From Anaerobutyricum hallii (lineage in GTDB: Bacteria > Bacillota > Clostridia > Lachnospirales > Lachnospiraceae): DNA of 64,000 nucleotides. The DNA is taken from the NCBI RefSeq assembly GCF_900209925.1, contig NZ_LT907978.1, forward strand, positions 2,141,001 to 2,205,000, in the 5' to 3' direction. Positions 1 through 64,000 of this stretch are shown here, one piece after another. The notes under the pieces were generated by a model that saw only the letters and a list, made by a program, of their open reading frames with translations, had not been told where the DNA came from and searched no databases. Position 1 is the stretch's first letter. Every line of letters starts with the position of its first letter. Position numbers and translations under genes: made by a program.

Positions 1-919
1 GATTTTTTACAATAACGCAGGCAGGAACTCCCTTCTCTAAAATGTATTTCTCCAGCATTTCTATCAGAATCTGTTGCGCGTCTCTTTCATCCCACTTTCT
101 TTTCAGATCAATGACTTTTTCATTTTCTTTCAGGCTGATGATGATCGGCCCATCCTTTTTTCCTTTTTTATTAAAGTCGAAAGCAGACCAAGCTTCGTCG
201 AAAGTAATGTCTGTTTCCAAAGTGCTCTCTCTCTTTTCTGCAGAAAGAAGCATTTTTTTCTCTTTCGGTGTAATGTAAAGTCTTCCTTCCATACAAAATT
301 TTTCCAAAGGGAATGGTTCTCTACGGATGGAACGACTGCTTTCCGGAGTGTGGTAAATCTGTAAACATTTTTCCACATCCCTGAACCCTGCCAGAACATT
401 CCACGGGAAATTTCCTGCAGAATAGCTGTACATTTTATTTTCTGGACCTCCATAAAAGTTGTGGTCTATGATCTGTTCCAGGGCCTCCCGAATCAGGATA
501 AGATAATCAAAAAGATCCTGCATTTCATATATCTTCATCTCATCCGGAAACTGATTCAATCTGGAAACCTGATAATAAACACCATCTCCTGATAGTTCAT
601 CTTCTTTCACGAACCAGAAACACTCCATGTATTCTTCTGTATATTCTTTGTATCTATCTGATAGTTGTAGACAGCGATCCCGAAAAAGATTGTTTTTCCC
701 ACTGTATCCCGGATAAATCCGGAGAGAATATTTAAATTTTTCCTCATTTAATGACTGATAGTAAGTTTGTGAAAAAAAAGAAACATGGGCTTTTTGAAGA
801 CTTCCATTTGATTGCAGCACTAAAATATCGTCTGCCTGAAAATATTTCCATGGTTTCAATTGTGCCAACTGTTTTCCTGCTCCCTGCAGGAGTTTTTCCT
901 GAAAAGACTGATCTGACAT
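1..919 (-). CDS. Uncharacterised protein, C-terminus cut by window edge
   Basis: Reading the minus strand from an ATG at 919 gives about 306 open codons without a stop to base 1, so the gene continues outside the window. The start follows a GAGGT ribosome site eight bases upstream. The product begins MSDQSFQEKLLQGAGKQL, has no signal peptide or membrane segment, and is rich in aromatic and charged residues, so it is probably cytosolic. I do not recognise a family with confidence; the last third resembles small alpha/beta domains of unknown function found in Lachnospiraceae proteins. It lies directly downstream of the outward promoter of the inverted-repeat cassette at 1003-2473, so its transcription may depend on the orientation of that cassette. 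Confidence 0.75.
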   Translation of the reverse strand, partial: MSDQSFQEKLLQGAGKQLAQLKPWKYFQADDILVLQSNGSLQKAHVSFFSQTYYQSLNEEKFKYSLRIYPGYSGKNNLFRDRCLQLSDRYKEYTEEYMECFWFVKEDELSGDGVYYQVSRLNQFPDEMKIYEMQDLFDYLILIREALEQIIDHNFYGGPENKMYSYSAGNFPWNVLAGFRDVEKCLQIYHTPESSRSIRREPFPLEKFCMEGRLYITPKEKKMLLSAEKRESTLETDITFDEAWSAFDFNKKGKKDGPIIISLKENEKVIDLKRKWDERDAQQILIEMLEKYILEKGVPACVIVKN

Positions 920-1002
920 TGTTATTACCTCGTAGATTAATATGGATTAATATTTTTCCGATTTTGAGGGTATACTTTAATTACAGATACCCATAGTTTT
1001 CG

Positions 1003-1024
1003 TGGAATAAACTATTCCTAGAAA
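1003..1024 (+). repeat. Left copy of 22-bp inverted repeat
   Basis: The 22 bases are the exact reverse complement of 2452-2473. Inside each copy is a smaller palindrome, GGAATA-AAC-TATTCC. Together they bound a 1471-bp segment that contains a tyrosine recombinase, as expected for inversion crossover sites. Confidence 0.85.
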
Positions 1025-1051
1025 GAAAAAATGAGTAATTTTTTTATCGGA

Positions 1052-1080
1052 ATTTTAACATTTTCACGGAATATTGTCAA
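1052..1080 (-). promoter_or_regulatory. Outward-facing sigma-A type promoter inside the cassette
   Basis: On the minus strand a perfect TTGACA (1080-1075) is followed after exactly 17 bases by TAAAAT (1057-1052). It fires leftwards across the left inverted repeat to the gene starting at 919. If the segment flipped, the same promoter would point rightwards into the terminator at 2495-2537. Confidence 0.65.
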
Positions 1081-1204
1081 ATCTTACAAAAGAATATCGG
1101 CAAAATGTTGATATTATCTGTAATAATCAGAAAATCAAATGTACTTTTATTGTTTTTTATTTTTTTAAGCCGTCAAAATAATATGCGAATAAGAGAAATG
1201 ATAT

Positions 1205-1345
1205 ATGAGAAAAGGTGCAAATGTTTATCACCGTTCGGATGGTCGATGGGAAGCACATCTGCTGGTTGGATATTCCTCAAATGGAATACCACATTATAAA
1301 TCGTTTTATGGGCACTCATATAAAGAAGCCCATAATAAAAAATGA
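1205..1345 (+). CDS. Arm-type DNA-binding domain of recombinase, separate small ORF
   Basis: This 46-residue ORF (MRKGANVYHRSDGRWEAHLL at its start) matches the pattern of the N-terminal arm-binding domain of Tn916-type integrases, in which a K/R-x-D-G-R-W-E motif is followed by a second beta strand and a helix. In that family it is normally fused to the core-binding and catalytic domains. Here it stops at TGA 1343-1345, overlapping the ATG (1342) of the next ORF. The boundary is a run of six A (1337-1342), so a -1 slip would fuse the two frames. Either a split, translationally coupled integrase, a programmed frameshift or a simple one-base lesion could explain this. Confidence 0.65.
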   Translation: MRKGANVYHRSDGRWEAHLLVGYSSNGIPHYKSFYGHSYKEAHNKK

Positions 1346-2379
1346 ATTATAAAATAGATGATGAGCCCACATTTTTAAAGAAACAAGAGATTATATCTTT
1401 GACTTTTTTGGAAGTTTCAGACCTTTGGCTTACAGACAATCAGCCATACTGGAAACCATCTACTTATGCAAAATATCAAAATGTTTTAGATAGTTATATT
1501 CTCCCAGCATGGAGAAATAAGTTAATCTCATCTTTGCAACAATCAGATTATGATATGCTTAGAGAATATTTAGAAGAGTTCTTGTCACAAAGTACTTTAG
1601 ATACTATAACAACTGTAGTCAGAGGCATCTGTAAATATGCAGTTTCAAAGCATTTTTTATGTTCTATTTCATTTGTTTTTCCCAAAAGTACACGTAAGAA
1701 AATATTGTTTACCGAAGTCGATTTAACTTATGAAGAAATGCTTTCTGATCAATATGATGATGCTATCCGGATATTCAGTAAGGAAGAGATGGTTCAGATC
1801 ACAGAATATCTGGTATGTCATTCTTCTCCTTCTCATATCGGCATATTAATTGCCCTTTATGAAGGGATGAGGATTGGCGAACTGTGTGCGTTACGATGGA
1901 AAGATCTTGATTTTGTAAGAAAGACCATTTATATTCTTAGAACTTATCATCGGATTTCCCAGCCTGAAACTGTTGCTGGGAAGCCTAAAACAGTATTACG
2001 ATTTGATCTTCCAAAAAACAGGAGAACACGGCTGATTCCAATGCAGCCACAATTGGCAGAATATTTATGGGAGATGTCACAGTCTTATTCGCCGGATGAT
2101 TATATTTTATCTGGAAACAGGCAGCCAATGGAACCCCGGAGTTGTTCGAATCATTTCAAACGCTTGTTAAAAGCCTGCAATCTTCCGGATATAAATTTCC
2201 ACGCCCTCCGGCATACTTTTGCTTCTAATTGTGTCGAAGCAGGCATAGATATCAAAGTACTTTCAGAAATTCTTGGACATTCTTCTGTGAAGATAACGAT
2301 GGACCTTTATGTCCATCTTTCCATGCAATATAAACAACAGCAGCTTTCCATACTTCAAATCCAGAATAATATTTTTTAA
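1342..2379 (+). CDS. Tyrosine recombinase (phage/Tn916 integrase family)
   Basis: The 345-residue protein cuts and rejoins DNA through a phosphotyrosine intermediate. A SAM-like core-binding domain spans about 20-110. The catalytic domain carries Arg177 (EGMRIGE), His287-x-x-Arg290 (HALRH), His313 (LGHSS) and Tyr323, the complete set of active residues. The usual N-terminal arm domain is in the overlapping ORF 1205-1345. The gene lies between two perfect 22-bp inverted repeats, so its likely substrate is that pair, inverting the segment that carries it. An alternative is that it is the integrase of the adjoining conjugative element; the coding direction into the element and the AT-rich surroundings do not settle this. 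Confidence 0.93.
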   Translation: MNYKIDDEPTFLKKQEIISLTFLEVSDLWLTDNQPYWKPSTYAKYQNVLDSYILPAWRNKLISSLQQSDYDMLREYLEEFLSQSTLDTITTVVRGICKYAVSKHFLCSISFVFPKSTRKKILFTEVDLTYEEMLSDQYDDAIRIFSKEEMVQITEYLVCHSSPSHIGILIALYEGMRIGELCALRWKDLDFVRKTIYILRTYHRISQPETVAGKPKTVLRFDLPKNRRTRLIPMQPQLAEYLWEMSQSYSPDDYILSGNRQPMEPRSCSNHFKRLLKACNLPDINFHALRHTFASNCVEAGIDIKVLSEILGHSSVKITMDLYVHLSMQYKQQQLSILQIQNNIF

Positions 2380-2451
2380 CCGTCAAAAATCTTGTCAGAT
2401 TATTATCTCATTCATGAAAAAATAAGGAAATAAGCCTTTTTCTGAAAAAAT

Positions 2452-2473
2452 TTTCTAGGAATAGTTTATTCCA
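2452..2473 (-). repeat. Right copy of 22-bp inverted repeat
   Basis: Exact reverse complement of 1003-1024, about 70 bases after the recombinase stop codon. Flanking bases on both sides differ between the copies, so the repeat ends sharply at 22 bp. Confidence 0.85.
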
Positions 2474-2494
2474 AGAAAATGCAATGACTGATAA

Positions 2495-2537
2495 AAAAAT
2501 TCATCTCAATCCTTAAGAAGCGATGAGGTGAATTTTT
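2495..2537. terminator. Bidirectional intrinsic terminator
   Basis: AAAAATTCATCTCA (2495-2508) pairs with TGAGGTGAATTTTT (2524-2537) with one G-U type mismatch, giving a stem with A-rich and T-rich ends. It can end transcripts from the recombinase cassette and from the minus-strand repressor gene whose stop is at 2563. Confidence 0.7.
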
Positions 2538-2562
2538 CATGTCTTTAAGAACTAACTCTATA

Positions 2563-2994
2563 TTAAATTATATCATATAAATATATATTTTTTATTACAT
2601 TTTTATATATTATATTATTTCTTTCTTTTTTTTTATTTATCTCCTCTTCCAGTTCAACTATTTTTTCAGGATCCTCAATCTGTTCCAACAATTCTTTAAA
2701 AACAATCGAAATAAAGTTCTTTCTATCTTTTGCCTGATTGATCAATTGTGTGGCATACCACTCGTCTTCCGTCATAGTCGGTTTATATGTTCTGGCATAA
2801 TTTTTTCCAGAGCGTTTTTGACCCTCCACTTGAATCATTTCTTTTTCTAATAAAGAGTTAATCATAATATGTATGTAACTGGACTTCCATGTCTTTTTAA
2901 CACAATTAACAACGATTTCTCTGGCAGTTAATGGCTGATCCGATTTCCACAACACATCCATTACTTCTTTTTCGCTGTTTGTCAATTTTATCAT
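2563..2994 (-). CDS. BlaI/MecI family transcriptional repressor
   Basis: The 143-residue product has the winged-helix start of the BlaI/MecI (penicillinase repressor) family: LTNSEKEVMDVLWK, then PLTAREIV and a recognition helix near SSYIHIMINSLLEKEMI. These repressors bind palindromic operators as dimers and are inactivated by proteolysis through a BlaR1/MecR1 sensor. No sensor or beta-lactamase gene lies nearby, so this is an orphan and its target is unknown. The C-terminal tail is lysine- and asparagine-rich. A GGAAGGA ribosome site precedes the ATG. It diverges from the XRE gene at 3204, and the AT-rich interval between them is the obvious candidate operator region. Confidence 0.88.
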   Translation of the reverse strand: MIKLTNSEKEVMDVLWKSDQPLTAREIVVNCVKKTWKSSYIHIMINSLLEKEMIQVEGQKRSGKNYARTYKPTMTEDEWYATQLINQAKDRKNFISIVFKELLEQIEDPEKIVELEEEINKKKERNNIIYKNVIKNIYLYDII

Positions 2995-3203
2995 AAATTC
3001 CTTCCTTTCTTTTATCGGATAATCTAAAATATTATTCCAAAATAATGCATTTAATCTATTTATATAATCATAACAATTCTCTTCGACTCCTGATTTTTAA
3101 CTCAAATATATACAAATAGTTATACTCGTATTTTCGTACATATTCAATATCTAAGTATAACTTTACAATATTCTTAACATATTATCAGAAAAGGGAAGAG
3201 AAA

Positions 3204-3407
3204 ATGATCAGTTACAGACCTTTGTTTGAAACCATGGCTCAAAAGAATATTACTTCCTATGCTCTATTTAAGATGGGGTTTTCCAAATCGACCTACCATT
3301 CTATTAAAAAGGGGAACAGTATCAGCACAAACACAGTCAATCAATTATGTAAAATACTGAACTGTACCGTTTCCGAGATCATAGAATTTGTTGACGATGA
3401 AGAGTAG
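3204..3407 (+). CDS. Small XRE/Cro-type helix-turn-helix regulator
   Basis: A 67-residue single-domain protein. The helix-turn-helix lies at about residues 10-55: YALFKMGFSKSTYHSIKKGN, then TVNQLCKILNCTVSEIIEFV, typical of Cro/CI-like regulators of mobile elements. It has a GGGAAGAG ribosome site. It is encoded immediately before the Abi-type gene, with about 230 non-coding bases between them, and may regulate that gene or the divergent BlaI-like gene. Confidence 0.88.
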   Translation: MISYRPLFETMAQKNITSYALFKMGFSKSTYHSIKKGNSISTNTVNQLCKILNCTVSEIIEFVDDEE

Positions 3408-3436
3408 ACCACAAATGTATTAAGTCAACTTTTATG

Positions 3437-3628
3437 TATAATAAATACTCTTACAGCATACGCTATACTTGAGCCGAACACAGATTCCAGTGCTAGAACT
3501 GACTGAAAAATTTTCAGTATATTGACTTCTACCGCTGTTTCTGCTATATTAAGCTCAGTGATCGTGTTACGGATACTTGCGAAGCCCGTGACCGGGGGAG
3601 AACCTGCGGGTCTCTCCCTCTTTTATTT
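3437..3628 (+). ncRNA. Candidate structured leader/ncRNA upstream of Abi gene
   Basis: Between the XRE stop (3407) and the Abi start (3642) there is no ORF that uses a ribosome site. A TATAAT -10 box lies at 3437-3442 (the -35 is poor). Downstream are a small palindrome CTGAAAAATTTTCAG near 3502-3516, a CCCG-TGA-CGGG pairing near 3584, and an intrinsic terminator GGGAGA (3596-3601) with TCTCCC (3613-3618) followed by a T-rich tail. This would give an RNA of roughly 180 nt ending just before the Abi ribosome site. It could be an attenuator or an RNA partner of the toxin; the sequence alone cannot distinguish these. Confidence 0.45.
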
Positions 3629-3641
3629 TAAGGAGAAATGT

Positions 3642-4586
3642 ATGTTACCACAAAAGAAATTTTCCAGTTTTTCAGAGCAGGTTGAATGGCTCCAGGATGA
3701 GAAAAAACTCATTATTTCTAACAAGCAGTATGCTGAAAATGTTCTGAAACATATCGGTTATTTCCCTTTAATGGGCGGCTACAAACACTTATTCCGAATT
3801 CCCTTAACCAAAAAATATAAAGCTGGAACTTCTTTTGATGAAATCGTTTCTCTTTATGAATTTGATGCGGAACTTCGAGAATTGTTTTTCAAATATCTGC
3901 TGCAGATAGAGCGGCATCTTCGTTCACTGATGTCCTACTATTTTTCGGAGCAATATGGAGAATCACAATCCGCTTATCTGGATGCAAACAATTTTAACAA
4001 CAGCCGCCGAAACCGTAATACTGTTAGCCGATTAATTGCGACTTTACAGAGAGCTGCATCAACAACCGATTATGTTTATATTAATTATTACCGGAATACC
4101 TATGGGAACATACCACTTTGGGTGCTGATTAACGTCCTTACTTTCGGAAATCTTTCAAAAATGTATAAGGTTTTCCCACAATCCCTGCAATCCAAAGTAT
4201 GTAAAAATTTCGGTATTATTAACCAACGACAAATGGAACAGTTCTTATCTGTCCTGACAAAATTCAGAAATGTATGTGCCCACGGCGAGCGGCTATTTAC
4301 ATACCGGACAATAGATAATATTTCTGATCTTCCCTTGCATAGAAAAATGTCAATACCTATGAACGGAATCCAGTATCAATACGGAAAAAATGATTTATTT
4401 GCTGTTGTCATCGCCTTTCGTTATTTAATACCAAGTAAAGATTTTCTTGTTTTCAAAAGAAAATTAGCTGCTTTGATTGATCATACTTCGAAAAAACTAA
4501 TCCATATAGACAGTGATGAACTCCTGAACAAAATGGGATTTCCGCCTAACTGGAAAAATATTACCCGCTACCGTTTAACACCATAG
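3642..4586 (+). CDS. Abi family protein (AbiD/AbiF-like, Abi_2)
   Basis: The 314-residue protein matches the Abi_2 family, with FSEQVEWLQ near the N-terminus, HIGYFPLMGGYKHLF at about 40, FDAELRELFFKYLLQIERHLR at about 85 and a C-terminal FRNVCAHGERLF. The last carries the R-x(n)-H signature of HEPN-like folds. Abi proteins of this type abort phage infection, probably by RNA cleavage. I placed the start at 3642 because AAGGAG lies just before it; the longer reading frame from 3522 would run through the terminator hairpin of the leader. It reads towards the conjugative element and ends at a bidirectional terminator. Confidence 0.88.
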   Translation: MLPQKKFSSFSEQVEWLQDEKKLIISNKQYAENVLKHIGYFPLMGGYKHLFRIPLTKKYKAGTSFDEIVSLYEFDAELRELFFKYLLQIERHLRSLMSYYFSEQYGESQSAYLDANNFNNSRRNRNTVSRLIATLQRAASTTDYVYINYYRNTYGNIPLWVLINVLTFGNLSKMYKVFPQSLQSKVCKNFGIINQRQMEQFLSVLTKFRNVCAHGERLFTYRTIDNISDLPLHRKMSIPMNGIQYQYGKNDLFAVVIAFRYLIPSKDFLVFKRKLAALIDHTSKKLIHIDSDELLNKMGFPPNWKNITRYRLTP

Positions 4587-4641
4587 GAAAATCACAGAAG
4601 TGGCTACCCTCGAATATCTAAAGTCAAACTTATTTGATCCG

Positions 4642-4669
4642 GCCGTCAACTATTCCAGTAGTTGGCGGC
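4642..4669. terminator. Bidirectional terminator between Abi gene and VirD4 gene
   Basis: GCCGTCAACTA (4642-4652) pairs with TAGTTGGCGGC (4659-4669) around a six-base loop and is followed by a T-rich run. It separates the convergent Abi (plus) and VirD4 (minus) genes. Confidence 0.8.
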
Positions 4670-4684
4670 TATTTTCTTTTCCTT

Positions 4685-6946
4685 CTATATATTTCTTCGA
4701 TTTACACTTCGGAACATTCTTCGGAACTGGCTCATTTTTTCTACATCCTGTAGTGAAAAATATTCTTTTATCTGCTGATCGGATAATCCATCTTCAATAC
4801 CACCTATAATTTCTTCCAACTCTTCCTCTGATAATCGATCGGCATACCGCAGCAAGCAGTCCAAAATGCTTCCGGATAAATCCCATTTCTCTTTTGTACT
4901 GAATTTCAGTACAGTATTTCTGCTTTTCTTCTGTTCACTCCGATTTGCATTATTTATGGACTTCCGCTCTCGTTCCTTTACCACGTCCGGAGGAGCCTCC
5001 ATGGCACTTACATCCCTTTTTGACATTTCCCGTACCATTGCTGCCAGCTCCTCATCCGAAGGATGTGGCCGCTCGTGCCAGTTCAGATAAAGAAATTCTT
5101 CAGCATCTACTTCAAAAGTTTTGATAGAAGTATCTGTTTTTTCCGCTTCTTTAAAAAATTCAAACTCTCTTTTGGTCAGTGCTTTGATCTTTTCTTCGGA
5201 CCGGATAGTTTTATAGATACGGTTCTTTGGATTATAGATTACCCGGACCGGATTGGTATATCCATGTTCTCCTGCCAGTTTCTCCGATTCCAGCCATGGC
5301 TGCGTGTAAAAAGGCAGGGCTTTTCTGTCATAAATCGGTTTTAATCCTTCGATAAAAAGGATACAGTCTGTTTTTGGCATCTCTCGGACCTGACCTGGTG
5401 TCATCAGCTTTATCCCAGCCTTTGACATCTGCAGATTGGAATTGCTGTGCATCCCCTGTCCCAGGCTTTCCGAACGGGTATCAATGGTCATATCTTCTAA
5501 CATATCCGAGATCCACTGGTGGGTGGAATGGGCAGTAGGCCCAGAACCCAGATAGATCGTGGCAGCACAGTTTGAGGTGAATATCTCCCATTTTTCCTGG
5601 GGATATAATGTTTTGATCTGTGCTACATCCTGTAAGATCGGCACCATAGAGATGTTCCTGCTTCGTATTTCACCCAACAGCATTTCTGCATCTGCAGGCT
5701 TTGGACCGCTATAAAATTCATCTGCCCAGAGACGCACATGGATCGGCAGTTTTCCACCTTTGCATTCATTGTCAGCCACATCCCTGAGTACCCGGAACAG
5801 CTGGGTATAAAACAGATTGATGAACAGATTATAAGATGTGTCACCGGAACGCATGACAAGAAACAGGGCAGTTTTTTTCTCCGGATCACCATTTACCCCC
5901 AATCCCAGGGATGGAATATCAATATCATCATCTTCAAAGATCCTCTTTACATCAGGAAGTTCAAACAGCCGAAGCTCCGCATTTACCATGATGATGATGG
6001 AACGGACCGTTTCTGTTGCCCCCTCTTTTAATTTGCGGTAATCCCTCACCGGAGGATAGTCGTCACCATAAACAGATGCCAGGTTATCCATCTCCTGCTG
6101 CAGTTCTGTCGTTCCTTCGTCATCCACTTTTCTGGCTTCCATATTAACCAGTTTCAGGATGTTGTTCATAGTCGGTCTTCTTCCCTGCTCCTTTGATGTC
6201 AGCCATTCATGTTCAAACATGGACTGGAGATAAAGGCCAACCCCGTCTTCCCAGAAAGGCTCTCCCTGCATGGCATCCGGAGGTTTTACCGACTGCTGGA
6301 TATTGGTGATCAATCCGATCAGATCGGAATCATTCCTGATATATAAAAATGGATTGTACCGGTCCGATTCCAGTGGGGATTTAAAATTTAATGCCTTGAC
6401 TGTCACTCCCTTTTCCTTCAGATACCTTCCATGTTTTTTCAGAAGATCCCCTTTGATATCCAGAATGATATTGGTACAGTTGGCCCGGAGCAGATTCGGT
6501 GTCAGGACAGACGTTGTTTTATAAGACCCGGATCCACCGATGACCAACAGATTCATATTGGAAAGTGCATCAAATCCGATGGCAATGTTCTCACTGAGAT
6601 AAGTATTTCTGTCCTCATCAGGATCACGCAGTTTCTTATTTGCCCTTTTGATATTTTCCCACTCTGCTACTCCATGTTCCTTGTCAAAATGATAATCCCG
6701 GTAATAGGTAATAAAATAAGACACGGCCATCAGCCAGAGGATCAGGGCAAGCCCCATGGCAAACGGTGTCTTTTCATTGAACCAGTTATGGATCGGGTGC
6801 ATGAAAATATAGGCTAATTTTTCTTTATAATTGGACAGAGTAAGGTCTCCAAATAAAAAAAGTCCTCCCATGTAATAGGCAAGGATCTCTATCAGCAGGA
6901 GAAGCAGTAAAAATAATTTCCAGGGAGTTTTCCGTTTTTCAGTCAT
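4685..6946 (-). CDS. virD4: VirD4-like type IV coupling protein (CD1115-like)
   Basis: The 753-residue protein couples the relaxosome to the type IV secretion channel at the inner membrane and uses ATP to drive DNA transfer. Two transmembrane segments lie at about 10-33 and 62-81. A Walker A motif GGSGSYKTTS lies at about 137-146 and a Walker B at VRLWADEF. The rest matches TraG/TraD-type hexameric motors, including LGEIRSRNISMVPILQDVAQ. The C-terminal 150 residues are charged and variable, as expected for a substrate-binding tail. AAGGAGG precedes the ATG. It is the leftmost transfer gene, separated from the PcfB-like protein by a cargo block. Confidence 0.95.
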   Translation of the reverse strand: MTEKRKTPWKLFLLLLLLIEILAYYMGGLFLFGDLTLSNYKEKLAYIFMHPIHNWFNEKTPFAMGLALILWLMAVSYFITYYRDYHFDKEHGVAEWENIKRANKKLRDPDEDRNTYLSENIAIGFDALSNMNLLVIGGSGSYKTTSVLTPNLLRANCTNIILDIKGDLLKKHGRYLKEKGVTVKALNFKSPLESDRYNPFLYIRNDSDLIGLITNIQQSVKPPDAMQGEPFWEDGVGLYLQSMFEHEWLTSKEQGRRPTMNNILKLVNMEARKVDDEGTTELQQEMDNLASVYGDDYPPVRDYRKLKEGATETVRSIIIMVNAELRLFELPDVKRIFEDDDIDIPSLGLGVNGDPEKKTALFLVMRSGDTSYNLFINLFYTQLFRVLRDVADNECKGGKLPIHVRLWADEFYSGPKPADAEMLLGEIRSRNISMVPILQDVAQIKTLYPQEKWEIFTSNCAATIYLGSGPTAHSTHQWISDMLEDMTIDTRSESLGQGMHSNSNLQMSKAGIKLMTPGQVREMPKTDCILFIEGLKPIYDRKALPFYTQPWLESEKLAGEHGYTNPVRVIYNPKNRIYKTIRSEEKIKALTKREFEFFKEAEKTDTSIKTFEVDAEEFLYLNWHERPHPSDEELAAMVREMSKRDVSAMEAPPDVVKERERKSINNANRSEQKKSRNTVLKFSTKEKWDLSGSILDCLLRYADRLSEEELEEIIGGIEDGLSDQQIKEYFSLQDVEKMSQFRRMFRSVNRRNI

Positions 6947-6970
6947 TTTGCCTCCTTAAAATACAAGAAA

Positions 6971-7013
6971 TAGCATCCACAAGTAAACCCTGAGAAAGTT
7001 TGAATGGATGCTA
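6971..7013. other. Hairpin in leader between VirD4 and 7200 gene
   Basis: TAGCATCCA (6971-6979) and TGGATGCTA (7005-7013) form a perfect 9-bp stem, with a weaker AAAC/GTTT pairing inside. It lies just upstream of the VirD4 start on the minus strand, where it could act as a leader structure. No T-run follows on either strand, so it is not a clear terminator. Confidence 0.4.
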
Positions 7014-7199
7014 AGACTTGTCATACTTATTATTCACTTAACTGAGGGCATCAGATTTTGTATCTGAGTACCTTTCATGCTTTGATTATACACTGGTGAT
7101 TTGCAGTTTACAATTCCCTTTTTCTCTGATTTTCCCTCTTTACTTTCCAAACACCAGTTCGTATAATAGAAGTATAAATTAATGAAAGGAAGTTATCTC

Positions 7200-7463
7200 A
7201 TGCATCAGGACAATCCACATGATTTTTTCTCATTTGCTAAACTGAAACAGGTTCCCGTCATCGCATCTTTTGACGCTGCCGGGCAGATCAAACCGATATA
7301 TGTCAGGATCAATGGAGAGGTTTTTAAAATACAGTCCTGTCACTGTAATCATAAGCTTCCCAATACTTTTGAATTCAAATGCCGTGTTATAGACAATGAT
7401 TGTTTGAAACCTTTAACACTGACCTATTACCGATCTGAAAATGCATGGATGATCCCAGGATAG
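7200..7463 (+). CDS. Small conserved-type hypothetical protein
   Basis: An 87-residue basic protein (MHQDNPHDFFSFAKLKQVPV at its start) with a CHCNHK motif and no membrane segment. I chose the ATG at 7200 because AAAGGAAG lies seven bases upstream; an in-frame ATG at 7182 would overlap that site. A TATAAT-like box in GTATAATAGAAG precedes it. It is one of very few plus-strand genes within the conjugative element and stands alone between divergent and convergent minus genes. The function is unknown; a beta-rich nucleic-acid or metal-binding fold is possible. Confidence 0.65.
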   Translation: MHQDNPHDFFSFAKLKQVPVIASFDAAGQIKPIYVRINGEVFKIQSCHCNHKLPNTFEFKCRVIDNDCLKPLTLTYYRSENAWMIPG

Positions 7464-7489
7464 GGAATCGCATAAAATAGGATGATCTT

Positions 7490-7873
7490 CTATTCTACTG
7501 TTCCGTCAATAGACAGAATGTACCTATTATCATCCTGCTCAGAGCCGGATACAGTAACATTAACATTATCTTCATGCCATCTTATGTCAAAATTGTCCTC
7601 ATGCACTATGGCCCCATCATCATAGATATCTATTGGATACTTTATGATTCTCTTTGAATCCTTGAATAATTCCAATCGGCAGTGGGTAGCACCGAAAGGC
7701 CATTCCGGTTCCCCAATCATATATATTTTTAATGTATATTGATTATCTTCTGATGTCTCTGTCATGATCTCTGTTTTGGCATAAGTTGTTCGATACCTGT
7801 AACCAGCAAACAGGATTATTAACAATATCATAAAAAGCAGCGTCAAAATAAAACATCCCTTTATTTTATGCAT
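7490..7873 (-). CDS. Small membrane-anchored extracytoplasmic protein
   Basis: The 127-residue product has one N-terminal transmembrane helix (about 6-25, rich in L, I and F) followed by an extracytoplasmic domain with many aspartates and a CRLELF strand. The start at 7873 is supported by AGGAG at a good distance; the longer frame to 7915 lacks a ribosome site. It is the last gene of a four-gene minus-strand cargo run (racemase, lipoprotein, DUF3784, this gene). I do not recognise the family. Confidence 0.72.
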   Translation of the reverse strand: MHKIKGCFILTLLFMILLIILFAGYRYRTTYAKTEIMTETSEDNQYTLKIYMIGEPEWPFGATHCRLELFKDSKRIIKYPIDIYDDGAIVHEDNFDIRWHEDNVNVTVSGSEQDDNRYILSIDGTVE

Positions 7874-7926
7874 ATATCGGCTCCTATTTTTATCTTTTCT
7901 CCAGCATATCATCAATTGGAATCTGT

Positions 7927-8259
7927 CTACTTCTTACAGACAGTATTTGCTATCACAAGCATTATTACAATATCTATTATAACAATAATCAAAGAGACCG
8001 TAGCAAACGATACTGGCAATACATTCTCAAAAATCCCCATAACAAACACCAAACCGGTTATAACGACCATTCCACTTCCAATGACTCTACTAAGTTTCTT
8101 AGCATCGTACTTATCCTTTTCTTCCTTACTTGCTGTATTATATCCAGCTATCAGATTTGCACCATGTCCTGTAAGAAGAATAATACTAAATATAGCCAAG
8201 ATAATGCCAACGCCCAATATAATCCAATCAGGACCGCTACTTATATCTTTTAATGTCAT
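7927..8259 (-). CDS. DUF3784 family membrane protein
   Basis: The 110-residue protein contains GHGANLIAGYNTASKEEKDK followed by a Y-D-A-K-K-L segment, the hallmark of DUF3784, between the first of three transmembrane helices (about 11-30) and two more (about 62-82 and 85-105). DUF3784 proteins are common small membrane proteins of Clostridia with unknown roles. The ATG has an AGGAG site. It sits between the lipoprotein and the small anchored protein, suggesting a set of envelope cargo genes. Confidence 0.85.
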   Translation of the reverse strand: MTLKDISSGPDWIILGVGIILAIFSIILLTGHGANLIAGYNTASKEEKDKYDAKKLSRVIGSGMVVITGLVFVMGIFENVLPVSFATVSLIIVIIDIVIMLVIANTVCKK

Positions 8260-8317
8260 AACACAATCCTCTCCTCAAATACCGATTGATCCAGAGCTAA
8301 AAACTGGAATTTAGAAG

Positions 8318-8809
8318 TTACTTTTTGACTTCCTTTGTGATTTCAGTTGTCTCTAATTGTACCTGATAAGTGTTTTCTTCTCCGCTCAAATTGGTTGTTT
8401 TCAATTCAAACCACAAATTATCAGTCAACTTATCAGCGTCACTATCTCTGAGAATGTCACCAGAAATTTTTCCAATATTTCCAGAAACATCTATTGTCCC
8501 ACCTGTCTGATCATCAACACCATTAGAAAGCAAAGTTTCTTTTTCACTTCCATTGATATAAATGGTAGTTGAGTATGTGGTAATATCAGCAAAATCGTCT
8601 GACATCACTTTCAAATCGCCACCATAGCAAATTTCATCTTTGCCATCTAAAATAATTACACCATTCGACACAGAAATATATTCATTTTCTCCGCTAAATG
8701 AATATACCTTTAAGGACTGTTCTTCATTGCTTTCGGAGGAAGTGTTGCACCCTGCAAGCAGAACCGTACAAGCAAGCAACGATAGCATAACTGCCATTAT
8801 CTTTTTCAT
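8318..8809 (-). CDS. Secreted lipoprotein, unknown function
   Basis: The 163-residue protein starts with a type II signal peptide, MKKIMAVMLSLLACTVLLAGC, where LAGC is the lipobox and Cys21 the lipidated residue. After a short Ser/Glu linker comes a beta-rich domain of about 130 residues. It would be anchored on the outer face of the membrane. Nothing in the mature part identifies a ligand. It follows the racemase gene by about 30 bases, consistent with one transcript. Confidence 0.82.
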   Translation of the reverse strand: MKKIMAVMLSLLACTVLLAGCNTSSESNEEQSLKVYSFSGENEYISVSNGVIILDGKDEICYGGDLKVMSDDFADITTYSTTIYINGSEKETLLSNGVDDQTGGTIDVSGNIGKISGDILRDSDADKLTDNLWFELKTTNLSGEENTYQVQLETTEITKEVKK

Positions 8810-8839
8810 AATATCACCATCCCATCAAATTCCGAGTTG

Positions 8840-9529
8840 TTATTCAATAGCAAGTAAAGCTGCTTTGGTCGCATGAATCTGAGTCGTATCAAACACTGGC
8901 AATTTTACTTCCTTCTGCTGAATCAGCAAACCAATTTCAGTGCAACCCAAAATCACCCCTTGAGCACCATTTTTTTCAAGTTCATCAATAATAGCAAGAT
9001 ATTTCATCTTTGATTCCTCAGAAATAATTCCAAGACATAACTCATTGTATATGATATTATTAACAATTTCGACTCCCTCCCGATTTGGGATTACCACATC
9101 AATACCTGCGTCAATCAACTTGTTTTTATAGAATTCCTGAGTCATAGTATATTTTGTACCAAGCAACCCCACTTTGGAAATATCATTTTTCTTTAATTCC
9201 TCTGCTGTCGCTTCAGCAATGTGGATAATCGGAATTGAAATATGTTTCTGAATTTCTGGTGCAACTTTGTGCATTGTATTCGTACAGATAATAATGTAAT
9301 CCGCACCTGCTTTTTGAAGGTTAACCGCCGCTTCCGACAAAACTTCGGCACTTTTTTCCCATTCTCCATTTGCCTGATATTCTTCTATTTCAGCAAAATC
9401 CACACTATAAAGAAGAGTTTTTGCAGAATGTAATCCACCAAGTTCCTGTTTAATGGTTTTATTTACAATCTGATAATATGTGACTGTACTTTCCCAACTC
9501 ATTCCACCTATTAAACCAATTGTTTTCAT
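8840..9529 (-). CDS. Aspartate/glutamate racemase family protein
   Basis: The 229-residue protein fits the cofactor-independent Asp/Glu racemase family, with GLIGGMSWEST at the N-terminus and the two catalytic cysteines in CTNTMH (Cys82) and GCTEIG (Cys196). Such enzymes interconvert L- and D-aspartate (or glutamate) by two-base proton transfer. The start at 9529 is chosen because AAGGAG lies seven bases upstream. It is first in a run of four minus-strand genes whose other members are membrane or lipoproteins, and it sits between transfer genes, so it is probably cargo. The substrate is not certain from sequence alone. Confidence 0.9.
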   Translation of the reverse strand: MKTIGLIGGMSWESTVTYYQIVNKTIKQELGGLHSAKTLLYSVDFAEIEEYQANGEWEKSAEVLSEAAVNLQKAGADYIIICTNTMHKVAPEIQKHISIPIIHIAEATAEELKKNDISKVGLLGTKYTMTQEFYKNKLIDAGIDVVIPNREGVEIVNNIIYNELCLGIISEESKMKYLAIIDELEKNGAQGVILGCTEIGLLIQQKEVKLPVFDTTQIHATKAALLAIE

Positions 9530-9666
9530 TTTCAATCTCCTTCGTTCGTTCCGAGTTGTTTCATTCAATATATTTATTCACGTATTGCTTGTATGACCAT
9601 TTTCTTCAACAAAAATACGTAAAATATTATAGCATTTTATAAGAATGGGCACAATCTTTACCATTT

Positions 9667-10947
9667 CTACAGCTTTACCTTCATCGGCGGTGCTGGCTGC
9701 CTCAGCTTTTCAATCTCTTTTCCTTTCACTGTGACCACTTTGTCTTTCTTCAGAACCTCCCCTTTCTTCAGTGTAAGATCCTGCTTCTCGACTTTATCAA
9801 AGTACTGTTTTGCAAATTCTGTCCCTGTCATCTTCCGGATCATGGCATCGATTTTTCCGGACGTGGCATCAACCACAAGAGGGGCTTTGTCTTTTTTTAG
9901 AAAAGCGATATAGTCTGTCCAACCGTCCATCTGGAAGACCTGGTCCACAGGGATGATGACCTGTTTTTCTTTCTCGCCCCAGGTGCCAGGGATCCGGCAG
10001 GAAAACTGGTTCCATTTCCGGAGCCCTTCCGGGTTGGCAAGGCTGGTATTCTCCACCAGGGTCTTGTGGTTGATGCTTAAGGGGATATAATCCGGATCGT
10101 TGGCATAGCTTTCAAAGGATGCTGCTGTTTCACTCCGGATCTTGTGTTGCTGTTCTTCCACGGTCTGTTCCAGTTCCCCTTTTTCCTTTCCCTCATACTT
10201 TGCGTTGGCTTCCTGGTACTCCGGGGATGCATTTTCTATGTAGGTCTCTTCGCTCTGATGGCCTGTTTCCTGGTACTGCTGCATCGTTACCGTATCATAA
10301 TCCGGTAAAACGACGCCGTCCTTTAACAGGTCTCCTCGTTTTAGCCGGTACCACTGCTCTACCTTTGGCATATCGCTGTTGGCAATGACCATCTGGATGC
10401 TCCCATCTCCCACATTGAGATCTGGCAGCCTTGCATAATTGATGCCCATGGAGTCAAAGTCTTCTCCCAGTGACATCTCCTGTCCTTCTAACGGGAAAGA
10501 AACAATACTGGTGTGGTCTGCCGTGAGATTTTTTAACTCCTGCAGGGCTTTTTCACCGCCCTGCATCTGGTTCCTTAAATATCTCTCATACCAGGCCCCA
10601 AACTTGTCCCGGTCCGGCTGGTAGACTGCCACCTGTATCATCCCGTCTTCTTTGTTGAGGTCCGGAAGGACCATGGAATGGACTCCCAGGGATCTCAGCT
10701 CTTCTTCTAACTGCTCCTCCTCCACGGCGGGGATGTTCATGATGTCGTACTGGCCGTCTGTTGCTTTGATAAAGGACTGGAAATCCACAAATTCATCGGC
10801 GTTCAGCTTCTTCTCTTTTACCATCCGGGCAAAGTATTGAAACAGCATCACGCCTCCAAGGGTGGTCAGTTTCAGTACGGGATCCATGTATTTCATCGTA
10901 TTGACGATACTAAGGAAAACATCTTTTACCTCATGTTCTGTGCTCAT
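9667..10947 (-). CDS. PcfB-like DUF3801 domain protein of conjugative element
   Basis: The 426-residue protein resembles PcfB/DUF3801 proteins, which accompany relaxase and coupling protein in Gram-positive conjugative systems and help recruit the substrate. A half such as LRSLGVHSMVLPDLNKEDG is repeated later as FDSMGINYARLPDLNVGDG, so there are two copies of an alpha/beta unit at about 60-125 and 140-200. The C-terminal third is a separate domain. The start at 10947 has an AGGTGG site; the GTG-started longer frame overlaps the previous gene. It immediately follows the YodL protein. Confidence 0.75.
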   Translation of the reverse strand: MSTEHEVKDVFLSIVNTMKYMDPVLKLTTLGGVMLFQYFARMVKEKKLNADEFVDFQSFIKATDGQYDIMNIPAVEEEQLEEELRSLGVHSMVLPDLNKEDGMIQVAVYQPDRDKFGAWYERYLRNQMQGGEKALQELKNLTADHTSIVSFPLEGQEMSLGEDFDSMGINYARLPDLNVGDGSIQMVIANSDMPKVEQWYRLKRGDLLKDGVVLPDYDTVTMQQYQETGHQSEETYIENASPEYQEANAKYEGKEKGELEQTVEEQQHKIRSETAASFESYANDPDYIPLSINHKTLVENTSLANPEGLRKWNQFSCRIPGTWGEKEKQVIIPVDQVFQMDGWTDYIAFLKKDKAPLVVDATSGKIDAMIRKMTGTEFAKQYFDKVEKQDLTLKKGEVLKKDKVVTVKGKEIEKLRQPAPPMKVKL

Positions 10948-10961
10948 TGATTCCACCTCTC

Positions 10962-11663
10962 TCACATCTTAAAGCCCTTGTCCGGTTTCTGCTCTTTTTC
11001 TTTCATCTCCGGTTTTGGCCCTGTCTTTTTTTCTTTTAAGTCGTCCATATCGATCCCCAGTTCACTTAAGAATCCCCGGATATACTGGTTGATGGCATCA
11101 GTCATCTCCAGATAGGTTTCGATCTCATCGATCAGTTGTCCAAGCTGCTCTTTCCGGAAATGCTCCTTCCCTTTCTGAAGGTCTTCCTGTCCGACTGCCT
11201 CCAGTTCCATGGCATTGCTCAGTGTCCGTGCTGGATCAGAAAAATACCAACCTTCCGTCTGGGGATGGCCGTTCAATCGTTCAAATCCGATGCTGTCCAC
11301 ATAATAGGCTTCTGCTGTATCCCCTTTTTTTATGACGATGATATCACTGACCGAAAGGGAATATCCTGTATAGTCTTCTGGATGATGCAGGTTAAATTTC
11401 TCATATAAGGAGTCCAGCGTGTCCTCCTGTAAGAGGACATCGCTGTACACCATCCTGTAATCCTGTCTCCGGATCATGCTCCCGGATTCTGTCACGTAAT
11501 CCATTCCCATGAAATGATAGAAGACCCGGTCTCCGCTCCCGTCGATCTGGTAGATGGCATAGCAGTCTTCCCTTTTATTAAGGAACTCCCGGTCTTTTTT
11601 CTCTTCCACGTTCTCTGTATCCTCCGCCGGTTTCGGGCGGATATCCGTCTGCTTCGTCTCCAT
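10962..11663 (-). CDS. YodL/DUF4316 domain protein
   Basis: The 233-residue protein has the YodL pattern CYAIYQIDG, then HFMGMDYV, then YRMVYS, and LHHPEDYTGYSLSVSDII, followed by AYYVDSIGFERL, which leads into a DUF4316-like tail. The last 70 residues are charged and likely disordered. YodL/DUF4316 proteins are characteristic of clostridial conjugative elements; the function is unknown. The stop codon is separated from the PcfB-like start by only 14 bases, implying coupled expression. Confidence 0.8.
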   Translation of the reverse strand: METKQTDIRPKPAEDTENVEEKKDREFLNKREDCYAIYQIDGSGDRVFYHFMGMDYVTESGSMIRRQDYRMVYSDVLLQEDTLDSLYEKFNLHHPEDYTGYSLSVSDIIVIKKGDTAEAYYVDSIGFERLNGHPQTEGWYFSDPARTLSNAMELEAVGQEDLQKGKEHFRKEQLGQLIDEIETYLEMTDAINQYIRGFLSELGIDMDDLKEKKTGPKPEMKEKEQKPDKGFKM

Positions 11664-11682
11664 CTGGCTCCCCCTTTCTTTC

Positions 11683-12957
11683 TCAGAGAACGATCCGTTT
11701 TTCTTCCTGCTTAAGTTGCTGTTTTCTCTGTTCCTGTTCCGTTCCCTTTAATTTTTCCGGGGACAGGTCGAAACACTCCGCAAGACGGGTATCACAGACC
11801 ACATCATATCCTTCCTTTTCAAAGTCCATGTACTGCATAAGTCCATGGAGGCTGGATTCGATCTGGAAGGCTTTCAGTCTTCCAAGGGGCATGGAATATT
11901 TCTCCAGGGCAATGTAGGCTCCTTTTGAACCGGCACACATTCTTACGATATCCTGCATGTTCCGGCTTACATCGGATAATTCTTTTTTCGGGGCTCTCCC
12001 TGCTCTCATCTCCCAGGTGGCGGCATTTTCCAGATAAGCTCCTTCCGGATCATAATGGAGGACTTTGTCGGACAGACGGATGGACGGATCGATCTCTGTC
12101 TCATTCATCTGCTGCACCATCCCAGTAAGGTCTCTGACGGATATATTCCCAGTCACCGGCACGATGATCGTTTCGTGTATCGAAGAAGGGAGAACGAAAT
12201 AATCCCTGCCGAGGACTTCCGCCGTCTTTTTCATGACATCTTCCTGCAGGATCATCCCGGCTCCATTTATCTTGTCTTCCGTAGTCAGGGCAAATGTATG
12301 GGGCATCCCGTCATTCATATCCAGCTTCCGGTCTCCTTTCAGGAGATTTTCCATTTCAAATCCGTTCGATGCAAGGAACAGGTTTGATTCATTTACTTCG
12401 AGCAGGAACGGGCCTCTTTTCCTGTCCGCTTCCAGGGCATCCCTGTGAAGGGTCTCTTTATCGATCTGCCAGTAGTACAGGAGATCTTCTGTTACCCGGA
12501 TACTTGAGATCTCGCCATCCTGTCCCGGGATCGTGATACAGTAAGTGGCGGCATAATCGCCAAACCGGTTGTATACCGTGCCCTGCAGCACCCTCCGGTT
12601 GTCTTCCGGGTCACACAGAAGTACCTGCAGGTTTCCTTTTACACTTTCATAATCAAAGATCGATTCCATGCTCCTTCGCTGTTCTCTGGAGAGTATGCCG
12701 TGTTCAATAAAAGCATCTGCAAGAAAGCCGGTGCATCTGTCCATGGAATATCCATCCCGGTACATCCCATACAGTGGTTCCATGCTGATGTTCGGTGTGA
12801 ACCTTTCCCCGGGCATTTTAATGGTAAGGGATGTTTGTATCGCATCATTGTGTTTCGGGATCTGTGTGATGGTGATCTCTGCATCCTCATAGGATGGCGG
12901 AAGATAATCCCTGATATTGTTTTTCACATATTCAAAAAAATCGTATCGGTCAAGCAT
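11683..12957 (-). CDS. DUF5688 family protein, copy 1
   Basis: The 424-residue protein begins MLDRYDFFEYVKNNIRDYLP and shares with 14995-16026 a signature N-terminus (RDYLPPSYEDAEI / KDYLPEKYEDAVI) and the segment GRDYFVLPSSIHETIIVP, typical of DUF5688. It is cytosolic and its biochemical role is unknown. The N-terminus is chosen at 12957 since GGAGGAGAAGGGG precedes it. It overlaps the small ORF 12950-13090 by eight bases. The extra C-terminal 80 residues over copy 2 contain a further domain. Confidence 0.8.
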   Translation of the reverse strand: MLDRYDFFEYVKNNIRDYLPPSYEDAEITITQIPKHNDAIQTSLTIKMPGERFTPNISMEPLYGMYRDGYSMDRCTGFLADAFIEHGILSREQRRSMESIFDYESVKGNLQVLLCDPEDNRRVLQGTVYNRFGDYAATYCITIPGQDGEISSIRVTEDLLYYWQIDKETLHRDALEADRKRGPFLLEVNESNLFLASNGFEMENLLKGDRKLDMNDGMPHTFALTTEDKINGAGMILQEDVMKKTAEVLGRDYFVLPSSIHETIIVPVTGNISVRDLTGMVQQMNETEIDPSIRLSDKVLHYDPEGAYLENAATWEMRAGRAPKKELSDVSRNMQDIVRMCAGSKGAYIALEKYSMPLGRLKAFQIESSLHGLMQYMDFEKEGYDVVCDTRLAECFDLSPEKLKGTEQEQRKQQLKQEEKRIVL

Positions 12958-13090
12958 TCCCCTTCTCCTCCTTCTCTGTGTTTTCCTCACGTTCCTTCCA
13001 TAACTGTTCCCACTGTTTCCGGTACCCCTCCATTCTGGAAAGGCTCTTTTCCATAAGTTCTTTTGGGTCGGTCTTTTCTATCTTCCTCAT
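12950..13090 (-). CDS. 46-residue coiled-coil protein paired with DUF5688
   Basis: Starts at an ATG with a GGAAAGGAG site and ends in a TGA that overlaps the DUF5688 start. The product (MRKIEKTDPKELMEKSLSRM at its start) is highly charged with YRKQWEQLWKEREE, a short amphipathic helix. The same position upstream of the second DUF5688 gene holds a similar 44-residue ORF with MKAYRGILEQRKD, so the pair looks like a duplicated two-gene unit. Confidence 0.65.
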   Translation of the reverse strand: MRKIEKTDPKELMEKSLSRMEGYRKQWEQLWKEREENTEKEEKGNA

Positions 13091-13115
13091 CTCTTCCGGT
13101 CTCCTTTCCCTTTGA

Positions 13116-14798
13116 TCATCTCCCAATGGCCTTCTCTGTTTTGTGCTCTTTTCTTTTTTGTTCCGGCCTGACGCCCGGCACCTCCTTTGGCTTTCCCTCC
13201 TGCCGGATCCCCAGCTGTTTCAGGGAATCCTTTACATACCGGTTATTCTCTTTTGCTGCTTCCAGAGTCCTTCCGATGTCTTCAAGAAGGAAAAGGCCCT
13301 GGTCCCGGTCTTCTTCCATGGCCTGCTGTTTTTCTTCTGCAAGGAACAGCCGCAGCTTTTCAGACAGCCCGTCGATCAGCTTCCCTGCCGTCTCCCGGAT
13401 CGTGTCCATGGAGGCTTTCAGTTCCTTCATATCACGTCCACTGCTCCATCCTGCAATGTAGGGGAAACTGTATCCGGAGGTATCGATCCGGAAGGCAGAG
13501 CATACACAGTACGCCACCGATTCCGCCTCGATCTCCCGGGTCATCTGGTCCTTCTGTACCCCTTCTTTTTCCATCGTTTCCCTGTCATGGAGCATGGCGT
13601 GGCAGGTCTCATGGACGGCCGTCTTGATAGTCTGGCTTTCGCTCATCCCTTTTTGGACCACGATCTCTCTGGCTCCCGTGTCATAAAATCCCTTTGCCTG
13701 CCCTTCGATCTCATCCATCCGGATAGGCACCGGGGAAAGTTCCCGTATAGCTTTTAAGAACAGGTCATGGTCTTTTACCGCATCCGTCAGTTCTTCCGGT
13801 TCCAGTGTCTCGACCGGTCTCCCCTCTGTCTGGCCGATGTCAAACACTGTGGCAGCTTTAAACCGTGGGATGACGGTCTCTGCTTCCTCCTCCTTTCCCT
13901 CCCCGTCAGGGACAGGACTCTCGTTCTGGACGGAGACGTCCTGTTCCCGTTTTCTCTTTACCGGGGCCGGGGCAACGATCGTGATCCCTTTCTCCCCTCT
14001 GCGGACCTGCCTTCCCATGGACTGCCACTTCCGGTATCCTGCCACGAGAGTCGCATCCGGGCGCTGCATGGCGATCAGCAGTGTGTTCTGGAAGGAATAG
14101 CGGTGGAACCGGGACATGGTCTTAAGAAATTCAGCATACCGCTCACCGGTAAAGATCCCCTTCACCCCTTCTTCGAGCGATGCCAGGATGCTCTTCATGT
14201 CTTTCCCGGATACCGGGAGGGGGATCGTGGCGGTCCCGGCCTTTTCCGCTCCCTTCCCCTCCCCTTCCCTGAGAAGAGGATACTCTTTTTCCTCCTCCGT
14301 TTTGTCACCTGCAAAATACAGCTCATCCAGCTTCCGGACCAGACTTGCCCCGGGAAGGGGCGGTACGTCTTTTTCTTTAAACGAATAATATTCCTGTCCC
14401 TTTGCCACGATGATATGGTCAACGAGCGGGATCCCCATCAGTTCTCCTGCCTCCTGTATCCTTGCGGTGGTCTGGATGTCCTCATTGGAAGGGGTAAGGA
14501 CACCGGAGGGATGATTATGGGCCAGGAGAATCCTGCTGGCATTTGACAGGATGGCCGATTTAAAGATCTCCCGCGGATGGGCGATCGTGTGGTCCAGTGC
14601 CCCGACGGATACGATGTTCATGTTGATCGGCCTTAAGTCACTCTGCAGGTTCACGATGCAGAAGACCTCCCGGTCCATATCCGCAAGGAGGTCATGCATC
14701 ACCCGGACCGCGGCTTCCGGACCGTCCATCGGGGTCTCGCTGTATAATGGCGGCTGTTCGACCAGGCGTATCGCAACCTGCTTAAGTCTGTCTGACAT
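13116..14798 (-). CDS. RadC-like JAB domain fused to ArdC-type antirestriction protein
   Basis: A 560-residue two-part protein. Residues 1-130 are a RadC-like JAB/MPN domain with the full metal motif HNHPSG (His94, His96) and Asp107. Residues about 200-280 are the ArdC ssDNA-binding domain (YSFQNTLLIAMQRPDATLVA). Residues about 340-480 are a zincin-like metalloprotease domain with HETCH (His396, Glu397, His400). ArdC proteins protect entering DNA from restriction. RadC and ArdC are usually separate genes in related elements, so the fusion is notable. GGAGGAG precedes the ATG at 14798, and the start overlaps the preceding small ORF by 17 bases. Confidence 0.9.
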   Translation of the reverse strand: MSDRLKQVAIRLVEQPPLYSETPMDGPEAAVRVMHDLLADMDREVFCIVNLQSDLRPINMNIVSVGALDHTIAHPREIFKSAILSNASRILLAHNHPSGVLTPSNEDIQTTARIQEAGELMGIPLVDHIIVAKGQEYYSFKEKDVPPLPGASLVRKLDELYFAGDKTEEEKEYPLLREGEGKGAEKAGTATIPLPVSGKDMKSILASLEEGVKGIFTGERYAEFLKTMSRFHRYSFQNTLLIAMQRPDATLVAGYRKWQSMGRQVRRGEKGITIVAPAPVKRKREQDVSVQNESPVPDGEGKEEEAETVIPRFKAATVFDIGQTEGRPVETLEPEELTDAVKDHDLFLKAIRELSPVPIRMDEIEGQAKGFYDTGAREIVVQKGMSESQTIKTAVHETCHAMLHDRETMEKEGVQKDQMTREIEAESVAYCVCSAFRIDTSGYSFPYIAGWSSGRDMKELKASMDTIRETAGKLIDGLSEKLRLFLAEEKQQAMEEDRDQGLFLLEDIGRTLEAAKENNRYVKDSLKQLGIRQEGKPKEVPGVRPEQKRKEHKTEKAIGR

Positions 14799-14937
14799 AG
14801 TCTTCTCCTCCCAAAGGTATGGTCATCACAAACTCCCCTTCCATGGTGAGGACCTGCTGCTTTAGTTCTTCTAACGTAAGGATCTCTCCTGCCTCTTCCC
14901 AGAAGACAGGGATCCATTCCAGTTTTTCTTCTCCCAT
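14782..14937 (-). CDS. 51-residue conserved-context small protein
   Basis: MGEEKLEWIPVFWEEAGEIL at its start, then an LTLEELKQQVLTM helix. A ribosome site AAAGGGGA precedes the ATG at 14937, and its TAA lies inside the RadC-ArdC gene start, which is typical of translational coupling. No signal peptide or membrane segment. The function is unknown; the aromatic WIPVFW motif may mediate contact with a partner. Confidence 0.62.
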   Translation of the reverse strand: MGEEKLEWIPVFWEEAGEILTLEELKQQVLTMEGEFVMTIPLGGEDYVRQT

Positions 14938-14994
14938 TGCAAATCCCCTTTCTGTGTCCCGCCGCCCTTAAAAGGACGGCAGGACTTTTTCGTT

Positions 14995-16026
14995 TTACAG
15001 TGACAGGCGGATCACGTTATCCTTCTGTTTCTGCTTCTCCTCTTTTTTCATATCCTGTTCTCTGCTCTTAAGACGTTCCTCATAGGCAGACGCTTTCTCA
15101 AAGACATGCTCTTTCGGGTCATAGTGGTATGCTGCATCCCCCAGCTGGATATCCGGTGTGACTGCATTCTGATTGGCATCCTTTATCATTGCCTGCATCT
15201 GGCTGGCATCAAGCCCTTCCCGGTCAGGGACGGCGATCCATTCATGGACTGAGGATGGAAGGATGAAATAACCTTCCCCCATCATCTCTGCGACCTGATC
15301 CAGGATGCCGGGATAAAAGAGGGCGGAAGCGCCGTTTATTTGTTCTCTGTTCGTGACAACGAGCATTGGGATCTGCATTTCCTGATCCATTGTCTTCCTT
15401 ACTTCATTGATGACCTCTTCCCCCAGTCCTGCCGTTTTCATATCGATGAGACGCATCATGATACCTATGTTTTCTATCATAGGAGGGAACAGGTGCGGGC
15501 TGTTTTCCATGGCATCCTGGTGGAGCTGCTCTTTCGTGATGCCAAGATCAGCCATCATCTGGCTGGTCACTGTCATCGATGACATGCCGCCTGCATCGAT
15601 GCTCCCTAAGATATGATAGGTGACCGCCAGGTCATCGATGCGGGTATGCGGGATGTTTTTGAGCAGCTCCCCGTTGCGTGCCGCATCACAGACCCGGATA
15701 AAAAGATTCTCTTTTATCCTGCTATAATCCGTCACGAGGCTGAGATCCACCAGGATCGTGTTTTCCTGTACGATATCTGCCATGCGTCTTATTACATCTT
15801 CCATTCCGGTCAGGCCGTTCTGGAACAGGGCATAGTACTTTTCCAGGTTCAGGACCGGGGAGGCCGCATTGCCTCCGGTCCACACACACATTCCCAGATA
15901 GCTTTCATTTATTTTCTCATGGCGGCGGATCTCTATGACAGCATCTTCATACTTTTCCGGGAGATAGTCTTTGATCCTGTCCTTTACGTTTTCCTCAAAT
16001 TCCTCAAATCCGGTCTTTCTTTCCAT
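14995..16026 (-). CDS. DUF5688 family protein, copy 2
   Basis: The 343-residue protein shares the layout of 11683-12957: the N-terminal FEENVKDRIKDYLPEKYEDA, a mid segment TYHILGSIDAGGMSSMTVT, and GYFILPSSVHEWIAVPDRE. It is about 80 residues shorter at the C-terminus. It is cytosolic and of unknown function. It is preceded by a 44-residue ORF just as copy 1 is, and the RadC-ArdC gene with its leader ORF lies between the two copies. Confidence 0.8.
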   Translation of the reverse strand: MERKTGFEEFEENVKDRIKDYLPEKYEDAVIEIRRHEKINESYLGMCVWTGGNAASPVLNLEKYYALFQNGLTGMEDVIRRMADIVQENTILVDLSLVTDYSRIKENLFIRVCDAARNGELLKNIPHTRIDDLAVTYHILGSIDAGGMSSMTVTSQMMADLGITKEQLHQDAMENSPHLFPPMIENIGIMMRLIDMKTAGLGEEVINEVRKTMDQEMQIPMLVVTNREQINGASALFYPGILDQVAEMMGEGYFILPSSVHEWIAVPDREGLDASQMQAMIKDANQNAVTPDIQLGDAAYHYDPKEHVFEKASAYEERLKSREQDMKKEEKQKQKDNVIRLSL

Positions 16027-16030
16027 CCCT

Positions 16031-16165
16031 TTATTCCCCCTTCTCCTTCCGGCTTTCCTGTTTTTTGTCTTTTCTCTGTTCTAAGATCCCCCGGTATGCC
16101 TTCATCCTCGTCTGGCATCCTTCCATATGGTCTTTTCTCTCCAGATATTCTGTCTGCGGTATCAT
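16031..16165 (-). CDS. 44-residue charged small protein paired with DUF5688 copy 2
   Basis: An ATG at 16165 with a perfect AAGGAGGA site and a TAA five bases before the DUF5688 start. The product (MIPQTEYLERKDHMEGCQTR at its start) is highly charged and ends KESRKEKGE-like. It corresponds in position, size and composition to 12950-13090. Confidence 0.6.
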   Translation of the reverse strand: MIPQTEYLERKDHMEGCQTRMKAYRGILEQRKDKKQESRKEKGE

Positions 16166-16177
16166 CTTTCTTCCTCC

Positions 16178-16972
16178 TTATCGCTGTTTTTTGATCATCT
16201 TCCTGAGTCTCTCCATCATGTCAGCGGAAAGGGCAGGTATGGCGTACTGTTCCATTTCTTTTGCCGTATCCCCCTCTTCCAGACACCGGATGAGATATTC
16301 CTTTTGTTCCTGTGTGTATGCTTCATTTTCCAGATACCTTCTGATAAAGATCCGGGCGGGGTCTCTTCGGAAGAGACAGGGCAGCCTTCCCTTTTTCGGC
16401 TGGGCATCCCGGTGCCCTGTTTCCTCCCGGTCTTTTTCCTCCGGGGCCGTCTTCTTATAAATCTGCTCCTGTTCCTTTTTCAGTTCCCGAAGCTGCCCCT
16501 CCAGTTCCTCTATCTTTTTATCACGCTCCTTTATCTGCTCATTCTTTCCACCTATCAGATGGTACAGGGATGTTTCCTGTTTCCGGGCTGCCTCCTCTTG
16601 GTATTTCATGGCTTCCTGCAGGCTGGTATCCACCGCATGGCGCAGTTCCCGGCTTTCCTCATGGAGCTCTGAGACCCTCTGGCGCAGCTCCTCTACCTGC
16701 CGCAGGGTCTCCGGATCCTTCCAGTATTTCCTGGCCAGGAACTTCTGCCTCTCTTTCTGGATGAATGCTGCTTTTTTCAGGCTCTCCTTTACCGGCGCTT
16801 CATTGAGTTTTTTCAGCTGTTCCAGTCCCATCCCGTCCAGGGCACAGATATAGAGCCACTCACAGACCAGGCCGTCCGGGATGGCCTGGACATACTGCTT
16901 TACTTCTTCGGGGCATCTGCTCTGGTTCAGGATGCCCTGGTGCTGTTTGACAGCTGTGATCGTTTCATCCAT
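16178..16972 (-). CDS. Coiled-coil protein of mobilisation operon
   Basis: The 264-residue product has an N-terminal globular part (about 1-70, with CEWLYICALDGMGLEQLKKL), a long coiled coil (about 80-180, EELRQRVSELHEESRELRHA), and a C-terminal helical domain that includes RRDPARIFIRRYLENEAY. AAAAGGAG lies eight bases before the ATG at 16972. It overlaps no gene but begins four bases before the relaxase stop, indicating one transcript. It may be an accessory relaxosome or replication protein; no recognised family was identified. Confidence 0.72.
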   Translation of the reverse strand: MDETITAVKQHQGILNQSRCPEEVKQYVQAIPDGLVCEWLYICALDGMGLEQLKKLNEAPVKESLKKAAFIQKERQKFLARKYWKDPETLRQVEELRQRVSELHEESRELRHAVDTSLQEAMKYQEEAARKQETSLYHLIGGKNEQIKERDKKIEELEGQLRELKKEQEQIYKKTAPEEKDREETGHRDAQPKKGRLPCLFRRDPARIFIRRYLENEAYTQEQKEYLIRCLEEGDTAKEMEQYAIPALSADMMERLRKMIKKQR

Positions 16973-16976
16973 CTGC

Positions 16977-18215
16977 TCATCTCCTTTTTGGCTCTCTGGT
17001 CTTTTCTTTTTCCGGCATCCTCCGCTTTTCATCCTCTTCTATCATCCGCTCTGCCATCCTCCTCTCTTTCCGTATCTCCCGGAGGAGGGCTTTCCTCTCC
17101 TGCTCCTTCTTCGGATCCTGTTTCCTGTCCCCCTTTCGTTTTTTCAGTCCCGCCTCCCTTTCCTTCAATCCTTCCATCCGGCTTTTTAATCCATCCAGGT
17201 CTTTGATATCATGTTCCAGGATGTACCGGCATTCCTCATACAGCCTCTGGATATGGATGGCATGTTTTCTGATATCCCGGTCAGAGACCGCATAGGGATT
17301 TTTTTCTTCGAGATAATGGCCCGCCCGGTAAAACAGCTTCACCCTCTGGATCTGATACCGTGTCAGTGTGACTGTCAGATATTTTTCCAGGCCTTTTTCA
17401 TAAGACTGTTCCAGCCTGGAGGACAGGATCTTAACCGTCTCTGCCCGGAGTGTTTCCTGTGATATCTTTTTTAGGATGTCTTCCTTCCGGTATCCCTCCC
17501 CTAATGTGATGTCCCTCCTTCCCTTTTTCGCACCCGGCGGGATAAAGGTGGTATGTTTTCCTTCTCTGATCCGGTATCCGAGCTGTTTCATCTGCACGAG
17601 GAACTCTTCCCAGGACTGGGAACGGGAGACCGCAAAATCAATGTCGGCCTGTATGATCTTCGTCCAGGTGGGCCGTCCCTTTTTTTCGGCATCATGTTCT
17701 GCATACGATCTCCCGGCCTTTCTATCCTGGTCAAACTCCAGCCTGGAGATCCCATATCTTTCACAGATCCTGTCCGTGACAGGCTGGATAAATTTTTCCC
17801 AGTCACCTTTTTCATAACGGTATTTATATCCGCTCACCCGGTTCACGGAATTAAAGATGATATGCCCGTGCTGGTGGTCCTGGTCCGTGTGGATGGCAAA
17901 GACATAGTCGTAATCTTCCCCCAGATATTCCTCGCAGAATTCCTTAAGGACCAGAAAAGCCTGGTCAGAAGTGACTTCCCCAGGCTTAAACGAGATCACG
18001 AAATGATATCCCTGTCTCTTATCTGTTTTTCCCCATTCTTTTTTTGTCTCCATCATCACCCGGAAGATCTCTTCCGGGTCATTTCCGGCATTGCCTCCCA
18101 CCAGGTATCCGTTCTCCGTTTTCTCCGGATTTAAGATATACCGGAGGCTGTTTTTCAGATGTCCAGTTCCCCCTCTCTTATCCGGATTGATGTGCATGAG
18201 TTTCGTTATCGCCAT
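16977..18215 (-). CDS. Relaxase/mobilisation nuclease, MOBP type
   Basis: The 412-residue protein nicks oriT and stays bound to the 5' end. Tyr26 in the conserved YILNP is the likely nucleophile. The three-His metal motif is HTDQDHQHGH (His109 to His118), followed by IIFNSVN. The GYHFVISF strand is also characteristic. The C-terminal 120 residues are a charged helical tail. It overlaps the MobC gene by 38 bases, a typical relaxase-accessory arrangement. The candidate oriT lies about 1.2 kb upstream in the same direction. Confidence 0.95.
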   Translation of the reverse strand: MAITKLMHINPDKRGGTGHLKNSLRYILNPEKTENGYLVGGNAGNDPEEIFRVMMETKKEWGKTDKRQGYHFVISFKPGEVTSDQAFLVLKEFCEEYLGEDYDYVFAIHTDQDHQHGHIIFNSVNRVSGYKYRYEKGDWEKFIQPVTDRICERYGISRLEFDQDRKAGRSYAEHDAEKKGRPTWTKIIQADIDFAVSRSQSWEEFLVQMKQLGYRIREGKHTTFIPPGAKKGRRDITLGEGYRKEDILKKISQETLRAETVKILSSRLEQSYEKGLEKYLTVTLTRYQIQRVKLFYRAGHYLEEKNPYAVSDRDIRKHAIHIQRLYEECRYILEHDIKDLDGLKSRMEGLKEREAGLKKRKGDRKQDPKKEQERKALLREIRKERRMAERMIEEDEKRRMPEKEKTREPKRR

Positions 18216-18564
18216 AGTTTTTTTCGATCTGCATCTCCACCCCCTTCACCCTATTTTCCACATCAGCCAGGCACTGCTGTAACATCCGGATGTCAGAGGG
18301 GCTGCCGTACCCGCTGTTTATTTTTGTGACGGCCTGGTTGATGTTCACGCCGATCTTCCGGACCTGATAGCTGAGTTCCTTTAATTCTTTTTTCAGCTCC
18401 CATGGCTGCCTGGCGGAAGAAAAGATACATTTCCTGATGTAAGCAGAGATATTTTTTTCCTTTGTCTTTTTCGTGTGGGTCGCGGCATCTTTTTCGGCAT
18501 ACTCCTCCAGCAGGGCGAATTCTTCTTCCGTAAAACGGATGAGAAATGTCTTGTCCCTCCCCAT
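18178..18564 (-). CDS. MobC-like relaxosome accessory protein
   Basis: A 128-residue protein with an N-terminal ribbon-helix-helix-like part (MGRDKTFLIRFTEEEFALLE) and the MobC hallmark LSYQVRKIGVNINQAVTKIN. MobC proteins bind near oriT and help the relaxase melt the nic site. It overlaps both neighbours: one base with the upstream gene and 38 bases with the relaxase. Confidence 0.9.
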   Translation of the reverse strand: MGRDKTFLIRFTEEEFALLEEYAEKDAATHTKKTKEKNISAYIRKCIFSSARQPWELKKELKELSYQVRKIGVNINQAVTKINSGYGSPSDIRMLQQCLADVENRVKGVEMQIEKNYGDNETHAHQSG

Positions 18565-18866
18565 TATGTTTCCCCGTCACCTCCTTTCCACTGCGGATCA
18601 CTCCCTGCCTGCTCCCTCCCGATATGAAATACGGATGCGTTGTCTTCCAGGATGAGCTTTAACATATCCAGTTTTTCATCACTCAGGTCTCCAAGCTGGC
18701 CTTCGATGAGGGATGCGATCTTTTTATTCTTTTCTGCTTCCTGGCCCTTTTTTGCTGCCGCAAGTTTTGCCCGGACCTCTTTTTTATTTTCAGAGATTTT
18801 TTTCTCCTTCTCCTCTATTTTTTCCAGCTCCTTTTCCAGCTTTTCGATGGTCTCTTTCCATCCCAT
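18564..18866 (-). CDS. Small coiled-coil protein (DUF4315-like)
   Basis: A 100-residue protein with a continuous coiled coil (IEKLEKELEKIEEKEKKISE, residues 6-45) followed by KIASLIEGQLGDLSDEKLDM. The layout resembles DUF4315 proteins found beside relaxase genes. The stop codon overlaps the MobC start, so the two are coupled. It may be a relaxosome or regulatory partner; no catalytic motif is visible. Confidence 0.68.
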   Translation of the reverse strand: MGWKETIEKLEKELEKIEEKEKKISENKKEVRAKLAAAKKGQEAEKNKKIASLIEGQLGDLSDEKLDMLKLILEDNASVFHIGREQAGSDPQWKGGDGET

Positions 18867-18904
18867 GGCATCAAAACCTCCTTTTCATTTTTCTTTTTAC
18901 AGGA

Positions 18905-19180
18905 TCATATCCCGTCCAGGTAATCGTAGGGATCCGCCTGCCTGTCTGCAGGTTCACCCTGCCCATCCCACGGGGAATTTTCCTGCAGCCACCGGATAAA
19001 TCCTTCCAGCTTCCTGCATAACCTTTTTAGTTCCTTTTCCTCCTTTTCGTTATCTGCCTTTTCGGAAAATGCACTGACTGCATCGGCAATAAACCTGCTT
19101 TCTGTCGGGTATCGTATCTTATCCCTCCTCCCGATCTGCTCAACGGCTTCTTCTGTCAGCCGGAAATGTTTATCGATCAT
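18905..19180 (-). CDS. Small protein, possible ribbon-helix-helix regulator
   Basis: The 91-residue product starts MIDKHFRLTEEAVEQIGRRD and continues with YPTESRFIADAVSAF, resembling ribbon-helix-helix or helical DNA-binding proteins at the head of mobilisation operons. AAAGGAGG lies just before the ATG at 19180. It is the first gene downstream of the repeat and palindrome region, so it may bind there and control the mobilisation operon. Confidence 0.62.
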   Translation of the reverse strand: MIDKHFRLTEEAVEQIGRRDKIRYPTESRFIADAVSAFSEKADNEKEEKELKRLCRKLEGFIRWLQENSPWDGQGEPADRQADPYDYLDGI

Positions 19181-19224
19181 CTGTCCACCTCCTTTCAAAA
19201 GTCCCTGTTCTTATACGTTCCCGT

Positions 19225-19409
19225 GTTCCATTTCCGGAACATCTCCCCGTTCCATTCTCGAACGTTGTTCCATTTCTCGAACATCTCCTCGTTCCACTCC
19301 CGAACGTTGTTCCATTTTGGGGACATCTCCTCGTTCCACTCTCGAACCTTGTTCCATTTTTGGGACATTTCCTCGTTCCATTTCTCGAACCTTGTTCCAT
19401 TTATGGGAC
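19225..19409. repeat. 42-bp tandem repeat array (4.4 copies)
   Basis: The word GTTCCATTT starts at 19225, 19267, 19309, 19351 and 19394, spacing 42, 42, 42 and 43 bases. Each unit also has a second GTTCCA-to-CGAAC half, so the array contains about nine GTTCC/GAAC half sites. Because 42 is a multiple of three and no stop occurs, all three minus-strand frames are open, but the reading frames start without ribosome sites and look incidental. The place, directly upstream of the mobilisation operon, suggests binding sites for relaxosome proteins. Confidence 0.85.
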
Positions 19410-19429
19410 AAAAAAGCCGCAAGGCTTTT

Positions 19430-19490
19430 GCAAGATACGCATTTTGTATATACAAAATGCCATGATCTTGTTAGGGGATGCCCCCTAAAA
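19430..19490. other. Candidate origin of transfer (oriT)
   Basis: A perfect 22-bp palindrome lies at 19439-19460 (GCATTTTGTAT and its complement), and a 7-bp perfect stem TTAGGGG (19471-19477) with CCCCTAA (19482-19488) around ATGC. Palindromes plus adjacent direct repeats (19225-19409) immediately upstream of relaxosome genes are the usual oriT layout. The nic site itself cannot be assigned from the sequence alone. Confidence 0.55.
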
Positions 19491-19533
19491 CCCTACGGCA
19501 GCAAATGCCATTTTCCATTGGAAAAGGCATAAA

Positions 19534-19573
19534 AAATCCTCAAACGGATTGCATGTGCTCAGTTTGAGGATTT
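19534..19573. terminator. 12-bp stem hairpin, possible terminator
   Basis: AAATCCTCAAAC (19534-19545) pairs perfectly with GTTTGAGGATTT (19562-19573) around a 16-base loop. A-rich and T-rich ends suit bidirectional termination between the HEPN-like gene and the mobilisation region; it could also be part of oriT. Confidence 0.5.
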
Positions 19574-19674
19574 CATTTCATAATATTAAATTTTCTTATT
19601 TTAATGCAAATGGAAATTTGTAATATAGATTCTGTATTTCTCCAAACTACAAGTATTAAGCATAATCGGCTTTT

Positions 19675-20337
19675 TTACATTTCAGTGTCTAACTCAGCAA
19701 AGTGAATTAACTTTAATAATATCAAAGCGAAATTATTAGACAACCATTTTATGTCTAACCGGTTGCCTGCAAAATATGTGTTTTTTTTATACTCCGGATA
19801 TCTAAAATACTCATCATTTCCACCTTCAATATACATACAATATTTTTTACAAAACACATCCACCCATTCCATGTAACTCTCATTAATTTCATACTCTTTA
19901 AAGAATAAATCAGCTAATTCTCCTAAATCATGTTTTCTATTTATTTGCCCAGTTTTTTTAAGCAATAAATACTTAAAACCAATTTCAATTGCCTGTCTGC
20001 CAACAAAAATTGTAACTACCGAATGCGGCAAAGAATCCATAAGTTTATCAAAAGCATTTATATATTCCATCCAATAATTTTTCCATAATAATATTCGGTC
20101 ATTCTTTTTGAAATTTTTTTCTGTTCCATCAAAGGAATCTATACATTCAATAACATTTTCAATTTTATCTTGAGATGATAAACTATTGCTTCTTGAATCT
20201 TTTGCCAGACTTCTACAATCAGATCCATTAAACATCGGTGATTTATCATAATTCAGGTGGGCAACCGAGAATGCGCCATCAAGCTGTACAACATCTTCGT
20301 AACTCAAAGTATTTCCCAATGTCTTAAATAATCTCAT
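19675..20337 (-). CDS. HEPN-like protein, possible defence cargo
   Basis: The 220-residue product has a C-terminal helical region with GRQAIEIGFKYLLLKKTGQI, then NRKHDLGELADLF (about 114-145), like the core of HEPN and related nucleotide-handling domains in toxin and defence proteins. The N-terminal half is unrecognised. I prefer the ATG at 20337 because GGAG lies nine bases before it; the ATG at 20352 has no ribosome site. The gene is much more AT-rich than the transfer genes on both sides, which indicates recent insertion. Confidence 0.65.
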   Translation of the reverse strand: MRLFKTLGNTLSYEDVVQLDGAFSVAHLNYDKSPMFNGSDCRSLAKDSRSNSLSSQDKIENVIECIDSFDGTEKNFKKNDRILLWKNYWMEYINAFDKLMDSLPHSVVTIFVGRQAIEIGFKYLLLKKTGQINRKHDLGELADLFFKEYEINESYMEWVDVFCKKYCMYIEGGNDEYFRYPEYKKNTYFAGNRLDIKWLSNNFALILLKLIHFAELDTEM

Positions 20338-20379
20338 ATCAAATTTCTCCATACAAATACTGGTTTCTAAACTGTAATT

Positions 20380-20560
20380 TCACTGTGCTTCTTTCAGCAA
20401 ATCTTCTGGTGTCATATTAAAAAATTTTTCCAATACATAAGATTCCTCGTACTTGGACCAGACATCTCGTTTTTCCATTTAGAAACTGCCTGTCTACTCA
20501 CACCTAATGTCTCCGTTAGAAACTCTTGAATCATCTTGCATTCCGTTCGATGTCTTTTCA
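20380..20560 (-). pseudogene. Degraded XRE helix-turn-helix gene
   Basis: The minus strand encodes ETLGVSRQAVSKWKN (about 20535-20470), the canonical XRE recognition helix, in one frame. A second frame then gives SKYEESYVLEKFFNMTPEDL and a stop at 20380-20382. One frameshift separates them. A complete regulator would have about 65 more residues. It is probably a remnant of a regulator that once served the neighbouring cargo genes. Confidence 0.5.
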
Positions 20561-20809
20561 AACTTCTCCATGCGATTTTGCATTTTCTGCTTTTACTTTC
20601 TTACTGGTTCAATTTTAATATACTTTTTCAATGCTTTTATCAGCAAAAAAACTATATTGATGGCTAAATTAATTGTTTCTATGTTGATTTAGTCACCTCT
20701 CTGATTGCGAAGAATTTTTAATTCACAATTACTGATTTTTCATTTCTAAAAAACTCAAAGTTATCTTTCCATTATCATCTATATTATTATAACAACCTTT
20801 AAAATAATT

Positions 20810-21820
20810 TTATGTGGGCAAAACGCCTGCATTTTTTAATGATGTGACTTGCGCAATCAGGTCATTCATAATCATATCTTTTATTTCATTCCATGTAATA
20901 TTAGAATTTAAATTATGCTCAATTTTACAACGAATAAGACATTTTTTTAATATTTCTCTTGTTATATTTTCAAGATTATGCAACTCGGAATCTGTAATAT
21001 TAGAACCATCACCCTCATGCAACGATTCAGAACGAAATCTATAAAAATTCAGTACTTTTTGATGAAGCTGTTGGATTTCTGCCGATGTATTTCCTAACAT
21101 CGCACTGATTCTATTAGCCAGCATTTGTTTTTTACCGGGCTGATTTTGTGGCAGGAGAGTCATTTCCAATGCCGTTGTATACTGTTCGAATCCAGTCGGA
21201 ATGTCAATCTGTTCTAATCCCCAAGAAAACTCATCAATACAATCTTTCAACAGTGCATACGGTGCATTACAATAATCATTCAGCCACTGGTTGCATGAAA
21301 CAATTTCTGCCTCACTTAACGTAAATCGTCCACTTTCAATAGTATTTCGTGTTTGATTATGGATACAATGATCTATCGTGTTACTAATTATGCCCATTTC
21401 ATGGAACGAGCAATGGAAGAAAACATCTCTGAATCCAATATTACCCGACTTAAAAAGTCTGAGAAGATTGATTTGTTCGTATAAAAATTTCTTTTCCTTT
21501 TCCATGTACTGTCCAAGTTTATCTTCGCACATAAAATCATTACCTGTTGCCACGTGTTTAAATGTGCTGAAGTTTGAACCTTCTATCTGTATAACCTCAT
21601 TCTTGTTTATACAGATGAAGAATACATTTCCGTCTTCAATTATACGAGAGCCAAAATAGTCAGTATCTAACTGCCCCCGTCCATTAGTTATTTTATCTTT
21701 GAAAAATAACGTATCAAACTTACATTTTTCAATAGTATATCCCCTGCCCAAAGCTAAGCCACAAAGGCTTTCATCACAACACATTATAATACCTGAAACA
21801 GATACATTTACATCAATCAT
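20810..21820 (-). CDS. ApeA-type HEPN domain protein
   Basis: A 336-residue protein. The C-terminal part (about 210-310) contains FEQYTTALEMTLLPQ, then a run of helices, and YRFRSESLHEG with Arg263 and His268, the R-x4-H motif of HEPN nucleases as in the ApeA-like subgroup. The N-terminal 200 residues are beta-rich and unrecognised, perhaps a sensor. HEPN proteins of this form are common in phage-defence systems. A strong AAGGAG site precedes the ATG. It stands alone in an AT-rich cargo block. Confidence 0.72.
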   Translation of the reverse strand: MIDVNVSVSGIIMCCDESLCGLALGRGYTIEKCKFDTLFFKDKITNGRGQLDTDYFGSRIIEDGNVFFICINKNEVIQIEGSNFSTFKHVATGNDFMCEDKLGQYMEKEKKFLYEQINLLRLFKSGNIGFRDVFFHCSFHEMGIISNTIDHCIHNQTRNTIESGRFTLSEAEIVSCNQWLNDYCNAPYALLKDCIDEFSWGLEQIDIPTGFEQYTTALEMTLLPQNQPGKKQMLANRISAMLGNTSAEIQQLHQKVLNFYRFRSESLHEGDGSNITDSELHNLENITREILKKCLIRCKIEHNLNSNITWNEIKDMIMNDLIAQVTSLKNAGVLPT

Positions 21821-22040
21821 ATTCTTTCTCCTTGTTCCATGAATTAGATCTTTTTTTCACCCTATTATCCCTCTAAATTCCGATTTCTCCAGTTCTAAAA
21901 CTGGAATCTGTCGCACTCTTTTATAGGGATGCGTTCAGTTCTTCGTTGATTAAACTGTATCACCTACGTTTTGACATGGAAATATCCGGAATAGCTCTGG
22001 AATAAACTCTTTCGTCTACGTAAATATCTATTATTCCATA

Positions 22041-23075
22041 TTACAGAACTTCTATCTCGGATTGATACTCCTGCAATTCGGGATATTTCTTACAATATTT
22101 TTTTGCAACCTTAAAATCGTCTCCATTAGAAAATACACACCTATAACTATGTGCTACCTGATGTAAATTATAGTATGTAACTTCCTCCACATCAGACATT
22201 ACATAAAACTGTCTGTCTTTGAAAATAGGTCCATATGTTTTTGAGTCAAACATACAAAGCAATAATGAAGACGATACTGGAAACACTATTTCAATTCCTG
22301 GAGATGCGAATCCACCATAATTAATAAACTTGTCCTTTTTATGTGGGATTTTTACTACTGGATCATCCGATGTGTAGAAAGGTATATCTGTTTTATTTAC
22401 ACACATTACCCATACATGGTCAACCAAGATTTCTGTCAAGCGAACTGTAATCGCTGGATCAAGAATCATCATACTATGTTGTAGTTTAATAAAATCTGGA
22501 TTTGCTTTCACTTCAAACGCTTCTTTTGGTTGTGCGTCTATGTTATTCATCTGCGTCTTATACGCAAGAGTTTGAGCTGTACCGGCAACCATATCTCCCA
22601 AAGTTTCTCTGAATTTTTTTGTCCTAATTACTTGAATGGATATAAAAAAAGAAAGCATCTCTTTCTCATGTTCTGACATCGCTAGGCAGTTTTTAATAAC
22701 CCATTTATTACCATTGTAGCTCTTACCAATTATAGATTTCAATAGTTGGCTATATACTCCTTCAAATCCTGCAAAATGTTTTTTTTCAATATATTTGCTG
22801 TTTCCAATAATAGCTTCCACATCATTCCAACAGTCTGTCCCCACAATTTTCATTAAATCTACTTTCATTTGTTCGTACACATCTGTTTTAAGACCTTTCA
22901 TAAGCCGAAGAAGATCCAAATCATAAAAGCCATTTTCCATTGCTACATTCAGAATATCTTGGTTAGTTCGAACCATTAGTTTCCATTTATCAAATACATC
23001 AATTCGCTTCCCAGCAGTTGCAAAATTTTCAAGGTAACACCTAGGCACATAATGCTCTTTTTTTGTATCTGCCAT
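22041..23075 (-). CDS. DUF4238 family protein
   Basis: The 344-residue protein opens with KKEHYVPRCYLENFATAGKR, the defining HYVPxxYLxxF motif of DUF4238, and has VMCVNKTDIPFYTSDDPVV and a later VFPVSSSLLLCMF segment typical of the family. DUF4238 proteins are of unknown biochemical function and are often found in mobile or defence contexts. GGAGGTG precedes the ATG. It is an independent gene with about 220 non-coding bases on its 3' side and 145 on its 5' side. Confidence 0.85.
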   Translation of the reverse strand: MADTKKEHYVPRCYLENFATAGKRIDVFDKWKLMVRTNQDILNVAMENGFYDLDLLRLMKGLKTDVYEQMKVDLMKIVGTDCWNDVEAIIGNSKYIEKKHFAGFEGVYSQLLKSIIGKSYNGNKWVIKNCLAMSEHEKEMLSFFISIQVIRTKKFRETLGDMVAGTAQTLAYKTQMNNIDAQPKEAFEVKANPDFIKLQHSMMILDPAITVRLTEILVDHVWVMCVNKTDIPFYTSDDPVVKIPHKKDKFINYGGFASPGIEIVFPVSSSLLLCMFDSKTYGPIFKDRQFYVMSDVEEVTYYNLHQVAHSYRCVFSNGDDFKVAKKYCKKYPELQEYQSEIEVL

Positions 23076-23219
23076 GTTACACCTCCAATTATCTTATCGT
23101 ATTTCAAATTTCTTTACCAAACACTCTCAGTTCTATCAAATGTAGCAATTCCAATTTACTAAAGGAAGCTGAGTGTACATCTCGTTTTTCATATAAGCAT
23201 TCTATTAAAATCATATTTG

Positions 23220-23567
23220 CTAAAAAATATTGTAAAAGTTAATTTTGCCTGTTGATGTCTTAAACTCAACACGTCCTACCAAAATTCCTTGATCATTACA
23301 TCTTAATTCAAATCCTATATATGTTCCTTTAATACTATTAAATTTGTATATTTCTCTATTAATTTTTTCCATTTTTTTTATGGCTACATATGGTCTTCTC
23401 GTACAATTTAATGGTCGAATAGAACAATAACCCTTTTTCTGAAATTCAAATGCTATATTTCCACTACCTTTGCTGTATATTTTAAAAATGTCTTTATCCT
23501 CTGTTATTTTCGGTTCCAATGTTCCCGGAATCATATTCGTTATTTCAATAAAACCTATTTTATTCAT
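23220..23567 (-). CDS. Unknown small protein coupled to 23568 gene
   Basis: A 115-residue, beta-rich protein (FIEITNMIPGTLEPKITEDK near the N-terminus) with many lysines and no signal peptide. Its ATG (23567-23565) directly abuts the TGA (23570-23568) of the upstream gene, with no clear ribosome site of its own, so it is probably made by translational coupling. I do not recognise it. Its strict pairing with the upstream gene suggests a two-component unit such as a toxin and partner. Confidence 0.65.
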   Translation of the reverse strand: MNKIGFIEITNMIPGTLEPKITEDKDIFKIYSKGSGNIAFEFQKKGYCSIRPLNCTRRPYVAIKKMEKINREIYKFNSIKGTYIGFELRCNDQGILVGRVEFKTSTGKINFYNIF

Positions 23568-24119
23568 TCATCCATTTTTTATAATTATTTCCAAACTTTG
23601 TATATTGAAATATTCTTCTGGCTTTGTTGGATGTGGTATTACATCTATGAAATATACATCATTCAAATCAATTATGGAAAGTAATTGCATATCACTTCTG
23701 TTATTCTTCATTTGCTTTTTATCTTCAACATATTTTCCACTCATATGCAAGTGAAACAGCTGCCATGTATATCGTAAAAAATCTGTTGCTCGTGATTTTT
23801 TTATGTTGTTTGAAAGAAAGATGTTCATATCCTTTCCTGCTGAAAATGAATCTTCAAACATTTTTAGGATTTCTACATATTCTTTTGATATTTCATTTAA
23901 ATTTAATTTGCTCAATAGTTCCTTAGAATAATGTACTTTTCTTTGAGTCACAGGTATCAGCCTAAATAGATATGAAAAAAAGTCTATTATAGTGTCCTCT
24001 GGTTCTTCTTTATCTTTGTATTCTACACCCTCACTATCATAGTACTTACGAATTTCAGATTGAATATCTTTATAGATATTTTTTTCTAATTCTGTCTTTT
24101 CTCTCTTAGTATTATCCAT
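23568..24119 (-). CDS. Unknown protein, first gene of coupled pair
   Basis: The 183-residue product is helical for its first 100 residues (KYYDSEGVEYKDKEEPEDTI) and then has FLRYTWQLFHLHMSGKY and NRSDMQLLSIIDLNDVYFID. This H-L-H ... R-S-D ... V-Y-F-I-D arrangement looks like a small enzyme-like domain seen in other cargo proteins, but I cannot name it with confidence. A GGGAAAAGG site precedes the ATG. It lies between transfer genes and AT-rich cargo. Confidence 0.65.
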   Translation of the reverse strand: MDNTKREKTELEKNIYKDIQSEIRKYYDSEGVEYKDKEEPEDTIIDFFSYLFRLIPVTQRKVHYSKELLSKLNLNEISKEYVEILKMFEDSFSAGKDMNIFLSNNIKKSRATDFLRYTWQLFHLHMSGKYVEDKKQMKNNRSDMQLLSIIDLNDVYFIDVIPHPTKPEEYFNIQSLEIIIKNG

Positions 24120-24234
24120 ATTTTCAACCTTTTCCCTTTTTCAATAAATTTCGATCTTATAATACTTTAATTAATATTATGAATATAACATATAATCAAA
24201 AGAATTACCAGACAAGCAACCACAACATATAGTA

Positions 24235-25029
24235 TTATCTCCACCTAAATTCATATCTCCCGTCAGAATATTTCACTTCAATGCTCTGTCCATCGATTCG
24301 GGAGGTTTCAAATTCCAGGACCACTTCATATCCCGTCTCTGTTTTTTCAAAAGAAGAGACGTAAAATAATCTCCGCTCTTCCAGGTTTTCATTGAGAAAG
24401 ATAAGGAGGTTGTTTTGCAGGGTCTCCATATCTCCCATACTGGAAAGTTCCCCATCCGGATCGGTGATCTGGGGAAGGCCGAAGTCGATCGGTTCCGTTC
24501 CCTGGGCGGAGTATTCCGGTGCAGCTTCCGTGGCTTCCCCATCTGGCTGTTTCATTCCACCGTAGTCTTCGATGTCTTCTATCGTCTCTTCGTATGGAGC
24601 AATGGAAAATTTCCCGGTTTCTTTTTCATAACGGACCTGTAAAACAGACCGGCCAGCATCATCAAGCTGCAGATAAAACTGCGCCGTTCCTTTTGGGGAT
24701 GCCTTGTCATCCTCCACTTTTCCAAGGGCCGTGACTGTATCTGCCGCCATTCCATTTTCTTTCAGGAAATCCCTGACCTGCTCTTTAAATCCGGCTTCCT
24801 CTTCCGGAAGGAGATAATAAATATTTCCTAGGGAAAGGAATGTACAGGAACCATCTGTTCCTTCTGTGGTCTGTTCCTGTACCTCCGTTTCCCTGATCTC
24901 TGCTTCGGTATCGGTTTCCGGTTTTTTTGTTTTTTCACCTCCCCTCATAAAAAAGATCCCTGCCAGTGCCACAACAAGGATGGCTGATAAAAACAGTCCC
25001 ATAAATATCACTATCCTTCTTTTTTTCAT
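24235..25029 (-). CDS. Membrane-anchored transfer protein, possible VirB8/TcpC analogue
   Basis: The 264-residue protein has one N-terminal transmembrane helix (about 7-27), an acidic Thr/Glu-rich linker to about residue 60, and two extracytoplasmic alpha/beta parts (CTFLSLGNIYYLLPEEEAGF to about 150, and LQNNLLIFLNENLEERRLFY to the end). This layout, an anchor and two similar NTF2-size domains, is like TcpC and VirB8 of type IV systems. Sequence similarity is too weak to be sure. GGAGGG precedes its ATG and it follows the hydrolase by 22 bases, so it is the last gene of the secretion operon. Confidence 0.6.
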   Translation of the reverse strand: MKKRRIVIFMGLFLSAILVVALAGIFFMRGGEKTKKPETDTEAEIRETEVQEQTTEGTDGSCTFLSLGNIYYLLPEEEAGFKEQVRDFLKENGMAADTVTALGKVEDDKASPKGTAQFYLQLDDAGRSVLQVRYEKETGKFSIAPYEETIEDIEDYGGMKQPDGEATEAAPEYSAQGTEPIDFGLPQITDPDGELSSMGDMETLQNNLLIFLNENLEERRLFYVSSFEKTETGYEVVLEFETSRIDGQSIEVKYSDGRYEFRWR

Positions 25030-25051
25030 CGGATCCCTCCATGAACGTTTC

Positions 25052-27340
25052 TTATTTTAAATGATTCTTTCCTAAGTTGACTGCCTTCACGACGGTGGTC
25101 CCCGCCCATTCCGGATGATACCTTGTGACCGTTTTCCCGGAACCGTACCATGATGCTTTGTCCACGCAGAACTCCACCACACAGTGGCCGTACTGGTGCC
25201 CCCATTTATTGCAGTCGGAGTCCGCCTGGCTTTTCTGGTCCCCGATCACCCCGTGGATGACCCTGCCGTTTGCCAGGACAAAGTCCACTTCATCCCCGAC
25301 TTCCCCGAAGGTGGAAGTGCAGGCGATCACGTACCGGTCCCCGATCTTTCCAAAGCCGTTGGCATCATAATGCTCCCCGGAGTTTACCCGTAGGCGGTAC
25401 TGACGGCTTAACCGGTTGGTGACCATGCTCCATCCCATGTAGGAATACACATCGCCCAGTCCTGATGGCAGGGTGATGGTCTTTCCTGTCCCATAGGCAT
25501 CCTGGTCTTTTAACCGGAGGATGGTATAGATCTTTCCTCCGACACTGTCCCCGGTCTTCATCCCTTTTACGAAATATCCGCTGTTTTCTCTGCCGTCTGA
25601 GGTCTGGGAACGGCTGTAATCATACCAGATCATTTTTCCATTTGTATTTTTACCGGCATAGACATTGGTGTGCAGGTGGTAGAGGCAGATATCCCCTGCC
25701 CTGAGCCCGGCTTCCGTTGGCATCTTCCCGCCGACGGAAATGATCTCATAGTATTTTTCAAGCTGTTTTCTCACCTGGCTGCTGGCCACCAGCCTGTTTT
25801 CGGCGTTGCTGTAAATGAACTGGCCCGGTTTTAAAGTGCCAAACTCCTGCATGGCCATGCTCACATAATGGGCACAGTTGGTCTTTCGCACGCTGGCATT
25901 TCTCGCTTTTTCAAAAGAACCTTCCAGATTGGAGTTGGAATAGACCCAGTTCCCGTCATTTAAGATGGCCGCCGAGATTCTGTCACAGTACCCCAGGAAA
26001 TCCTGTACATTCCCACAGGCATTGATGCCGTTTTCCGGATAATCCGGCTGCCCGTAGCCCATGATGCCGCCATAGGCAAGCGGGTAATGGGCCCGCATGA
26101 CCTGGTCCCTTTTGTTCCCCTCGATGGTATGGACCACATCATTTTCCGTGTATTCGACGATCCCTACATGATGGGATTCCCCTTCCCCTTCGTAATCAAA
26201 ATAAAGGATATCCCCCGGCTGCGGGATGTAACCGGCCTCTTTTTTCTGGTATTTTTGATGGCGGATGAACCACTGCCTGCCCTCCTCACAGGATGCAGTC
26301 TTCGGTAGGATGCCCATCTTGATGAACCCGCATTCGTTGGCGCACCAGCTCACAAAGGAATGGCACCAGGCAAGGCCGTTGGCCCCGGTAAATTCCCCGT
26401 ACTTCGTTTCGTTTCCGGGTCCTTCCCGGTAGCCGATCTCCTGGATGGCAACGGCAACGATATCCTCCCCGGAACCGGATGCATAGGTCGTACTGAGGGC
26501 TGCGATGACCCCGGCAATGAGGCTGGCCACCACGCCGATCACCACCGCCACCACGATCACCGGGATCAGGATGGCAAGCATCGTGACCACGACCGTTGCG
26601 GCAAGCTGGATGGCTGCCGTAGTGACTGCCAGGATGGCAGAAGCCATGGCCGCGGTCACAAAAGCAGCCGCCTGCTTTACGTTCCCCATCTCCCGGTTGT
26701 CCTGCATCTGTCTGGACAGTTCTGACTGGATCTGGACACGTCTGCTCTCAATGGCAGCATTTTTCCGCCGGTTCGCTTCCTTAAACCGTTCTGCCGTCCG
26801 CTTTGCGATAAGGACCGTGAGCCCGGCAGGGGATGTGGGAGCAGTACCGCTTTTCACGCCGGGAGCTGCTGTCCCCGCTGGACGGTGGCCGGATAACGGC
26901 ACGGCATTTGAAACCTCTTTACTTTCTGTTTCCTTTCTTTGCTCCCGTTTATCTCCGGTCGTCTTTTCCGTCTGAATACGGCTGTTTTGCAGGCTTTTTC
27001 TCTGCTCCTCTTTTCTTTTTGAAGACTGCCCTGCCGCTCTTTTTTCTGCATCAGAAATGAAGACGCCTCTGGCTCCCTTTTTCTTTTCCACATCACGGGA
27101 TGCCTCTTTTATGTACTGCTGTTTCCTGCGTTCCGGAAGCCGGTCCCATGCTTTCTTCTCCTTCCGGTTTAAAAAGTGGGACAAAGGAACAGAGGAGGGA
27201 ACGGTTTCCCTGCCTTCCCTTTCCTCATCCTCTCCCATGGGACGGACCTGCTGCTTTGCTTTTTTTACCCCGCTCTTAGAGACCTGATAGGAGGCGCTTA
27301 CTTTCCGGAGCGCGGTGCCCCTGCTTTTCTTTATGCCCAT
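25052..27340 (-). CDS. CHAP-domain cell-wall hydrolase of T4SS (CD1108-like)
   Basis: The 762-residue protein has a basic cytosolic region (1-220), a long hydrophobic segment (about 225-290) and then extracytoplasmic modules. The first (about 295-435) is a CHAP amidase/endopeptidase with WCHSFVSWC for the catalytic Cys and ESHHVGIVEY for the His. A second NlpC/P60-like unit has NCAHYVSMAMQEFG and DICLYHLHTNVYAG. A third C-terminal part contains RYVIACTSTFGEVGDEVDFV. It would open peptidoglycan for the conjugation channel, the VirB1 role. It begins four bases into the end of the VirB4 gene. Confidence 0.88.
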   Translation of the reverse strand: MGIKKSRGTALRKVSASYQVSKSGVKKAKQQVRPMGEDEEREGRETVPSSVPLSHFLNRKEKKAWDRLPERRKQQYIKEASRDVEKKKGARGVFISDAEKRAAGQSSKRKEEQRKSLQNSRIQTEKTTGDKREQRKETESKEVSNAVPLSGHRPAGTAAPGVKSGTAPTSPAGLTVLIAKRTAERFKEANRRKNAAIESRRVQIQSELSRQMQDNREMGNVKQAAAFVTAAMASAILAVTTAAIQLAATVVVTMLAILIPVIVVAVVIGVVASLIAGVIAALSTTYASGSGEDIVAVAIQEIGYREGPGNETKYGEFTGANGLAWCHSFVSWCANECGFIKMGILPKTASCEEGRQWFIRHQKYQKKEAGYIPQPGDILYFDYEGEGESHHVGIVEYTENDVVHTIEGNKRDQVMRAHYPLAYGGIMGYGQPDYPENGINACGNVQDFLGYCDRISAAILNDGNWVYSNSNLEGSFEKARNASVRKTNCAHYVSMAMQEFGTLKPGQFIYSNAENRLVASSQVRKQLEKYYEIISVGGKMPTEAGLRAGDICLYHLHTNVYAGKNTNGKMIWYDYSRSQTSDGRENSGYFVKGMKTGDSVGGKIYTILRLKDQDAYGTGKTITLPSGLGDVYSYMGWSMVTNRLSRQYRLRVNSGEHYDANGFGKIGDRYVIACTSTFGEVGDEVDFVLANGRVIHGVIGDQKSQADSDCNKWGHQYGHCVVEFCVDKASWYGSGKTVTRYHPEWAGTTVVKAVNLGKNHLK

Positions 27341-27341
27341 A

Positions 27342-29990
27342 TCATCCCTCTTTCTTATAGCGGAGGATGCCGCCTTCCCAGGTGGATATCAGTTTTCCAT
27401 CCCGGCATAAGGCAAGCAGCTTTTCCTCCGCTTCCTCTTCCGTGATGTCTAACACCGACAGGATATCCCCAGCTGTGACCGGTGTGATCCCTGCCATCCG
27501 GATGATGATCTGCTCCATGTGGTCTTCTTCCCTGTCTGTTTCCGGTTTCTGCTCTGGCAGTTTAGCCATATCCGCCGGTGCCATGTTCTTTTCCTCCGCT
27601 TTTTCATGGAAGTTGGTGCTGATGAGCGGGTAAAGGACATTCTCCTTCGATATCTTGGCATCGAACAGGACCACCTTTTTCCCCCAGACCATCACGCCCT
27701 GCCCGGTCTCACCGGAGTTCAGTGCATCAAATTCCGCCCTGGATAATTCCTGGATCTCTGCTAAGGCGTTGGCATCCACGCCTCCCTGATCTAAAAAACA
27801 TTTATAAGAACAGTTCGAAAACAGTTCTTTTAACTGCTCATTGTGAAGGGCTGCCGTCAGGTTCTGCAGGACCATGGTACAGATCCCGCCAAATTTACGG
27901 AAGGTGGCGACAGCCGTGTTCAGCTGGTCCGCCGACGTCCCCTTTTTGCTGACCACCTGGGTCTCATCCACGATGAAATGGGTGGCCCTCTGCAGGGACT
28001 GGTTATATTCCATCCTGGAGGAAGTATAGTGCATAATGGTGAGCATCACCGCCTCCCAGTTATCCTCCGGCACATTTTTCATCCCAAAGCCTACCAGCCG
28101 GTTTTCCAGCCTGACCGTAGACGGGCGGGCCAGCATATCACAGGAGCCTGCGGTGTACTCCTCCATACTGTTATAAATCGGGCGGATCACATTTTTGTCA
28201 TACTCGTTTTCCGCCCGGTCCAGTTCTTTCCGTATCTCCTCCCTTAACAGACGGAGTGTTGGCTGTTTTTTCAGGTTTTTCTGGGCAAAACACTCTTCAA
28301 ACATCTTCCTTGTGCAGCGTCCCACGACCGAGGCGTGTTCCTGGGTAAAGGTGATGTTGTTCATGATGGCCGCCGTCAGGCTCTTTGCATACTTTGCCTG
28401 CGTGGCGGTGAACCGTTCCCTGATATCCCGGCTGCCATAAAACACGCCCTCCGGGACCTCGAACCCATTGAGGTATATCCGGCTCTTCGGGGTCAGGTCG
28501 AAATAGGAACCGCCGTTATCTTTTACGATATCCTCAAATTCGTTCTGGGGGTCTATGATGAGGATGTCATCGTCGGTACTGACCAGGGTCTGGAGGATCT
28601 CCGTCATCTTGACGAGGACGGACTTCCCGGAACCGGTATGCCCGATGATGATCCCATGGGGGTTCATCAGCATCTTCCGGTTGCCGAAGATCAGCTGCTT
28701 CGTGGTCCTGTTCAGGCCGTACATATATCCCCCGGGCTCAATGATGTCCTGGGCATGAAACGGCTGGAAAGCGGCTACGGAAGAGGAAAGGAAGAACCGC
28801 ATATAGTCCACCTGCCTTCCGCCGTAAGGCAGGGCCGTATTTAACGCCTTTAACTGCTGGTAGTCTGCCGTTTCCAGCACGATCCCCTCTTTGGAACCGA
28901 TGGCCTGCATCTTTTTTACCCGCTCGGCAAGGGTATCTTCATCCCCCGCCGTCACGGCCACGAGGAAGTTCATGAAAAACCCGGTCTCATCGTTTTCCAC
29001 CACCTGGTCAAGGTAGCCTTCGATCCCGTCCTTTTTCCTCTGCTTTGGATAGGAAGGCCCGATGGAGATCACCTGGTTCTTCCGCTTCCTCTCCTCCTCC
29101 TCGCTGATCGCCTTTTCGTTGTTCATGCAGGCCGCCGCCAGCTTTTCGAGGATCCTCTCCTGCGGGACCGGGGCAAAGTCCATGGTGACCAGGGAGGGGA
29201 ACTCCACATTTGCCAGCTTCCGGATACAGGTATCCGGATCGATGGCGCTCTGGAACTTCCATCCGAACAGGACGGACAGACAGACATCATCCAGGATGAG
29301 GAAATTTTCTTTCTGCCGGATGGTCTTTGGCAGCACGTCATTTTTCCAGTCATGCCGGCCCTTTTCATCCAGATACTGATATTTCTCTTCCTCTTTCTTT
29401 CCGACGCGGAGGAGGGAATGGAGGCACCTAAGCCTCTCCTCCCCGTCCATCCGGTGGATCCTGCCCTGCCAGCAGTGGAACATGGTACAAATCGTCGTAT
29501 CCAGGGCATTAAAGAGGATCCCTGCCTCCGCCGGGGAATCCGCCCGGCAGGAGACGGTCAGGTACCGGAGGGTGGCAACGTTCGGGTTCGTCTCGGAAAG
29601 CTTTTCCCCGATCCATCCCTTTATCCCTTCCTCCACTTCCGGATAGGCTCCTTCATTCGGCACTGTCCGTATCCTTTCTAAAAACGCATCCATGCTCTGG
29701 TATTCATCGACGATGCTGATCTTGAAATCCACGTTCATGGCCTTGAGCCAGTCCATGAACTGGTTTAAAAACCGGTCTTTTTCTTCCTCGTCCTTATTGA
29801 TGTAATTGATCTCCTCAAAGAGATAGCACCGGTCATACAGGCAGTTCTTCTTTAGCGGCTCCACCTTTGCCATCCCGTTTTGATACATCGTATCGATGTT
29901 TAAGGCCTGTTTTACGTTTTTCGGGATCTTCACACAGGGAATGCTCTTTCTCCTGGCGGCATTAAACCTTGCGTTTGCGTTTACGACCAT
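27342..29990 (-). CDS. virB4: VirB4-like conjugation ATPase (CD1110-like)
   Basis: The 882-residue ATPase powers assembly of the type IV secretion channel. Walker A GHTGSGKS lies at mid-protein, Walker B at DILIIDPQNE, and later motifs are THFIVDETQVV and QNLTAALHN, as in VirB4/TraC/TrbE proteins. An extra C-terminal winged helix of about 60 residues (ITPVTAGDILSVLDITEEEA) is present. I chose 29990 as start because GGAGGGGAG lies just upstream; it overlaps PrgI by 29 bases. Confidence 0.95.
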   Translation of the reverse strand: MVVNANARFNAARRKSIPCVKIPKNVKQALNIDTMYQNGMAKVEPLKKNCLYDRCYLFEEINYINKDEEEKDRFLNQFMDWLKAMNVDFKISIVDEYQSMDAFLERIRTVPNEGAYPEVEEGIKGWIGEKLSETNPNVATLRYLTVSCRADSPAEAGILFNALDTTICTMFHCWQGRIHRMDGEERLRCLHSLLRVGKKEEEKYQYLDEKGRHDWKNDVLPKTIRQKENFLILDDVCLSVLFGWKFQSAIDPDTCIRKLANVEFPSLVTMDFAPVPQERILEKLAAACMNNEKAISEEEERKRKNQVISIGPSYPKQRKKDGIEGYLDQVVENDETGFFMNFLVAVTAGDEDTLAERVKKMQAIGSKEGIVLETADYQQLKALNTALPYGGRQVDYMRFFLSSSVAAFQPFHAQDIIEPGGYMYGLNRTTKQLIFGNRKMLMNPHGIIIGHTGSGKSVLVKMTEILQTLVSTDDDILIIDPQNEFEDIVKDNGGSYFDLTPKSRIYLNGFEVPEGVFYGSRDIRERFTATQAKYAKSLTAAIMNNITFTQEHASVVGRCTRKMFEECFAQKNLKKQPTLRLLREEIRKELDRAENEYDKNVIRPIYNSMEEYTAGSCDMLARPSTVRLENRLVGFGMKNVPEDNWEAVMLTIMHYTSSRMEYNQSLQRATHFIVDETQVVSKKGTSADQLNTAVATFRKFGGICTMVLQNLTAALHNEQLKELFSNCSYKCFLDQGGVDANALAEIQELSRAEFDALNSGETGQGVMVWGKKVVLFDAKISKENVLYPLISTNFHEKAEEKNMAPADMAKLPEQKPETDREEDHMEQIIIRMAGITPVTAGDILSVLDITEEEAEEKLLALCRDGKLISTWEGGILRYKKEG

Positions 29991-30363
29991 GCTCTCCCCT
30001 CCTTCCTGTCTTGTCTTCTGCTCCTTTTTCCATATGGAATGTCCGTTCCTTTCCCTCCGGCTTTTCCCCCGCCTCATACAAAAGCCGCCTTGTCTTGCGG
30101 CAGTAATCCCATTCTTTTATGATCTGCAGGATGCCCTGCCCCTGGTATCTCCCAAGCCCCAGTGCACAGACCGGGAACATGGCAGGCACCGCGATGTAGG
30201 TGCATTCCACGATCCCGATCCCGGCAAACCGCCATAAGAGAAGGGCGGCTGCTACCGCAAGGGCAAAGGCCCCGCCTCCCACCAGGCACTGCTTTAAGGT
30301 AAACCCCGCAAAGGCCTCATCGGGGAACGCTTCATTAAAGTCTTCATTGATATTGATCTTCAT
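29962..30363 (-). CDS. PrgI family T4SS membrane protein (VirB3-like)
   Basis: A 133-residue protein with the PrgI pattern: NEDFNEAFPDEAFAGFTLKQ, two transmembrane helices (about 28-46 and 52-70), then GQGILQIIKEW. PrgI proteins substitute for VirB3 and sit beside VirB4 in Gram-positive systems. The basic C-terminal tail overlaps the VirB4 start, so the two are translationally coupled. GGAGGATGAG precedes the ATG. Confidence 0.9.
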   Translation of the reverse strand: MKININEDFNEAFPDEAFAGFTLKQCLVGGGAFALAVAAALLLWRFAGIGIVECTYIAVPAMFPVCALGLGRYQGQGILQIIKEWDYCRKTRRLLYEAGEKPEGKERTFHMEKGAEDKTGRRGEHGRKRKRKV

Positions 30364-30372
30364 CTCATCCTC

Positions 30373-31197
30373 CTATAATCCAAAGGCACGCTGCAAAAGA
30401 CTGTTTGCGCCTTTTACCGATGCCGTCATCAGTATCATGGTAAACAGGGCGTTTAAGGCGTCCCAGAACCCGTCCACTGCCGATGCCGCCATGGAATGCC
30501 CGTCAAATATCGTGATCCCGGAGCTGGAGATCTGAAAGGAGATGGCCATGACGAGGGCGATCACCACGATCTCAAAGGCATTTAACAGGAACGTCTTTAC
30601 CCATGCATAAAAGCTCCTCTCCACCCCGCGGCCTCCGATCAGCGCAGGCACCGCAAAGGGCGCCATCACCACCAGAAGGTACAGCCTGATGTAGCGCCCA
30701 TACACGGTAAGGAGCATCAGAAAGCTGCACACGACCGCCGCCAGGACAAAAAAGATCCCGAAGAGATGGTAAAACAGGACGGAACCAAGGTCCATGTCCT
30801 CCACGATCAGGTCCGGGGCATTTAAGGTGAACACATCCCCGGCCATCAGCGAAGCGGCAAGGAATAACAGCTTGATGATCCTTAGCAGGTTCAGGAAGAT
30901 GACATTTGCCGCAACGATCTTGATGAGGGCCTCTATGGTCATCTCCAGGGTGATGTTATGGCTGAAGTCGCTGACAGCCTGGAGCATGGCGATGATAAAA
31001 AAGAGGTTTAACATCCCCACCCCGATGGACAGGGCCCAGGGATAAAGGGTATTCTCCACAAATCCCCATGCGCCGGTCGAAAAGGCCTGGGGCGAGGTGG
31101 CCAGCATCCCGCTGATAAGCCCCATCGCCTTATTCCAGACCGCGTTTGCCAGGTTGATGGAAAATCCTCCGAGAAAATCGGTCAGCCAGTCCGGCAT
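30373..31197 (-). CDS. VirB6/TrbL-like channel protein (CD1112-like)
   Basis: A 274-residue polytopic membrane protein with about six hydrophobic segments, among them WALSIGVGMLNLFFIIAM and LFGIFFVLAAVVCSFLMLL, and the soluble loop NKAMGLISGMLATSPQAF near the N-terminus. VirB6-type proteins line the inner membrane channel. AGGAGGG precedes the ATG. It lies between the pilin-like gene and PrgI, the order usual for clostridial T4SS clusters. Confidence 0.88.
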   Translation of the reverse strand: MPDWLTDFLGGFSINLANAVWNKAMGLISGMLATSPQAFSTGAWGFVENTLYPWALSIGVGMLNLFFIIAMLQAVSDFSHNITLEMTIEALIKIVAANVIFLNLLRIIKLLFLAASLMAGDVFTLNAPDLIVEDMDLGSVLFYHLFGIFFVLAAVVCSFLMLLTVYGRYIRLYLLVVMAPFAVPALIGGRGVERSFYAWVKTFLLNAFEIVVIALVMAISFQISSSGITIFDGHSMAASAVDGFWDALNALFTMILMTASVKGANSLLQRAFGL

Positions 31198-31207
31198 ATG
31201 ATCCCTC

Positions 31208-31531
31208 CTAACTGATCTTGATCAGCTTGATGATCTGGGGTGCCAGGCAGGCGACCAGACCGGCAGCGATCCGCTTAAATGCCATGGACTGCATGGAGCC
31301 GTCGGTTGAGTTCAAGGCAGTGGCCCACTCAAAGACGCCCCATAGAAGGTACAGCTGGCCGATGCTCGACACGATGGCGGCAATGATGTCATAGATCGAA
31401 TCAAAGGCCGAAGTGATGCTGTTTGTGGCTGCCGCCGCGTTGACGGGTGTCCCGGCGGAAAGGGCAAGGAGGAATAAGGCCATCCCTGCCTTCCCCGCCG
31501 TTTTCATATCGAATGTTTTCTTTTTTGTCAT
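31208..31531 (-). CDS. VirB2/Maff2-like pilin-type small membrane protein
   Basis: A 107-residue protein with an N-terminal signal-like helix (GKAGMALFLLALSAGTPVNA, with a possible cleavage after AAA) and two hydrophobic helices separated by NSTDGSMQSMAFKRIAAG. This layout matches VirB2/TrbC pilins and the Maff2-type small proteins found at this position. It would form or seed the conjugative filament. It sits between two membrane genes with spacings of 5-10 bases. Confidence 0.75.
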   Translation of the reverse strand: MTKKKTFDMKTAGKAGMALFLLALSAGTPVNAAAATNSITSAFDSIYDIIAAIVSSIGQLYLLWGVFEWATALNSTDGSMQSMAFKRIAAGLVACLAPQIIKLIKIS

Positions 31532-31536
31532 TTCTT

Positions 31537-31749
31537 TTAATCCTCTCCAATTTTAAATACAAAGACGATGCCCACGATCAGCAGGACAGATACCACGACC
31601 TGCACCAGGAAAGCGAGCAGGTCCGTCATGGGCACCCATGGCTCCGGCAGTACCTTCGGCAGCAGGAACCGTGCTGCGAAATTGGAAGCAATCCCTGCTG
31701 CGAAGGCAAGGGCGATGATGATCTTTGATATCCCGTTTTTCTTTCTCAT
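31537..31749 (-). CDS. 70-residue membrane protein of T4SS operon
   Basis: Two transmembrane helices (about 8-28 and 42-65) joined by a short polar loop LPKVLPEPWVPMTDL. The size and place suggest a small T4SS accessory or pilin-like component. Its ATG follows the TAA of the upstream gene directly, pointing to coupling. Function unknown. Confidence 0.72.
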   Translation of the reverse strand: MRKKNGISKIIIALAFAAGIASNFAARFLLPKVLPEPWVPMTDLLAFLVQVVVSVLLIVGIVFVFKIGED

Positions 31750-32172
31750 TTACATTCCATCCTCCTTCTTTGGAAGCCGCCGGTACCTGGAGGCTTCCGC
31801 CTGTATGATCTTTTTAAAAAACTCCTTCTGGGTCTTCGTCCCGTCCGACGCATAGACAAAAAGCGCCGTCTCATAATCTTTATAACGGCTTGAAACAAGG
31901 TAACTCCGGGCGGCTCTGAACCGCATCCTTGCTTTCTTCACCCGGCAGTGCTTCCCGGCAAGAAAGAGCATCCCCTCGATGTCTTTCGCCGTTGTATAGC
32001 AGAGGGCAAGGGTCTCCCGGACCTCATCCCCGTATATGACCTTCGGGAGCCTTTTTTTATATGCGGGCCTGCTGTCCTGCCGGTATAAGAGCCATACCAC
32101 AAAAAACAGAAGGAACAGCCCTCCCAGAAAGGAAAGGCAGATCCCGGCTTTCATCAGATCGATCTCTGGCAT
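31750..32172 (-). CDS. Single-pass membrane protein of T4SS operon
   Basis: The 140-residue protein has one N-terminal transmembrane helix (about 9-30) and a basic cytosolic domain (RLPKVIYGDEVRETLALCYT, then KARMRFRAARSYLVSSRYKD). Ribosome site GGAGGGG precedes the ATG. It has no recognised family; the basic helical domain may touch the ATPase or DNA substrate. Confidence 0.7.
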   Translation of the reverse strand: MPEIDLMKAGICLSFLGGLFLLFFVVWLLYRQDSRPAYKKRLPKVIYGDEVRETLALCYTTAKDIEGMLFLAGKHCRVKKARMRFRAARSYLVSSRYKDYETALFVYASDGTKTQKEFFKKIIQAEASRYRRLPKKEDGM

Positions 32173-32184
32173 CCTTCCCCTCCT

Positions 32185-33264
32185 TTACCATGCAAAGTAG
32201 GCCTTCATGGTCTCTTCGATCTTTTCCATCAGATAAGCAGGGCTGTCCTGCCGGTCAAACTGCCCCGTCAGTACGACTTCCTGCTCCTCCATGTGATAGG
32301 AAGCCTTCACTTCCATGCCCTGGATATTGATCTTTTCAAGCATCTGTTTTACCCTTCGGTTCTGCTTCACTTTTTTATGGATATGGAAAGAAGGCGGATC
32401 CTCAAATGTGACCATGACGATGAGGCCATGTAAGGCCATCCGGACCATCTCCCCTGCTTTCGCATGGAGCAGTTCACACTCCGCGCCTTTTTGCTGCAGG
32501 TGATCAAGGAGATGCCCGGCAGTCAAGTCTTCGGCGGATCCTCTGTCCGGCTCCTTATTTTCAACAACGACCATTTCCATCTCTGCTGTCTCTGTCAATA
32601 CTTCCTGTCCCCTGCTCTCGGTTCTCTCTTCCGTTACAGGATCACTCTTTTCAGGGAAGTAGTTATTTCCAGCCATCATGAGTTTCCGAAACAGCTCCCC
32701 TTTTTCCTTCTGCAGCCGTTCCTTCTCTTCCTTCAGGGCTTCATTTTCTCTCTCCAGAGCCTCATTCTTTTCCTGAAGGGTCTGGCACTGCTCTTTCAGA
32801 GAAAGGATTTCATCTGGTGAAGGCTCTCTCTCCTGTTCCAACACAACCTTCCCTTCATTTAGAAGCAAAAGGCGGTTTTCATACTCTTCCGATAATCTCT
32901 GGGCTTTCAGTTTCTCATTCCGTGCCTCCTCCTTTAAGATGGAGATCTGGAGCATGGCATGGTCCTTCTCCCTTTCCTGCCTTTCTTTTTCCTCTTTCAG
33001 GTTTTCTTTTTCTTTCTCTATTTTTTCTTCACCGGCAAGGAGCACTGCTTCCCTCCCGGCATACTCCTTTTCTTTTTCCGCCAGGGCCTCTTCTCTCTTT
33101 TTAAGCTGTTCCTGCTTCGCTTCACAGGCGGTTTCCTGACGGCACAGAGCATCTTTTCTTTCTTTATACAGGGATTCCTTCTTTGCGTATTCCTCATCCC
33201 GTTCCGCAAAGAGCTTCCGGATCCGTTCCATCGTCTCCGTCTCCCTTTCAAAATGTCCATTCAT
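32185..33264 (-). CDS. Long coiled-coil protein of T4SS operon
   Basis: A 359-residue protein. Residues about 15-200 are an almost continuous coiled coil very rich in E, K and R (KKREEALAEKEKEYAGREAV). The C-terminal 110 residues form a compact domain with ECELLHAKAGEMVRMALHGL and SPAYLMEKIEETMKAYFAW. A later ATG at 33231 is also possible as start. The function is unknown; the position suggests an accessory factor or scaffold for the conjugation machinery. Confidence 0.75.
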   Translation of the reverse strand: MNGHFERETETMERIRKLFAERDEEYAKKESLYKERKDALCRQETACEAKQEQLKKREEALAEKEKEYAGREAVLLAGEEKIEKEKENLKEEKERQEREKDHAMLQISILKEEARNEKLKAQRLSEEYENRLLLLNEGKVVLEQEREPSPDEILSLKEQCQTLQEKNEALERENEALKEEKERLQKEKGELFRKLMMAGNNYFPEKSDPVTEERTESRGQEVLTETAEMEMVVVENKEPDRGSAEDLTAGHLLDHLQQKGAECELLHAKAGEMVRMALHGLIVMVTFEDPPSFHIHKKVKQNRRVKQMLEKINIQGMEVKASYHMEEQEVVLTGQFDRQDSPAYLMEKIEETMKAYFAW

Positions 33265-33270
33265 ACCTTG

Positions 33271-33789
33271 TTATCGTCCCTCCTTTTTTGACCGGATGAT
33301 CCGGTAGACACTGGCCCCGCACCCTGCCAGTGACAGCTGTAACAGCAGGGTATAAAACAGGAGGTGTGAAGTATCCCTTGTCTTTGGGACGTTTGCCCGG
33401 AAAACGACGATGCCTGTCCCGCCGGGTTCTGGAGCCTCCTGTCTTTCTTCTTCTCCGGGGTCCTTTTCTTCTACGGTACACCAGACGGTCTTTTCATAGA
33501 CCTGCCCGGATAGATCCGTGTAACGGTACCGGATGGGATACTCTCCCGGTTCGTTAAGATCGACCTCACTGGTATCGATCACCACAGTCTCCACTGCTTC
33601 ATTCATGGTCAGGTTTTCTTTCAGGTCCGGCAGCTTATCCCCTTTATCCACCGTGATATCCACCATCCCAAAGAGGACCGGCTCTTTCGGCACCTCTGTT
33701 CCTTTCCACAGGAAGCAGACAGCCAGGACACTGCATGATAAAAACATGAAAAACAAAAGAAGCCCTGGCAGCAGCTTTCTCATCTTCAT
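33271..33789 (-). CDS. Membrane protein with Ig-like (DUF5011-type) domain
   Basis: The 172-residue protein has an N-terminal hydrophobic segment (about 5-25, LLPGLLLFFMFLSCSVLAVC), one extracytoplasmic Ig-like beta domain (about 40-110, with LNEPGEYPIRYRYTDLSGQV typical of DUF5011-like folds), a Pro/Glu linker, and a C-terminal transmembrane helix followed by RSKKEGR. The start at 33789 follows GGGAGAAGAAGAG. It lies next to the giant adhesin and may be a surface partner. Confidence 0.75.
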   Translation of the reverse strand: MKMRKLLPGLLLFFMFLSCSVLAVCFLWKGTEVPKEPVLFGMVDITVDKGDKLPDLKENLTMNEAVETVVIDTSEVDLNEPGEYPIRYRYTDLSGQVYEKTVWCTVEEKDPGEEERQEAPEPGGTGIVVFRANVPKTRDTSHLLFYTLLLQLSLAGCGASVYRIIRSKKEGR

Positions 33790-33871
33790 CTCTTCTTCTC
33801 CCAACTTTTTCGGGGAGACCCCAATGGGATCCCCCGCGGGTTTTACAACAGGTCACACTCTGAGATCACTA

Positions 33872-36800
33872 TCAGAACTTTCCTGTTTTGCTGTTATGTC
33901 TCCTGCGTCTCCGGAAAAAGTATGCCCCGCCAAGCAGGCAGAAAGCGCCGGCTAAAAGGACTCCCACATGGTCCTTAAGCCCCGTCTGGACTCCCTTTAA
34001 TCCGCCGGTCACTTCCTTTACCGCCTTGTCAACGGCATTCTTCGGGATCTTCACCGTTGCCGAATCTTCTTTTAACGGTGTCTGGTCCGAAATGGCTGCT
34101 GCTGTATTCTTTACCTCTTTTCCTTTCAGGTTTTCATCGGTGACTTTGCTTTGAAAGGTGATCTCAGACTTTCCGGCAAGTACCGGATAAACGATCTGGA
34201 AACCGTTCTGGGTCTTTACGAAAGAGATCTCTGCTGCATCCCTTTCCACCGTTTCTTTCTCCGTAACTTTCTTTCCATCCACCAGGATAGAACTGTGATC
34301 GATCTCCACTCCTTCCGGGAGTCCCAGGTCTTCCACGACCAGGTTCGTCACTTTACACTCCGGCGTGGTCTGCTCCACCCCGATCACCCAGGAAATGCGG
34401 TCTCCCACCATGGCAGTCTTTTCTTCCGCCTTTTTCGTGATAATGATATCCGGCACTTCCAGTCTGACTGTGTTCGTATCGACTGCCCAGGTGGAAAGCG
34501 GATGGGTCGTGGTGTTGGTCGGGGAGAACGGTTCCTCCCAGACAGGATCCGGGACAGAGCCGTCTTCGCCTCTGTCCTCTTCGGAGGTCTCACGGACTTC
34601 TGCGGTATTCACGATGACTTTCTCTGCATCCGTTCCCTCATTTACAGTGACTGCAAAAGATAACGTCTGGGTGCTTCCGGCCCGTAAGGTGCCGATCACA
34701 AAGGTAATGTATTCTTTTCCATCCAGGACCATGACCTTTCCGTCATCCGAAGCAGAGTCCTCCACATAGGCTGTAGATTCCGGGACCGCATCTTTTACCA
34801 GGACATCCGTCAGGGTCTGATCGGAATCATTATGGACATCGATGTAATAAATGATCTGCTGGCCCGCTTTCACCACAGTCCCGCTTGCCGGGTCCGAAGT
34901 CTTTCTGGCAGAAAGATCCGTAGTGACTTTCGCAAGCGGCACATCCAGCTCGATCTCGGCATAGGCGTTGTCTGCTTTTGCCTTTGCGATGTTCGTCACC
35001 GTATCTTCTTTGGTATCGGATAAGAACAGGACATCATATTTTACGCAAAGGGTATCTTTGACCGTCAGGTCCTTTCCGGTCTCAATGGTAAAAGAATCCT
35101 TATCCGCCTGGATGGAGACCGGTTCAAATTCCTTATCATTAAAAAATGTTTTTATGGTATCCGTCTGGATCTCCGCTTTTCCTTTGTCTTCTTCCCTAAG
35201 CCCGTCGGTGATCACCATATTGACTGCGGTCCGGTCCTCCCTGGTCTGGGTGACAGTGAGCGTATATTTTCCAATTTCATCCTTCCGATATACATCTTTA
35301 TCGGATTCTTTTTCGATATCGATGACCGGGGATTTCAGATAAACCACTTCATCATCACTGACTTTCTCTGCATTAGAACCTTCTGCCGTTGCCACGTTGA
35401 TGATCTGGTTCGTATTTTCCGGCTCCTTCTCGATCTTTGCCTCATACGTCACGACAAATTTTGTGTGGGTGAGCGGGGAATCCCATTCCTCCTGCGAGAG
35501 CCCTTCCAGCCGCAGGTTATGGACTCTTTCATCGATCTGGTCCATCATCTTAAACGGGCTCTCCCCGTCATACCGAAGGTGCATCCCCGTTGTGATGGTA
35601 AAGGAACGGTCATCCTTTAAGGTGACATAAGGGGAATCTGCCTCTTTCCCGGCTTTCTTTCCAAGGTCATAGGACGCCCCGGTCTCATCCTTTAAGTGGA
35701 TGCTTCCCTCAATGATGCGGGTCCCTTCCGTCTGGATCTGGTCTGTGATGACGATATCCCTTGCCAGAGTTCCCTCATGGTCGTTAGTGATCTCCAGGGT
35801 GTATTTCACCACTTCCCCGACCTCATACTCTTTCTTTTCTGCGGATTTTTTGATCGTGAGGTGCGGGGTATTTATCCAGACCCGTTCTTCATCTTCCTCC
35901 GGAATATCCTGAAGCATTAAGGTTGCGGTCACAGATACAATATTATCCACGACCTCTCCATTCACACAGGTAAGTTTCTTCTTTGGATCCGCTTTTTCCA
36001 GACAGTCTTCCCACCGGTCTGTGACCGTGTCATAGGCCGCTTTTTCCTGGGCCGTACAGGTCAACGTGATCACAGCCGTCTCTTCCCGGTATAATTTCGG
36101 GATCGTCAGGACAAAACCGTTTTCGGTGTATTGGATATCACTGTCTTTCATGATGTCCCTGTCATCCGGCGCTCCGGAAGCTGCCTCCGCCTCTTCACTC
36201 TCATAAACACTGGTGATCTGGATGGAATCCGCATCCGGGAGCATCGCTTTTGGAAGGTCCGCATCGGTAACGATGACATTGTCCGCAATGGAATTTGTGT
36301 TCTTATTCCCGATCCGGATCGTATAATCCACTTTATCTCCAATCTGCCATTCAAACTGGCTGGATTCTTTGGAAACCACAGGTTCTGCTGTTTCAGCAAC
36401 GGTCTCCACCGTTTCTGTTTCACGGTCTTTTACACCGAGTTTTCCATCATATTTCAGATTGGAATCGATGTGGCTTGCCGCCTGGTTTAAGAAAGCATAA
36501 ACATACTCCCCGTCTCCTGCTTTTCCAAGGTCGTCAAATCCTTCCTTTTTCTTGAGTTCGGAAAGTTTCATCAGATGGGCAAACGTCTCTTCTCCCAGCT
36601 TCAGATGTCCGGTTTCCACTGCTTTTAAGGTCTCTGCATCTGCGGAGATCTTTACCGGGAATATGACCACGGCTTCATTTCCATCCTTATTTCCATAAAA
36701 TTCTTCCGAAGCGAGCAGTTCCTCTTTTGCTGATACGGTAAGGGTATTGTCCTCCCCTTTTTCAATGGTAAACTGATCCGTTACGTCGCTCTTTCCGATA

Positions 36801-39118
36801 TGGACCCGGACATCTTCCGGCTCATAAGACAAGCAGCCGTCTACCGCATCCGTGATGCTAAAAGATGCATAATAAAACAGTTTCACCGTGTGTTCCGGGA
36901 TCTTCTGTGTGATGGTATAGGTCCATTCCCCTGTGACATCGGTCACCCGGTCATGGGCTCCGGGTTCTGTTTCCCCCTGTTCTTTGATGCTTCCATCCCA
37001 GTTAAGGTCATCCGTATCCGAGACCTGTTTTTCCGGCAACGGGATCTCCGGAATCCCCACGGTCGTCGTCGTCTTTCCGGTATCCTGCTTCTTATCGGCA
37101 TTCCATGTGCCTCCTTTGTCGATCCTTGTTGTGATGACCGATGCCTGGTTGGTAAAGGTAAGGGCCGTCTCCGTGTCACCGGCATTCATATGACCGTGTT
37201 CCCGGAGCACGGAGAGCGGGGACTTGTCCGGATCGATGTGAACTTTTGCCGTCATCTTTACGACGGTCCCTTTCTGGCCCCCGTAAAAGGAGGCATCCTT
37301 TAATAATGTTTCGGAAGCGGATGCCACGATATGGTTCTTTTGATACTCTGTCCCATCGATGGAAAACTGCTCTGTGACCTCTTTCTCCCCGGTGTAAAAA
37401 TGGATCTCATCGATGGTCAAACAGGTATCGATCTGGTCCTCAAAGGTAAACCGGGCGAACCGGTCCGTGGACGGCATATTGATTGGAATCGCCTGAGATA
37501 CTGTGTAAAGGAAGGCTTCGTCTGCATTGGTCAGGGTATCTTTCTTTACCTCCTTCTCATCGTCATCCGTGACCGTCTTTTCCGGCGGCGGGATCTCCCC
37601 CGGATGATCCGGGTCCCCGACCGGGACTTTCGCCCAGACGGTCTCCGTATCCTGGCCGGATGCCTTTGTCTGCTTTTCTCCTGACTGGCTGTCATACCGG
37701 CTCACATATTCCATATCCCGGTGTGCTGTATTCGGGATCAGACGGTACTTATTATCACTTGTCCTTTCATGGCCAAGCCAGTCATAAGCCGCATCCTTGA
37801 TCTTCACCTGGAATTCGATGACCAGCTGCCTGCCATAGAAGCCTTCGCTGGACAGTGCACCTGCATTTGCCGTGAACCGGATGTCCTGTCCGCTGGAGCT
37901 GTCCGTAAACCAGTCATTGTGGGAAATGCCTCCCACGGATACCTTCATCGATCCGATCACATAGGAAAGCCCGTCATCCAGCCGGTCGGTGTACACCATC
38001 TTTGAGACCGGTGTCCCCAGTGTCTCCACGATGTCCGTCCCGTATCCCGGGGTCTCCTCCACATACCGGTAGGAATACGTATCCCCCAGCTTGTGTGATA
38101 CGGCGGTCTCTTTGCTGTTCTTTACCCAGGCGGAACCGTTATAGATGAGCTTTTCCGGACTCTTTGGCTCATACTCCTGGGCAAAGCTGTTCATGGCAAA
38201 GGGTGCCAGGTCAAAGTAGGCGATCGCCGTATGGCCGGTCCATCCGTATTTGATGGACATGGATGTCATATCCTTTACATAGGCTGTCAGACAGGTCTTT
38301 AAAAAAGTATCCTGATCTTCACTGGCATTGGTATCCAGAATGGACCGGTAGGTCCACCCATCGGCTTCGCACCGGCTGTTCCCGTCGGCTCCCCCGATGT
38401 AGGAAGCATACTGGATCTTATCCATCCCGTCAGTAACTGTCACGTACTGGTTCTGGTCGATATCCTGGAATGTCATGTAACCGGTAAACGGGGCGGACCC
38501 GCTTCCGTCTGCATAGGAAAAGCTGTACTTAAACTTCACCCATTTGAACCCGCTGAACATGACCACGCCCGTCTGTTTATAGGAAAAACCGATGGCATAG
38601 CCCAGATGGGACGGGTCATTGTCATGGCCAAAGATGTCCCCGGCTGACGGGAGGGGCTTTGCCTCATCGTTTTGTGTCTTCCAGTCTGTCACCTGGATGG
38701 TCAGATCGACTGCTTTCCCGCCAACGGTCGTCACGCCGCTGTAGCGTACCCAGAAATCTTCCGGGTCATGGTTTTTGGCATAGGCACCATAGCCGTGCCA
38801 GGTCGCATCGGCATCGCTGTTGCCCGCCGCATCCTGCTGGGCTTTGAAGCTCTTGTTCGGCTCCTCCGCATTGCTGTCATTCATAAAGGACGGCACGGTA
38901 GTCCGGCTCTTCGTGACTGCCCGGTTAAACGAATGTGCATACTCCATGGAGACCGTCTGTGCCGGTTTTTTGTAGACACCGGAGTCGGAAAATCCGCCTG
39001 CGGCCCGGGTCTCGATCCCTCCAATGCATCCCGCCCAGGAAGCGCCGACTGCGAGCAGGGCACTTAGGGCAAAAAGGGTCCCTTTTTTTAACTTTCTCTT
39101 CCATTTCTTAAAACGCAT
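33872..39118 (-). CDS. Giant surface adhesin with isopeptide and DUF11-type repeats
   Basis: A 1748-residue exported protein. A signal peptide (FALSALLAVGASWAGCIGG) is followed by an adhesive N-terminal region (about 45-480), two related isopeptide-type fimbrial domains (about 520-690 and 720-890), and five DUF11-like repeats in the C-terminal half, each opening like TIKKSAEKKEYEVGEVVKYT. The C-terminus has GVQTG, a hydrophobic helix and RRRRR, a sorting-signal layout without LPxTG. It probably decorates the donor surface and promotes mating contact. The class B sortase at 41287 is the likely anchoring enzyme. Confidence 0.88.
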   Translation of the reverse strand: MRFKKWKRKLKKGTLFALSALLAVGASWAGCIGGIETRAAGGFSDSGVYKKPAQTVSMEYAHSFNRAVTKSRTTVPSFMNDSNAEEPNKSFKAQQDAAGNSDADATWHGYGAYAKNHDPEDFWVRYSGVTTVGGKAVDLTIQVTDWKTQNDEAKPLPSAGDIFGHDNDPSHLGYAIGFSYKQTGVVMFSGFKWVKFKYSFSYADGSGSAPFTGYMTFQDIDQNQYVTVTDGMDKIQYASYIGGADGNSRCEADGWTYRSILDTNASEDQDTFLKTCLTAYVKDMTSMSIKYGWTGHTAIAYFDLAPFAMNSFAQEYEPKSPEKLIYNGSAWVKNSKETAVSHKLGDTYSYRYVEETPGYGTDIVETLGTPVSKMVYTDRLDDGLSYVIGSMKVSVGGISHNDWFTDSSSGQDIRFTANAGALSSEGFYGRQLVIEFQVKIKDAAYDWLGHERTSDNKYRLIPNTAHRDMEYVSRYDSQSGEKQTKASGQDTETVWAKVPVGDPDHPGEIPPPEKTVTDDDEKEVKKDTLTNADEAFLYTVSQAIPINMPSTDRFARFTFEDQIDTCLTIDEIHFYTGEKEVTEQFSIDGTEYQKNHIVASASETLLKDASFYGGQKGTVVKMTAKVHIDPDKSPLSVLREHGHMNAGDTETALTFTNQASVITTRIDKGGTWNADKKQDTGKTTTTVGIPEIPLPEKQVSDTDDLNWDGSIKEQGETEPGAHDRVTDVTGEWTYTITQKIPEHTVKLFYYASFSITDAVDGCLSYEPEDVRVHIGKSDVTDQFTIEKGEDNTLTVSAKEELLASEEFYGNKDGNEAVVIFPVKISADAETLKAVETGHLKLGEETFAHLMKLSELKKKEGFDDLGKAGDGEYVYAFLNQAASHIDSNLKYDGKLGVKDRETETVETVAETAEPVVSKESSQFEWQIGDKVDYTIRIGNKNTNSIADNVIVTDADLPKAMLPDADSIQITSVYESEEAEAASGAPDDRDIMKDSDIQYTENGFVLTIPKLYREETAVITLTCTAQEKAAYDTVTDRWEDCLEKADPKKKLTCVNGEVVDNIVSVTATLMLQDIPEEDEERVWINTPHLTIKKSAEKKEYEVGEVVKYTLEITNDHEGTLARDIVITDQIQTEGTRIIEGSIHLKDETGASYDLGKKAGKEADSPYVTLKDDRSFTITTGMHLRYDGESPFKMMDQIDERVHNLRLEGLSQEEWDSPLTHTKFVVTYEAKIEKEPENTNQIINVATAEGSNAEKVSDDEVVYLKSPVIDIEKESDKDVYRKDEIGKYTLTVTQTREDRTAVNMVITDGLREEDKGKAEIQTDTIKTFFNDKEFEPVSIQADKDSFTIETGKDLTVKDTLCVKYDVLFLSDTKEDTVTNIAKAKADNAYAEIELDVPLAKVTTDLSARKTSDPASGTVVKAGQQIIYYIDVHNDSDQTLTDVLVKDAVPESTAYVEDSASDDGKVMVLDGKEYITFVIGTLRAGSTQTLSFAVTVNEGTDAEKVIVNTAEVRETSEEDRGEDGSVPDPVWEEPFSPTNTTTHPLSTWAVDTNTVRLEVPDIIITKKAEEKTAMVGDRISWVIGVEQTTPECKVTNLVVEDLGLPEGVEIDHSSILVDGKKVTEKETVERDAAEISFVKTQNGFQIVYPVLAGKSEITFQSKVTDENLKGKEVKNTAAAISDQTPLKEDSATVKIPKNAVDKAVKEVTGGLKGVQTGLKDHVGVLLAGAFCLLGGAYFFRRRRRHNSKTGKF

Positions 39119-39244
39119 GAATCTTTCACTCCTCTCTTTGTGCTTTTTAAAGATGCTTTTTGTCCATTTAAGGGGAACGTCCCATCCCTGACCCCTCCTT
39201 TCCCATAAAATAAGCCGGTAGGTATGTCCCGGCTGTGAAAAGAC

Positions 39245-39277
39245 GGAAAAAACGCACCCTGGAACTTCCAGAATGCG
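39245..39277 (-). terminator. Intrinsic terminator upstream of adhesin
   Basis: On the minus strand CGCATTCTGGAA-G-TTCCAGGGTGCG (39277-39253) is followed by six T (39252-39247). It ends the LRR-protein transcript, so the adhesin probably has its own promoter in the 125 bases before 39118. Confidence 0.82.
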
Positions 39278-39331
39278 TCTTCCTGTCTGGCATATATCAT
39301 GAAGAAAGAACTCTTTCCAATGCCCTGTATC

Positions 39332-40789
39332 CTATTTTTTTATCTTTCCTTTCTTTCCTATCCCTCTGGCATAAAACAGCTTCCGGTAGAGGGAGAGCTT
39401 CTTTGCCGGGACTTTGACCTTCACCTTCGGGCCGGTGTTCCCAAAAGCCTGTTTCCCGACCGTCCGGCCTGACAGTTTTTGCGTCCGGACCACGATATTC
39501 CTTAGTCCCGTACATCCATAGAAAGCCTTTTTCCCGATCTTCTTTATATTCTTTCCAATGGTCACCCTCTTAAGGTTCCGGCATCCCTGGAATGCCTTTG
39601 CCGCAATGGAGATGACCCTGTATTTTTTCCCTCCGGCCGTGACCGTTGCCGGAATTTCCGCCACCGGTATGGTCTTTGTGACCGGCTTTTTCACTTGGAC
39701 TGTCCTCTCCTTCTCCGACACTACTTTATAGGAAAGGCCGTCTTTTTTTATCACTTTGAGACCGGAGGTCTTCCCGCCGGCCACGATCTTTCCGTTTTTT
39801 ATGGTATAGATGGTCCCGTCCACGCTGCATACGCCCGAGTACCCTGCCGGGATGCGGCTCCTGCTGTCAAAGATCGGATATGCACTGCCAAGGCTGGTGC
39901 TCCCGATCCGGTCTGCCACCACGATCTTGCGGCTGGCCGTCCATGGTCCAAGGCTTACCGTCACCAGAGCAACCCCGCAGGTCTCCGCCCTCACCGTTCC
40001 ATCCGCCCGTACAGAGACGACCGGGGACGCCGTGCTGCTCCAGGACGCTCCCGCACTGGAGAGGATGGTCCGATAAGGCACCTTTTCCAGGTTGACCTGC
40101 TTAAACCTGCGCCTGCTCTCCAAGGCTGGAGACAAGGCTTTGCTCTCTCCTTTTTTCATCACATCATAGGCCCCGTCTTTTGTCTGGCTGATCTTTCCGG
40201 AGACCGTAAGGCCAAAATCCGCGGGATCCACTGTGACCTTTTCCTGGCAGGCCACGGTCCTTCCGGGACTGGTATACTGCCGTTTTGCCCTGCCCGTTCC
40301 GAGCAGGACCACGATGCCTGTATTGTTGTTTAAGAATTCTCCGGGCTTTGCGGCAAAGCAGCCGATGCCGATGGTATCATAGCCTTCCCAGCCCTCCGTC
40401 AGGCTTTCGCAGCCTGCCACGATCCGGCTGACCTCATCCATGACCACAGTCCCGCTTTCCTGGTATAGATTCGGTTCCATATAGGAGACCAGACGCACCG
40501 CGCAGTAAGGACAGGCGATGCCATCCTCCGGACAGTATCCCTTTCCCGTCTGGTACTCTGCCGCAGCCTTCATGGCGGTCTCCATCAGTTCCCCATCGAC
40601 ACAGAAAGCATCCAGCCCATTGGCGGTCCTTTTCCTATTGATCTCTTTTACTGCCGCATCGGCAATCGTGTAAAACCGTTTCCCCGGGACCGTGACTGTC
40701 ACCTTCCCGCTGGCTGCCGCATCCGCATGGAATATTCCCATCAGGATAAAGCAGACGGCCAGCATAGCCAGATGTATCATTTTTTTCAA
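39332..40789 (-). CDS. Secreted CAP-like and LRR_5 (BspA-type) protein
   Basis: The product of about 485 residues has a signal peptide (MIHLAMLAVCFILMGIFHAD), an N-terminal region resembling a CAP/SCP domain (INRKRTANGLDAFCVDGELM, about 40-190), a central Ig-like part and a C-terminal BspA-type leucine-rich segment (ISIAAKAFQGCRNLKRVTIG, then IKKIGKKAFYGCTGLRNIVV). I prefer a TTG start at 40789 preceded by GGGGGAG; the ATG-started frame to 40960 would overlap the SSB gene by over 130 bases. No sorting motif is present, so it is probably secreted. Confidence 0.72.
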   Translation of the reverse strand: MKKMIHLAMLAVCFILMGIFHADAAASGKVTVTVPGKRFYTIADAAVKEINRKRTANGLDAFCVDGELMETAMKAAAEYQTGKGYCPEDGIACPYCAVRLVSYMEPNLYQESGTVVMDEVSRIVAGCESLTEGWEGYDTIGIGCFAAKPGEFLNNNTGIVVLLGTGRAKRQYTSPGRTVACQEKVTVDPADFGLTVSGKISQTKDGAYDVMKKGESKALSPALESRRRFKQVNLEKVPYRTILSSAGASWSSTASPVVSVRADGTVRAETCGVALVTVSLGPWTASRKIVVADRIGSTSLGSAYPIFDSRSRIPAGYSGVCSVDGTIYTIKNGKIVAGGKTSGLKVIKKDGLSYKVVSEKERTVQVKKPVTKTIPVAEIPATVTAGGKKYRVISIAAKAFQGCRNLKRVTIGKNIKKIGKKAFYGCTGLRNIVVRTQKLSGRTVGKQAFGNTGPKVKVKVPAKKLSLYRKLFYARGIGKKGKIKK

Positions 40790-40823
40790 ACTGATCTCCC
40801 CCATTCTTTTTCTTTTTTCTCTT

Positions 40824-41285
40824 TCAGGAGTATGAAAACCCATCCCCAAGATCATAATCCGGGTACCGTTCTTCTTCCGGAAACGGGATCCGTTCTTCCC
40901 TTGCCGGGTAAAAGTCCTCTTCCTGATGACGGACTGCTTCTTCTTTTGGGTACTTGCCATCTGGCCTTTCCTTAAAGTCGATCACCTGGCAGTCCGTGAC
41001 CACAAGTTCATCATAGTAAGATTTCTTCCCGTCCTTTTCATACGCCCCCGACCGGAGGCGGCCTTTGACGAACACCCTGCCTCCCTGTTTCCCATACTTT
41101 ACAAGGTGCTTTGCCTTTGCGTGATAGGCGACGCAGTTAAAGTAATCCGCCTCCCCGTCCTTTGCATAATTCCGGTTCACCGCGATCCGGAACCGGGCCC
41201 AGTACAGTATCCCGTCTTCCTTTTCTTTGGAACTGAGCTTCGGTTCCCTTACAAACCGTCCCAAAAAGAATGCCTCATTGATCAT
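40824..41285 (-). CDS. ssb: Single-stranded DNA-binding protein of the element
   Basis: A 153-residue OB-fold SSB: FLGRFVREPKL, then YWARFRIAVNRNY, YFNCVAYHAKAKHLVKYGKQ and KGRLRSGAYE. The C-terminus DLGDGFSYS lacks the usual DDDIPF tip, so the common partner-recruiting contact may be missing. It likely coats transferred single strands. It starts two bases after the sortase stop. Confidence 0.92.
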   Translation of the reverse strand: MINEAFFLGRFVREPKLSSKEKEDGILYWARFRIAVNRNYAKDGEADYFNCVAYHAKAKHLVKYGKQGGRVFVKGRLRSGAYEKDGKKSYYDELVVTDCQVIDFKERPDGKYPKEEAVRHQEEDFYPAREERIPFPEEERYPDYDLGDGFSYS

Positions 41286-41286
41286 C

Positions 41287-42018
41287 TCATCCCTCCTTTA
41301 CTGCGATGCAGTGTACCACGTACCGGGAATCCCTGCTCCTGCCATTGGAACAGGTTGACAGCGTGACTACCCTGTCCTCTTTTTCCGGTACCTTTTCCGT
41401 ATCATAATAACTGTTTTCCCGGCTCATAAGGAGCCAGTCCTCCCATTCCTCTCCGGAGTCAAACGCCGTTTCATAGGTCCTGCCCGTATCCCTGCAGTCA
41501 TAGGTACTGTACACGGTCCCGATGATGGTCTGATCCGGCTGATAGAGATATACCTTTTTATGTTTCCGGTAAAACGCTTCCTTCTCAAACCGGTGGAGGG
41601 AACCGAACATGGACTGGTTTCTCATGTTGTGTCCATAGAGGATGCTGTGGCTGCCCGAAAAGTCGGCAGGGCATCCCGGCTGTATGAATATGGAGCCGGG
41701 ATAGCTCTCTTCCCCTTTATAGTTTTTGTGGAGGTATTCGTTCCACTCACTGCATTGAAGGACCGGGTAGTCTATCTTTGTGCCGGGTACCCTGATCCAT
41801 GCGATGATATCCGGATTGATCTTTTTTAACCTGTCCCAGTCGATCGCTTCCCCGTCCTCCTCTTCCTCCGTATTTTCTGCCACCTTTTCCCTCAGTTTCC
41901 TAAGCTCGATATCATTTTTCATATAGGGATAATATTCCCTGGCAGCAAGGACCAGGCAGATGACCGCCATCAACAGGCACAGGTCGGAAAGCCATGCTCT
42001 TTTCTTTTTCTGTCTCAT
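41287..42018 (-). CDS. Class B sortase
   Basis: A 243-residue membrane-anchored transpeptidase. A transmembrane helix lies at about 11-27. The catalytic residues are His130 (ILYGHNM), Cys223 (VTLSTC) and Arg232 (DSRYVVH). The DYPVLQCSEWNEYLHKNYKG segment is typical of class B. The obvious substrate is the adhesin at 33872, which ends with GVQTG, a hydrophobic stretch and arginines. GGAGG precedes the ATG. Confidence 0.93.
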   Translation of the reverse strand: MRQKKKRAWLSDLCLLMAVICLVLAAREYYPYMKNDIELRKLREKVAENTEEEEDGEAIDWDRLKKINPDIIAWIRVPGTKIDYPVLQCSEWNEYLHKNYKGEESYPGSIFIQPGCPADFSGSHSILYGHNMRNQSMFGSLHRFEKEAFYRKHKKVYLYQPDQTIIGTVYSTYDCRDTGRTYETAFDSGEEWEDWLLMSRENSYYDTEKVPEKEDRVVTLSTCSNGRSRDSRYVVHCIAVKEG

Positions 42019-42040
42019 TTTTTGCTCCTTCTTCCTCCTT

Positions 42041-42286
42041 TCAGCCTGCCCGCTTTTTTACAGTATCTTCGCCCGCCAGAAAGAAGATCCGCTTTAGCTG
42101 GGAAGTGGTAAAGACCACTTCCTCATCCTCTCTTCCGGTCTGTGCCCCGAACACGCATCTGGCGAGATAGGCCGTCTGCTCCATCGGGGATACTCCTGCC
42201 GACTGCATCAGGTAGATCTCTTTTAAAACAGGCTGCATAAACTGTTCAAACTGGTATTCGTTCATCAATTTTGGAATCTTTCTCAT
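42041..42286 (-). CDS. Small hypothetical protein beside replication gene
   Basis: An 81-residue soluble protein with FEQFMQPVLKEIYLMQSAGV and YLARCVFGAQTG. AGGAGGGGG precedes the ATG at 42286. It lies between the replication initiator and the sortase. I do not recognise it, but its position is typical of small accessory genes of clostridial elements. Confidence 0.65.
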   Translation of the reverse strand: MRKIPKLMNEYQFEQFMQPVLKEIYLMQSAGVSPMEQTAYLARCVFGAQTGREDEEVVFTTSQLKRIFFLAGEDTVKKRAG

Positions 42287-42309
42287 AAATCCCCCTCCTC
42301 GCAATGATC

Positions 42310-43257
42310 TTACTGATGGCTGCCGTACATGTCATGGTTTGCCGCCGCTTTATAATAACTGTCAATGGTTGACGGGGCATTAAATAACGCCGCCAGAAGA
42401 TATTTTTTGATATTTCGGATCTCCGTCGTGTTTTTCTTAAAGCAGTCCATGACATACTCGATATGTGAAAACTTAAGTTTCATGAATTTTGACTTTACCA
42501 GCTGGGCCGGATACTGGTTCTGGGCGATCAGGACAGAGTCCCCCTGGCAGAGGACCGTTTCCACGATCAGCTCATATATCCCCTCGATCAGCTCCCTGTC
42601 CATCGGGAAACTCCGAAGAAGGGAATCATACTCGATATTCTCTTTGACCACCTTTTGGCAGGCAAGGACTTTCTTCTCCTCATCCAATCCGATCGTATCG
42701 TATCGTTCCTCTTCTCCGGATACGATATGATAGGGTCTATTCTTACTCCCGTATGTATGGTTTATATTAGTCTTATTCTTAAGAGGTATCGATTTTGGCA
42801 CCTCTTGAGGTGTCGATTTTGGTACCTCTGGGGTGCGGATTCCGGCACCTCTGGAATCGCCATTTGGGTTCCCAGAGGTGCCATTTTCGATACCTCTGGT
42901 ACAATCCCTTGGTACGACAAAGTTTTTAATATAGAGAATACTCGGCAGGCCAAACCCTCTTTTTTTCTTTTCCACCAGCCCGATCTGCTCCAGTTCCAAC
43001 AGGTGATCCATCGCCTTTCTTTTAGAAAGGTTCAGATCCTCCTGGATCTCTGATATCGGATAGATGATATAAGGTTTATTTTCTTTATCAAACCATCCGT
43101 TTTTCATCGACAGGCTCATGCGGTCCAGTAAAATCCCATATAATATCTTCGCAGAAAGGGAGAGTTTAGCAAAAACAGATTCCGTCAGCAGGTCTTTCGG
43201 AATTTTGATAAAGTTAAACTGGTTGGCCTGTGCACCATAAAAGTAATCGAACTTCAT
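42310..43257 (-). CDS. RepA-type replication initiator
   Basis: The 315-residue protein begins with the RepA_N domain (FNFIKIPKDLLTESVFAKLS, then MDHLLELEQIGLVEKKKRGF), as in low-copy plasmid initiators of Gram-positive bacteria, followed by a variable middle and a C-terminal DUF6017-like helical part. The start at 43257 has GGAGGG. The middle of the gene (42781-42899) carries inverted and direct 22-24 bp repeats, like the internal origin of RepA_N plasmids. It suggests that the element replicates when excised. Confidence 0.88.
   Translation of the reverse strand: MKFDYFYGAQANQFNFIKIPKDLLTESVFAKLSLSAKILYGILLDRMSLSMKNGWFDKENKPYIIYPISEIQEDLNLSKRKAMDHLLELEQIGLVEKKKRGFGLPSILYIKNFVVPRDCTRGIENGTSGNPNGDSRGAGIRTPEVPKSTPQEVPKSIPLKNKTNINHTYGSKNRPYHIVSGEEERYDTIGLDEEKKVLACQKVVKENIEYDSLLRSFPMDRELIEGIYELIVETVLCQGDSVLIAQNQYPAQLVKSKFMKLKFSHIEYVMDCFKKNTTEIRNIKKYLLAALFNAPSTIDSYYKAAANHDMYGSHQ
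42781..42899. repeat. Iteron-like repeats inside the rep gene
   Basis: Four units of the form GAGGTRTCGATTTTGGYACC lie at about 42783, 42807 and 42830 (direct) and 42873-42899 (inverted), spaced about 23-24 bases. Each unit is itself partly palindromic (AGAGGT ... ACCTCT). Within the protein they fall in the PKSTPQEVPKSIPL linker, a region with little coding constraint, so DNA-level selection is likely. Confidence 0.65.
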
Positions 43258-44168
43258 TCTATCCCTCCATTCTGGCATTCTTTCCAGTTGTCCAGAAGTT
43301 CCAAAATGACACTTCTCATCTCCGTTGTTGTATATCCTGAAGGGAAATATTCCCGTAACTTCTTTTCTGATAATGTGATCTTGCTCCCCGGTTTCTTCCC
43401 GGGCAGATTCTCGTTTAAGATCAAGATCATCTTTGGCTGCGTCATGACCCCCTGTCCGAGTTCACTCCGGAGGGCCGCGATCTGATTAGCCCGGACACTT
43501 CCATTGTCCCTGATGTACTCATACAGCCACTTCTGGATCTCTTTATCTATATAGGAAATGTCAACCGCAACAGTAAACTGCAGACGCTTCTGGTCTACAA
43601 AGTCCAGTAATTCCGGAATCAGTTCCGTTAAACGGATATAACGCTGAACACTTCGTGCTGAAGTTCCACTACTTTCACCTACAACAAATGCTGTTTTTCT
43701 TTCACTCACAGATTCCAGCTTGTCGCCATCGTGGCGACAAGTTCCTTGATGTCGCATTGCATCCATCTTCATTTTAAAGGCAAAGGCTTTTTCACTCGGC
43801 AAAAGTTCCTCTCTCTGAATATTGGAATCCACCATAAACACGACAGCAGCATCGTCATCCATCTCTCTTATAATAGAAGGAACAGTTGTAAGCCCTGCCA
43901 GCTGGGCAGCGTGCATTCTTCGGTGACCGGAGATCATCTCATACTCATCAACACCACAGGGACGTAACAGAACCGGTGTGAGAATCCCATGTTCTTTTAC
44001 ACTTTCCACCAGTTCCTGCATCCTTTCATCATCCAGCACTTTAAATGGATGTGATTTAAAGCTGTGAATCTTTGCGATCTCGATATCCATAGCGGATTCT
44101 TCATTTACAACACCAAGTAATTCTTCAATACTTGCTAATTTGATTTTTTCTCCACTTCTAGTTTTCAT
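43254..44168 (-). CDS. parB: ParB-like partition protein
   Basis: The 304-residue protein has the ParB CTPase/nuclease-like N-terminal domain with HPFKVLDDERMQELVESVKE and EMISGHRRMHAAQLAGL, and a central HTH (EKAFAFKMKMD and GTSARSVQRYIRLTEL). It would bind centromere sites and work with ParA for segregation of the element. The start at 44168 has AGGAGG at nine bases and overlaps ParA by 11 bases. Confidence 0.92.
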   Translation of the reverse strand: MKTRSGEKIKLASIEELLGVVNEESAMDIEIAKIHSFKSHPFKVLDDERMQELVESVKEHGILTPVLLRPCGVDEYEMISGHRRMHAAQLAGLTTVPSIIREMDDDAAVVFMVDSNIQREELLPSEKAFAFKMKMDAMRHQGTCRHDGDKLESVSERKTAFVVGESSGTSARSVQRYIRLTELIPELLDFVDQKRLQFTVAVDISYIDKEIQKWLYEYIRDNGSVRANQIAALRSELGQGVMTQPKMILILNENLPGKKPGSKITLSEKKLREYFPSGYTTTEMRSVILELLDNWKECQNGGIE

Positions 44169-44943
44169 AGGACAAAACCTCCTGGGTAAGATTTTTGTAT
44201 GCAATGCCAACTTTATTGCCCGGACAATAAGTTAAAATGCTGATTCCCTCTGCACTGGCTTCCGCCGCTTTTACTGAGAATGGGATCACCGTATGAAATA
44301 TCTCTATCTCTGCCCCATAGGTTTCATGAACCCTACTTGCAATGTCCTTTGCATAATTTGTCCGAAAATCTACCATAGTTAAAAGGATCCCCTGAATCTG
44401 AAGTTTCCGGTTTAACCGTCTCTTTACCATGGAAATCGTTTTTATCAACTGTTGAAGACCCTTGACCGGGAGATAAGCAGCCTGAACCGGAATCAATACA
44501 AGATCTGCCGATACTAAAGCATTGATCGTGATCATCCCCAGACTTGGCATACAATCGATCAGTATGTAATCGTATCTTTCTCTAAGCTGTTCCACATATT
44601 CCTTCATGATGAGTTCCCTGCTCATCACATTTCCCATGATGACTTCCAATGCGGATAATTCAATATTTCCCGGAAGAAGATCCACGCCTTCCTTATGATG
44701 TAAGATGCCATCGGTTGGCTGGATTTCCTCCTCATTGATGACCGCCATCATGATCGTCGCCAGAGTCGTTTTTAACTCATCCGGTTCCACATATCCCAGG
44801 CTGGCTGTGAGACTCCCCTGCGGATCGGCATCGATCAATAAAACTTTTCTCCCTTCTTTTACAAGTCCAATGCCAAGATTGACCGTTGAAGTGGTCTTGG
44901 CAACTCCGCCTTTTTGATTACAAATAACAATGACTCTACACAT
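44158..44943 (-). CDS. parA: ParA partition ATPase
   Basis: A 261-residue ParA/Soj-type ATPase. The deviant Walker A motif KGGVAKTT lies at residues 11-18, with LIDADPQGSLTASLG and YILIDCMPSLGMITINAL. It distributes the element in the cell with ParB, encoded directly downstream with an overlapping start. AGGAGG precedes the ATG. It heads the replication and partition operon. Confidence 0.95.
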   Translation of the reverse strand: MCRVIVICNQKGGVAKTTSTVNLGIGLVKEGRKVLLIDADPQGSLTASLGYVEPDELKTTLATIMMAVINEEEIQPTDGILHHKEGVDLLPGNIELSALEVIMGNVMSRELIMKEYVEQLRERYDYILIDCMPSLGMITINALVSADLVLIPVQAAYLPVKGLQQLIKTISMVKRRLNRKLQIQGILLTMVDFRTNYAKDIASRVHETYGAEIEIFHTVIPFSVKAAEASAEGISILTYCPGNKVGIAYKNLTQEVLSYEN

Positions 44944-44959
44944 AACTTTTCCTCCTGAT

Positions 44960-45127
44960 CTACTCTCTGTTTTTTTCTACTTCGACATACACACGAAAGT
45001 ATTTCTTTGTTCCTTTATTTGCAAATGGCTCTGAAAAATGAAGGAGCTTGATCTTATTATTTCTTTCTAATATTTTTCGGAACCATTTGATATCATTGGT
45101 CGTACCCTGTAATCTGATTTTCAGCAT
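44960..45127 (-). CDS. DUF3970 family small protein
   Basis: A 55-residue protein, MLKIRLQGTTNDIKWFRKIL at its start, with LHFSEPFANKGTKKYFRVYV, the usual shape of DUF3970. GGAGGG precedes the ATG at 45127. It is a small basic alpha/beta protein regularly found upstream of ParA in clostridial elements; the role is unknown. Confidence 0.82.
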   Translation of the reverse strand: MLKIRLQGTTNDIKWFRKILERNNKIKLLHFSEPFANKGTKKYFRVYVEVEKNRE

Positions 45128-45266
45128 ATCCACCCTCCTGATTATAGTAGTTTCCCAGGTATCTGAATTTTGACAGATACATTAAATAAGTCTTTTTGTG
45201 TGCATCAATTTTAAAAGTTATTGTGCGAGAAATTTTCCATCCTGCACCTAACGCCGTAGCTTCCAT
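45093..45266 (-). CDS. Small hypothetical protein at element end
   Basis: A 57-residue basic protein (MEATALGAGWKISRTITFKI at its start) with GGAGACTTAAC before the ATG at 45266. Its end overlaps the DUF3970 start by 35 bases. No recognised domain. It is the outermost minus-strand gene of the element before the insertion sequence, and the ribosome site and overlap support expression. Confidence 0.58.
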   Translation of the reverse strand: MEATALGAGWKISRTITFKIDAHKKTYLMYLSKFRYLGNYYNQEGGYAENQITGYDQ

Positions 45267-45283
45267 GTTAAGTCTCCTTTCCA

Positions 45284-47054
45284 TAAAATAGATAAACTAG
45301 GCGTTTGCGAAACGCCACAAGCCGCATAAATACGTCATTTTTTTGTTGTTAAAAATAAAAATCTCCTCACGGTTTGTGATATAATGGAGTTGACTAGAAA
45401 CCATAAATCACGCCCCGAAAGGAGATATGTCTATGATACCACAAAAACAACTCTCTTTGGCAGATATTTTTGAAGATTGTAAAGATATTTATGAATCTGA
45501 CAAACCTCATTTCCTTACTCTGCTCGAAAATCACATTGACCTTGATAAAATTATTCCGACTTCTTTTTACAAGCATTACTACGCATCCACTGGAAGAAAT
45601 CGTAAATATCCTTTGCATGCAATGCTTTGGGCTTTGATTATTCAACGCCTCTTTTCTATTCCAACAGATTCCCTCCTGTTAATCTTCCTTCATTATTCCA
45701 GACATCTGAGGGAATTCTGTGGCTTTACTAAAGTTCCTGACGCTTCAAAAATCACTCGTTTCAAACAGGATTTTTTAATGGACTTACAATCAGTTTTTGA
45801 TAATCTCGTAGATATCACAGAACCAATCTGCCAGGACATTAACGGTAATCTCGCCTCTATGCTTTTGTTTGATACTTCAGGGATTAAAGCATATGTGACT
45901 GAAAACAATCCCAAATACGCTAACCGCATTATTAAACAGCTTAAGTCCTATGCTAAAGCTCATAACTTCGATGATTCTTATGATCCTTACAAGGCAGCCT
46001 ATGCCTCTATGCCTGCATCCGCCGCTGCTAACCATGAAGTAAAGCAACAGTATGTGAATGGTCATTTCTGCTATGCTTATAAATTTGGCATTACGACCAA
46101 TGGACTTGGCATTGTTCGCTCCATTGATTTTTATAACAAGGATTATCTGGATTCTCACCCTGACATCATTGTTGAAAAGAAATCAAAATCTCCTGATGAA
46201 GATAAATCACTTGCCGATTCGAAAGCCTTGATTCCAACCCTTAAAGATTTCAAAGAACGGCACCCTCTTATCAATCCCAAGATATTTCTTGGTGATGCTG
46301 CCTTTGATACGATTGAAATCTACAAATCCTTATTTGAAGATTTTAAATTTCAAAAAGCATTTATTCCTTTAAAGGTAAAACTTTCACTGGATAACGTGGA
46401 TTATACATTCAATGAAAATGGTATTCCCTGCTGTCCTCATGATCCTTCACTCCCTATGAAACGGGAAGGTAGCAAGTCTCACTTAAGAAGTAATCTTCCG
46501 ACCATGAAATTTGTGTGTCCCAAAATGAAATGGGAATACAATCGTGAAGACAAATCAAAACGACGGGTGTGCCACTGCGATAATCCATGTACAACTTCTT
46601 CCTGTGGCAGAATGATTTACGTTTATCCCGAAAAAAACCTTAGAGCATACCCCGGCGTGGAGCGTGGCTCACAGGAATGGGATGACACTTACAAAATCCG
46701 AGTAAATGTTGAAAAATCAATCAACCACTTTAAAGACAGTTTTTGTGTCGCTAACCGAAAAACAACAAACGAAAAAACACTTCATGCAGATTTACTTCTT
46801 GCTGGTATATCACAGTTATTAACTGTAGTTGTTGCCGACAAAATCCATCAACGACAATACATCAGAAGTTTAAAATCTTTCATAGCCTAGGACTTACCAA
46901 CTCCATAAAGCCGAGGGCTTATTAAAGTGCGCCTAAAATGTCCGGTTATCCACTTTTTATTCCAGGATTCGTGCTAAGCACGAATCCTTCCCTGTTTAAG
47001 TTCAAGATTGTGAACGAGCATCGCGAGTTTCGCAATTACCTAAAATAGATAAAC
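45284..47054 (+). mobile_element. Insertion sequence with DDE transposase and 14-bp direct repeats
   Basis: One transposase gene lies between short inverted ends containing TTGCGAAAC (45305-45313) and GTTTCGCAA (47027-47035). An exact direct repeat TAAAATAGATAAAC lies just outside at 45284-45297 and 47041-47054, which could be a target duplication. Palindromes GGCGTTTGCGAAACGCC and ATTCGTGCTAAGCACGAAT sit near the two ends. The exact element boundaries remain uncertain within a few bases. Confidence 0.7.
45433..46890 (+). CDS. DDE transposase, IS1182/ISNCY-like
   Basis: The 485-residue protein has the DUF772-type N-terminal domain (RNRKYPLHAMLWALIIQRLF, then HYSRHLREFCGFTKVPDASK) and DDE residues at LLFDTSGIKAY, FLGDAAFDTIEIY and VEKSINHFKDS. 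A zinc-like Cys cluster CHCDNPCTTSSCGRM lies before the last catalytic block. The start at 45433 is chosen because GGAG lies eight bases upstream; the ATG at 45427 is too close. A TATAAT box precedes it near 45380. The gene seems intact. Confidence 0.88.
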   Translation: MIPQKQLSLADIFEDCKDIYESDKPHFLTLLENHIDLDKIIPTSFYKHYYASTGRNRKYPLHAMLWALIIQRLFSIPTDSLLLIFLHYSRHLREFCGFTKVPDASKITRFKQDFLMDLQSVFDNLVDITEPICQDINGNLASMLLFDTSGIKAYVTENNPKYANRIIKQLKSYAKAHNFDDSYDPYKAAYASMPASAAANHEVKQQYVNGHFCYAYKFGITTNGLGIVRSIDFYNKDYLDSHPDIIVEKKSKSPDEDKSLADSKALIPTLKDFKERHPLINPKIFLGDAAFDTIEIYKSLFEDFKFQKAFIPLKVKLSLDNVDYTFNENGIPCCPHDPSLPMKREGSKSHLRSNLPTMKFVCPKMKWEYNREDKSKRRVCHCDNPCTTSSCGRMIYVYPEKNLRAYPGVERGSQEWDDTYKIRVNVEKSINHFKDSFCVANRKTTNEKTLHADLLLAGISQLLTVVVADKIHQRQYIRSLKSFIA

Positions 47055-47397
47055 GACTAATAATATCCATTTCATAGTATTTTGAAATGAAAAAATGATA
47101 ATAAATTAATAGAATTGGAAATTTGATTTTATTATGATTGGATCTTTTAGAGTTCGAAACAAATTGTTATTTATTGTCCATTTTAGAAGCGAAATCCCAT
47201 ACCTAAAATAGGTAAAAACTTCGCTGAAGATTATGTAAAGATTTTATACTCAACAGAAATTGTGTAAACTTCGCTGAAGATTTCTGCCACGCGTTTTACT
47301 CAACTGCGTACTCAACCTGTACTCAATTTTTAGAAAATTTAAACGGTTTTTGACGGTTTTCAGCGTTCTTTCCCATTGCTTTCAAATAGAATGAAAA
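47041..47397. other. Gene-free junction with direct repeats
   Basis: No gene is visible in this AT-rich stretch. It contains four TACTCAA words at 47247, 47297, 47309 and 47320, two copies of ACTTCGCTGAAGAT at 47218 and 47268 (50 bases apart), and a third relative of the TAAAATAG repeat at 47203. TTTTTGACGGTT near 47346 is the complement of AACCGTCAAAAA at 2379. Such clustered repeats resemble arm-type integrase sites, so this may be an end of the conjugative element. Confidence 0.45.
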
Positions 47398-47458
47398 AAA
47401 GGCCCAAAACCCCCATAATCACTTGATTATACCGTAATTATAAGGGTCTTGGACCTTT
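47398..47458 (-). terminator. Long-stem terminator of DUF6273 gene
   Basis: AAAGGTCCAAGACCCTTATA (from 47458 on the minus strand) pairs with the complement of 47398-47419 over 22 bases with four mismatches, and seven T follow on the minus strand. It begins at the stop codon of 47457-48689. Confidence 0.75.
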
Positions 47459-48689
47459 ATATCATTAAGATGAATTTTCTATGCAAACTTTGCGCTACAT
47501 GCCCATCTGCATCTGCATTTATCAAAGATACTTTTTTACCTAGAATTTCCATTTCAGGAGAAGAAAATTTACCGCCACTTATCTCAATATCTTCCAGCAT
47601 ATTTGCCACGTCAAGCTGATTGACAAAATCATTGTCCTCTACATAGCCCTCTTCTTTTTTCGATTCTTTTACTTTACCATTAGAACATACGGTACCGGCA
47701 TCCGAATACACTTTCTTGTTGGAAAGATTGAGATATAGAGCAGGACGAACAGCCGGCTGACTTGCATTTACGCCATTTCCATATCCTAAAACTCTTCCAT
47801 TCTCACCAGATATTACTGCCATATTAGAATAATCTCCCGGATTTCGAATCCACCAGTAGCAATTTTTTTCTTCGTATGATGAACCATTAAACACATAAGC
47901 ATAATTCGTCATACTACATTTTTTTGCCTCATCATGGTCTCCATAAGAATCCAAATCGTCAACCGAACGGAATCCGTATTTTCCGCTTACTTCCGAAAAA
48001 GATAATATAAAAACCTTATCCGTTGTATCCTTTCCACCGTCTACTTTATTACCATCTGTCGTTGGTCTTATACTACTTTCTGCTTTCACCGTTGTGCTTG
48101 GTATTGCACTTCGTTCGTTTGCTAAAAATGCACTGTTTATAAACTCATCGTTAAGCCAGCTTCGCAGACTGCATTTCTCCCAGGTAACATCCGTATATGT
48201 ATTATGATATGGCTTTAGATCCAGCGCCTTATCGGCTACCAGAAGAGCCTTTTCCCCTTCTACATTCAGCACACGCCATTTAACAGGCTCATACTTAAAA
48301 TAACGGTAATCCTGGTTATTCTCCCAGTTTGCAGGATATTCAACATCTTTCCTGGCTACTCTTCTGTACTTATTCTTTCCAACATAGCCATCCCCGTTAT
48401 CATCCCAGTTAAACTTATTCTTCAGAGTATTATAAATCGTTCCATCTGCCTTTGTTACCTCACTTTGCGGATAACTTCCAAACCAGATACAGTTCCATGT
48501 CGTTCTCTGCCCTGCTTCTAGACTATCATCTGGAATTGTTATCGGATTCTTAAGCGTTGTCGCTGCTTTCACTTCCGGCACAGTCAACTGCGTATCCTTA
48601 AAACTTATCCCCTGCGGGCAAAAACCTGCGAGCATCGCTACCGTTAATACAAACGGCAGTACTCGATGCCAAATCTTTCTTTTCTTCAT
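47457..48689 (-). CDS. Secreted DUF6273 domain protein
   Basis: A 410-residue exported protein with a signal peptide (WHRVLPFVLTVAMLAGFCPQ), and a DUF6273 domain (about 60-330) with IWFGSYPQSEVTKADGTIYN, KYEPVKWRVLNVEGEKALLV and YWWIRNPGDYSNMAVI. This fold resembles formylglycine-generating enzyme-like sugar-binding domains on gut Clostridia. The C-terminal end (ADADGHVAQSLHRKFILMI) stops abruptly and lacks a cell-wall anchor, so the gene may be shortened, although an intact terminator follows. Confidence 0.82.
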   Translation of the reverse strand: MKKRKIWHRVLPFVLTVAMLAGFCPQGISFKDTQLTVPEVKAATTLKNPITIPDDSLEAGQRTTWNCIWFGSYPQSEVTKADGTIYNTLKNKFNWDDNGDGYVGKNKYRRVARKDVEYPANWENNQDYRYFKYEPVKWRVLNVEGEKALLVADKALDLKPYHNTYTDVTWEKCSLRSWLNDEFINSAFLANERSAIPSTTVKAESSIRPTTDGNKVDGGKDTTDKVFILSFSEVSGKYGFRSVDDLDSYGDHDEAKKCSMTNYAYVFNGSSYEEKNCYWWIRNPGDYSNMAVISGENGRVLGYGNGVNASQPAVRPALYLNLSNKKVYSDAGTVCSNGKVKESKKEEGYVEDNDFVNQLDVANMLEDIEISGGKFSSPEMEILGKKVSLINADADGHVAQSLHRKFILMI

Positions 48690-48752
48690 ATTTTTCTTTC
48701 TCCCTCATTTGATAAGTTTATTCTATCATAAGTTCGCCGGGACGAAAACAAA

Positions 48753-48846
48753 AATATCCACAGGCAGATGTGGTATTTGACTACATGAAAAACAAATGAC
48801 CTCATTTCATTTTCCCGTACCCCAATGACATCTGTCTGTGGATATT
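48753..48846. repeat. Solitary hairpin with 19-bp outer stem
   Basis: AATATCCACAGGCAGATGT (48753-48771) pairs with 48828-48846 with one mismatch, enclosing AAATGA/TCATTT. The word CAGATGTGGTATTT inside the left arm recurs beside the hairpin at 49986. It lies between the DUF6273 gene start and the small membrane gene end. Confidence 0.65.
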
Positions 48847-48874
48847 ATCTTCCAAATCTACTTTCCTCTATAGA

Positions 48875-49033
48875 CTATTTTATTCCTGCTTGTTCCAGTA
48901 AAAAATCTATAAACTTCCTCATAAAACGAAGAACCAAAATGGATACACCTATAGCTACCGCTATACATACAATTGAAAAAAACATCTGAAAAATCACTTG
49001 ACTATCCATAGCATATGAAACTGCGTTATTCAT
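48875..49033 (-). CDS. 52-residue membrane peptide
   Basis: The ORF (MNNAVSYAMDSQVIFQMFFS at its start) has a GGGGGAG ribosome site and one strong transmembrane helix (SIVCIAVAIGVSILVLRF), followed by MRKFIDFLLEQAGIK. Size and layout are those of small membrane regulators or type I toxins. It stands alone with a hairpin at its 3' side. The function is unknown. Confidence 0.6.
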   Translation of the reverse strand: MNNAVSYAMDSQVIFQMFFSIVCIAVAIGVSILVLRFMRKFIDFLLEQAGIK

Positions 49034-49201
49034 TGTATCTCCCCCTGACTATCTTTTGATACTTCATTTTACCATATCTCTGTATTTTTATCAAAAATTT
49101 TTCATTTTAAAAATTACATTTTTTATATTATTTTACATTTATTAGTTGTTTTTCTTCTTAAATATGATATACTATCCCTCACCAGTTGTATCACCGAGCT
49201 C

Positions 49202-49231
49202 TTGACACACGTATACTATACGTATTATAAT
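49202..49231 (+). promoter_or_regulatory. hicAB promoter with operator palindrome
   Basis: TTGACA (49202-49207) and TATAAT (49226-49231) are 18 bases apart. Between them is the perfect palindrome ACGTATA-C-TATACGT (49209-49223), placed to let a bound HicB repress transcription. Confidence 0.75.
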
Positions 49232-49257
49232 ATAATTATAGAAAGGGGTGGCATACT

Positions 49258-49446
49258 ATGCCAATGAAACCACAAGAAATGATAAGATTATTAAAAAAGA
49301 ATGGTTTCATAAAAATAAGTCAAAATGGTTCCCATGTGAAAATGAAGAATTTTAAAACTGGCAAGCAAACAACAGTTCCTCTTCATAGCAAAGATTTAAA
49401 AAAAGGACTAGAAGATGCTATCCTAAAACAAGCGGGCTTAAAATAG
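49258..49446 (+). CDS. hicA: HicA mRNA interferase toxin
   Basis: A 62-residue dsRBD-like protein. His26 in NGSHVKMKN is the catalytic histidine of HicA/YcfA toxins, which cleave mRNA. KPQEMIRLLKKNGF and the LKKGLEDAILKQAGL ending are typical. GAAAGGGGTGG precedes the ATG. The antitoxin gene follows 45 bases downstream, so the pair forms a type II system. Confidence 0.92.
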   Translation: MPMKPQEMIRLLKKNGFIKISQNGSHVKMKNFKTGKQTTVPLHSKDLKKGLEDAILKQAGLK

Positions 49447-49491
49447 CCTTATTTCATCTATAATAACTCACATACATTGGAGGTATCCATT

Positions 49492-49881
49492 ATGAAAAAA
49501 TTATTTTATCCTGCTGTATTTCATATTGCAGAAGAAGGCGGTTATTGGGTGACTTTTCCTGACTTTCCCGAATGTCTAACTCAGGGAGAAAATATGCAAG
49601 AAGCCTATGATATGGCTATAGATGCTTTAGGACTTATCTTAACTGATGACATTAACGACCGTAAAGAACTTCCAGAACCGTCTAACATCACACATGTTGA
49701 TGATGGAGTTGTCGTAATCATCCCATATGATTATTTGGAATATAATCGAAAGTATCATAATAAATCTATCAAAAAAACTTTAACAATCCCTGAATGGTTG
49801 AATAACGAAGCATTGCGATTGAATTTAAACTTTTCACAGATTTTGCAGGATGCTCTTTTAAACAAAATTCAATCTCGTTAA
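49492..49881 (+). CDS. hicB: HicB antitoxin
   Basis: The 129-residue protein has the HicB N-terminal fold (YPAVFHIAEEGGYWVTFPDF, then PECLTQGENMQEAYDMAIDA) that inhibits HicA, and a C-terminal ribbon-helix-helix part (KKTLTIPEWLNNEALRLNLN) for autoregulation. The ATG at 49492 has GGAGGT. The palindrome between the promoter boxes is the likely binding site. Confidence 0.92.
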   Translation: MKKLFYPAVFHIAEEGGYWVTFPDFPECLTQGENMQEAYDMAIDALGLILTDDINDRKELPEPSNITHVDDGVVVIIPYDYLEYNRKYHNKSIKKTLTIPEWLNNEALRLNLNFSQILQDALLNKIQSR

Positions 49882-49985
49882 TGGCTATAATTAACAGGAA
49901 GGTCAGAAGGTAAAGTCTCTTACCCACCCGGCGAAATAATATTAGTAAAAAAACAGATGTGGTATTTTTTGACTTATAAAGAACA

Positions 49986-50101
49986 GAACCCCCGCAACTT
50001 TATAGATAGCAAATGTGATGTCGGAGCAAGTAAAAATGCGGCTGAGCATTTTCTACGCAGCGAAATCTTCACATGTGCTATCTATAAAGTTGCGGGGGTT
50101 C
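49986..50101 (+). repeat. Hairpin family copy A (type 1, plus orientation)
   Basis: A perfect 26-bp outer stem (49986-50011 with 50076-50101) encloses a core with CGGAGC, an inner stem AAAATGC-GGCTGA-GCATTTT and AGCGA. It stands between the convergent hicB and oadA genes and close to the oadA stop. The core matches the other five family members, whereas the outer stem sequence is unique. Confidence 0.85.
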
Positions 50102-50136
50102 GTCTGTTTTTAATCTAAATCTAAATCAATCCAATC

Positions 50137-51549
50137 CTACACTGGATATGCTCCATTCTTTACATCGGCTTTTGCAGGATCAATCTTATTCTCCTGTGCC
50201 GCTCTGTATTTAAAGAATTCGGTTGCTACCTGTGGGAACAATGCATAAGTAAGAATATCTTCGTCCTGTTCTTTCCACTGGCTCATCTCTGCCTCAATCT
50301 TAGATAATTCCGGTTCAAGAAGGTCGGCTGGACGGCAGGTAATTGGCTTTTCATCGCCGATTGCCTTTTTCTGTACTTCTTTATTCATTGGTTTTACGGT
50401 CTGGCCGTATTCTCCACGAAGAAGGGCTTTTGACTCGTTTGTAATCATTTTATAACGCTCTCCGGTAAGTACATTTAATACAGCCTGTGTTCCGACAATC
50501 TGGCTGGATGGTGTAACTAACGGTGGTTCACCGAAGTCTTTACGTACCTTTGGCACTTCCTCTAATACCTCATAGAACTTATCGGATGCTCCCTGCTGCT
50601 CTAACTGAGATACAAGGTTAGAAAGCATTCCACCCGGTACCTGATACATTAACGTCTTGATATTTACGCCAAGTACCTTTGGACTCATTAAACCATTTGC
50701 CAGATATTTCTCACGTATTGGGCGGAAATAGTCTGCAATCTCGCCTAAAAGCTTCTGGTCAAATCCTGTATCAAATTCTGTACCGCGGAATGTTTCAGCC
50801 ATAACCTCTGTTGCTGGCTGGCTTGTTCCCATTGCAAATGGTGACATGGCTGTATCAATGATATCTACGCCTGCTTCTACTGCTTTTAAGTAGGTCATTC
50901 CGCCGACACCACTGGTATAGTGTGTGTGAAGCTCAATAGGGATGTCTGTTGCCTGCTTTAATGCAGTTACAAGGCGAGTTGCTTCATTCGGCACTAAAAG
51001 TCCTGCCATATCTTTGATACAGATAGAATCTGCACCCATCTCCTCGATATTCTTAGCCGTCTTTTTCCAGTAGTCTAATGTATAGGCATCACCAATTGTA
51101 TAAGAAAGGGCAATCTGTGCGTGTCCTCCCTCTTTCTTTGTTGCATTTACCGCTGTCTGTAAGTTTCTAAGGTCATTTAAACAGTCAAAGATACGGATAA
51201 CATCAATTCCGTTTGCGATAGACTTCTGTACGAAATATTCTACAACATCATCCGGATATGGTTTATATCCTAAGATGTTCTGTCCGCGGAATAACATCTG
51301 TAACTTTGTATTTTTAAAGCCATCTTTTAATTTACGAAGTCTCTCCCATGGATCTTCCTTTAAGAAACGCAGGCAGGCATCAAATGTTGCGCCTCCCCAG
51401 CATTCTACTGCATGATAACCAACCTGATCCATCTTATCTACGATTGGCAGCATCTCCTCTGTTGTCATTCTTGTAGCAATCAGAGACTGATGTGCGTCCC
51501 GGAGAACAGTTTCAACGATTTTAACTGGTTTTTTCTTAATTTCAGCCAT
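50137..51549 (-). CDS. oadA: Oxaloacetate decarboxylase alpha-type carboxyltransferase
   Basis: The 470-residue protein matches the carboxyltransferase part of OadA and pyruvate carboxylase: ETVLRDAHQSLIATRMTTEE at the N-terminus, WGGATFDACLRFL, LFRGQNILGYK, and a metal-binding HTHYTSGVGG. It moves CO2 from oxaloacetate to carrier biotin, leaving pyruvate. It lacks the C-terminal biotin domain, which is the separate gene at 52780. It is the last gene of the five-gene minus-strand operon. Confidence 0.93.
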   Translation of the reverse strand: MAEIKKKPVKIVETVLRDAHQSLIATRMTTEEMLPIVDKMDQVGYHAVECWGGATFDACLRFLKEDPWERLRKLKDGFKNTKLQMLFRGQNILGYKPYPDDVVEYFVQKSIANGIDVIRIFDCLNDLRNLQTAVNATKKEGGHAQIALSYTIGDAYTLDYWKKTAKNIEEMGADSICIKDMAGLLVPNEATRLVTALKQATDIPIELHTHYTSGVGGMTYLKAVEAGVDIIDTAMSPFAMGTSQPATEVMAETFRGTEFDTGFDQKLLGEIADYFRPIREKYLANGLMSPKVLGVNIKTLMYQVPGGMLSNLVSQLEQQGASDKFYEVLEEVPKVRKDFGEPPLVTPSSQIVGTQAVLNVLTGERYKMITNESKALLRGEYGQTVKPMNKEVQKKAIGDEKPITCRPADLLEPELSKIEAEMSQWKEQDEDILTYALFPQVATEFFKYRAAQENKIDPAKADVKNGAYPV

Positions 51550-51621
51550 AATTTCTCCTCTTTTATTTCAAATCACGTAATGAATTACTCTTATAAAATC
51601 ATCATCAAATCTAACGATTCT

Positions 51622-52746
51622 TTATACACCAAAAATCGCCATAAAGGTTCCGGCTGCTACAGCCGTACCGATAACTCCGGCAACGTTTGGTCCCATCGCA
51701 TGCATCAGCAGGAAGTTCGATGGATCTGCTTCTGCTCCAACCTTCTGGGATACACGAGCTGCCATAGGAACGGCAGATACTCCGGCAGAACCGATCAATG
51801 GGTTTACCTTTCCTCCGGTAACCTTACACATAAGCTTTCCGAAAAGAACACCGGCTGCTGTACCAACAGCAAAAGCTACAAGACCTAATACTACAATCTT
51901 GATTGTGCTGACATTTAAGAATGCCTCTGCACTTGTTGTCGCACCAACGGATGTACCAAGAATAATAACTACGATGTACATAAGAGCATTAGACGCTGTC
52001 TCTGAAAGCTGTTTTACTACGCCGGACTCTCTGAAAAGGTTACCGAGCATCAGCATACCAACTAATGGTGCTGTTGTAGGAAGAATCAGACATACAACAA
52101 CTGTTACGACGATCGGGAACATAATCTTCTCTGTCTTTGTGACCGTTCTTAACTGTTCCATCTTGATCTGACGTTCTTTTTCTGTTGTAAGAAGCTTCAT
52201 GATCGGCGGCTGAATAATCGGAACGAGTGACATATAAGAATATGCCGCTACCGCGATCGGTCCCATTAAATCTGTCTGTCCAAGCTTTCCGGCAAGGAAA
52301 ATAGAGGTCGGACCATCCGCTCCACCGATAATGGAAATCGCTGCTGCTGCCTTTCCGTTAAATCCCATAAGCATTGCAAGGAAATACGCACTGTAAATAC
52401 CAAACTGTGCCGCCGCACCAAGCAGAAAACTTGCCGGGTTGGCAATCAGCGGGCCAAAGTCTGTCAGGGCACCAACTCCTAAGAAAATCAGTGAAGGGAG
52501 AATACTCCATTCATCTAATAAGTAAAAATAATGTAATAATCCGCCTTCTTCCATAATGGACGGATATAAGTTAACCAGCAGCATACCAAAAGAAATCGGC
52601 ACTAACAAAAGTGGCTCATATCCTTTGGCGATGGCCAGATATAAGAAGACTAAAGCAACCAGTATCATAATGAAGTTACCTGGCTTTAAGAATGCAAATC
52701 CGGTCTGTGCTGCGAGATTCGTCATTGTCTCTACAACATAACTCAT
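51622..52746 (-). CDS. oadB: Na+-translocating decarboxylase beta subunit
   Basis: A 374-residue polytopic membrane protein with about nine helices and the conserved GGADGPTSIFLAG and IGSAGVSAVPMAARVSQKVG segments, plus NFLLMHAMGPNVAGVIG. OadB/MmdB/GcdB subunits decarboxylate carboxybiotin and export about two Na+ per turnover. It is in the middle of the operon, so it can serve both carboxyltransferases. Confidence 0.95.
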   Translation of the reverse strand: MSYVVETMTNLAAQTGFAFLKPGNFIMILVALVFLYLAIAKGYEPLLLVPISFGMLLVNLYPSIMEEGGLLHYFYLLDEWSILPSLIFLGVGALTDFGPLIANPASFLLGAAAQFGIYSAYFLAMLMGFNGKAAAAISIIGGADGPTSIFLAGKLGQTDLMGPIAVAAYSYMSLVPIIQPPIMKLLTTEKERQIKMEQLRTVTKTEKIMFPIVVTVVVCLILPTTAPLVGMLMLGNLFRESGVVKQLSETASNALMYIVVIILGTSVGATTSAEAFLNVSTIKIVVLGLVAFAVGTAAGVLFGKLMCKVTGGKVNPLIGSAGVSAVPMAARVSQKVGAEADPSNFLLMHAMGPNVAGVIGTAVAAGTFMAIFGV

Positions 52747-52779
52747 AAATCTTCCTCCGTTTTATTTTGCAAATATGCT

Positions 52780-53148
52780 CTAGTTCATTGTAGCCAGTAC
52801 ATCTCCGCCTTCTACCATATCTCCAACTGCTACTTCCACACTTGCGATAACACCATCCTGTGCTGCACAGATCTCATTCTCCATCTTCATAGCCTCTAAT
52901 ACAAGAACCGCATCGCCTTTCTTTACAGAAGCACCTGCCTGTGCTTTTACTGCTACGATCTTACCTGGCATTGGTGCTGTAATCTTTACGGCACCGGCAC
53001 TTCCGGAAGTCTTTGGAGCAGCTTTCTTAGCTGGAGCCGGAGCGGCTGCTGGTGTACTTACCGGCGCTGCACCTGCTTCTCCTGCACCTAATTCTTCTAC
53101 TGCCACATCATAAGCAACACCATTAACTGTAATTCTATAATTTTTCAT
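52780..53148 (-). CDS. Biotin carrier protein of decarboxylase
   Basis: The 122-residue protein has an N-terminal strand region, an Ala/Pro linker (about 28-50) and a biotinyl domain with EAMKME, biotin on Lys88, and PMPGKIVAVKAQAGASVKKG. It shuttles the carboxyl group from the transferases to OadB. The linker gives the reach needed. GGAGG precedes the ATG. Confidence 0.95.
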   Translation of the reverse strand: MKNYRITVNGVAYDVAVEELGAGEAGAAPVSTPAAAPAPAKKAAPKTSGSAGAVKITAPMPGKIVAVKAQAGASVKKGDAVLVLEAMKMENEICAAQDGVIASVEVAVGDMVEGGDVLATMN

Positions 53149-53252
53149 TGTAAATCCTCCTGAATGATTTTATGTACTTTTAAAATCTTTCTATATCTGA
53201 CTTTTTAAAACTTTTTAAGGCTTTATAAAAAGATTCCAAGAATACATTTTTG

Positions 53253-53600
53253 CTATCTTCTCTTCACTCTCTTGATTGAACGGACAACCAGCTTATCTGC
53301 ACTTACCGCCGTACCACTACTTGCTGCCATAATGGCTGCGGTAATCACTGCGACAAGTTCACCGTCATCTACAAGTTCCTCTTCTTCTTCTGCTGCTTCT
53401 TCAATGATCGGACGCTTTGGAGCTGGTCTTTCCTCCTGCGCAGCCCTTTTCTCTTTTCTGGAAGAACGGTTCTTCAACGCTCTTTCAATGGATGGGATAT
53501 ATACAAAAAGAGAAATCAGTAAAGAAATGAAAATCAGTACTGCAAATACAGTTCCCATACCCATCAAAGTATTTAATAAGGCTTGTTCAAATACGTTCAT
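53253..53600 (-). CDS. OadG-like gamma subunit
   Basis: A 115-residue protein with one N-terminal membrane helix (MGMGTVFAVLIFISLLISLF), then a charged Glu/Pro stretch and a hydrophobic C-terminal part (ELVAVITAAIMAASSGTAVS). This is the layout of OadG/MmdD-type subunits, which assemble the complex at the membrane. It begins 12 bases after the transferase stop. Confidence 0.85.
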   Translation of the reverse strand: MNVFEQALLNTLMGMGTVFAVLIFISLLISLFVYIPSIERALKNRSSRKEKRAAQEERPAPKRPIIEEAAEEEEELVDDGELVAVITAAIMAASSGTAVSADKLVVRSIKRVKRR

Positions 53601-53612
53601 ACTCTCACCTCA

Positions 53613-55037
53613 CTATACTGCCGTATGCTTCTTTGTCACTGGAGTTACTTTCTTTCCGTAAAGCATTTCATAAGCAGCAATCAGACGCTTTCTTGTTGCA
53701 TCCGGCTCGATGATGTCATCTACATATCCTCTCTTTGCAGCTGCTAATGCACTGCTCTGTCCTTCTGCATATTCCGTAGTTTTCTCTGCAATCAATGCCA
53801 TCTTATCATCGGCAGCATCAATTTCCTCTGCATACATGATACGGACTGCCTGTTCTGCATCCATCATTCCTACAGATGCCTGTGGCCATGCCAGAACAAA
53901 GTCAGCCCCAATAGCTTTAGAATTCATTACTTCCGCAGCAGTTCCATACGCCTCGCCTGCAATGAGATTAATACGAGGTACACTAACCTGTGCAAGTGTT
54001 GTCGTAAACTTCGCTAATGCGAGTGCCTGCTTTCTCTCCTCATGGGCGTTGGCACGAAGTCCTGTCACGTTCGTTACTGTAAGAAGAGGAATCGCAAATG
54101 CATCACAGAACTTAATAAATCTTTCTGCTTTTTCAAGGCCATTCCTTGTCAAAACAGACTCTCCGTCTACCGGCTGGTTTGCAACGGCACCTACCGTCTC
54201 GCCGTTCAAACGGATAAATGCAGTTACCATCTCTTTTGCATACATTGCCTTTGTCTCTATATACATACTGCTGTCAGAAACAGCCTTTAAAATAGCAGGT
54301 GCATCATAAGCTGCATCATTCAATTCAGGAATAATTCTGTTTAAATCATCATCATTATCAAAGTATGCATCTTCTGCTTCATAATCAGAAGGAAGTACAT
54401 CAACAAGAATTCGAAGCTGTTCAAGAAGATCTTCCTCTGTTTCACAAACAAAATCTACATTACCAGCCTGCTCAGACTGGAACTGCGCTCCTGCTGTATT
54501 CTGACGGGATTCTTCATTCCCTGCTAATGCATTCGGACTGTTGATAAAGAGACTGCCGTTCTCCTTCTCCATTAATGTAAAATCAGACATAGCGGACATT
54601 ACGGCACTTCCTCCTCCGCACATTCCGAATACTGCAGAAATCTGTGGGATCATTCCGGATGCCTGTGCCTGTTTATTAAAAATAGTTCCGAAAGCATGAA
54701 GTGCATCTGTCGCTTCCTGTAATCGAAGCCCTGCACAGTCAAGCATTCCAATGATCGGTGCCCCTGTCTTCATCGCCAAATCATAAAGGGAAGAAATCTT
54801 CTTCGCATGCATCTCGCCTACAGAACCGCCCAGTGCGGAAACATCCTGACTGTAAACATAAACCATACGGTCATTAATTACTCCATATCCAGTGATAACA
54901 CCATCACCTTCCACCTTGTTCGCACCGAGATTATAATCGGTATTACGAGCAGAAACATATCCGCCAACTTCCACAAAACTGTGGTCATCAAACAGATAGT
55001 CAATACGCTCTCTGGCATTCATTTTTGAATTACCCAT
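53613..55037 (-). CDS. Acyl-CoA carboxyltransferase (MmdA/PccB-like)
   Basis: The 474-residue protein belongs to the crotonase-fold carboxyltransferases: ARERIDYLFDDHSFVEVGGY at the N-terminus, DVSALGGSVGEMHAKKISSL, FGMCGGGSAVMSAMSDFTLM, and a late AGEAYGTAAEVMNSKAIGAD. It would transfer CO2 between an acyl-CoA (methylmalonyl-CoA most likely) and biotin. It is about 35 residues shorter at the N-terminus than typical PccB. GGAGG precedes the ATG. It heads an operon that also encodes an oxaloacetate-type transferase, unusual for a single pump. Confidence 0.9.
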   Translation of the reverse strand: MGNSKMNARERIDYLFDDHSFVEVGGYVSARNTDYNLGANKVEGDGVITGYGVINDRMVYVYSQDVSALGGSVGEMHAKKISSLYDLAMKTGAPIIGMLDCAGLRLQEATDALHAFGTIFNKQAQASGMIPQISAVFGMCGGGSAVMSAMSDFTLMEKENGSLFINSPNALAGNEESRQNTAGAQFQSEQAGNVDFVCETEEDLLEQLRILVDVLPSDYEAEDAYFDNDDDLNRIIPELNDAAYDAPAILKAVSDSSMYIETKAMYAKEMVTAFIRLNGETVGAVANQPVDGESVLTRNGLEKAERFIKFCDAFAIPLLTVTNVTGLRANAHEERKQALALAKFTTTLAQVSVPRINLIAGEAYGTAAEVMNSKAIGADFVLAWPQASVGMMDAEQAVRIMYAEEIDAADDKMALIAEKTTEYAEGQSSALAAAKRGYVDDIIEPDATRKRLIAAYEMLYGKKVTPVTKKHTAV

Positions 55038-55752
55038 ATTCTTTCCTCCATAAAAAATACTATATTGTATACGTTGTTACTCTTTCATTCTATGTAATAA
55101 TAACAAATTATTATCATAATAGCAACTATTTTCTGTTAGTTATTTAACATTTATTTTATTTCACACCATCTACTAAACAAACTAAAGATTATGCCTAGTT
55201 GCAAATTTTTTAACAATTCTTTCAATTTCCTTTCTTAATTCTATATTTTTTTCGGGCGTCCTTTCGTTTTCTTCTCTTTTACTATAAAAAAATCCATAAT
55301 TACTGTTTTTATCTAATTTTATATTGTTATATTATTAACACTAATTGACATTTCATTACCATCCTACCCTGTCCACTTTTTTCGTCATTTTGCACAAAAT
55401 AGTTTCAGTATCAAAACACACTTCCGTCTTTCTATATAATTCCATTTGCAATTCAATCTTTTCAAACAAACGAACATCAAGATTTTATACACCATATTAA
55501 ATCAAAGATTTAGTATCCAAAATCAATTTTGAACTATTTTTGTCAAACTTTTTTCATAAACCAATAATGCTTCCTTTCGTTTTATGCAACTGTATATGCT
55601 ACCACAAAGTATTTTTCTAAAAAAATCAGAAAAAAATTATAAACTGCAAGAAAAACCTGTGATTTTGCACAATCGGTTCTTTATTTTTTCATCATAAACA
55701 GGTATAATATACAAAACAAAGTTTTTCTATTACAAGTAAAGGGGGATATTCC
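55038..55752. other. 715-bp divergent intergenic region
   Basis: AT-rich with no supported gene. It must contain promoters for the minus-strand decarboxylase operon and for the plus-strand PRTase gene. TATAAT at 55703-55708 suits the latter, although its -35 is weak. A minus-strand TTGACA near 55545 is followed by a TACTAA-like box. Nothing else recognisable was seen. Confidence 0.5.
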
Positions 55753-56394
55753 ATGGAAAACCGTAAAATTGAATTTCGTTCAAAAACCTGTAACCTGCAC
55801 ATTTCTGCCTATCCGGGACATTTCGCAACAAAACACTCCCACGTTAACTACTTCTTAGATATGACAACGTTAAAAATACGTCAGTCTAACGCAGAAGAAG
55901 CAGCAAAAGCTTTAGTTCCACTTTACAAACATAACACTGTCGTCGATACGATCGTATGTCTTGACGGAACAGAAGTAATCGGAGCCTTCCTTGCAGAAAA
56001 GCTGACAGAGAGTGGCTTCTTCTCCTATAACCAGCATAAGTCTATCTATATCGTTACCCCTGAAATTGATACGGATGGACAGATGTTCTTCCGCAAAAAT
56101 ATCCAACCAATGATCAAAGACAGAAATATTATCATTTTAATGGCATCCATCACAACCGGTATCACAATCAACCGAAGCTGGGAATGTATTGAATATTATG
56201 GCGGTAAGCTGCAGGGAATCTCTGCGATTTTCAGTGCCATCTCTGAATACGGTAACCTTCCTGTAAATGCATTGTTTACTACGAATGATATTCCTTCCTA
56301 TCATACATATAGCAAACACGACTGCCCATATTGCAAAAATGGACAAAAAATCGATGCGCTTGTAAACGGACATGGGTATTCCGAATTACTATAA
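55753..56394 (+). CDS. Phosphoribosyltransferase-like protein (OPRTase-related)
   Basis: A 213-residue protein with a PRTase-like Rossmann core: TIVCLDGTEVIGAFLAEKLT, then NIIILMASITTGITINRSWE in place of the usual acidic PRPP loop, and KLQGISAIFSAISE. The acidic pair preceding TTG is replaced by MAS, so PRPP binding may be altered. A C-terminal CPYC (HDCPYCKNGQK) resembles half a zinc knuckle. Related Lachnospiraceae proteins are annotated orotate phosphoribosyltransferase, but no pyrimidine genes are nearby. A good AAGGGGGA site precedes the ATG. Confidence 0.72.
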   Translation: MENRKIEFRSKTCNLHISAYPGHFATKHSHVNYFLDMTTLKIRQSNAEEAAKALVPLYKHNTVVDTIVCLDGTEVIGAFLAEKLTESGFFSYNQHKSIYIVTPEIDTDGQMFFRKNIQPMIKDRNIIILMASITTGITINRSWECIEYYGGKLQGISAIFSAISEYGNLPVNALFTTNDIPSYHTYSKHDCPYCKNGQKIDALVNGHGYSELL

Positions 56395-56422
56395 CTACTA
56401 ATTTGTGGATTTCGTATAGACG

Positions 56423-56537
56423 AAAAAAGAAAAAATAATCCATCCCATCTGCTCTGTAGTCGCTGTATTTAAGATGCTCATCCGCATCTTAAACACGCTC
56501 CCAAGCCGCATCTGGGATGGATTATTTTTTCTTTTTT
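56423..56537 (-). repeat. Hairpin family copy E (type 2, minus orientation)
   Basis: A 25-bp perfect outer stem (56423-56447 with 56513-56537) encloses a type 2 core. Read on the minus strand it gives GATGCGGCTT, GGAGCG, the inner stem TTTAAGATGC-GGATGA-GCATCTTAAA and AGCGACTACAGAGCAGA. It begins about 28 bases after the PRTase stop and has A-rich and T-rich ends like a bidirectional terminator. Confidence 0.88.
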
Positions 56538-56610
56538 CTGGCTATTCTAAATCTACAGTTGGCGAGAATGGGGGATTAAATACTAATTTATTTGAGGGAC
56601 TAAAGAAACG

Positions 56611-56728
56611 AAAAGCAGAAATTTGATAGAAAAGAAAATGTGAAGATAGTCGCTTCATAGAAAATGCCTGACCGGCATTTTTACTGGCTCCGACATCACA
56701 TTTTCTTTTCTATCAAATTTTTGCTTTT
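56611..56728 (-). repeat. Hairpin family copy B (type 1, minus orientation)
   Basis: 33-bp arms (56611-56643 with 56696-56728, one G-U) enclose a type 1 core with AAAATGCC-TGA-CCGGCATTTT and GCTCCGACATC. The outer stem is AT-rich and unrelated in sequence to the other copies. Confidence 0.88.
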
Positions 56729-56737
56729 CTGTTCTTT

Positions 56738-57042
56738 GACTCCAGATGAAAATTAGTATTTAAATCTTGGATGGGAATAAGGGGATTGCCCAAAAGGCTA
56801 TGATTTTTAATCAAAGAACTATTCCGCATAAGAAAATAGCAATAGAGGTCAAAGCCTTCCGATTAATCCGATTTCTTTCCCTATAATAATATCCTTACAA
56901 TTCCTTTTGATTTAGAAGATCGACTACAAATCCAGTGGGAAAATATTCTCCTCTGGAGATTTTTATTCTAGTGAAAACCATAGACTTCTGGACAATCCCC
57001 TCTTTTTCCCTCAGACTAAAATACTAATTTCCATCTGGAGCC
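56738..57042. repeat. 305-bp imperfect palindrome between hairpins B and F
   Basis: The ends, 56738-56759 and 57021-57042, are complementary with two mismatches over 22 bases. Inside, 56773-56792 pairs with 56989-57010 (GGGAATAAGGGGATTG with its near complement). No ORF of note is present. The segment lies between two oppositely oriented hairpins. Confidence 0.75.
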
Positions 57043-57063
57043 AACTGTGGATTTAGATAGTCA

Positions 57064-57180
57064 GAAAAAAGGAAACATGCCATATCCCAGATGCGGCTTC
57101 GGAGCGGGTTTAAGATGCGGATGAGCATCTTAAACACAGCGACTACAGAGCAGATGGGATATGGTATGTTTTCTTTTTTC
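57064..57180 (+). repeat. Hairpin family copy F (type 2, plus orientation)
   Basis: A 26-base outer stem (57064-57089 with 57155-57180) with a few G-U positions encloses the type 2 core with CTTCGGAGCG and the inner hairpin. It ends 14 bases before the stop codon of the GGDEF gene and could terminate that transcript. Confidence 0.88.
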
Positions 57181-57193
57181 GTCTACATCAAAT

Positions 57194-58342
57194 CTACAAA
57201 TTAGTACGTTTTTGTTCTTTTCGTAAATACATATCCTCGTCTGCACTATTCATAAGGTCTGGAATAGTTCTGACTTCTTTTGTAAACTGTGCACAGCCAA
57301 CGGACATTCCTATATCATATGGACAGGCCGCCTGTTTATTCGCTTTCTCCAGATTTTCATATAAGTTCTTAATCAGTCGTTCTGCATCTTCCTGAATCAT
57401 CTCTCCTGCAATACAGAATTCATCTCCGCCATATCTTGCAAGAATACCTGCATGTCCTGCCAGTGTTTTTTTCAAAACCCCTGCTATTCTTATCAATGCC
57501 CTGTCTCCTTCAACATGACCATATGTATCATTAATCTGTTTAAAATCATCAAGATCAATCATCAAAAAATGTAAATCTGTTTCTTCCCCTTCTGTATGTC
57601 TTTCCATATATCCTTCCAAATACTGCATCAGCTTTGTCCGGTTATTAATCTGCGTTAATTCATCCATTGTAATTCTATTTGTAAGAAATGCCGTAAATAC
57701 CTGAATAATTCCGAGTGTCAGTCCAAAACAAATAATAGAAATCTCTGTGAAAAACATTTGCAAAATACCTGCAATAACCGGAAATACGACCATTCCAAAT
57801 ATCATCTCCAGCTTTCCACGAAGTGCATAATACTTCTTTTGAGGAAACATTGTAAAAATGCGAAGTGTCACCAAAAAAATATAAATATAAACAAATGGTA
57901 TAATCACACCATAAAAAGATCCTCTTTGAAAAATGCCCTCCGCATCAACATAAAAGAAAAAATGCCACTTTAGTGAACAGATTGTCATAATCGTTAAAAT
58001 CACAGCCGGAATGAGACTAAGCTGTCTTTTTTTAGAATCTTCCACCCACGTTCTTCCAAGTTCACATTCCATAAACGCAAATACAAGATGCGTTAACGAA
58101 TATAACGAAACAAACATCATTACATTTACAAACTTACTCACTGTAACCGGCAAATGAATCACTGCATTCTGCTGCAGCCCATATATCATATCCAAAAATA
58201 CATATACCATCGCAGATACGATCAACTCCGTAAATGTCTGTGAAGTCAGGCGCTTATCTAATCCCTGCACCTGTTTGTGTAATATTAGCATCATAATAAT
58301 CAAACAGCAGATATTAAGTTCCAAATAAGAAATTGCATACAT
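57194..58342 (-). CDS. Membrane diguanylate cyclase (GGDEF)
   Basis: A 382-residue protein with seven or so N-terminal transmembrane helices (to about residue 215, LELNICCLIIMMLILHKQVQ onwards) and a C-terminal GGDEF domain. DELTQINNRTKLMQYLEGYM opens the domain, DLHFLMIDLDDFKQINDTYG is the substrate region and YGGDEF the intact active site. It makes cyclic di-GMP; no EAL domain is present. No I-site RxxD is obvious before the GGDEF. A weak ribosome site precedes the ATG. The gene is bracketed by hairpins F and C. Confidence 0.93.
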   Translation of the reverse strand: MYAISYLELNICCLIIMMLILHKQVQGLDKRLTSQTFTELIVSAMVYVFLDMIYGLQQNAVIHLPVTVSKFVNVMMFVSLYSLTHLVFAFMECELGRTWVEDSKKRQLSLIPAVILTIMTICSLKWHFFFYVDAEGIFQRGSFYGVIIPFVYIYIFLVTLRIFTMFPQKKYYALRGKLEMIFGMVVFPVIAGILQMFFTEISIICFGLTLGIIQVFTAFLTNRITMDELTQINNRTKLMQYLEGYMERHTEGEETDLHFLMIDLDDFKQINDTYGHVEGDRALIRIAGVLKKTLAGHAGILARYGGDEFCIAGEMIQEDAERLIKNLYENLEKANKQAACPYDIGMSVGCAQFTKEVRTIPDLMNSADEDMYLRKEQKRTNL

Positions 58343-58451
58343 GATAAAAAGCCGTTACCTTCCCAAAAAATCAAACTACTTCCATTATACTCCCCTCTCT
58401 CCACATAATCAAAATATATTTACTATTTCATTCATTTAGAAGGAGACAGAC

Positions 58452-58568
58452 GAAAATAAAAAGAATAGACCAGAGGAAATGTAAAGATATCACTGCGTAG
58501 AAAATGCCTGTTCGGCATTTTTACTTGCTCTCACATTACATTTCCTCTGGTTTATTCTTTTTATTTTC
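58452..58568 (-). repeat. Hairpin family copy C (type 1, minus orientation)
   Basis: 33-base arms (58452-58484 with 58536-58568) enclose a type 1 core, AAAATGCC-TGTT-CGGCATTTT with TTGCTCTCACAT. The inner stem differs from copy B by a compensated change in the loop-closing region. It lies about 110 bases upstream of the GGDEF start. Confidence 0.88.
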
Positions 58569-58570
58569 TG

Positions 58571-58858
58571 TTTGCTGGCTCCACGTGAATGAATGTAATA
58601 GTCTTTGAGGGAGAGAAGGAGGAGAGGTCAGTAGTCTACTGTTTGCTCGAAAGGTATATCTCGTCAGAAGAAAAAAAGATATAATGACAACTCCATCATG
58701 CACAGTGATAGCTTGCGGAATCATCTTATTATCTGTGAAACTTGAAAAAAAGGTTCAGCATAGTGAAAATGGCATCAGAATAAGCCACGACCTTCTGACT
58801 TCGCTCCCTTATCCCTCCCAAAGGCGATTACATTCATCCCTTCTAGAGCCAACACACA
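58571..58858. repeat. About 290-bp imperfect palindrome between hairpins C and G
   Basis: The left arm (about 58574-58640, TTGCTGGCTCC then GAATGAATGTAATAG) pairs with the right arm (about 58795-58858) over about 65 bases with roughly three quarters complementary. No gene is supported. Position and layout match the 56738-57042 palindrome, and the arms share related words such as GGCTCCA and GAGGGA. Confidence 0.7.
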
Positions 58859-58975
58859 GAAAAAAGAAACCATGCCATATCCCAGATGCGGCTTCGGAGC
58901 GTGTTTAAGATGCGGATGAGCATCTTAAACACAGCGACTACAGAGCAGATGGGATATGGCATGGTTTCTTTTTTC
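58859..58975 (+). repeat. Hairpin family copy G (type 2, plus orientation)
   Basis: A perfect 26-bp outer stem (58859-58884 with 58950-58975) encloses a type 2 core almost identical to copy F. It ends 13 bases before the stop codon of the isomerase-like gene. Confidence 0.9.
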
Positions 58976-58987
58976 GTCTGTTTTCCC

Positions 58988-60001
58988 CTAATGAATCGTA
59001 ATCCATTTCAAAATTTTACTTTGGGCTTCTACAAATTGTTCATATTCTTCCCGGCTGTTTTGCTGATATTCCAGTGTGATATACTTTGGTGCTACGCGTT
59101 CTACGAATTCCCGGACACCTTTTCCGATAAAAGGCTGATGCAGATCAATATGACAGGCATGGTCATATGCAAGGCGAAATAGTTCATAAAATGGAATCTT
59201 ATCAAAGTCTATCGGATGTTCTCTCCATTCTTTTCGCTGCTTTCTTACATAATCGCCTCCAAGTGACAGCTGCAGGTGCATTCCTTTGAACCAGTGGAGC
59301 ATCTGTGCTTTTTCGTATTTGTCTATCATTTTATTCAGATATGCTACGGCATCTTCCGGAGTCTTTAACTGTGTTGTTGTATTCATATAATGCCCGGTAT
59401 CGAGCATGATTCCCTTTCTTTGTGTATGCATTCCTTCTATAAGCCGGCGGGTAAGGCGGACATTTTTTAAGGTAAGACCGCTCCACCAGAGATTCTCTAC
59501 AAGAAAGTCGAATGGATATTCTTTTTCGTCAAGGAGGGTATTGATGACCTCTAAGCTTGCATCAATCACTTCTTTATCTGTATAGCGGTATTTATAAATA
59601 TAGCTCTCCCGGAGTGTCACTTCCGAAACATGGAAAACTACATACTTTGCTCCGACTTGTTCTGCATAGGCAAGATCATCCCGCAAACTGTTCAGATAGA
59701 ATTCCCTGCTCATTCCTCCAAAGTATTCCAGCCACTGCTCTCTTGAATCAAATTCCTGATCTAGGCGTTCATAATTTCCCTTCCACCAGTCCATCCAGAA
59801 AATATGAAAATACAGATGTACCCCGTTCACCATATCTGGCAGAATCTTTCCTTCATCTGGCTCGCCTGCCCGAATCACTTCCAATCCATTTAATCCTCGT
59901 GACTCATAGGACTTTCTGATATCTTCACTGTCTTTATAACGATTTAGCATCCCTTCATAAATTGAAAAATTCATGGAACGACATTCTGGTATTTTTTGCA
60001 T
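58988..60001 (-). CDS. Xylose isomerase-like TIM-barrel protein
   Basis: The 337-residue protein fits the AP endonuclease 2/xylose isomerase-like TIM-barrel superfamily: GLNGLEVIRAGEPDEGKILP, YVVFHVSEVTLRESYIYKYR, FLVENLWWSGLTLKNVRLTR, MLDTGHYMNTTTQL, and HWFKGMHLQLSLGGDYV hold the metal-binding strand ends (His, Glu, Asp-x-Gly-His, His). It may isomerise or epimerise a sugar or act on a related metabolite. The ATG at 60001 has AAGGGGGA. Substrate unknown. Confidence 0.8.
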   Translation of the reverse strand: MQKIPECRSMNFSIYEGMLNRYKDSEDIRKSYESRGLNGLEVIRAGEPDEGKILPDMVNGVHLYFHIFWMDWWKGNYERLDQEFDSREQWLEYFGGMSREFYLNSLRDDLAYAEQVGAKYVVFHVSEVTLRESYIYKYRYTDKEVIDASLEVINTLLDEKEYPFDFLVENLWWSGLTLKNVRLTRRLIEGMHTQRKGIMLDTGHYMNTTTQLKTPEDAVAYLNKMIDKYEKAQMLHWFKGMHLQLSLGGDYVRKQRKEWREHPIDFDKIPFYELFRLAYDHACHIDLHQPFIGKGVREFVERVAPKYITLEYQQNSREEYEQFVEAQSKILKWITIH

Positions 60002-60136
60002 ATTTTCCCCCTTCAATCTCGTATACTCTCAGAATCTTTCTAAGAATACATTTTATCTATACTTATCATCTATACTTATTTCAAAAATCCCCGGTATTCT
60101 GGCAATCTTTCTAAAATTCAAGAACGCCCCGGCTAT

Positions 60137-61111
60137 TCATCTCATCAGATCATATTTTATTTTTATCCGCTGCAGCTTTTCCAACAATGGCTTTGCTCCA
60201 ATCCACAGAAAGATAAATGTAGAACTGGCATGAACAAGATCTACCGGAATACCTGAAATATAGATTGCAAGCAGTCCTTCCCATGTAAAATCGTACACGC
60301 TCATAAAGAGGGCCGCCGGATTCATGATTCCTCCATAAATGAACACCGTCACAAGGAATCCATATATACAAAGGCTGAGCCGTTTGGTCGGAAGCAGTCC
60401 TATCCGGTAAAGGATTCCTGATAAAAATCCGATAAAACCCATCGCAAACATCTGCCATGGGGTCCATGGCCCCTGCCCAAATAAGAAGTTGCTGACTACC
60501 ATCGTCATGGCACCAACTAAGAATCCTGCCTCGCCGCCAAATGCGATTGCACTGATGATCACGATTGCTATAATCGGCTTAAAGCTCGGTATCATAAAAA
60601 ATGCTGCCCGGCCGGCGGTTGCCAGTGCGACCATAGTGGCAAGAACAACTAGTTCTCTCACCTGAGGTTTTCGTCCCTCAAATACCATAAAAAACGGTAA
60701 TAAAGAGTATATGATGATTACCAGGCTAATAAAATAATACTTTCTTGGACCAAAAATCTTTTCAAATACTGTGCCGATGGCAGCAACATCCATAACATAA
60801 AATCCGACAGCAATTGTGAGAGGAATCGCTACAAGCAAGAGAAACAGACTTACTCTGGTACGAACAGAAAGCCTGCGTTTTTCCTGCTTTTTCCAGATTT
60901 CGGTATCCATCTCAAACATATCATTATCTAAAATGACATCTCCCGCCCTGCCTTCTCCTGACAAATCTCCTGCTAATTCTTTTAAAGCAGAAGCTTTCCT
61001 GCTTTTTGGTAAAAAGATACGCTTTATCTTTGCAGGGATCGTATCTTCATTCACAATCGGAGAAGCGTAAAATTCTTTCAAGAACTCCTGACTTGATTTC
61101 CAGTCTGCCAT
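60137..61111 (-). CDS. ECF transporter S component
   Basis: The 324-residue protein has a charged cytosolic N-terminus (about 1-85) and about seven transmembrane helices with the S-component pattern VVLATMVALATAGRAAFFMI, then KPIIAIVIISAIAFGGEAGF and FLFGQGPWTPWQMFAMGFIG. It binds the substrate of the energy-coupling factor transporter encoded by the next two genes. The substrate, perhaps a vitamin or queuosine precursor, is not clear. GGAGTG precedes the ATG, and it ends the operon. Confidence 0.9.
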   Translation of the reverse strand: MADWKSSQEFLKEFYASPIVNEDTIPAKIKRIFLPKSRKASALKELAGDLSGEGRAGDVILDNDMFEMDTEIWKKQEKRRLSVRTRVSLFLLLVAIPLTIAVGFYVMDVAAIGTVFEKIFGPRKYYFISLVIIIYSLLPFFMVFEGRKPQVRELVVLATMVALATAGRAAFFMIPSFKPIIAIVIISAIAFGGEAGFLVGAMTMVVSNFLFGQGPWTPWQMFAMGFIGFLSGILYRIGLLPTKRLSLCIYGFLVTVFIYGGIMNPAALFMSVYDFTWEGLLAIYISGIPVDLVHASSTFIFLWIGAKPLLEKLQRIKIKYDLMR

Positions 61112-61114
61112 TGT

Positions 61115-62908
61115 TCACACTCCTTTTTTAAGACATTCCACAACGTCCTCCCCGGTAACTGCCATGGGAAAATACCTTCTAGCCATTCGGTTTGCCGCTG
61201 TTGTATAAAAATTATTTCCGGCAAAGAATTCTCCCGGAGTTCCACATGCCACAATATTTCCATCAAAAAATAAACCACATCGGTCTGCATAAGAAGCGCA
61301 GAACTCAATATCATGAGAAATCATAAAAACAGTTACGCCCTGCTCTTTGAGTAATGCCAGTATGCCGGCAAATTCTTTTTTAAAATAGCTGTCAAGTCCT
61401 TTGGTCGGTTCATCCATCAACAAAAGCTTTGGCCGCAATAACAAAATCTTAGCCAGAGCGAGCCTCTGCTGCTCTCCTCCGCTTAAGTCATACGGATGAC
61501 GATGCAGTAATTCTTCCAAATGTGTTACTTTAATGATTCCTTCCACCGCATCCTTTTTATCCATGTCAAGCTGATATTCTTCATTCTTTTTCTCTTTTAC
61601 ACCGCCTACCATCTCAAACAGTTCTAATTCCACACTTTTCTTTACAAAAAGGGACTGTGGGTTTTGCGGCAGTACTCCAAGAAAATTGCGGAACAGTTCT
61701 TTATCGCTGTAACGACGGATATCCTTACCTTCTAAAAGTACTTTCCCACGATACGGCTTTCTCAAACGGCTCAAAAGGGAAAGTGTTGTTGACTTCCCGG
61801 TTCCATTTCCTCCAAGCAATGCAAAGAATTCTCCTCTTTTTAAGGAAAAGCTTAGTCCCTTTACGACATCCGGCAATTCTTTATCATAGCGGAACCACAG
61901 ATCATCACACGCTAAGATGATATCTTCTTTTTTCCCTGTAAACTTTTCTGTAAACTTTTCCGTAATCTTAGCAAAAGAAGATTTTCCTTTTGGGGAATCA
62001 CTCTCTTTTTTATATGAAGAAAATGCATTTGCTGGTGAAATGCCTTTTTTCTTGCAAACTATGTCCAGCCACTTCCGCCCGTCACGAACAGTAATCGGAC
62101 AGGGCTGCTCTGACTCTACTTTGGCATAAACCTGCATCGGTACCGGCATAGCTAAAAACATCTCATGATTACGCTTCTTTAATTCTTCTCCTATTTCTGG
62201 CGGTGTGCCAACACATAAAATCTGCCCTTCATCCATGACCACTACCCTGTCAGCAGAAGGAAATACTTCCTCTAAACGATGTTCCGTAAGAATAATTGTC
62301 GTTCCAAGATCACGATTAATCTTCTTTACTGTTTCCAAAAAATCAGAAGCTGCAATCGGATCAAGCTGAGAGGTCGGCTCATCAAGAATCAGCATATCCG
62401 GATGCATGGCCATGATAGATGCCAGATTCAAAAGCTGTTTCTGTCCTCCGGAAAGTTCCGATACATTTTTATAGAACCAGTCCTGAATTCCAAAATAACT
62501 TGCCATTTCCGCTACCCGGATACGAATATCTGCGTTACTGTATCCAAGGCTTTCCAAACCAAATGCCAGCTCATGCCACACTTTATCTGTCACGATCTGA
62601 TTATCCGGATTCTGTAATACATAGCCAATCCTCTGACTCTGCTCCCGGTTACTCATCTCCCCGATTGGTACTTTCTGAAAAAGAATCTCTCCTTTTCGCT
62701 TTCCATGCGGTGTTAGAGGAGTCTTTAAATGTGTCAGAAGTGTACTCTTTCCACATCCACTCTTTCCGCAAAGAACAAGGAATTCCCCATCCTCCACATG
62801 CAAAGAAACATGATTTAGCGCCCTCTTTTTTTCTTCTGGATAAGCAAAACACAAATCATTGATTTCTAATATACTATTTTTCTTTTCTGACAAAGCATTC
62901 GCTGTCAC
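61115..62908 (-). CDS. Fused double ECF ATPase
   Basis: The 597-residue protein joins two ABC ATPase domains. The first has Walker A GKSGCGKST, signature LSGGQKQLL and MLILDEPTSQLD. The second has GGNGTGKST, LSGGEQQRLALAK and LLLMDEPTKGLD. They are separated by a 60-residue linker rich in K and S. It hydrolyses ATP to drive the ECF transporter. I prefer a GTG start at 62908 with GGAGG six bases upstream; the ATG-like longer frame to 62953 overlaps the T component gene. Confidence 0.92.
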   Translation of the reverse strand: MTANALSEKKNSILEINDLCFAYPEEKKRALNHVSLHVEDGEFLVLCGKSGCGKSTLLTHLKTPLTPHGKRKGEILFQKVPIGEMSNREQSQRIGYVLQNPDNQIVTDKVWHELAFGLESLGYSNADIRIRVAEMASYFGIQDWFYKNVSELSGGQKQLLNLASIMAMHPDMLILDEPTSQLDPIAASDFLETVKKINRDLGTTIILTEHRLEEVFPSADRVVVMDEGQILCVGTPPEIGEELKKRNHEMFLAMPVPMQVYAKVESEQPCPITVRDGRKWLDIVCKKKGISPANAFSSYKKESDSPKGKSSFAKITEKFTEKFTGKKEDIILACDDLWFRYDKELPDVVKGLSFSLKRGEFFALLGGNGTGKSTTLSLLSRLRKPYRGKVLLEGKDIRRYSDKELFRNFLGVLPQNPQSLFVKKSVELELFEMVGGVKEKKNEEYQLDMDKKDAVEGIIKVTHLEELLHRHPYDLSGGEQQRLALAKILLLRPKLLLMDEPTKGLDSYFKKEFAGILALLKEQGVTVFMISHDIEFCASYADRCGLFFDGNIVACGTPGEFFAGNNFYTTAANRMARRYFPMAVTGEDVVECLKKGV

Positions 62909-62949
62909 CCTGCACCTCCAAACTTGCTTTTTATCTCCTGTATATATGG

Positions 62950-63891
62950 TCATTCAACTTCCCACAAACGGTACCCAGCCTGTGCTGCACTTTCTACCTG
63001 TCCTCTTCTCGCCTTCCACATCCTTCGGTCTAAAATCTCCATCGCTACTGGCATGATACTAAACAATAAAAAAGGTGCAAAAACAAGCAAGCTGCCTGCT
63101 GTAAAGGGTACTCCCTTTACGACGATTCGAGGATTATAAGAACAAAATGCATACCCCTTTGAAAAGCCCCACATCGCTGCTCCGAATGTAAGGATCATAA
63201 AAATAAAGCACAAAAAATCCCTTTTATCGAAATGATATAAGGAAAAGGCGGTTCTGCCCTTCTCTCCATATCCCCGGCACTTCATTGAATCCGATGTTTC
63301 AATCGCATTCTCCAAAGACCAGGTAACCAGAATCGAAAAAATCGTAATCCCATGCTTTGCTCTCTTAATAAGGCTCCCATTCTCTACACTTCGCCCGACA
63401 CACTTTTGCCCATCAGAAATAACAGATGCTTCTTTGATAAACTTCGGTACAAAGCGAAGGCACATGGAAAGTACTAAAGAAAGTGCCGGGATAATCCTTC
63501 CAAAAAGATAAATAAACTTATCTGATGTCATAACAACTGTGTAGCAGGAAAACCATACAAGAGTACATACCAGCATCACTGCCATCACAAGACCGTACAC
63601 ACAACTTTCTAATGTAAACGGATTTCCATTATGAAGATATCCTATAATCGTTACTCCATAATGATTAAACATCGGATTGATCAGGGCAACAATGATCATC
63701 ATCGGTAATGAGAAGAGCAGATTAAACTTTACTGTCTTTTTCCATCCTTTTAAAACAACGGAATACGCAACAGCGCATATAAATGAAATTGCCAGAATCA
63801 CAGGGTGAACAACAAACATCGTCACCCCGATCGTCCCACAAAAATACAGCATATTTAAAACAGGATGATATGTCGAAAATGTATCTTTCAT
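62950..63891 (-). CDS. ecfT: ECF transporter T component (EcfT)
   Basis: A 313-residue membrane protein with about six helices. Two cytosolic coupling motifs typical of EcfT are visible as RFVPKFIKEASVISDGQKCV and ETSDSMKCRGYGEKGRTAF. It links the double ATPase to the S component. No strong ribosome site lies right before the ATG except a GGAG within a 16-bp tandem repeat, 11 bases away. Confidence 0.92.
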   Translation of the reverse strand: MKDTFSTYHPVLNMLYFCGTIGVTMFVVHPVILAISFICAVAYSVVLKGWKKTVKFNLLFSLPMMIIVALINPMFNHYGVTIIGYLHNGNPFTLESCVYGLVMAVMLVCTLVWFSCYTVVMTSDKFIYLFGRIIPALSLVLSMCLRFVPKFIKEASVISDGQKCVGRSVENGSLIKRAKHGITIFSILVTWSLENAIETSDSMKCRGYGEKGRTAFSLYHFDKRDFLCFIFMILTFGAAMWGFSKGYAFCSYNPRIVVKGVPFTAGSLLVFAPFLLFSIMPVAMEILDRRMWKARRGQVESAAQAGYRLWEVE

Positions 63892-63895
63892 CTAA

Positions 63896-63975
63896 ATCAA
63901 ATCTCCATTACATCAAATTTCTATTATATCAAGTCTTTATTAGATTAAATCTCTATTAGATCAAATCTCTATTTC
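63896..63975. repeat. Five 16-bp tandem repeats upstream of ecfT
   Basis: Units of the form ATCAAATCTCTATTAG start at 63896, 63912, 63928, 63944 and 63960, with one to three differences each. They directly abut the ecfT start, so their number would change the distance between promoter and gene. Confidence 0.85.
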
Positions 63976-64000
63976 ATACATCCTTAATACATCGAATTAT

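Follow-up and report, generated by a model that had tools for sequence, protein, structure and literature searches.

What are the long hairpins that recur at gene ends in this part of the Anaerobutyricum hallii chromosome? The window, that is, the whole stretch of 64,000 nucleotides that was analysed, contains six of them. The original prediction described a common core within outer stems of differing sequence, in two subtypes, with several copies ending close to stop codons. All six hairpins were recovered where they had been placed, and they belong to a family far larger than six. The GCAGA subtype corresponds to our type A (56422, 57064 and 58859), and the TCACAT subtype comprises types E0, B2 and B (49986, 56610 and 58452). 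The features are as follows, the sign of a hairpin being that of the strand carrying TCGGAGC or its equivalent.

49986..50101, + strand: hairpin of type E0 (TCACAT subtype), solo, 116 nt, with feet ACA / GTCTG
56392..56421, + strand: left outer arm of EI, CTACTAATTTGTGGATTT, with the preceding stop; TAA at 56392-56394 ends gene 55753-56394, and the arm follows directly
56396..57206, no strand: composite element EI (type I arms), with two A hairpins inside the outer arms, one on each side of a middle arm that contains hairpin B2
56422..56538, - strand: hairpin of type A, 117 nt
56610..56729, - strand: hairpin of type B2, 120 nt
57064..57180, + strand: hairpin of type A, 117 nt
57181..57206, - strand: right outer arm of EI, including the stop TAG (- strand, 57194-57196) of gene 57194-58342(-)
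58427..58999, no strand: composite element EII (type II arms), in which a middle arm separates hairpin B on the left from hairpin A on the right, all between outer arms
58452..58568, - strand: hairpin of type B, 117 nt
58589..58837, no strand: middle arm of EII, whose ends 58589-58634 and 58792-58837 form an inverted repeat spaced by 157 nt
58859..58975, + strand: hairpin of type A, 117 nt
58976..58999, - strand: right outer arm of EII, including the stop TAG (- strand, 58988-58990) of gene 58988-60016(-)

The composite palindromes EI and EII thus contain five of the six hairpins, and the stop codons are located within the arms or at their edge, which bears out the predicted closeness to gene ends. 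The gene whose stop lies in the right arm of EI is GGDEF-like by eye. The inverted arms of EI, 56396-56545 and 57057-57206, are 87% complementary, and its predicted DNA fold has an energy of -235.7 kcal/mol (z -29.5, 20 shuffles). For EII, a four-way junction is predicted (DNA fold z -14.4, 100 shuffles); six genomic copies with this layout, the window copy among them, were folded, and BLAST finds 225 pieces of EII across the genome. The core pattern has three exact matches in the window, against 0.01 expected.

The hairpin unit has a constant architecture, being 117 nt long in 153 of 205 hairpins. It consists of a foot CA-G, an arm of 37–40 nt, the core, an inner stem-loop and a foot C-GTCT; in 172 of the 205, GTCT follows the paired C. 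The core carries a GAG bulge (116 of 116 copies) and fixed G.A mismatches. Among 141 A-type copies, core pairs 27-28 and 32 are G.A, A.G and G.A in 135, 140 and 141, respectively, where the motif used to pick the pairing-found A set fixes parts of the 5′ side at pairs 25-32, and the core pattern of the recount described below covers that same side (up to 3 mismatches), with only the 3′ partners free. From foot to core, the arm measures 37–40 nt in nine hairpin types (5′ arm only; the 3′-arm figures for H_403k and 59k are wrong, another GCGA having been picked). In a comparison of one hand-chosen hairpin per type, the stems of these nine types have a median identity of 0.30 versus 0.31 for shuffled sequences, and some are alike (A-B 0.61, B2p-E0 0.61, B2-B2p 0.70). 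The statement that the outer stems differ completely yet remain complementary holds between some subtypes, which are unrelated with pairing kept, but not for the three A copies of the window, which share most of the stem and vary chiefly over some twelve pairs of it. Two of them (57062-57184 and 58857-58979) are 96% identical. The A and B stems finish in T-rich tracts; types E0 and H have no T-tract, ending in GGGGTTC, GGCTTC or GGGAGC.

The original prediction had called for a search for further copies, which found hundreds in the window’s genome. The A-type core matches 193 times and the B-type core 97 times, besides rarer types, whereas the A. hallii comparison genome has 12 and 2, seven of the 12 with 3 mismatches; up to 3 mismatches were permitted in these counts, and palindromic copies may be counted twice. 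Reversed-pattern controls for both cores gave no match. The exact core pattern matches 38 times in the whole genome, and its reverse not at all. With model R1, all of the 150 candidates scored, out of 2588 first-look candidates, match in the window’s genome (best E 7e-27, worst 5e-22). The model matches two of 116 genomes, namely, the window’s own and the A. hallii comparison genome, where there are at least 31 matches and where the E0 hairpin of the window recurs with a single difference. The 114 other relatives gave no model match; with BLAST, a single weak match (E 1.7e-4) appeared in one of the relatives (G009). Distant blastn searches with EII against phage and plasmid collections found nothing, nor did two exact patterns among viral contigs. 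In a collection of genome contigs, a pattern search hit five stretches, three of them from A. hallii; the other two, from an Acidobacteriota MAG and Vannielia, are taken as chance matches. Such hairpins may be lost in the assembly of draft genomes and the family under-counted. The original prediction knew of no named element with this core, in keeping with which Rfam gives no match in the window at the gathering score. We found no description of the family in the literature on Anaerobutyricum/Eubacterium hallii repeats or MITEs, on Lachnospiraceae and RAYT, or on REP with stop codons, and ‘Anaerobutyricum’ has 0 occurrences in the main text of PMC13155455 and PMC12306157.

We propose that this is a giant, lineage-limited, non-coding and non-autonomous family of palindromic repeats at gene 3′ ends, similar to REP/BIME (REPIN) elements, a reading to which we give a probability of roughly 0.55.

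Placement at gene 3′ ends is tight. There are 159 cluster edges that face a gene 3′ end. Their distance to the stop is at most 36 nt for 120 of them (two of these overlap the gene), 37–100 nt for 3 and greater for 36. The 118 edges at 1–36 nt fall in the three frames 48/36/34 times, and the outer arms hold stop codons in all three frames. Relative to the gene, the 122 hairpins that are no more than 60 nt from a stop all point the same way, as called by a score using feet and core. The 128 clusters comprise 50 in convergent, 59 in tandem and 14 in divergent contexts, with 3 at segment edges and 2 inside an ORF; these contexts come from a simple longest-ORF script rather than annotation, and some ‘divergent’ clusters with negative distances are probably artefacts. 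The background, taken from the window only and including its own hairpin loci, is 6/16/7 convergent/tandem/divergent among 29 gaps. Hairpins are also arranged relative to each other, as 75 of 96 neighbours less than 1.5 kb apart are inverted with feet outward (‘-+’). The 69 ‘-+’ pairs closer than 650 nt comprise 44 A-B, 18 A-A, 1 B-B and 6 with another type, B2 being included in B.

This siting is also what one would see if the hairpins were domesticated 3′-end elements, that is, (bidirectional) terminators or 3′-UTR stabilisers, with positions selected by the host and types exchanged by recombination. The tight siting, the distribution of cluster contexts and the T-rich tracts at the A and B stem ends agree with such a role, for which selection could yield identical positions. 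In addition, the two A. hallii loci of C33 have kept the stop, behind which comes a hairpin of a different stem type. Since these loci also have a hairpin, although of another type, replacement in place is indicated rather than simple insertion. Nevertheless, E0 and H have no T-tract, a terminator requires neither so long a stem (above 25 bp) nor a core with fixed mismatches and bulge, and the hairpin heteropairs and the species-limited burst of copies resemble mobile DNA. Moreover, another member of the genus (G018) has no hairpin at a shared site. There, the stops of two convergent genes are 3 nt apart, a near-empty site, whereas in the window’s genome the same two genes are about 6 kb apart, separated by element ends and other DNA; each of the two proteins ends at the same length in both genomes (all judged by eye). 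Comparison of close species gave no clean empty site at the loci examined, and no target-site duplication was recognised by eye in the six folded EII-type copies. We regard a host-selected 3′-end role as a possible account of the family, though clearly a less probable one than a REP-like origin.

A further candidate for the identity of the family rests on the outer inverted arms, which flank many copies and could be the ends of an IS-related element. There are indeed two conserved kinds of them at element ends, TAAATACTAATTTGTAG... and TAACTATTTGATTCATTAG..., and they lie within 80 nt of a hairpin in 52 of 55 and 57 of 60 cases; however, this adjacency was counted only in stretches selected for hairpins. 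Furthermore, one kind of arm occurs with several hairpin types, and vice versa. Between ‘-+’ hairpins 430–1500 nt apart, we saw neither a transposase gene carrying these ends nor an autonomous element; the longer ORFs look, by eye, like ordinary genes or an IS fragment. No parent transposon with the same ends was seen in the 458 kb examined. That the family derives from such an element is improbable.

A link to a RAYT or TnpA gene had also been suggested; it was tested and not found. The window’s genome has seven loci matching PF01797 (Y1 transposase). The four that were opened carry ORFs of 115–144 aa that look like IS200/IS605 tnpA, three of them beside a TnpB-like ORF (by eye). A family hairpin lies about 1 kb away at two of the seven loci, within flanks of ±1.5 kb, against a rough estimate of about one such neighbour by chance. 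The Y1 loci are thus not clearly linked to the repeats, and no mobilising protein was found.

The original prediction took the covariation of the outer stems as strong evidence for selection on structure. Two-sided covariation is strong indeed, as both partners have changed in 36 of 46 pairs, a count reached by none of 500 shuffles, but covariation alone is no proof, because template switching between the arms would likewise leave stems almost perfectly paired, with few intermediates. In 22 diverse hairpins, changes in the outer stem number 161 on both sides and 2 on one side giving a wobble, and a further 18 cells are unpaired. Sets found by pairing, such as the 205 hairpins measured and the 96 neighbours, conceal badly paired copies, and a recount of A-type copies by core alone does show more broken cells. 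At least 20 of the 26 outer pairs are formed in 147 of 155 such copies, and all 26 in 105. For the 142 copies of the best length, 117 nt (the 13 of other length being dropped), there are 282 two-sided changes and 78 broken cells of 3692, the latter made up of 35 G.T, 18 A.C and 25 others. Over the A, B and B2 hairpins found by pairing, G.T exceeds A.C by 17 to 10. This mild G.T excess on the core strand hints at some selection for pairing there, or at a mutation bias. Since the changes in the stem are mostly two-sided Watson–Crick replacements with few wobble intermediates, homogenisation of the arms by DNA template switching can explain the covariation no worse than an RNA helix would. Products resembling those of template switching are present: the copy at 2515235 is a perfect palindrome, the one at 3183509 has its core inverted with respect to the feet, and the A. 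hallii comparison genome contains an A/B chimera. Selection is better argued from the conserved mismatches and the narrow range of arm lengths than from covariation.

That the family is a large structured non-coding RNA (a riboswitch, an sRNA or an RNA mobile element) with helices selected as RNA is quite unlikely, for although the strong covariation, the excess of G.T over A.C on the core strand and the folding of the six EII-type copies as RNA (581–636 nt with flanks; -237 to -292 kcal/mol) agree with it, wobble cells are few against two-sided changes (35 versus 282), the core is on the antisense strand in all 122 gene-abutting hairpins, such that the G.T excess becomes A.C in the gene’s own transcript, paired hairpins are oppositely oriented and Rfam is silent in the window.

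Under the REP-like reading, the family would have spread as non-autonomous mobile DNA served by a protein in trans. This protein would recognise the conserved core and feet of a single-stranded or cruciform hairpin, the stem being a spacer between them whose length and pairing would matter and whose sequence would not. Changes in one arm would be copied onto the other by template switching during replication, giving a near-perfect stem and, occasionally, a flipped or palindromic core. Insertion right behind stop codons would be tolerated or favoured, since the arms provide a stop in each reading frame, while the hairpin could act as a bidirectional 3′ end.

The comparison with known systems is as follows. 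PMC3733652 describes REP/BIME elements as GTAG- and CGTC-tagged palindromes of 20–40 bp with stems of 5–13 bp, found at gene 3′ ends and in the gaps of convergent genes, where the element ends can supply stop codons. The present family shares with them high-copy extragenic palindromes, head-to-head dimers that are often heterodimers, complementary stem variants, and placement at 3′ ends and convergent genes with stops from the element ends. The CGTC tag resembles the foot C-GTCT in its letters; any homology between the two is conjectural. The family departs from REPs in unit size and RAYT linkage: most of its hairpins measure 117 nt and enclose an inner one, their stems exceed 25 bp, and the arms are large. 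REPINs (PMC3116915) likewise have two inverted conserved parts and a spacer in which length and pairing are kept while the sequence undergoes compensatory changes; in contrast to our family, they have a RAYT gene and short 16-mer REPs. Bacterial MITEs (for a review, PMC10969869) are similarly non-coding, with inverted terminal arms and high copy number; for the present family, neither a parent insertion sequence in the 458 kb examined nor, by eye, a target-site duplication in the six folded copies was found, and its hairpins are modular. Template-switched hairpins (PMC8794818, PMC8604942) would explain the near-perfect stems, flipped cores and palindromes through arm homogenisation and spacer inversion, but they represent a mutational mechanism rather than an element family.

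Intrinsic terminators have a GC hairpin close behind the stop codon, followed by a U-tract. The family resembles them in its position and in the T-rich 3′ arm ends of types A and B, and differs in its size, its conserved mismatched core, its paired copies and a T-tract that is not universal.

It is tempting to propose, as a tentative idea, that the hairpins are mobile 3′-end cassettes, that is, a new class of modules set precisely at stops and swappable at a locus, mobilised by a putative enzyme that measures the foot-core arm of about 37–40 nt and mostly ignores its sequence, and with stems renewed by template switching.

The family would carry the REP/BIME idea over to elements of several times the size that apparently lack a linked RAYT, in a gut lineage for which our literature searches showed no such elements. 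It offers hundreds of natural replicates for telling helix selection from DNA template switching behind ‘covariation’, and thereby addresses a general pitfall in inferring RNA motifs from compensatory changes. There are genes whose 3′ end, and sometimes the stop codon itself, comes from a repeat. Because orthologous gene ends carry different hairpin modules in two species, insertion, replacement and termination are directly testable.

The six hairpins of the original prediction are present in the window at the positions claimed, and the exact pattern of the core, the conserved internal part, occurs three times in the window against 0.01 expected. Five of the six lie within two larger palindromic elements, EI and EII, as follows.

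Hairpins and composite elements in the window
49986, type E0 hairpin
56396-57206, EI: two A hairpins and a B2 hairpin in the middle arm
56422, type A hairpin
56610, type B2 hairpin
57064, type A hairpin, same subtype as 56422
58427-58999, EII: B hairpin, middle arm, A hairpin
58452, type B hairpin
58859, type A hairpin, same subtype as 56422

EII is predicted to fold into a four-way junction, as are five more genomic copies. Elsewhere in the window, four degenerate 21-nt copies resembling TAGATTAAATCTCTATTAGAT (63893-63977) lie immediately upstream of the predicted gene at 62950-63891 (minus strand) and may be a regulator-binding array. A 487-aa ORF at 45427-46890 is DDE transposase-like by eye; no link between it and the hairpins was seen.

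The anatomy of the hairpin was derived from merged stretches of the window's genome (458 kb in all, 13% of its length, most of them selected for repeats), which contain 220 long hairpins, 205 of them family members by score. The length is 117 nt in 153 of the 205. Read on the strand bearing TCGGAGC or its equivalent, the left foot is CA in 188 (as ACA, TCA, GCA or CCA) and the right foot GTCT in 172. In 116 A-type hairpins, stem pairs 1-11 and 21-26 are nearly invariant, while pairs 12-20 are highly variable, with 52 distinct sequences and pairing mostly kept; all 116 have the GAG bulge in the core. The core mismatches, two G.A in tandem, a G.A and a G.G, are found in 135, 140, 141 and 135 of 141 A-type copies, respectively. 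Nine hairpin types were compared, including one from A. hallii. Their outer stems have a median identity of 0.30 (range 0.13 to 0.70) versus 0.31 when shuffled, yet each type has 37-40 nt between the foot and GAGC.

Another large hairpin type, of 151-164 nt, occurs at 319268-319418 and 2385484-2385647 of the same genome and in A. hallii contig C62 (L063:43-197). Its outer stem varies, its conserved centre is a different one, TTTTGTTCCGTTGCGCTAAACGCTTCATTTTGCC ... CAGCGCAAAGTCACAAAA, and it lies inside or near elements with type I outer arms; similar DNA is found at 12 or more other fetched places. Two 71-nt hairpins of the window's genome (162300-162370 and 2762573-2762643) resemble A-type hairpins that have lost the core by deletion between short repeats.

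Among 22 hairpins, two-sided changes occur at 36 of 46 pairs, and none of 500 shuffles reaches any of five measures of covariation; their outer helix has 161 two-sided, 2 one-sided wobble and 18 unpaired cells. A larger set located by pairing, and so biased toward good pairing (116 A, 35 B, 14 B2), gives 189, 71 and 38 two-sided against 29, 5 and 3 broken cells, respectively; read on the core strand, the 37 broken cells include 17 G.T and 10 A.C. Because of that bias, A-type copies were recounted after location by core sequence alone. Of 155 such copies, 147 form 20 or more of the 26 outer pairs and 105 form every one; the 142 copies that are 117 nt long show 282 two-sided cells against 78 broken ones (35 G.T, 18 A.C, 25 other). 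Wobble cells are therefore few relative to two-sided changes.

Most of the stem-change data fit a DNA process in which one arm is copied onto the other, and template switching of this kind is published (PMC8794818, PMC8604942). Products expected from arm copying are found: a hairpin at 2515235 that is a perfect palindrome, a hairpin at 3183509 whose core is inverted relative to its feet, and a half-A, half-B hairpin in A. hallii. The excess of G.T over A.C among broken cells on the core strand is not something that a pure DNA model calls for. Arm copying also leaves unexplained the retention of the mismatched core and of arm length, which we attribute to selection.

Where neighbouring hairpins lie within 1.5 kb of each other, they are inverted with their feet outward in 75 of 96 cases; of the 69 inverted pairs spanning under 650 nt, 44 join A with B. 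By simple ORF calls, 128 hairpin clusters comprise 50 convergent, 59 tandem and 14 divergent contexts, 3 segment edges and 2 inside an ORF; for the window's 29 gaps, among them its own hairpin loci, the convergent, tandem and divergent counts are 6, 16 and 7. Of 159 cluster edges facing a gene 3′ end, 120 lie 36 nt or less from the stop (2 overlapping the ORF), 3 at 37-100 nt and 36 farther; among the 87 edges that face a 5′ end, 21 are so close. This spacing arises because the outer arms, type I TAAATACTAATTTGTAG and type II TAACTATTTGATTCATTAG, carry stops in three frames, all used by genes. Of the 50 convergent clusters, 23 have the ends of both genes within 36 nt, 26 that of one gene and 1 that of neither. 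Hairpin orientation relative to the adjacent gene is identical in 122 of 122 cases, which, since the hairpin pair is symmetrical, mainly means that the side turned toward the gene is the outer arm.

In another member of the genus (G018), where the covariance model has no match, two convergent genes have stops 3 nt apart. In the window's genome each abuts an outer arm of type I, and the roughly 6 kb separating them contain other genes as well as a repeated 1.7 kb element. The protein ends have the same length in both genomes (codons read by eye); therefore the repeats here adjoin native stops, and the genes are not truncated. A 1.7 kb sequence joined to a type I element (331384-333092; L124:5385-7093) has four other copies in the genome with 97-100% identity; the arrangement with the repeat recurs at 347502-349928, and the sequence is probably an insertion sequence beside or within a repeat.

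In A. hallii, a single position of the E0 hairpin differs, while the left flank is unrelated; the EI locus has an A-type right hairpin and a different large hairpin on the left; and in contig C33, two loci keep the stop and have a hairpin with another stem after it. One such between-species comparison used loci chosen for hairpins in both species and is uninformative on empty sites.

With one genome per species, the window's genome (a single 3.5 Mb contig, placed by kinship in the same genus as A. hallii DSM 3353) has 193 A-type cores at three or fewer mismatches and A. hallii DSM 3353 has 12, 7 of them with three mismatches; B-type cores (B and B2) number 97 and 2. Reversed-pattern controls of both cores gave none in either genome. 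A covariance model built on the 22 hairpins has at least 150 matches in the former, every one of the 150 scored candidates matching, and at least 31 in the latter; under stricter filters it found nothing in the remaining 114 of the 116 genomes, where drafts may be missing such hairpins. BLAST with EII matched 3 of 24 genus genomes, the third weakly. Phage and plasmid collections gave no match, nor did viral contigs with two exact patterns. Among the 150 model matches listed, 1479337-1831901 is hairpin-free, perhaps a regional effect; one B-type core lies inside it, at 1812795.

No description of these repeats was found in the literature searched. REP/BIME sequences, as described in PMC3733652, form dimers with complementary stem variants, lie at gene 3′ ends and supply stops, and this family does likewise; the same paper takes the abundance of G.T pairs in GTAG REPs to point to a function as RNA. 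As in REPINs (PMC3116915), spacer length and pairing are conserved and sequence is not. However, the unit size does not fit REP/BIME, no RAYT linkage was found and the tag match is ambiguous, so we do not file the family as REP and say instead that it works like one. Its copy number, species limits and modular arrangement suggest that it is a mobile element.
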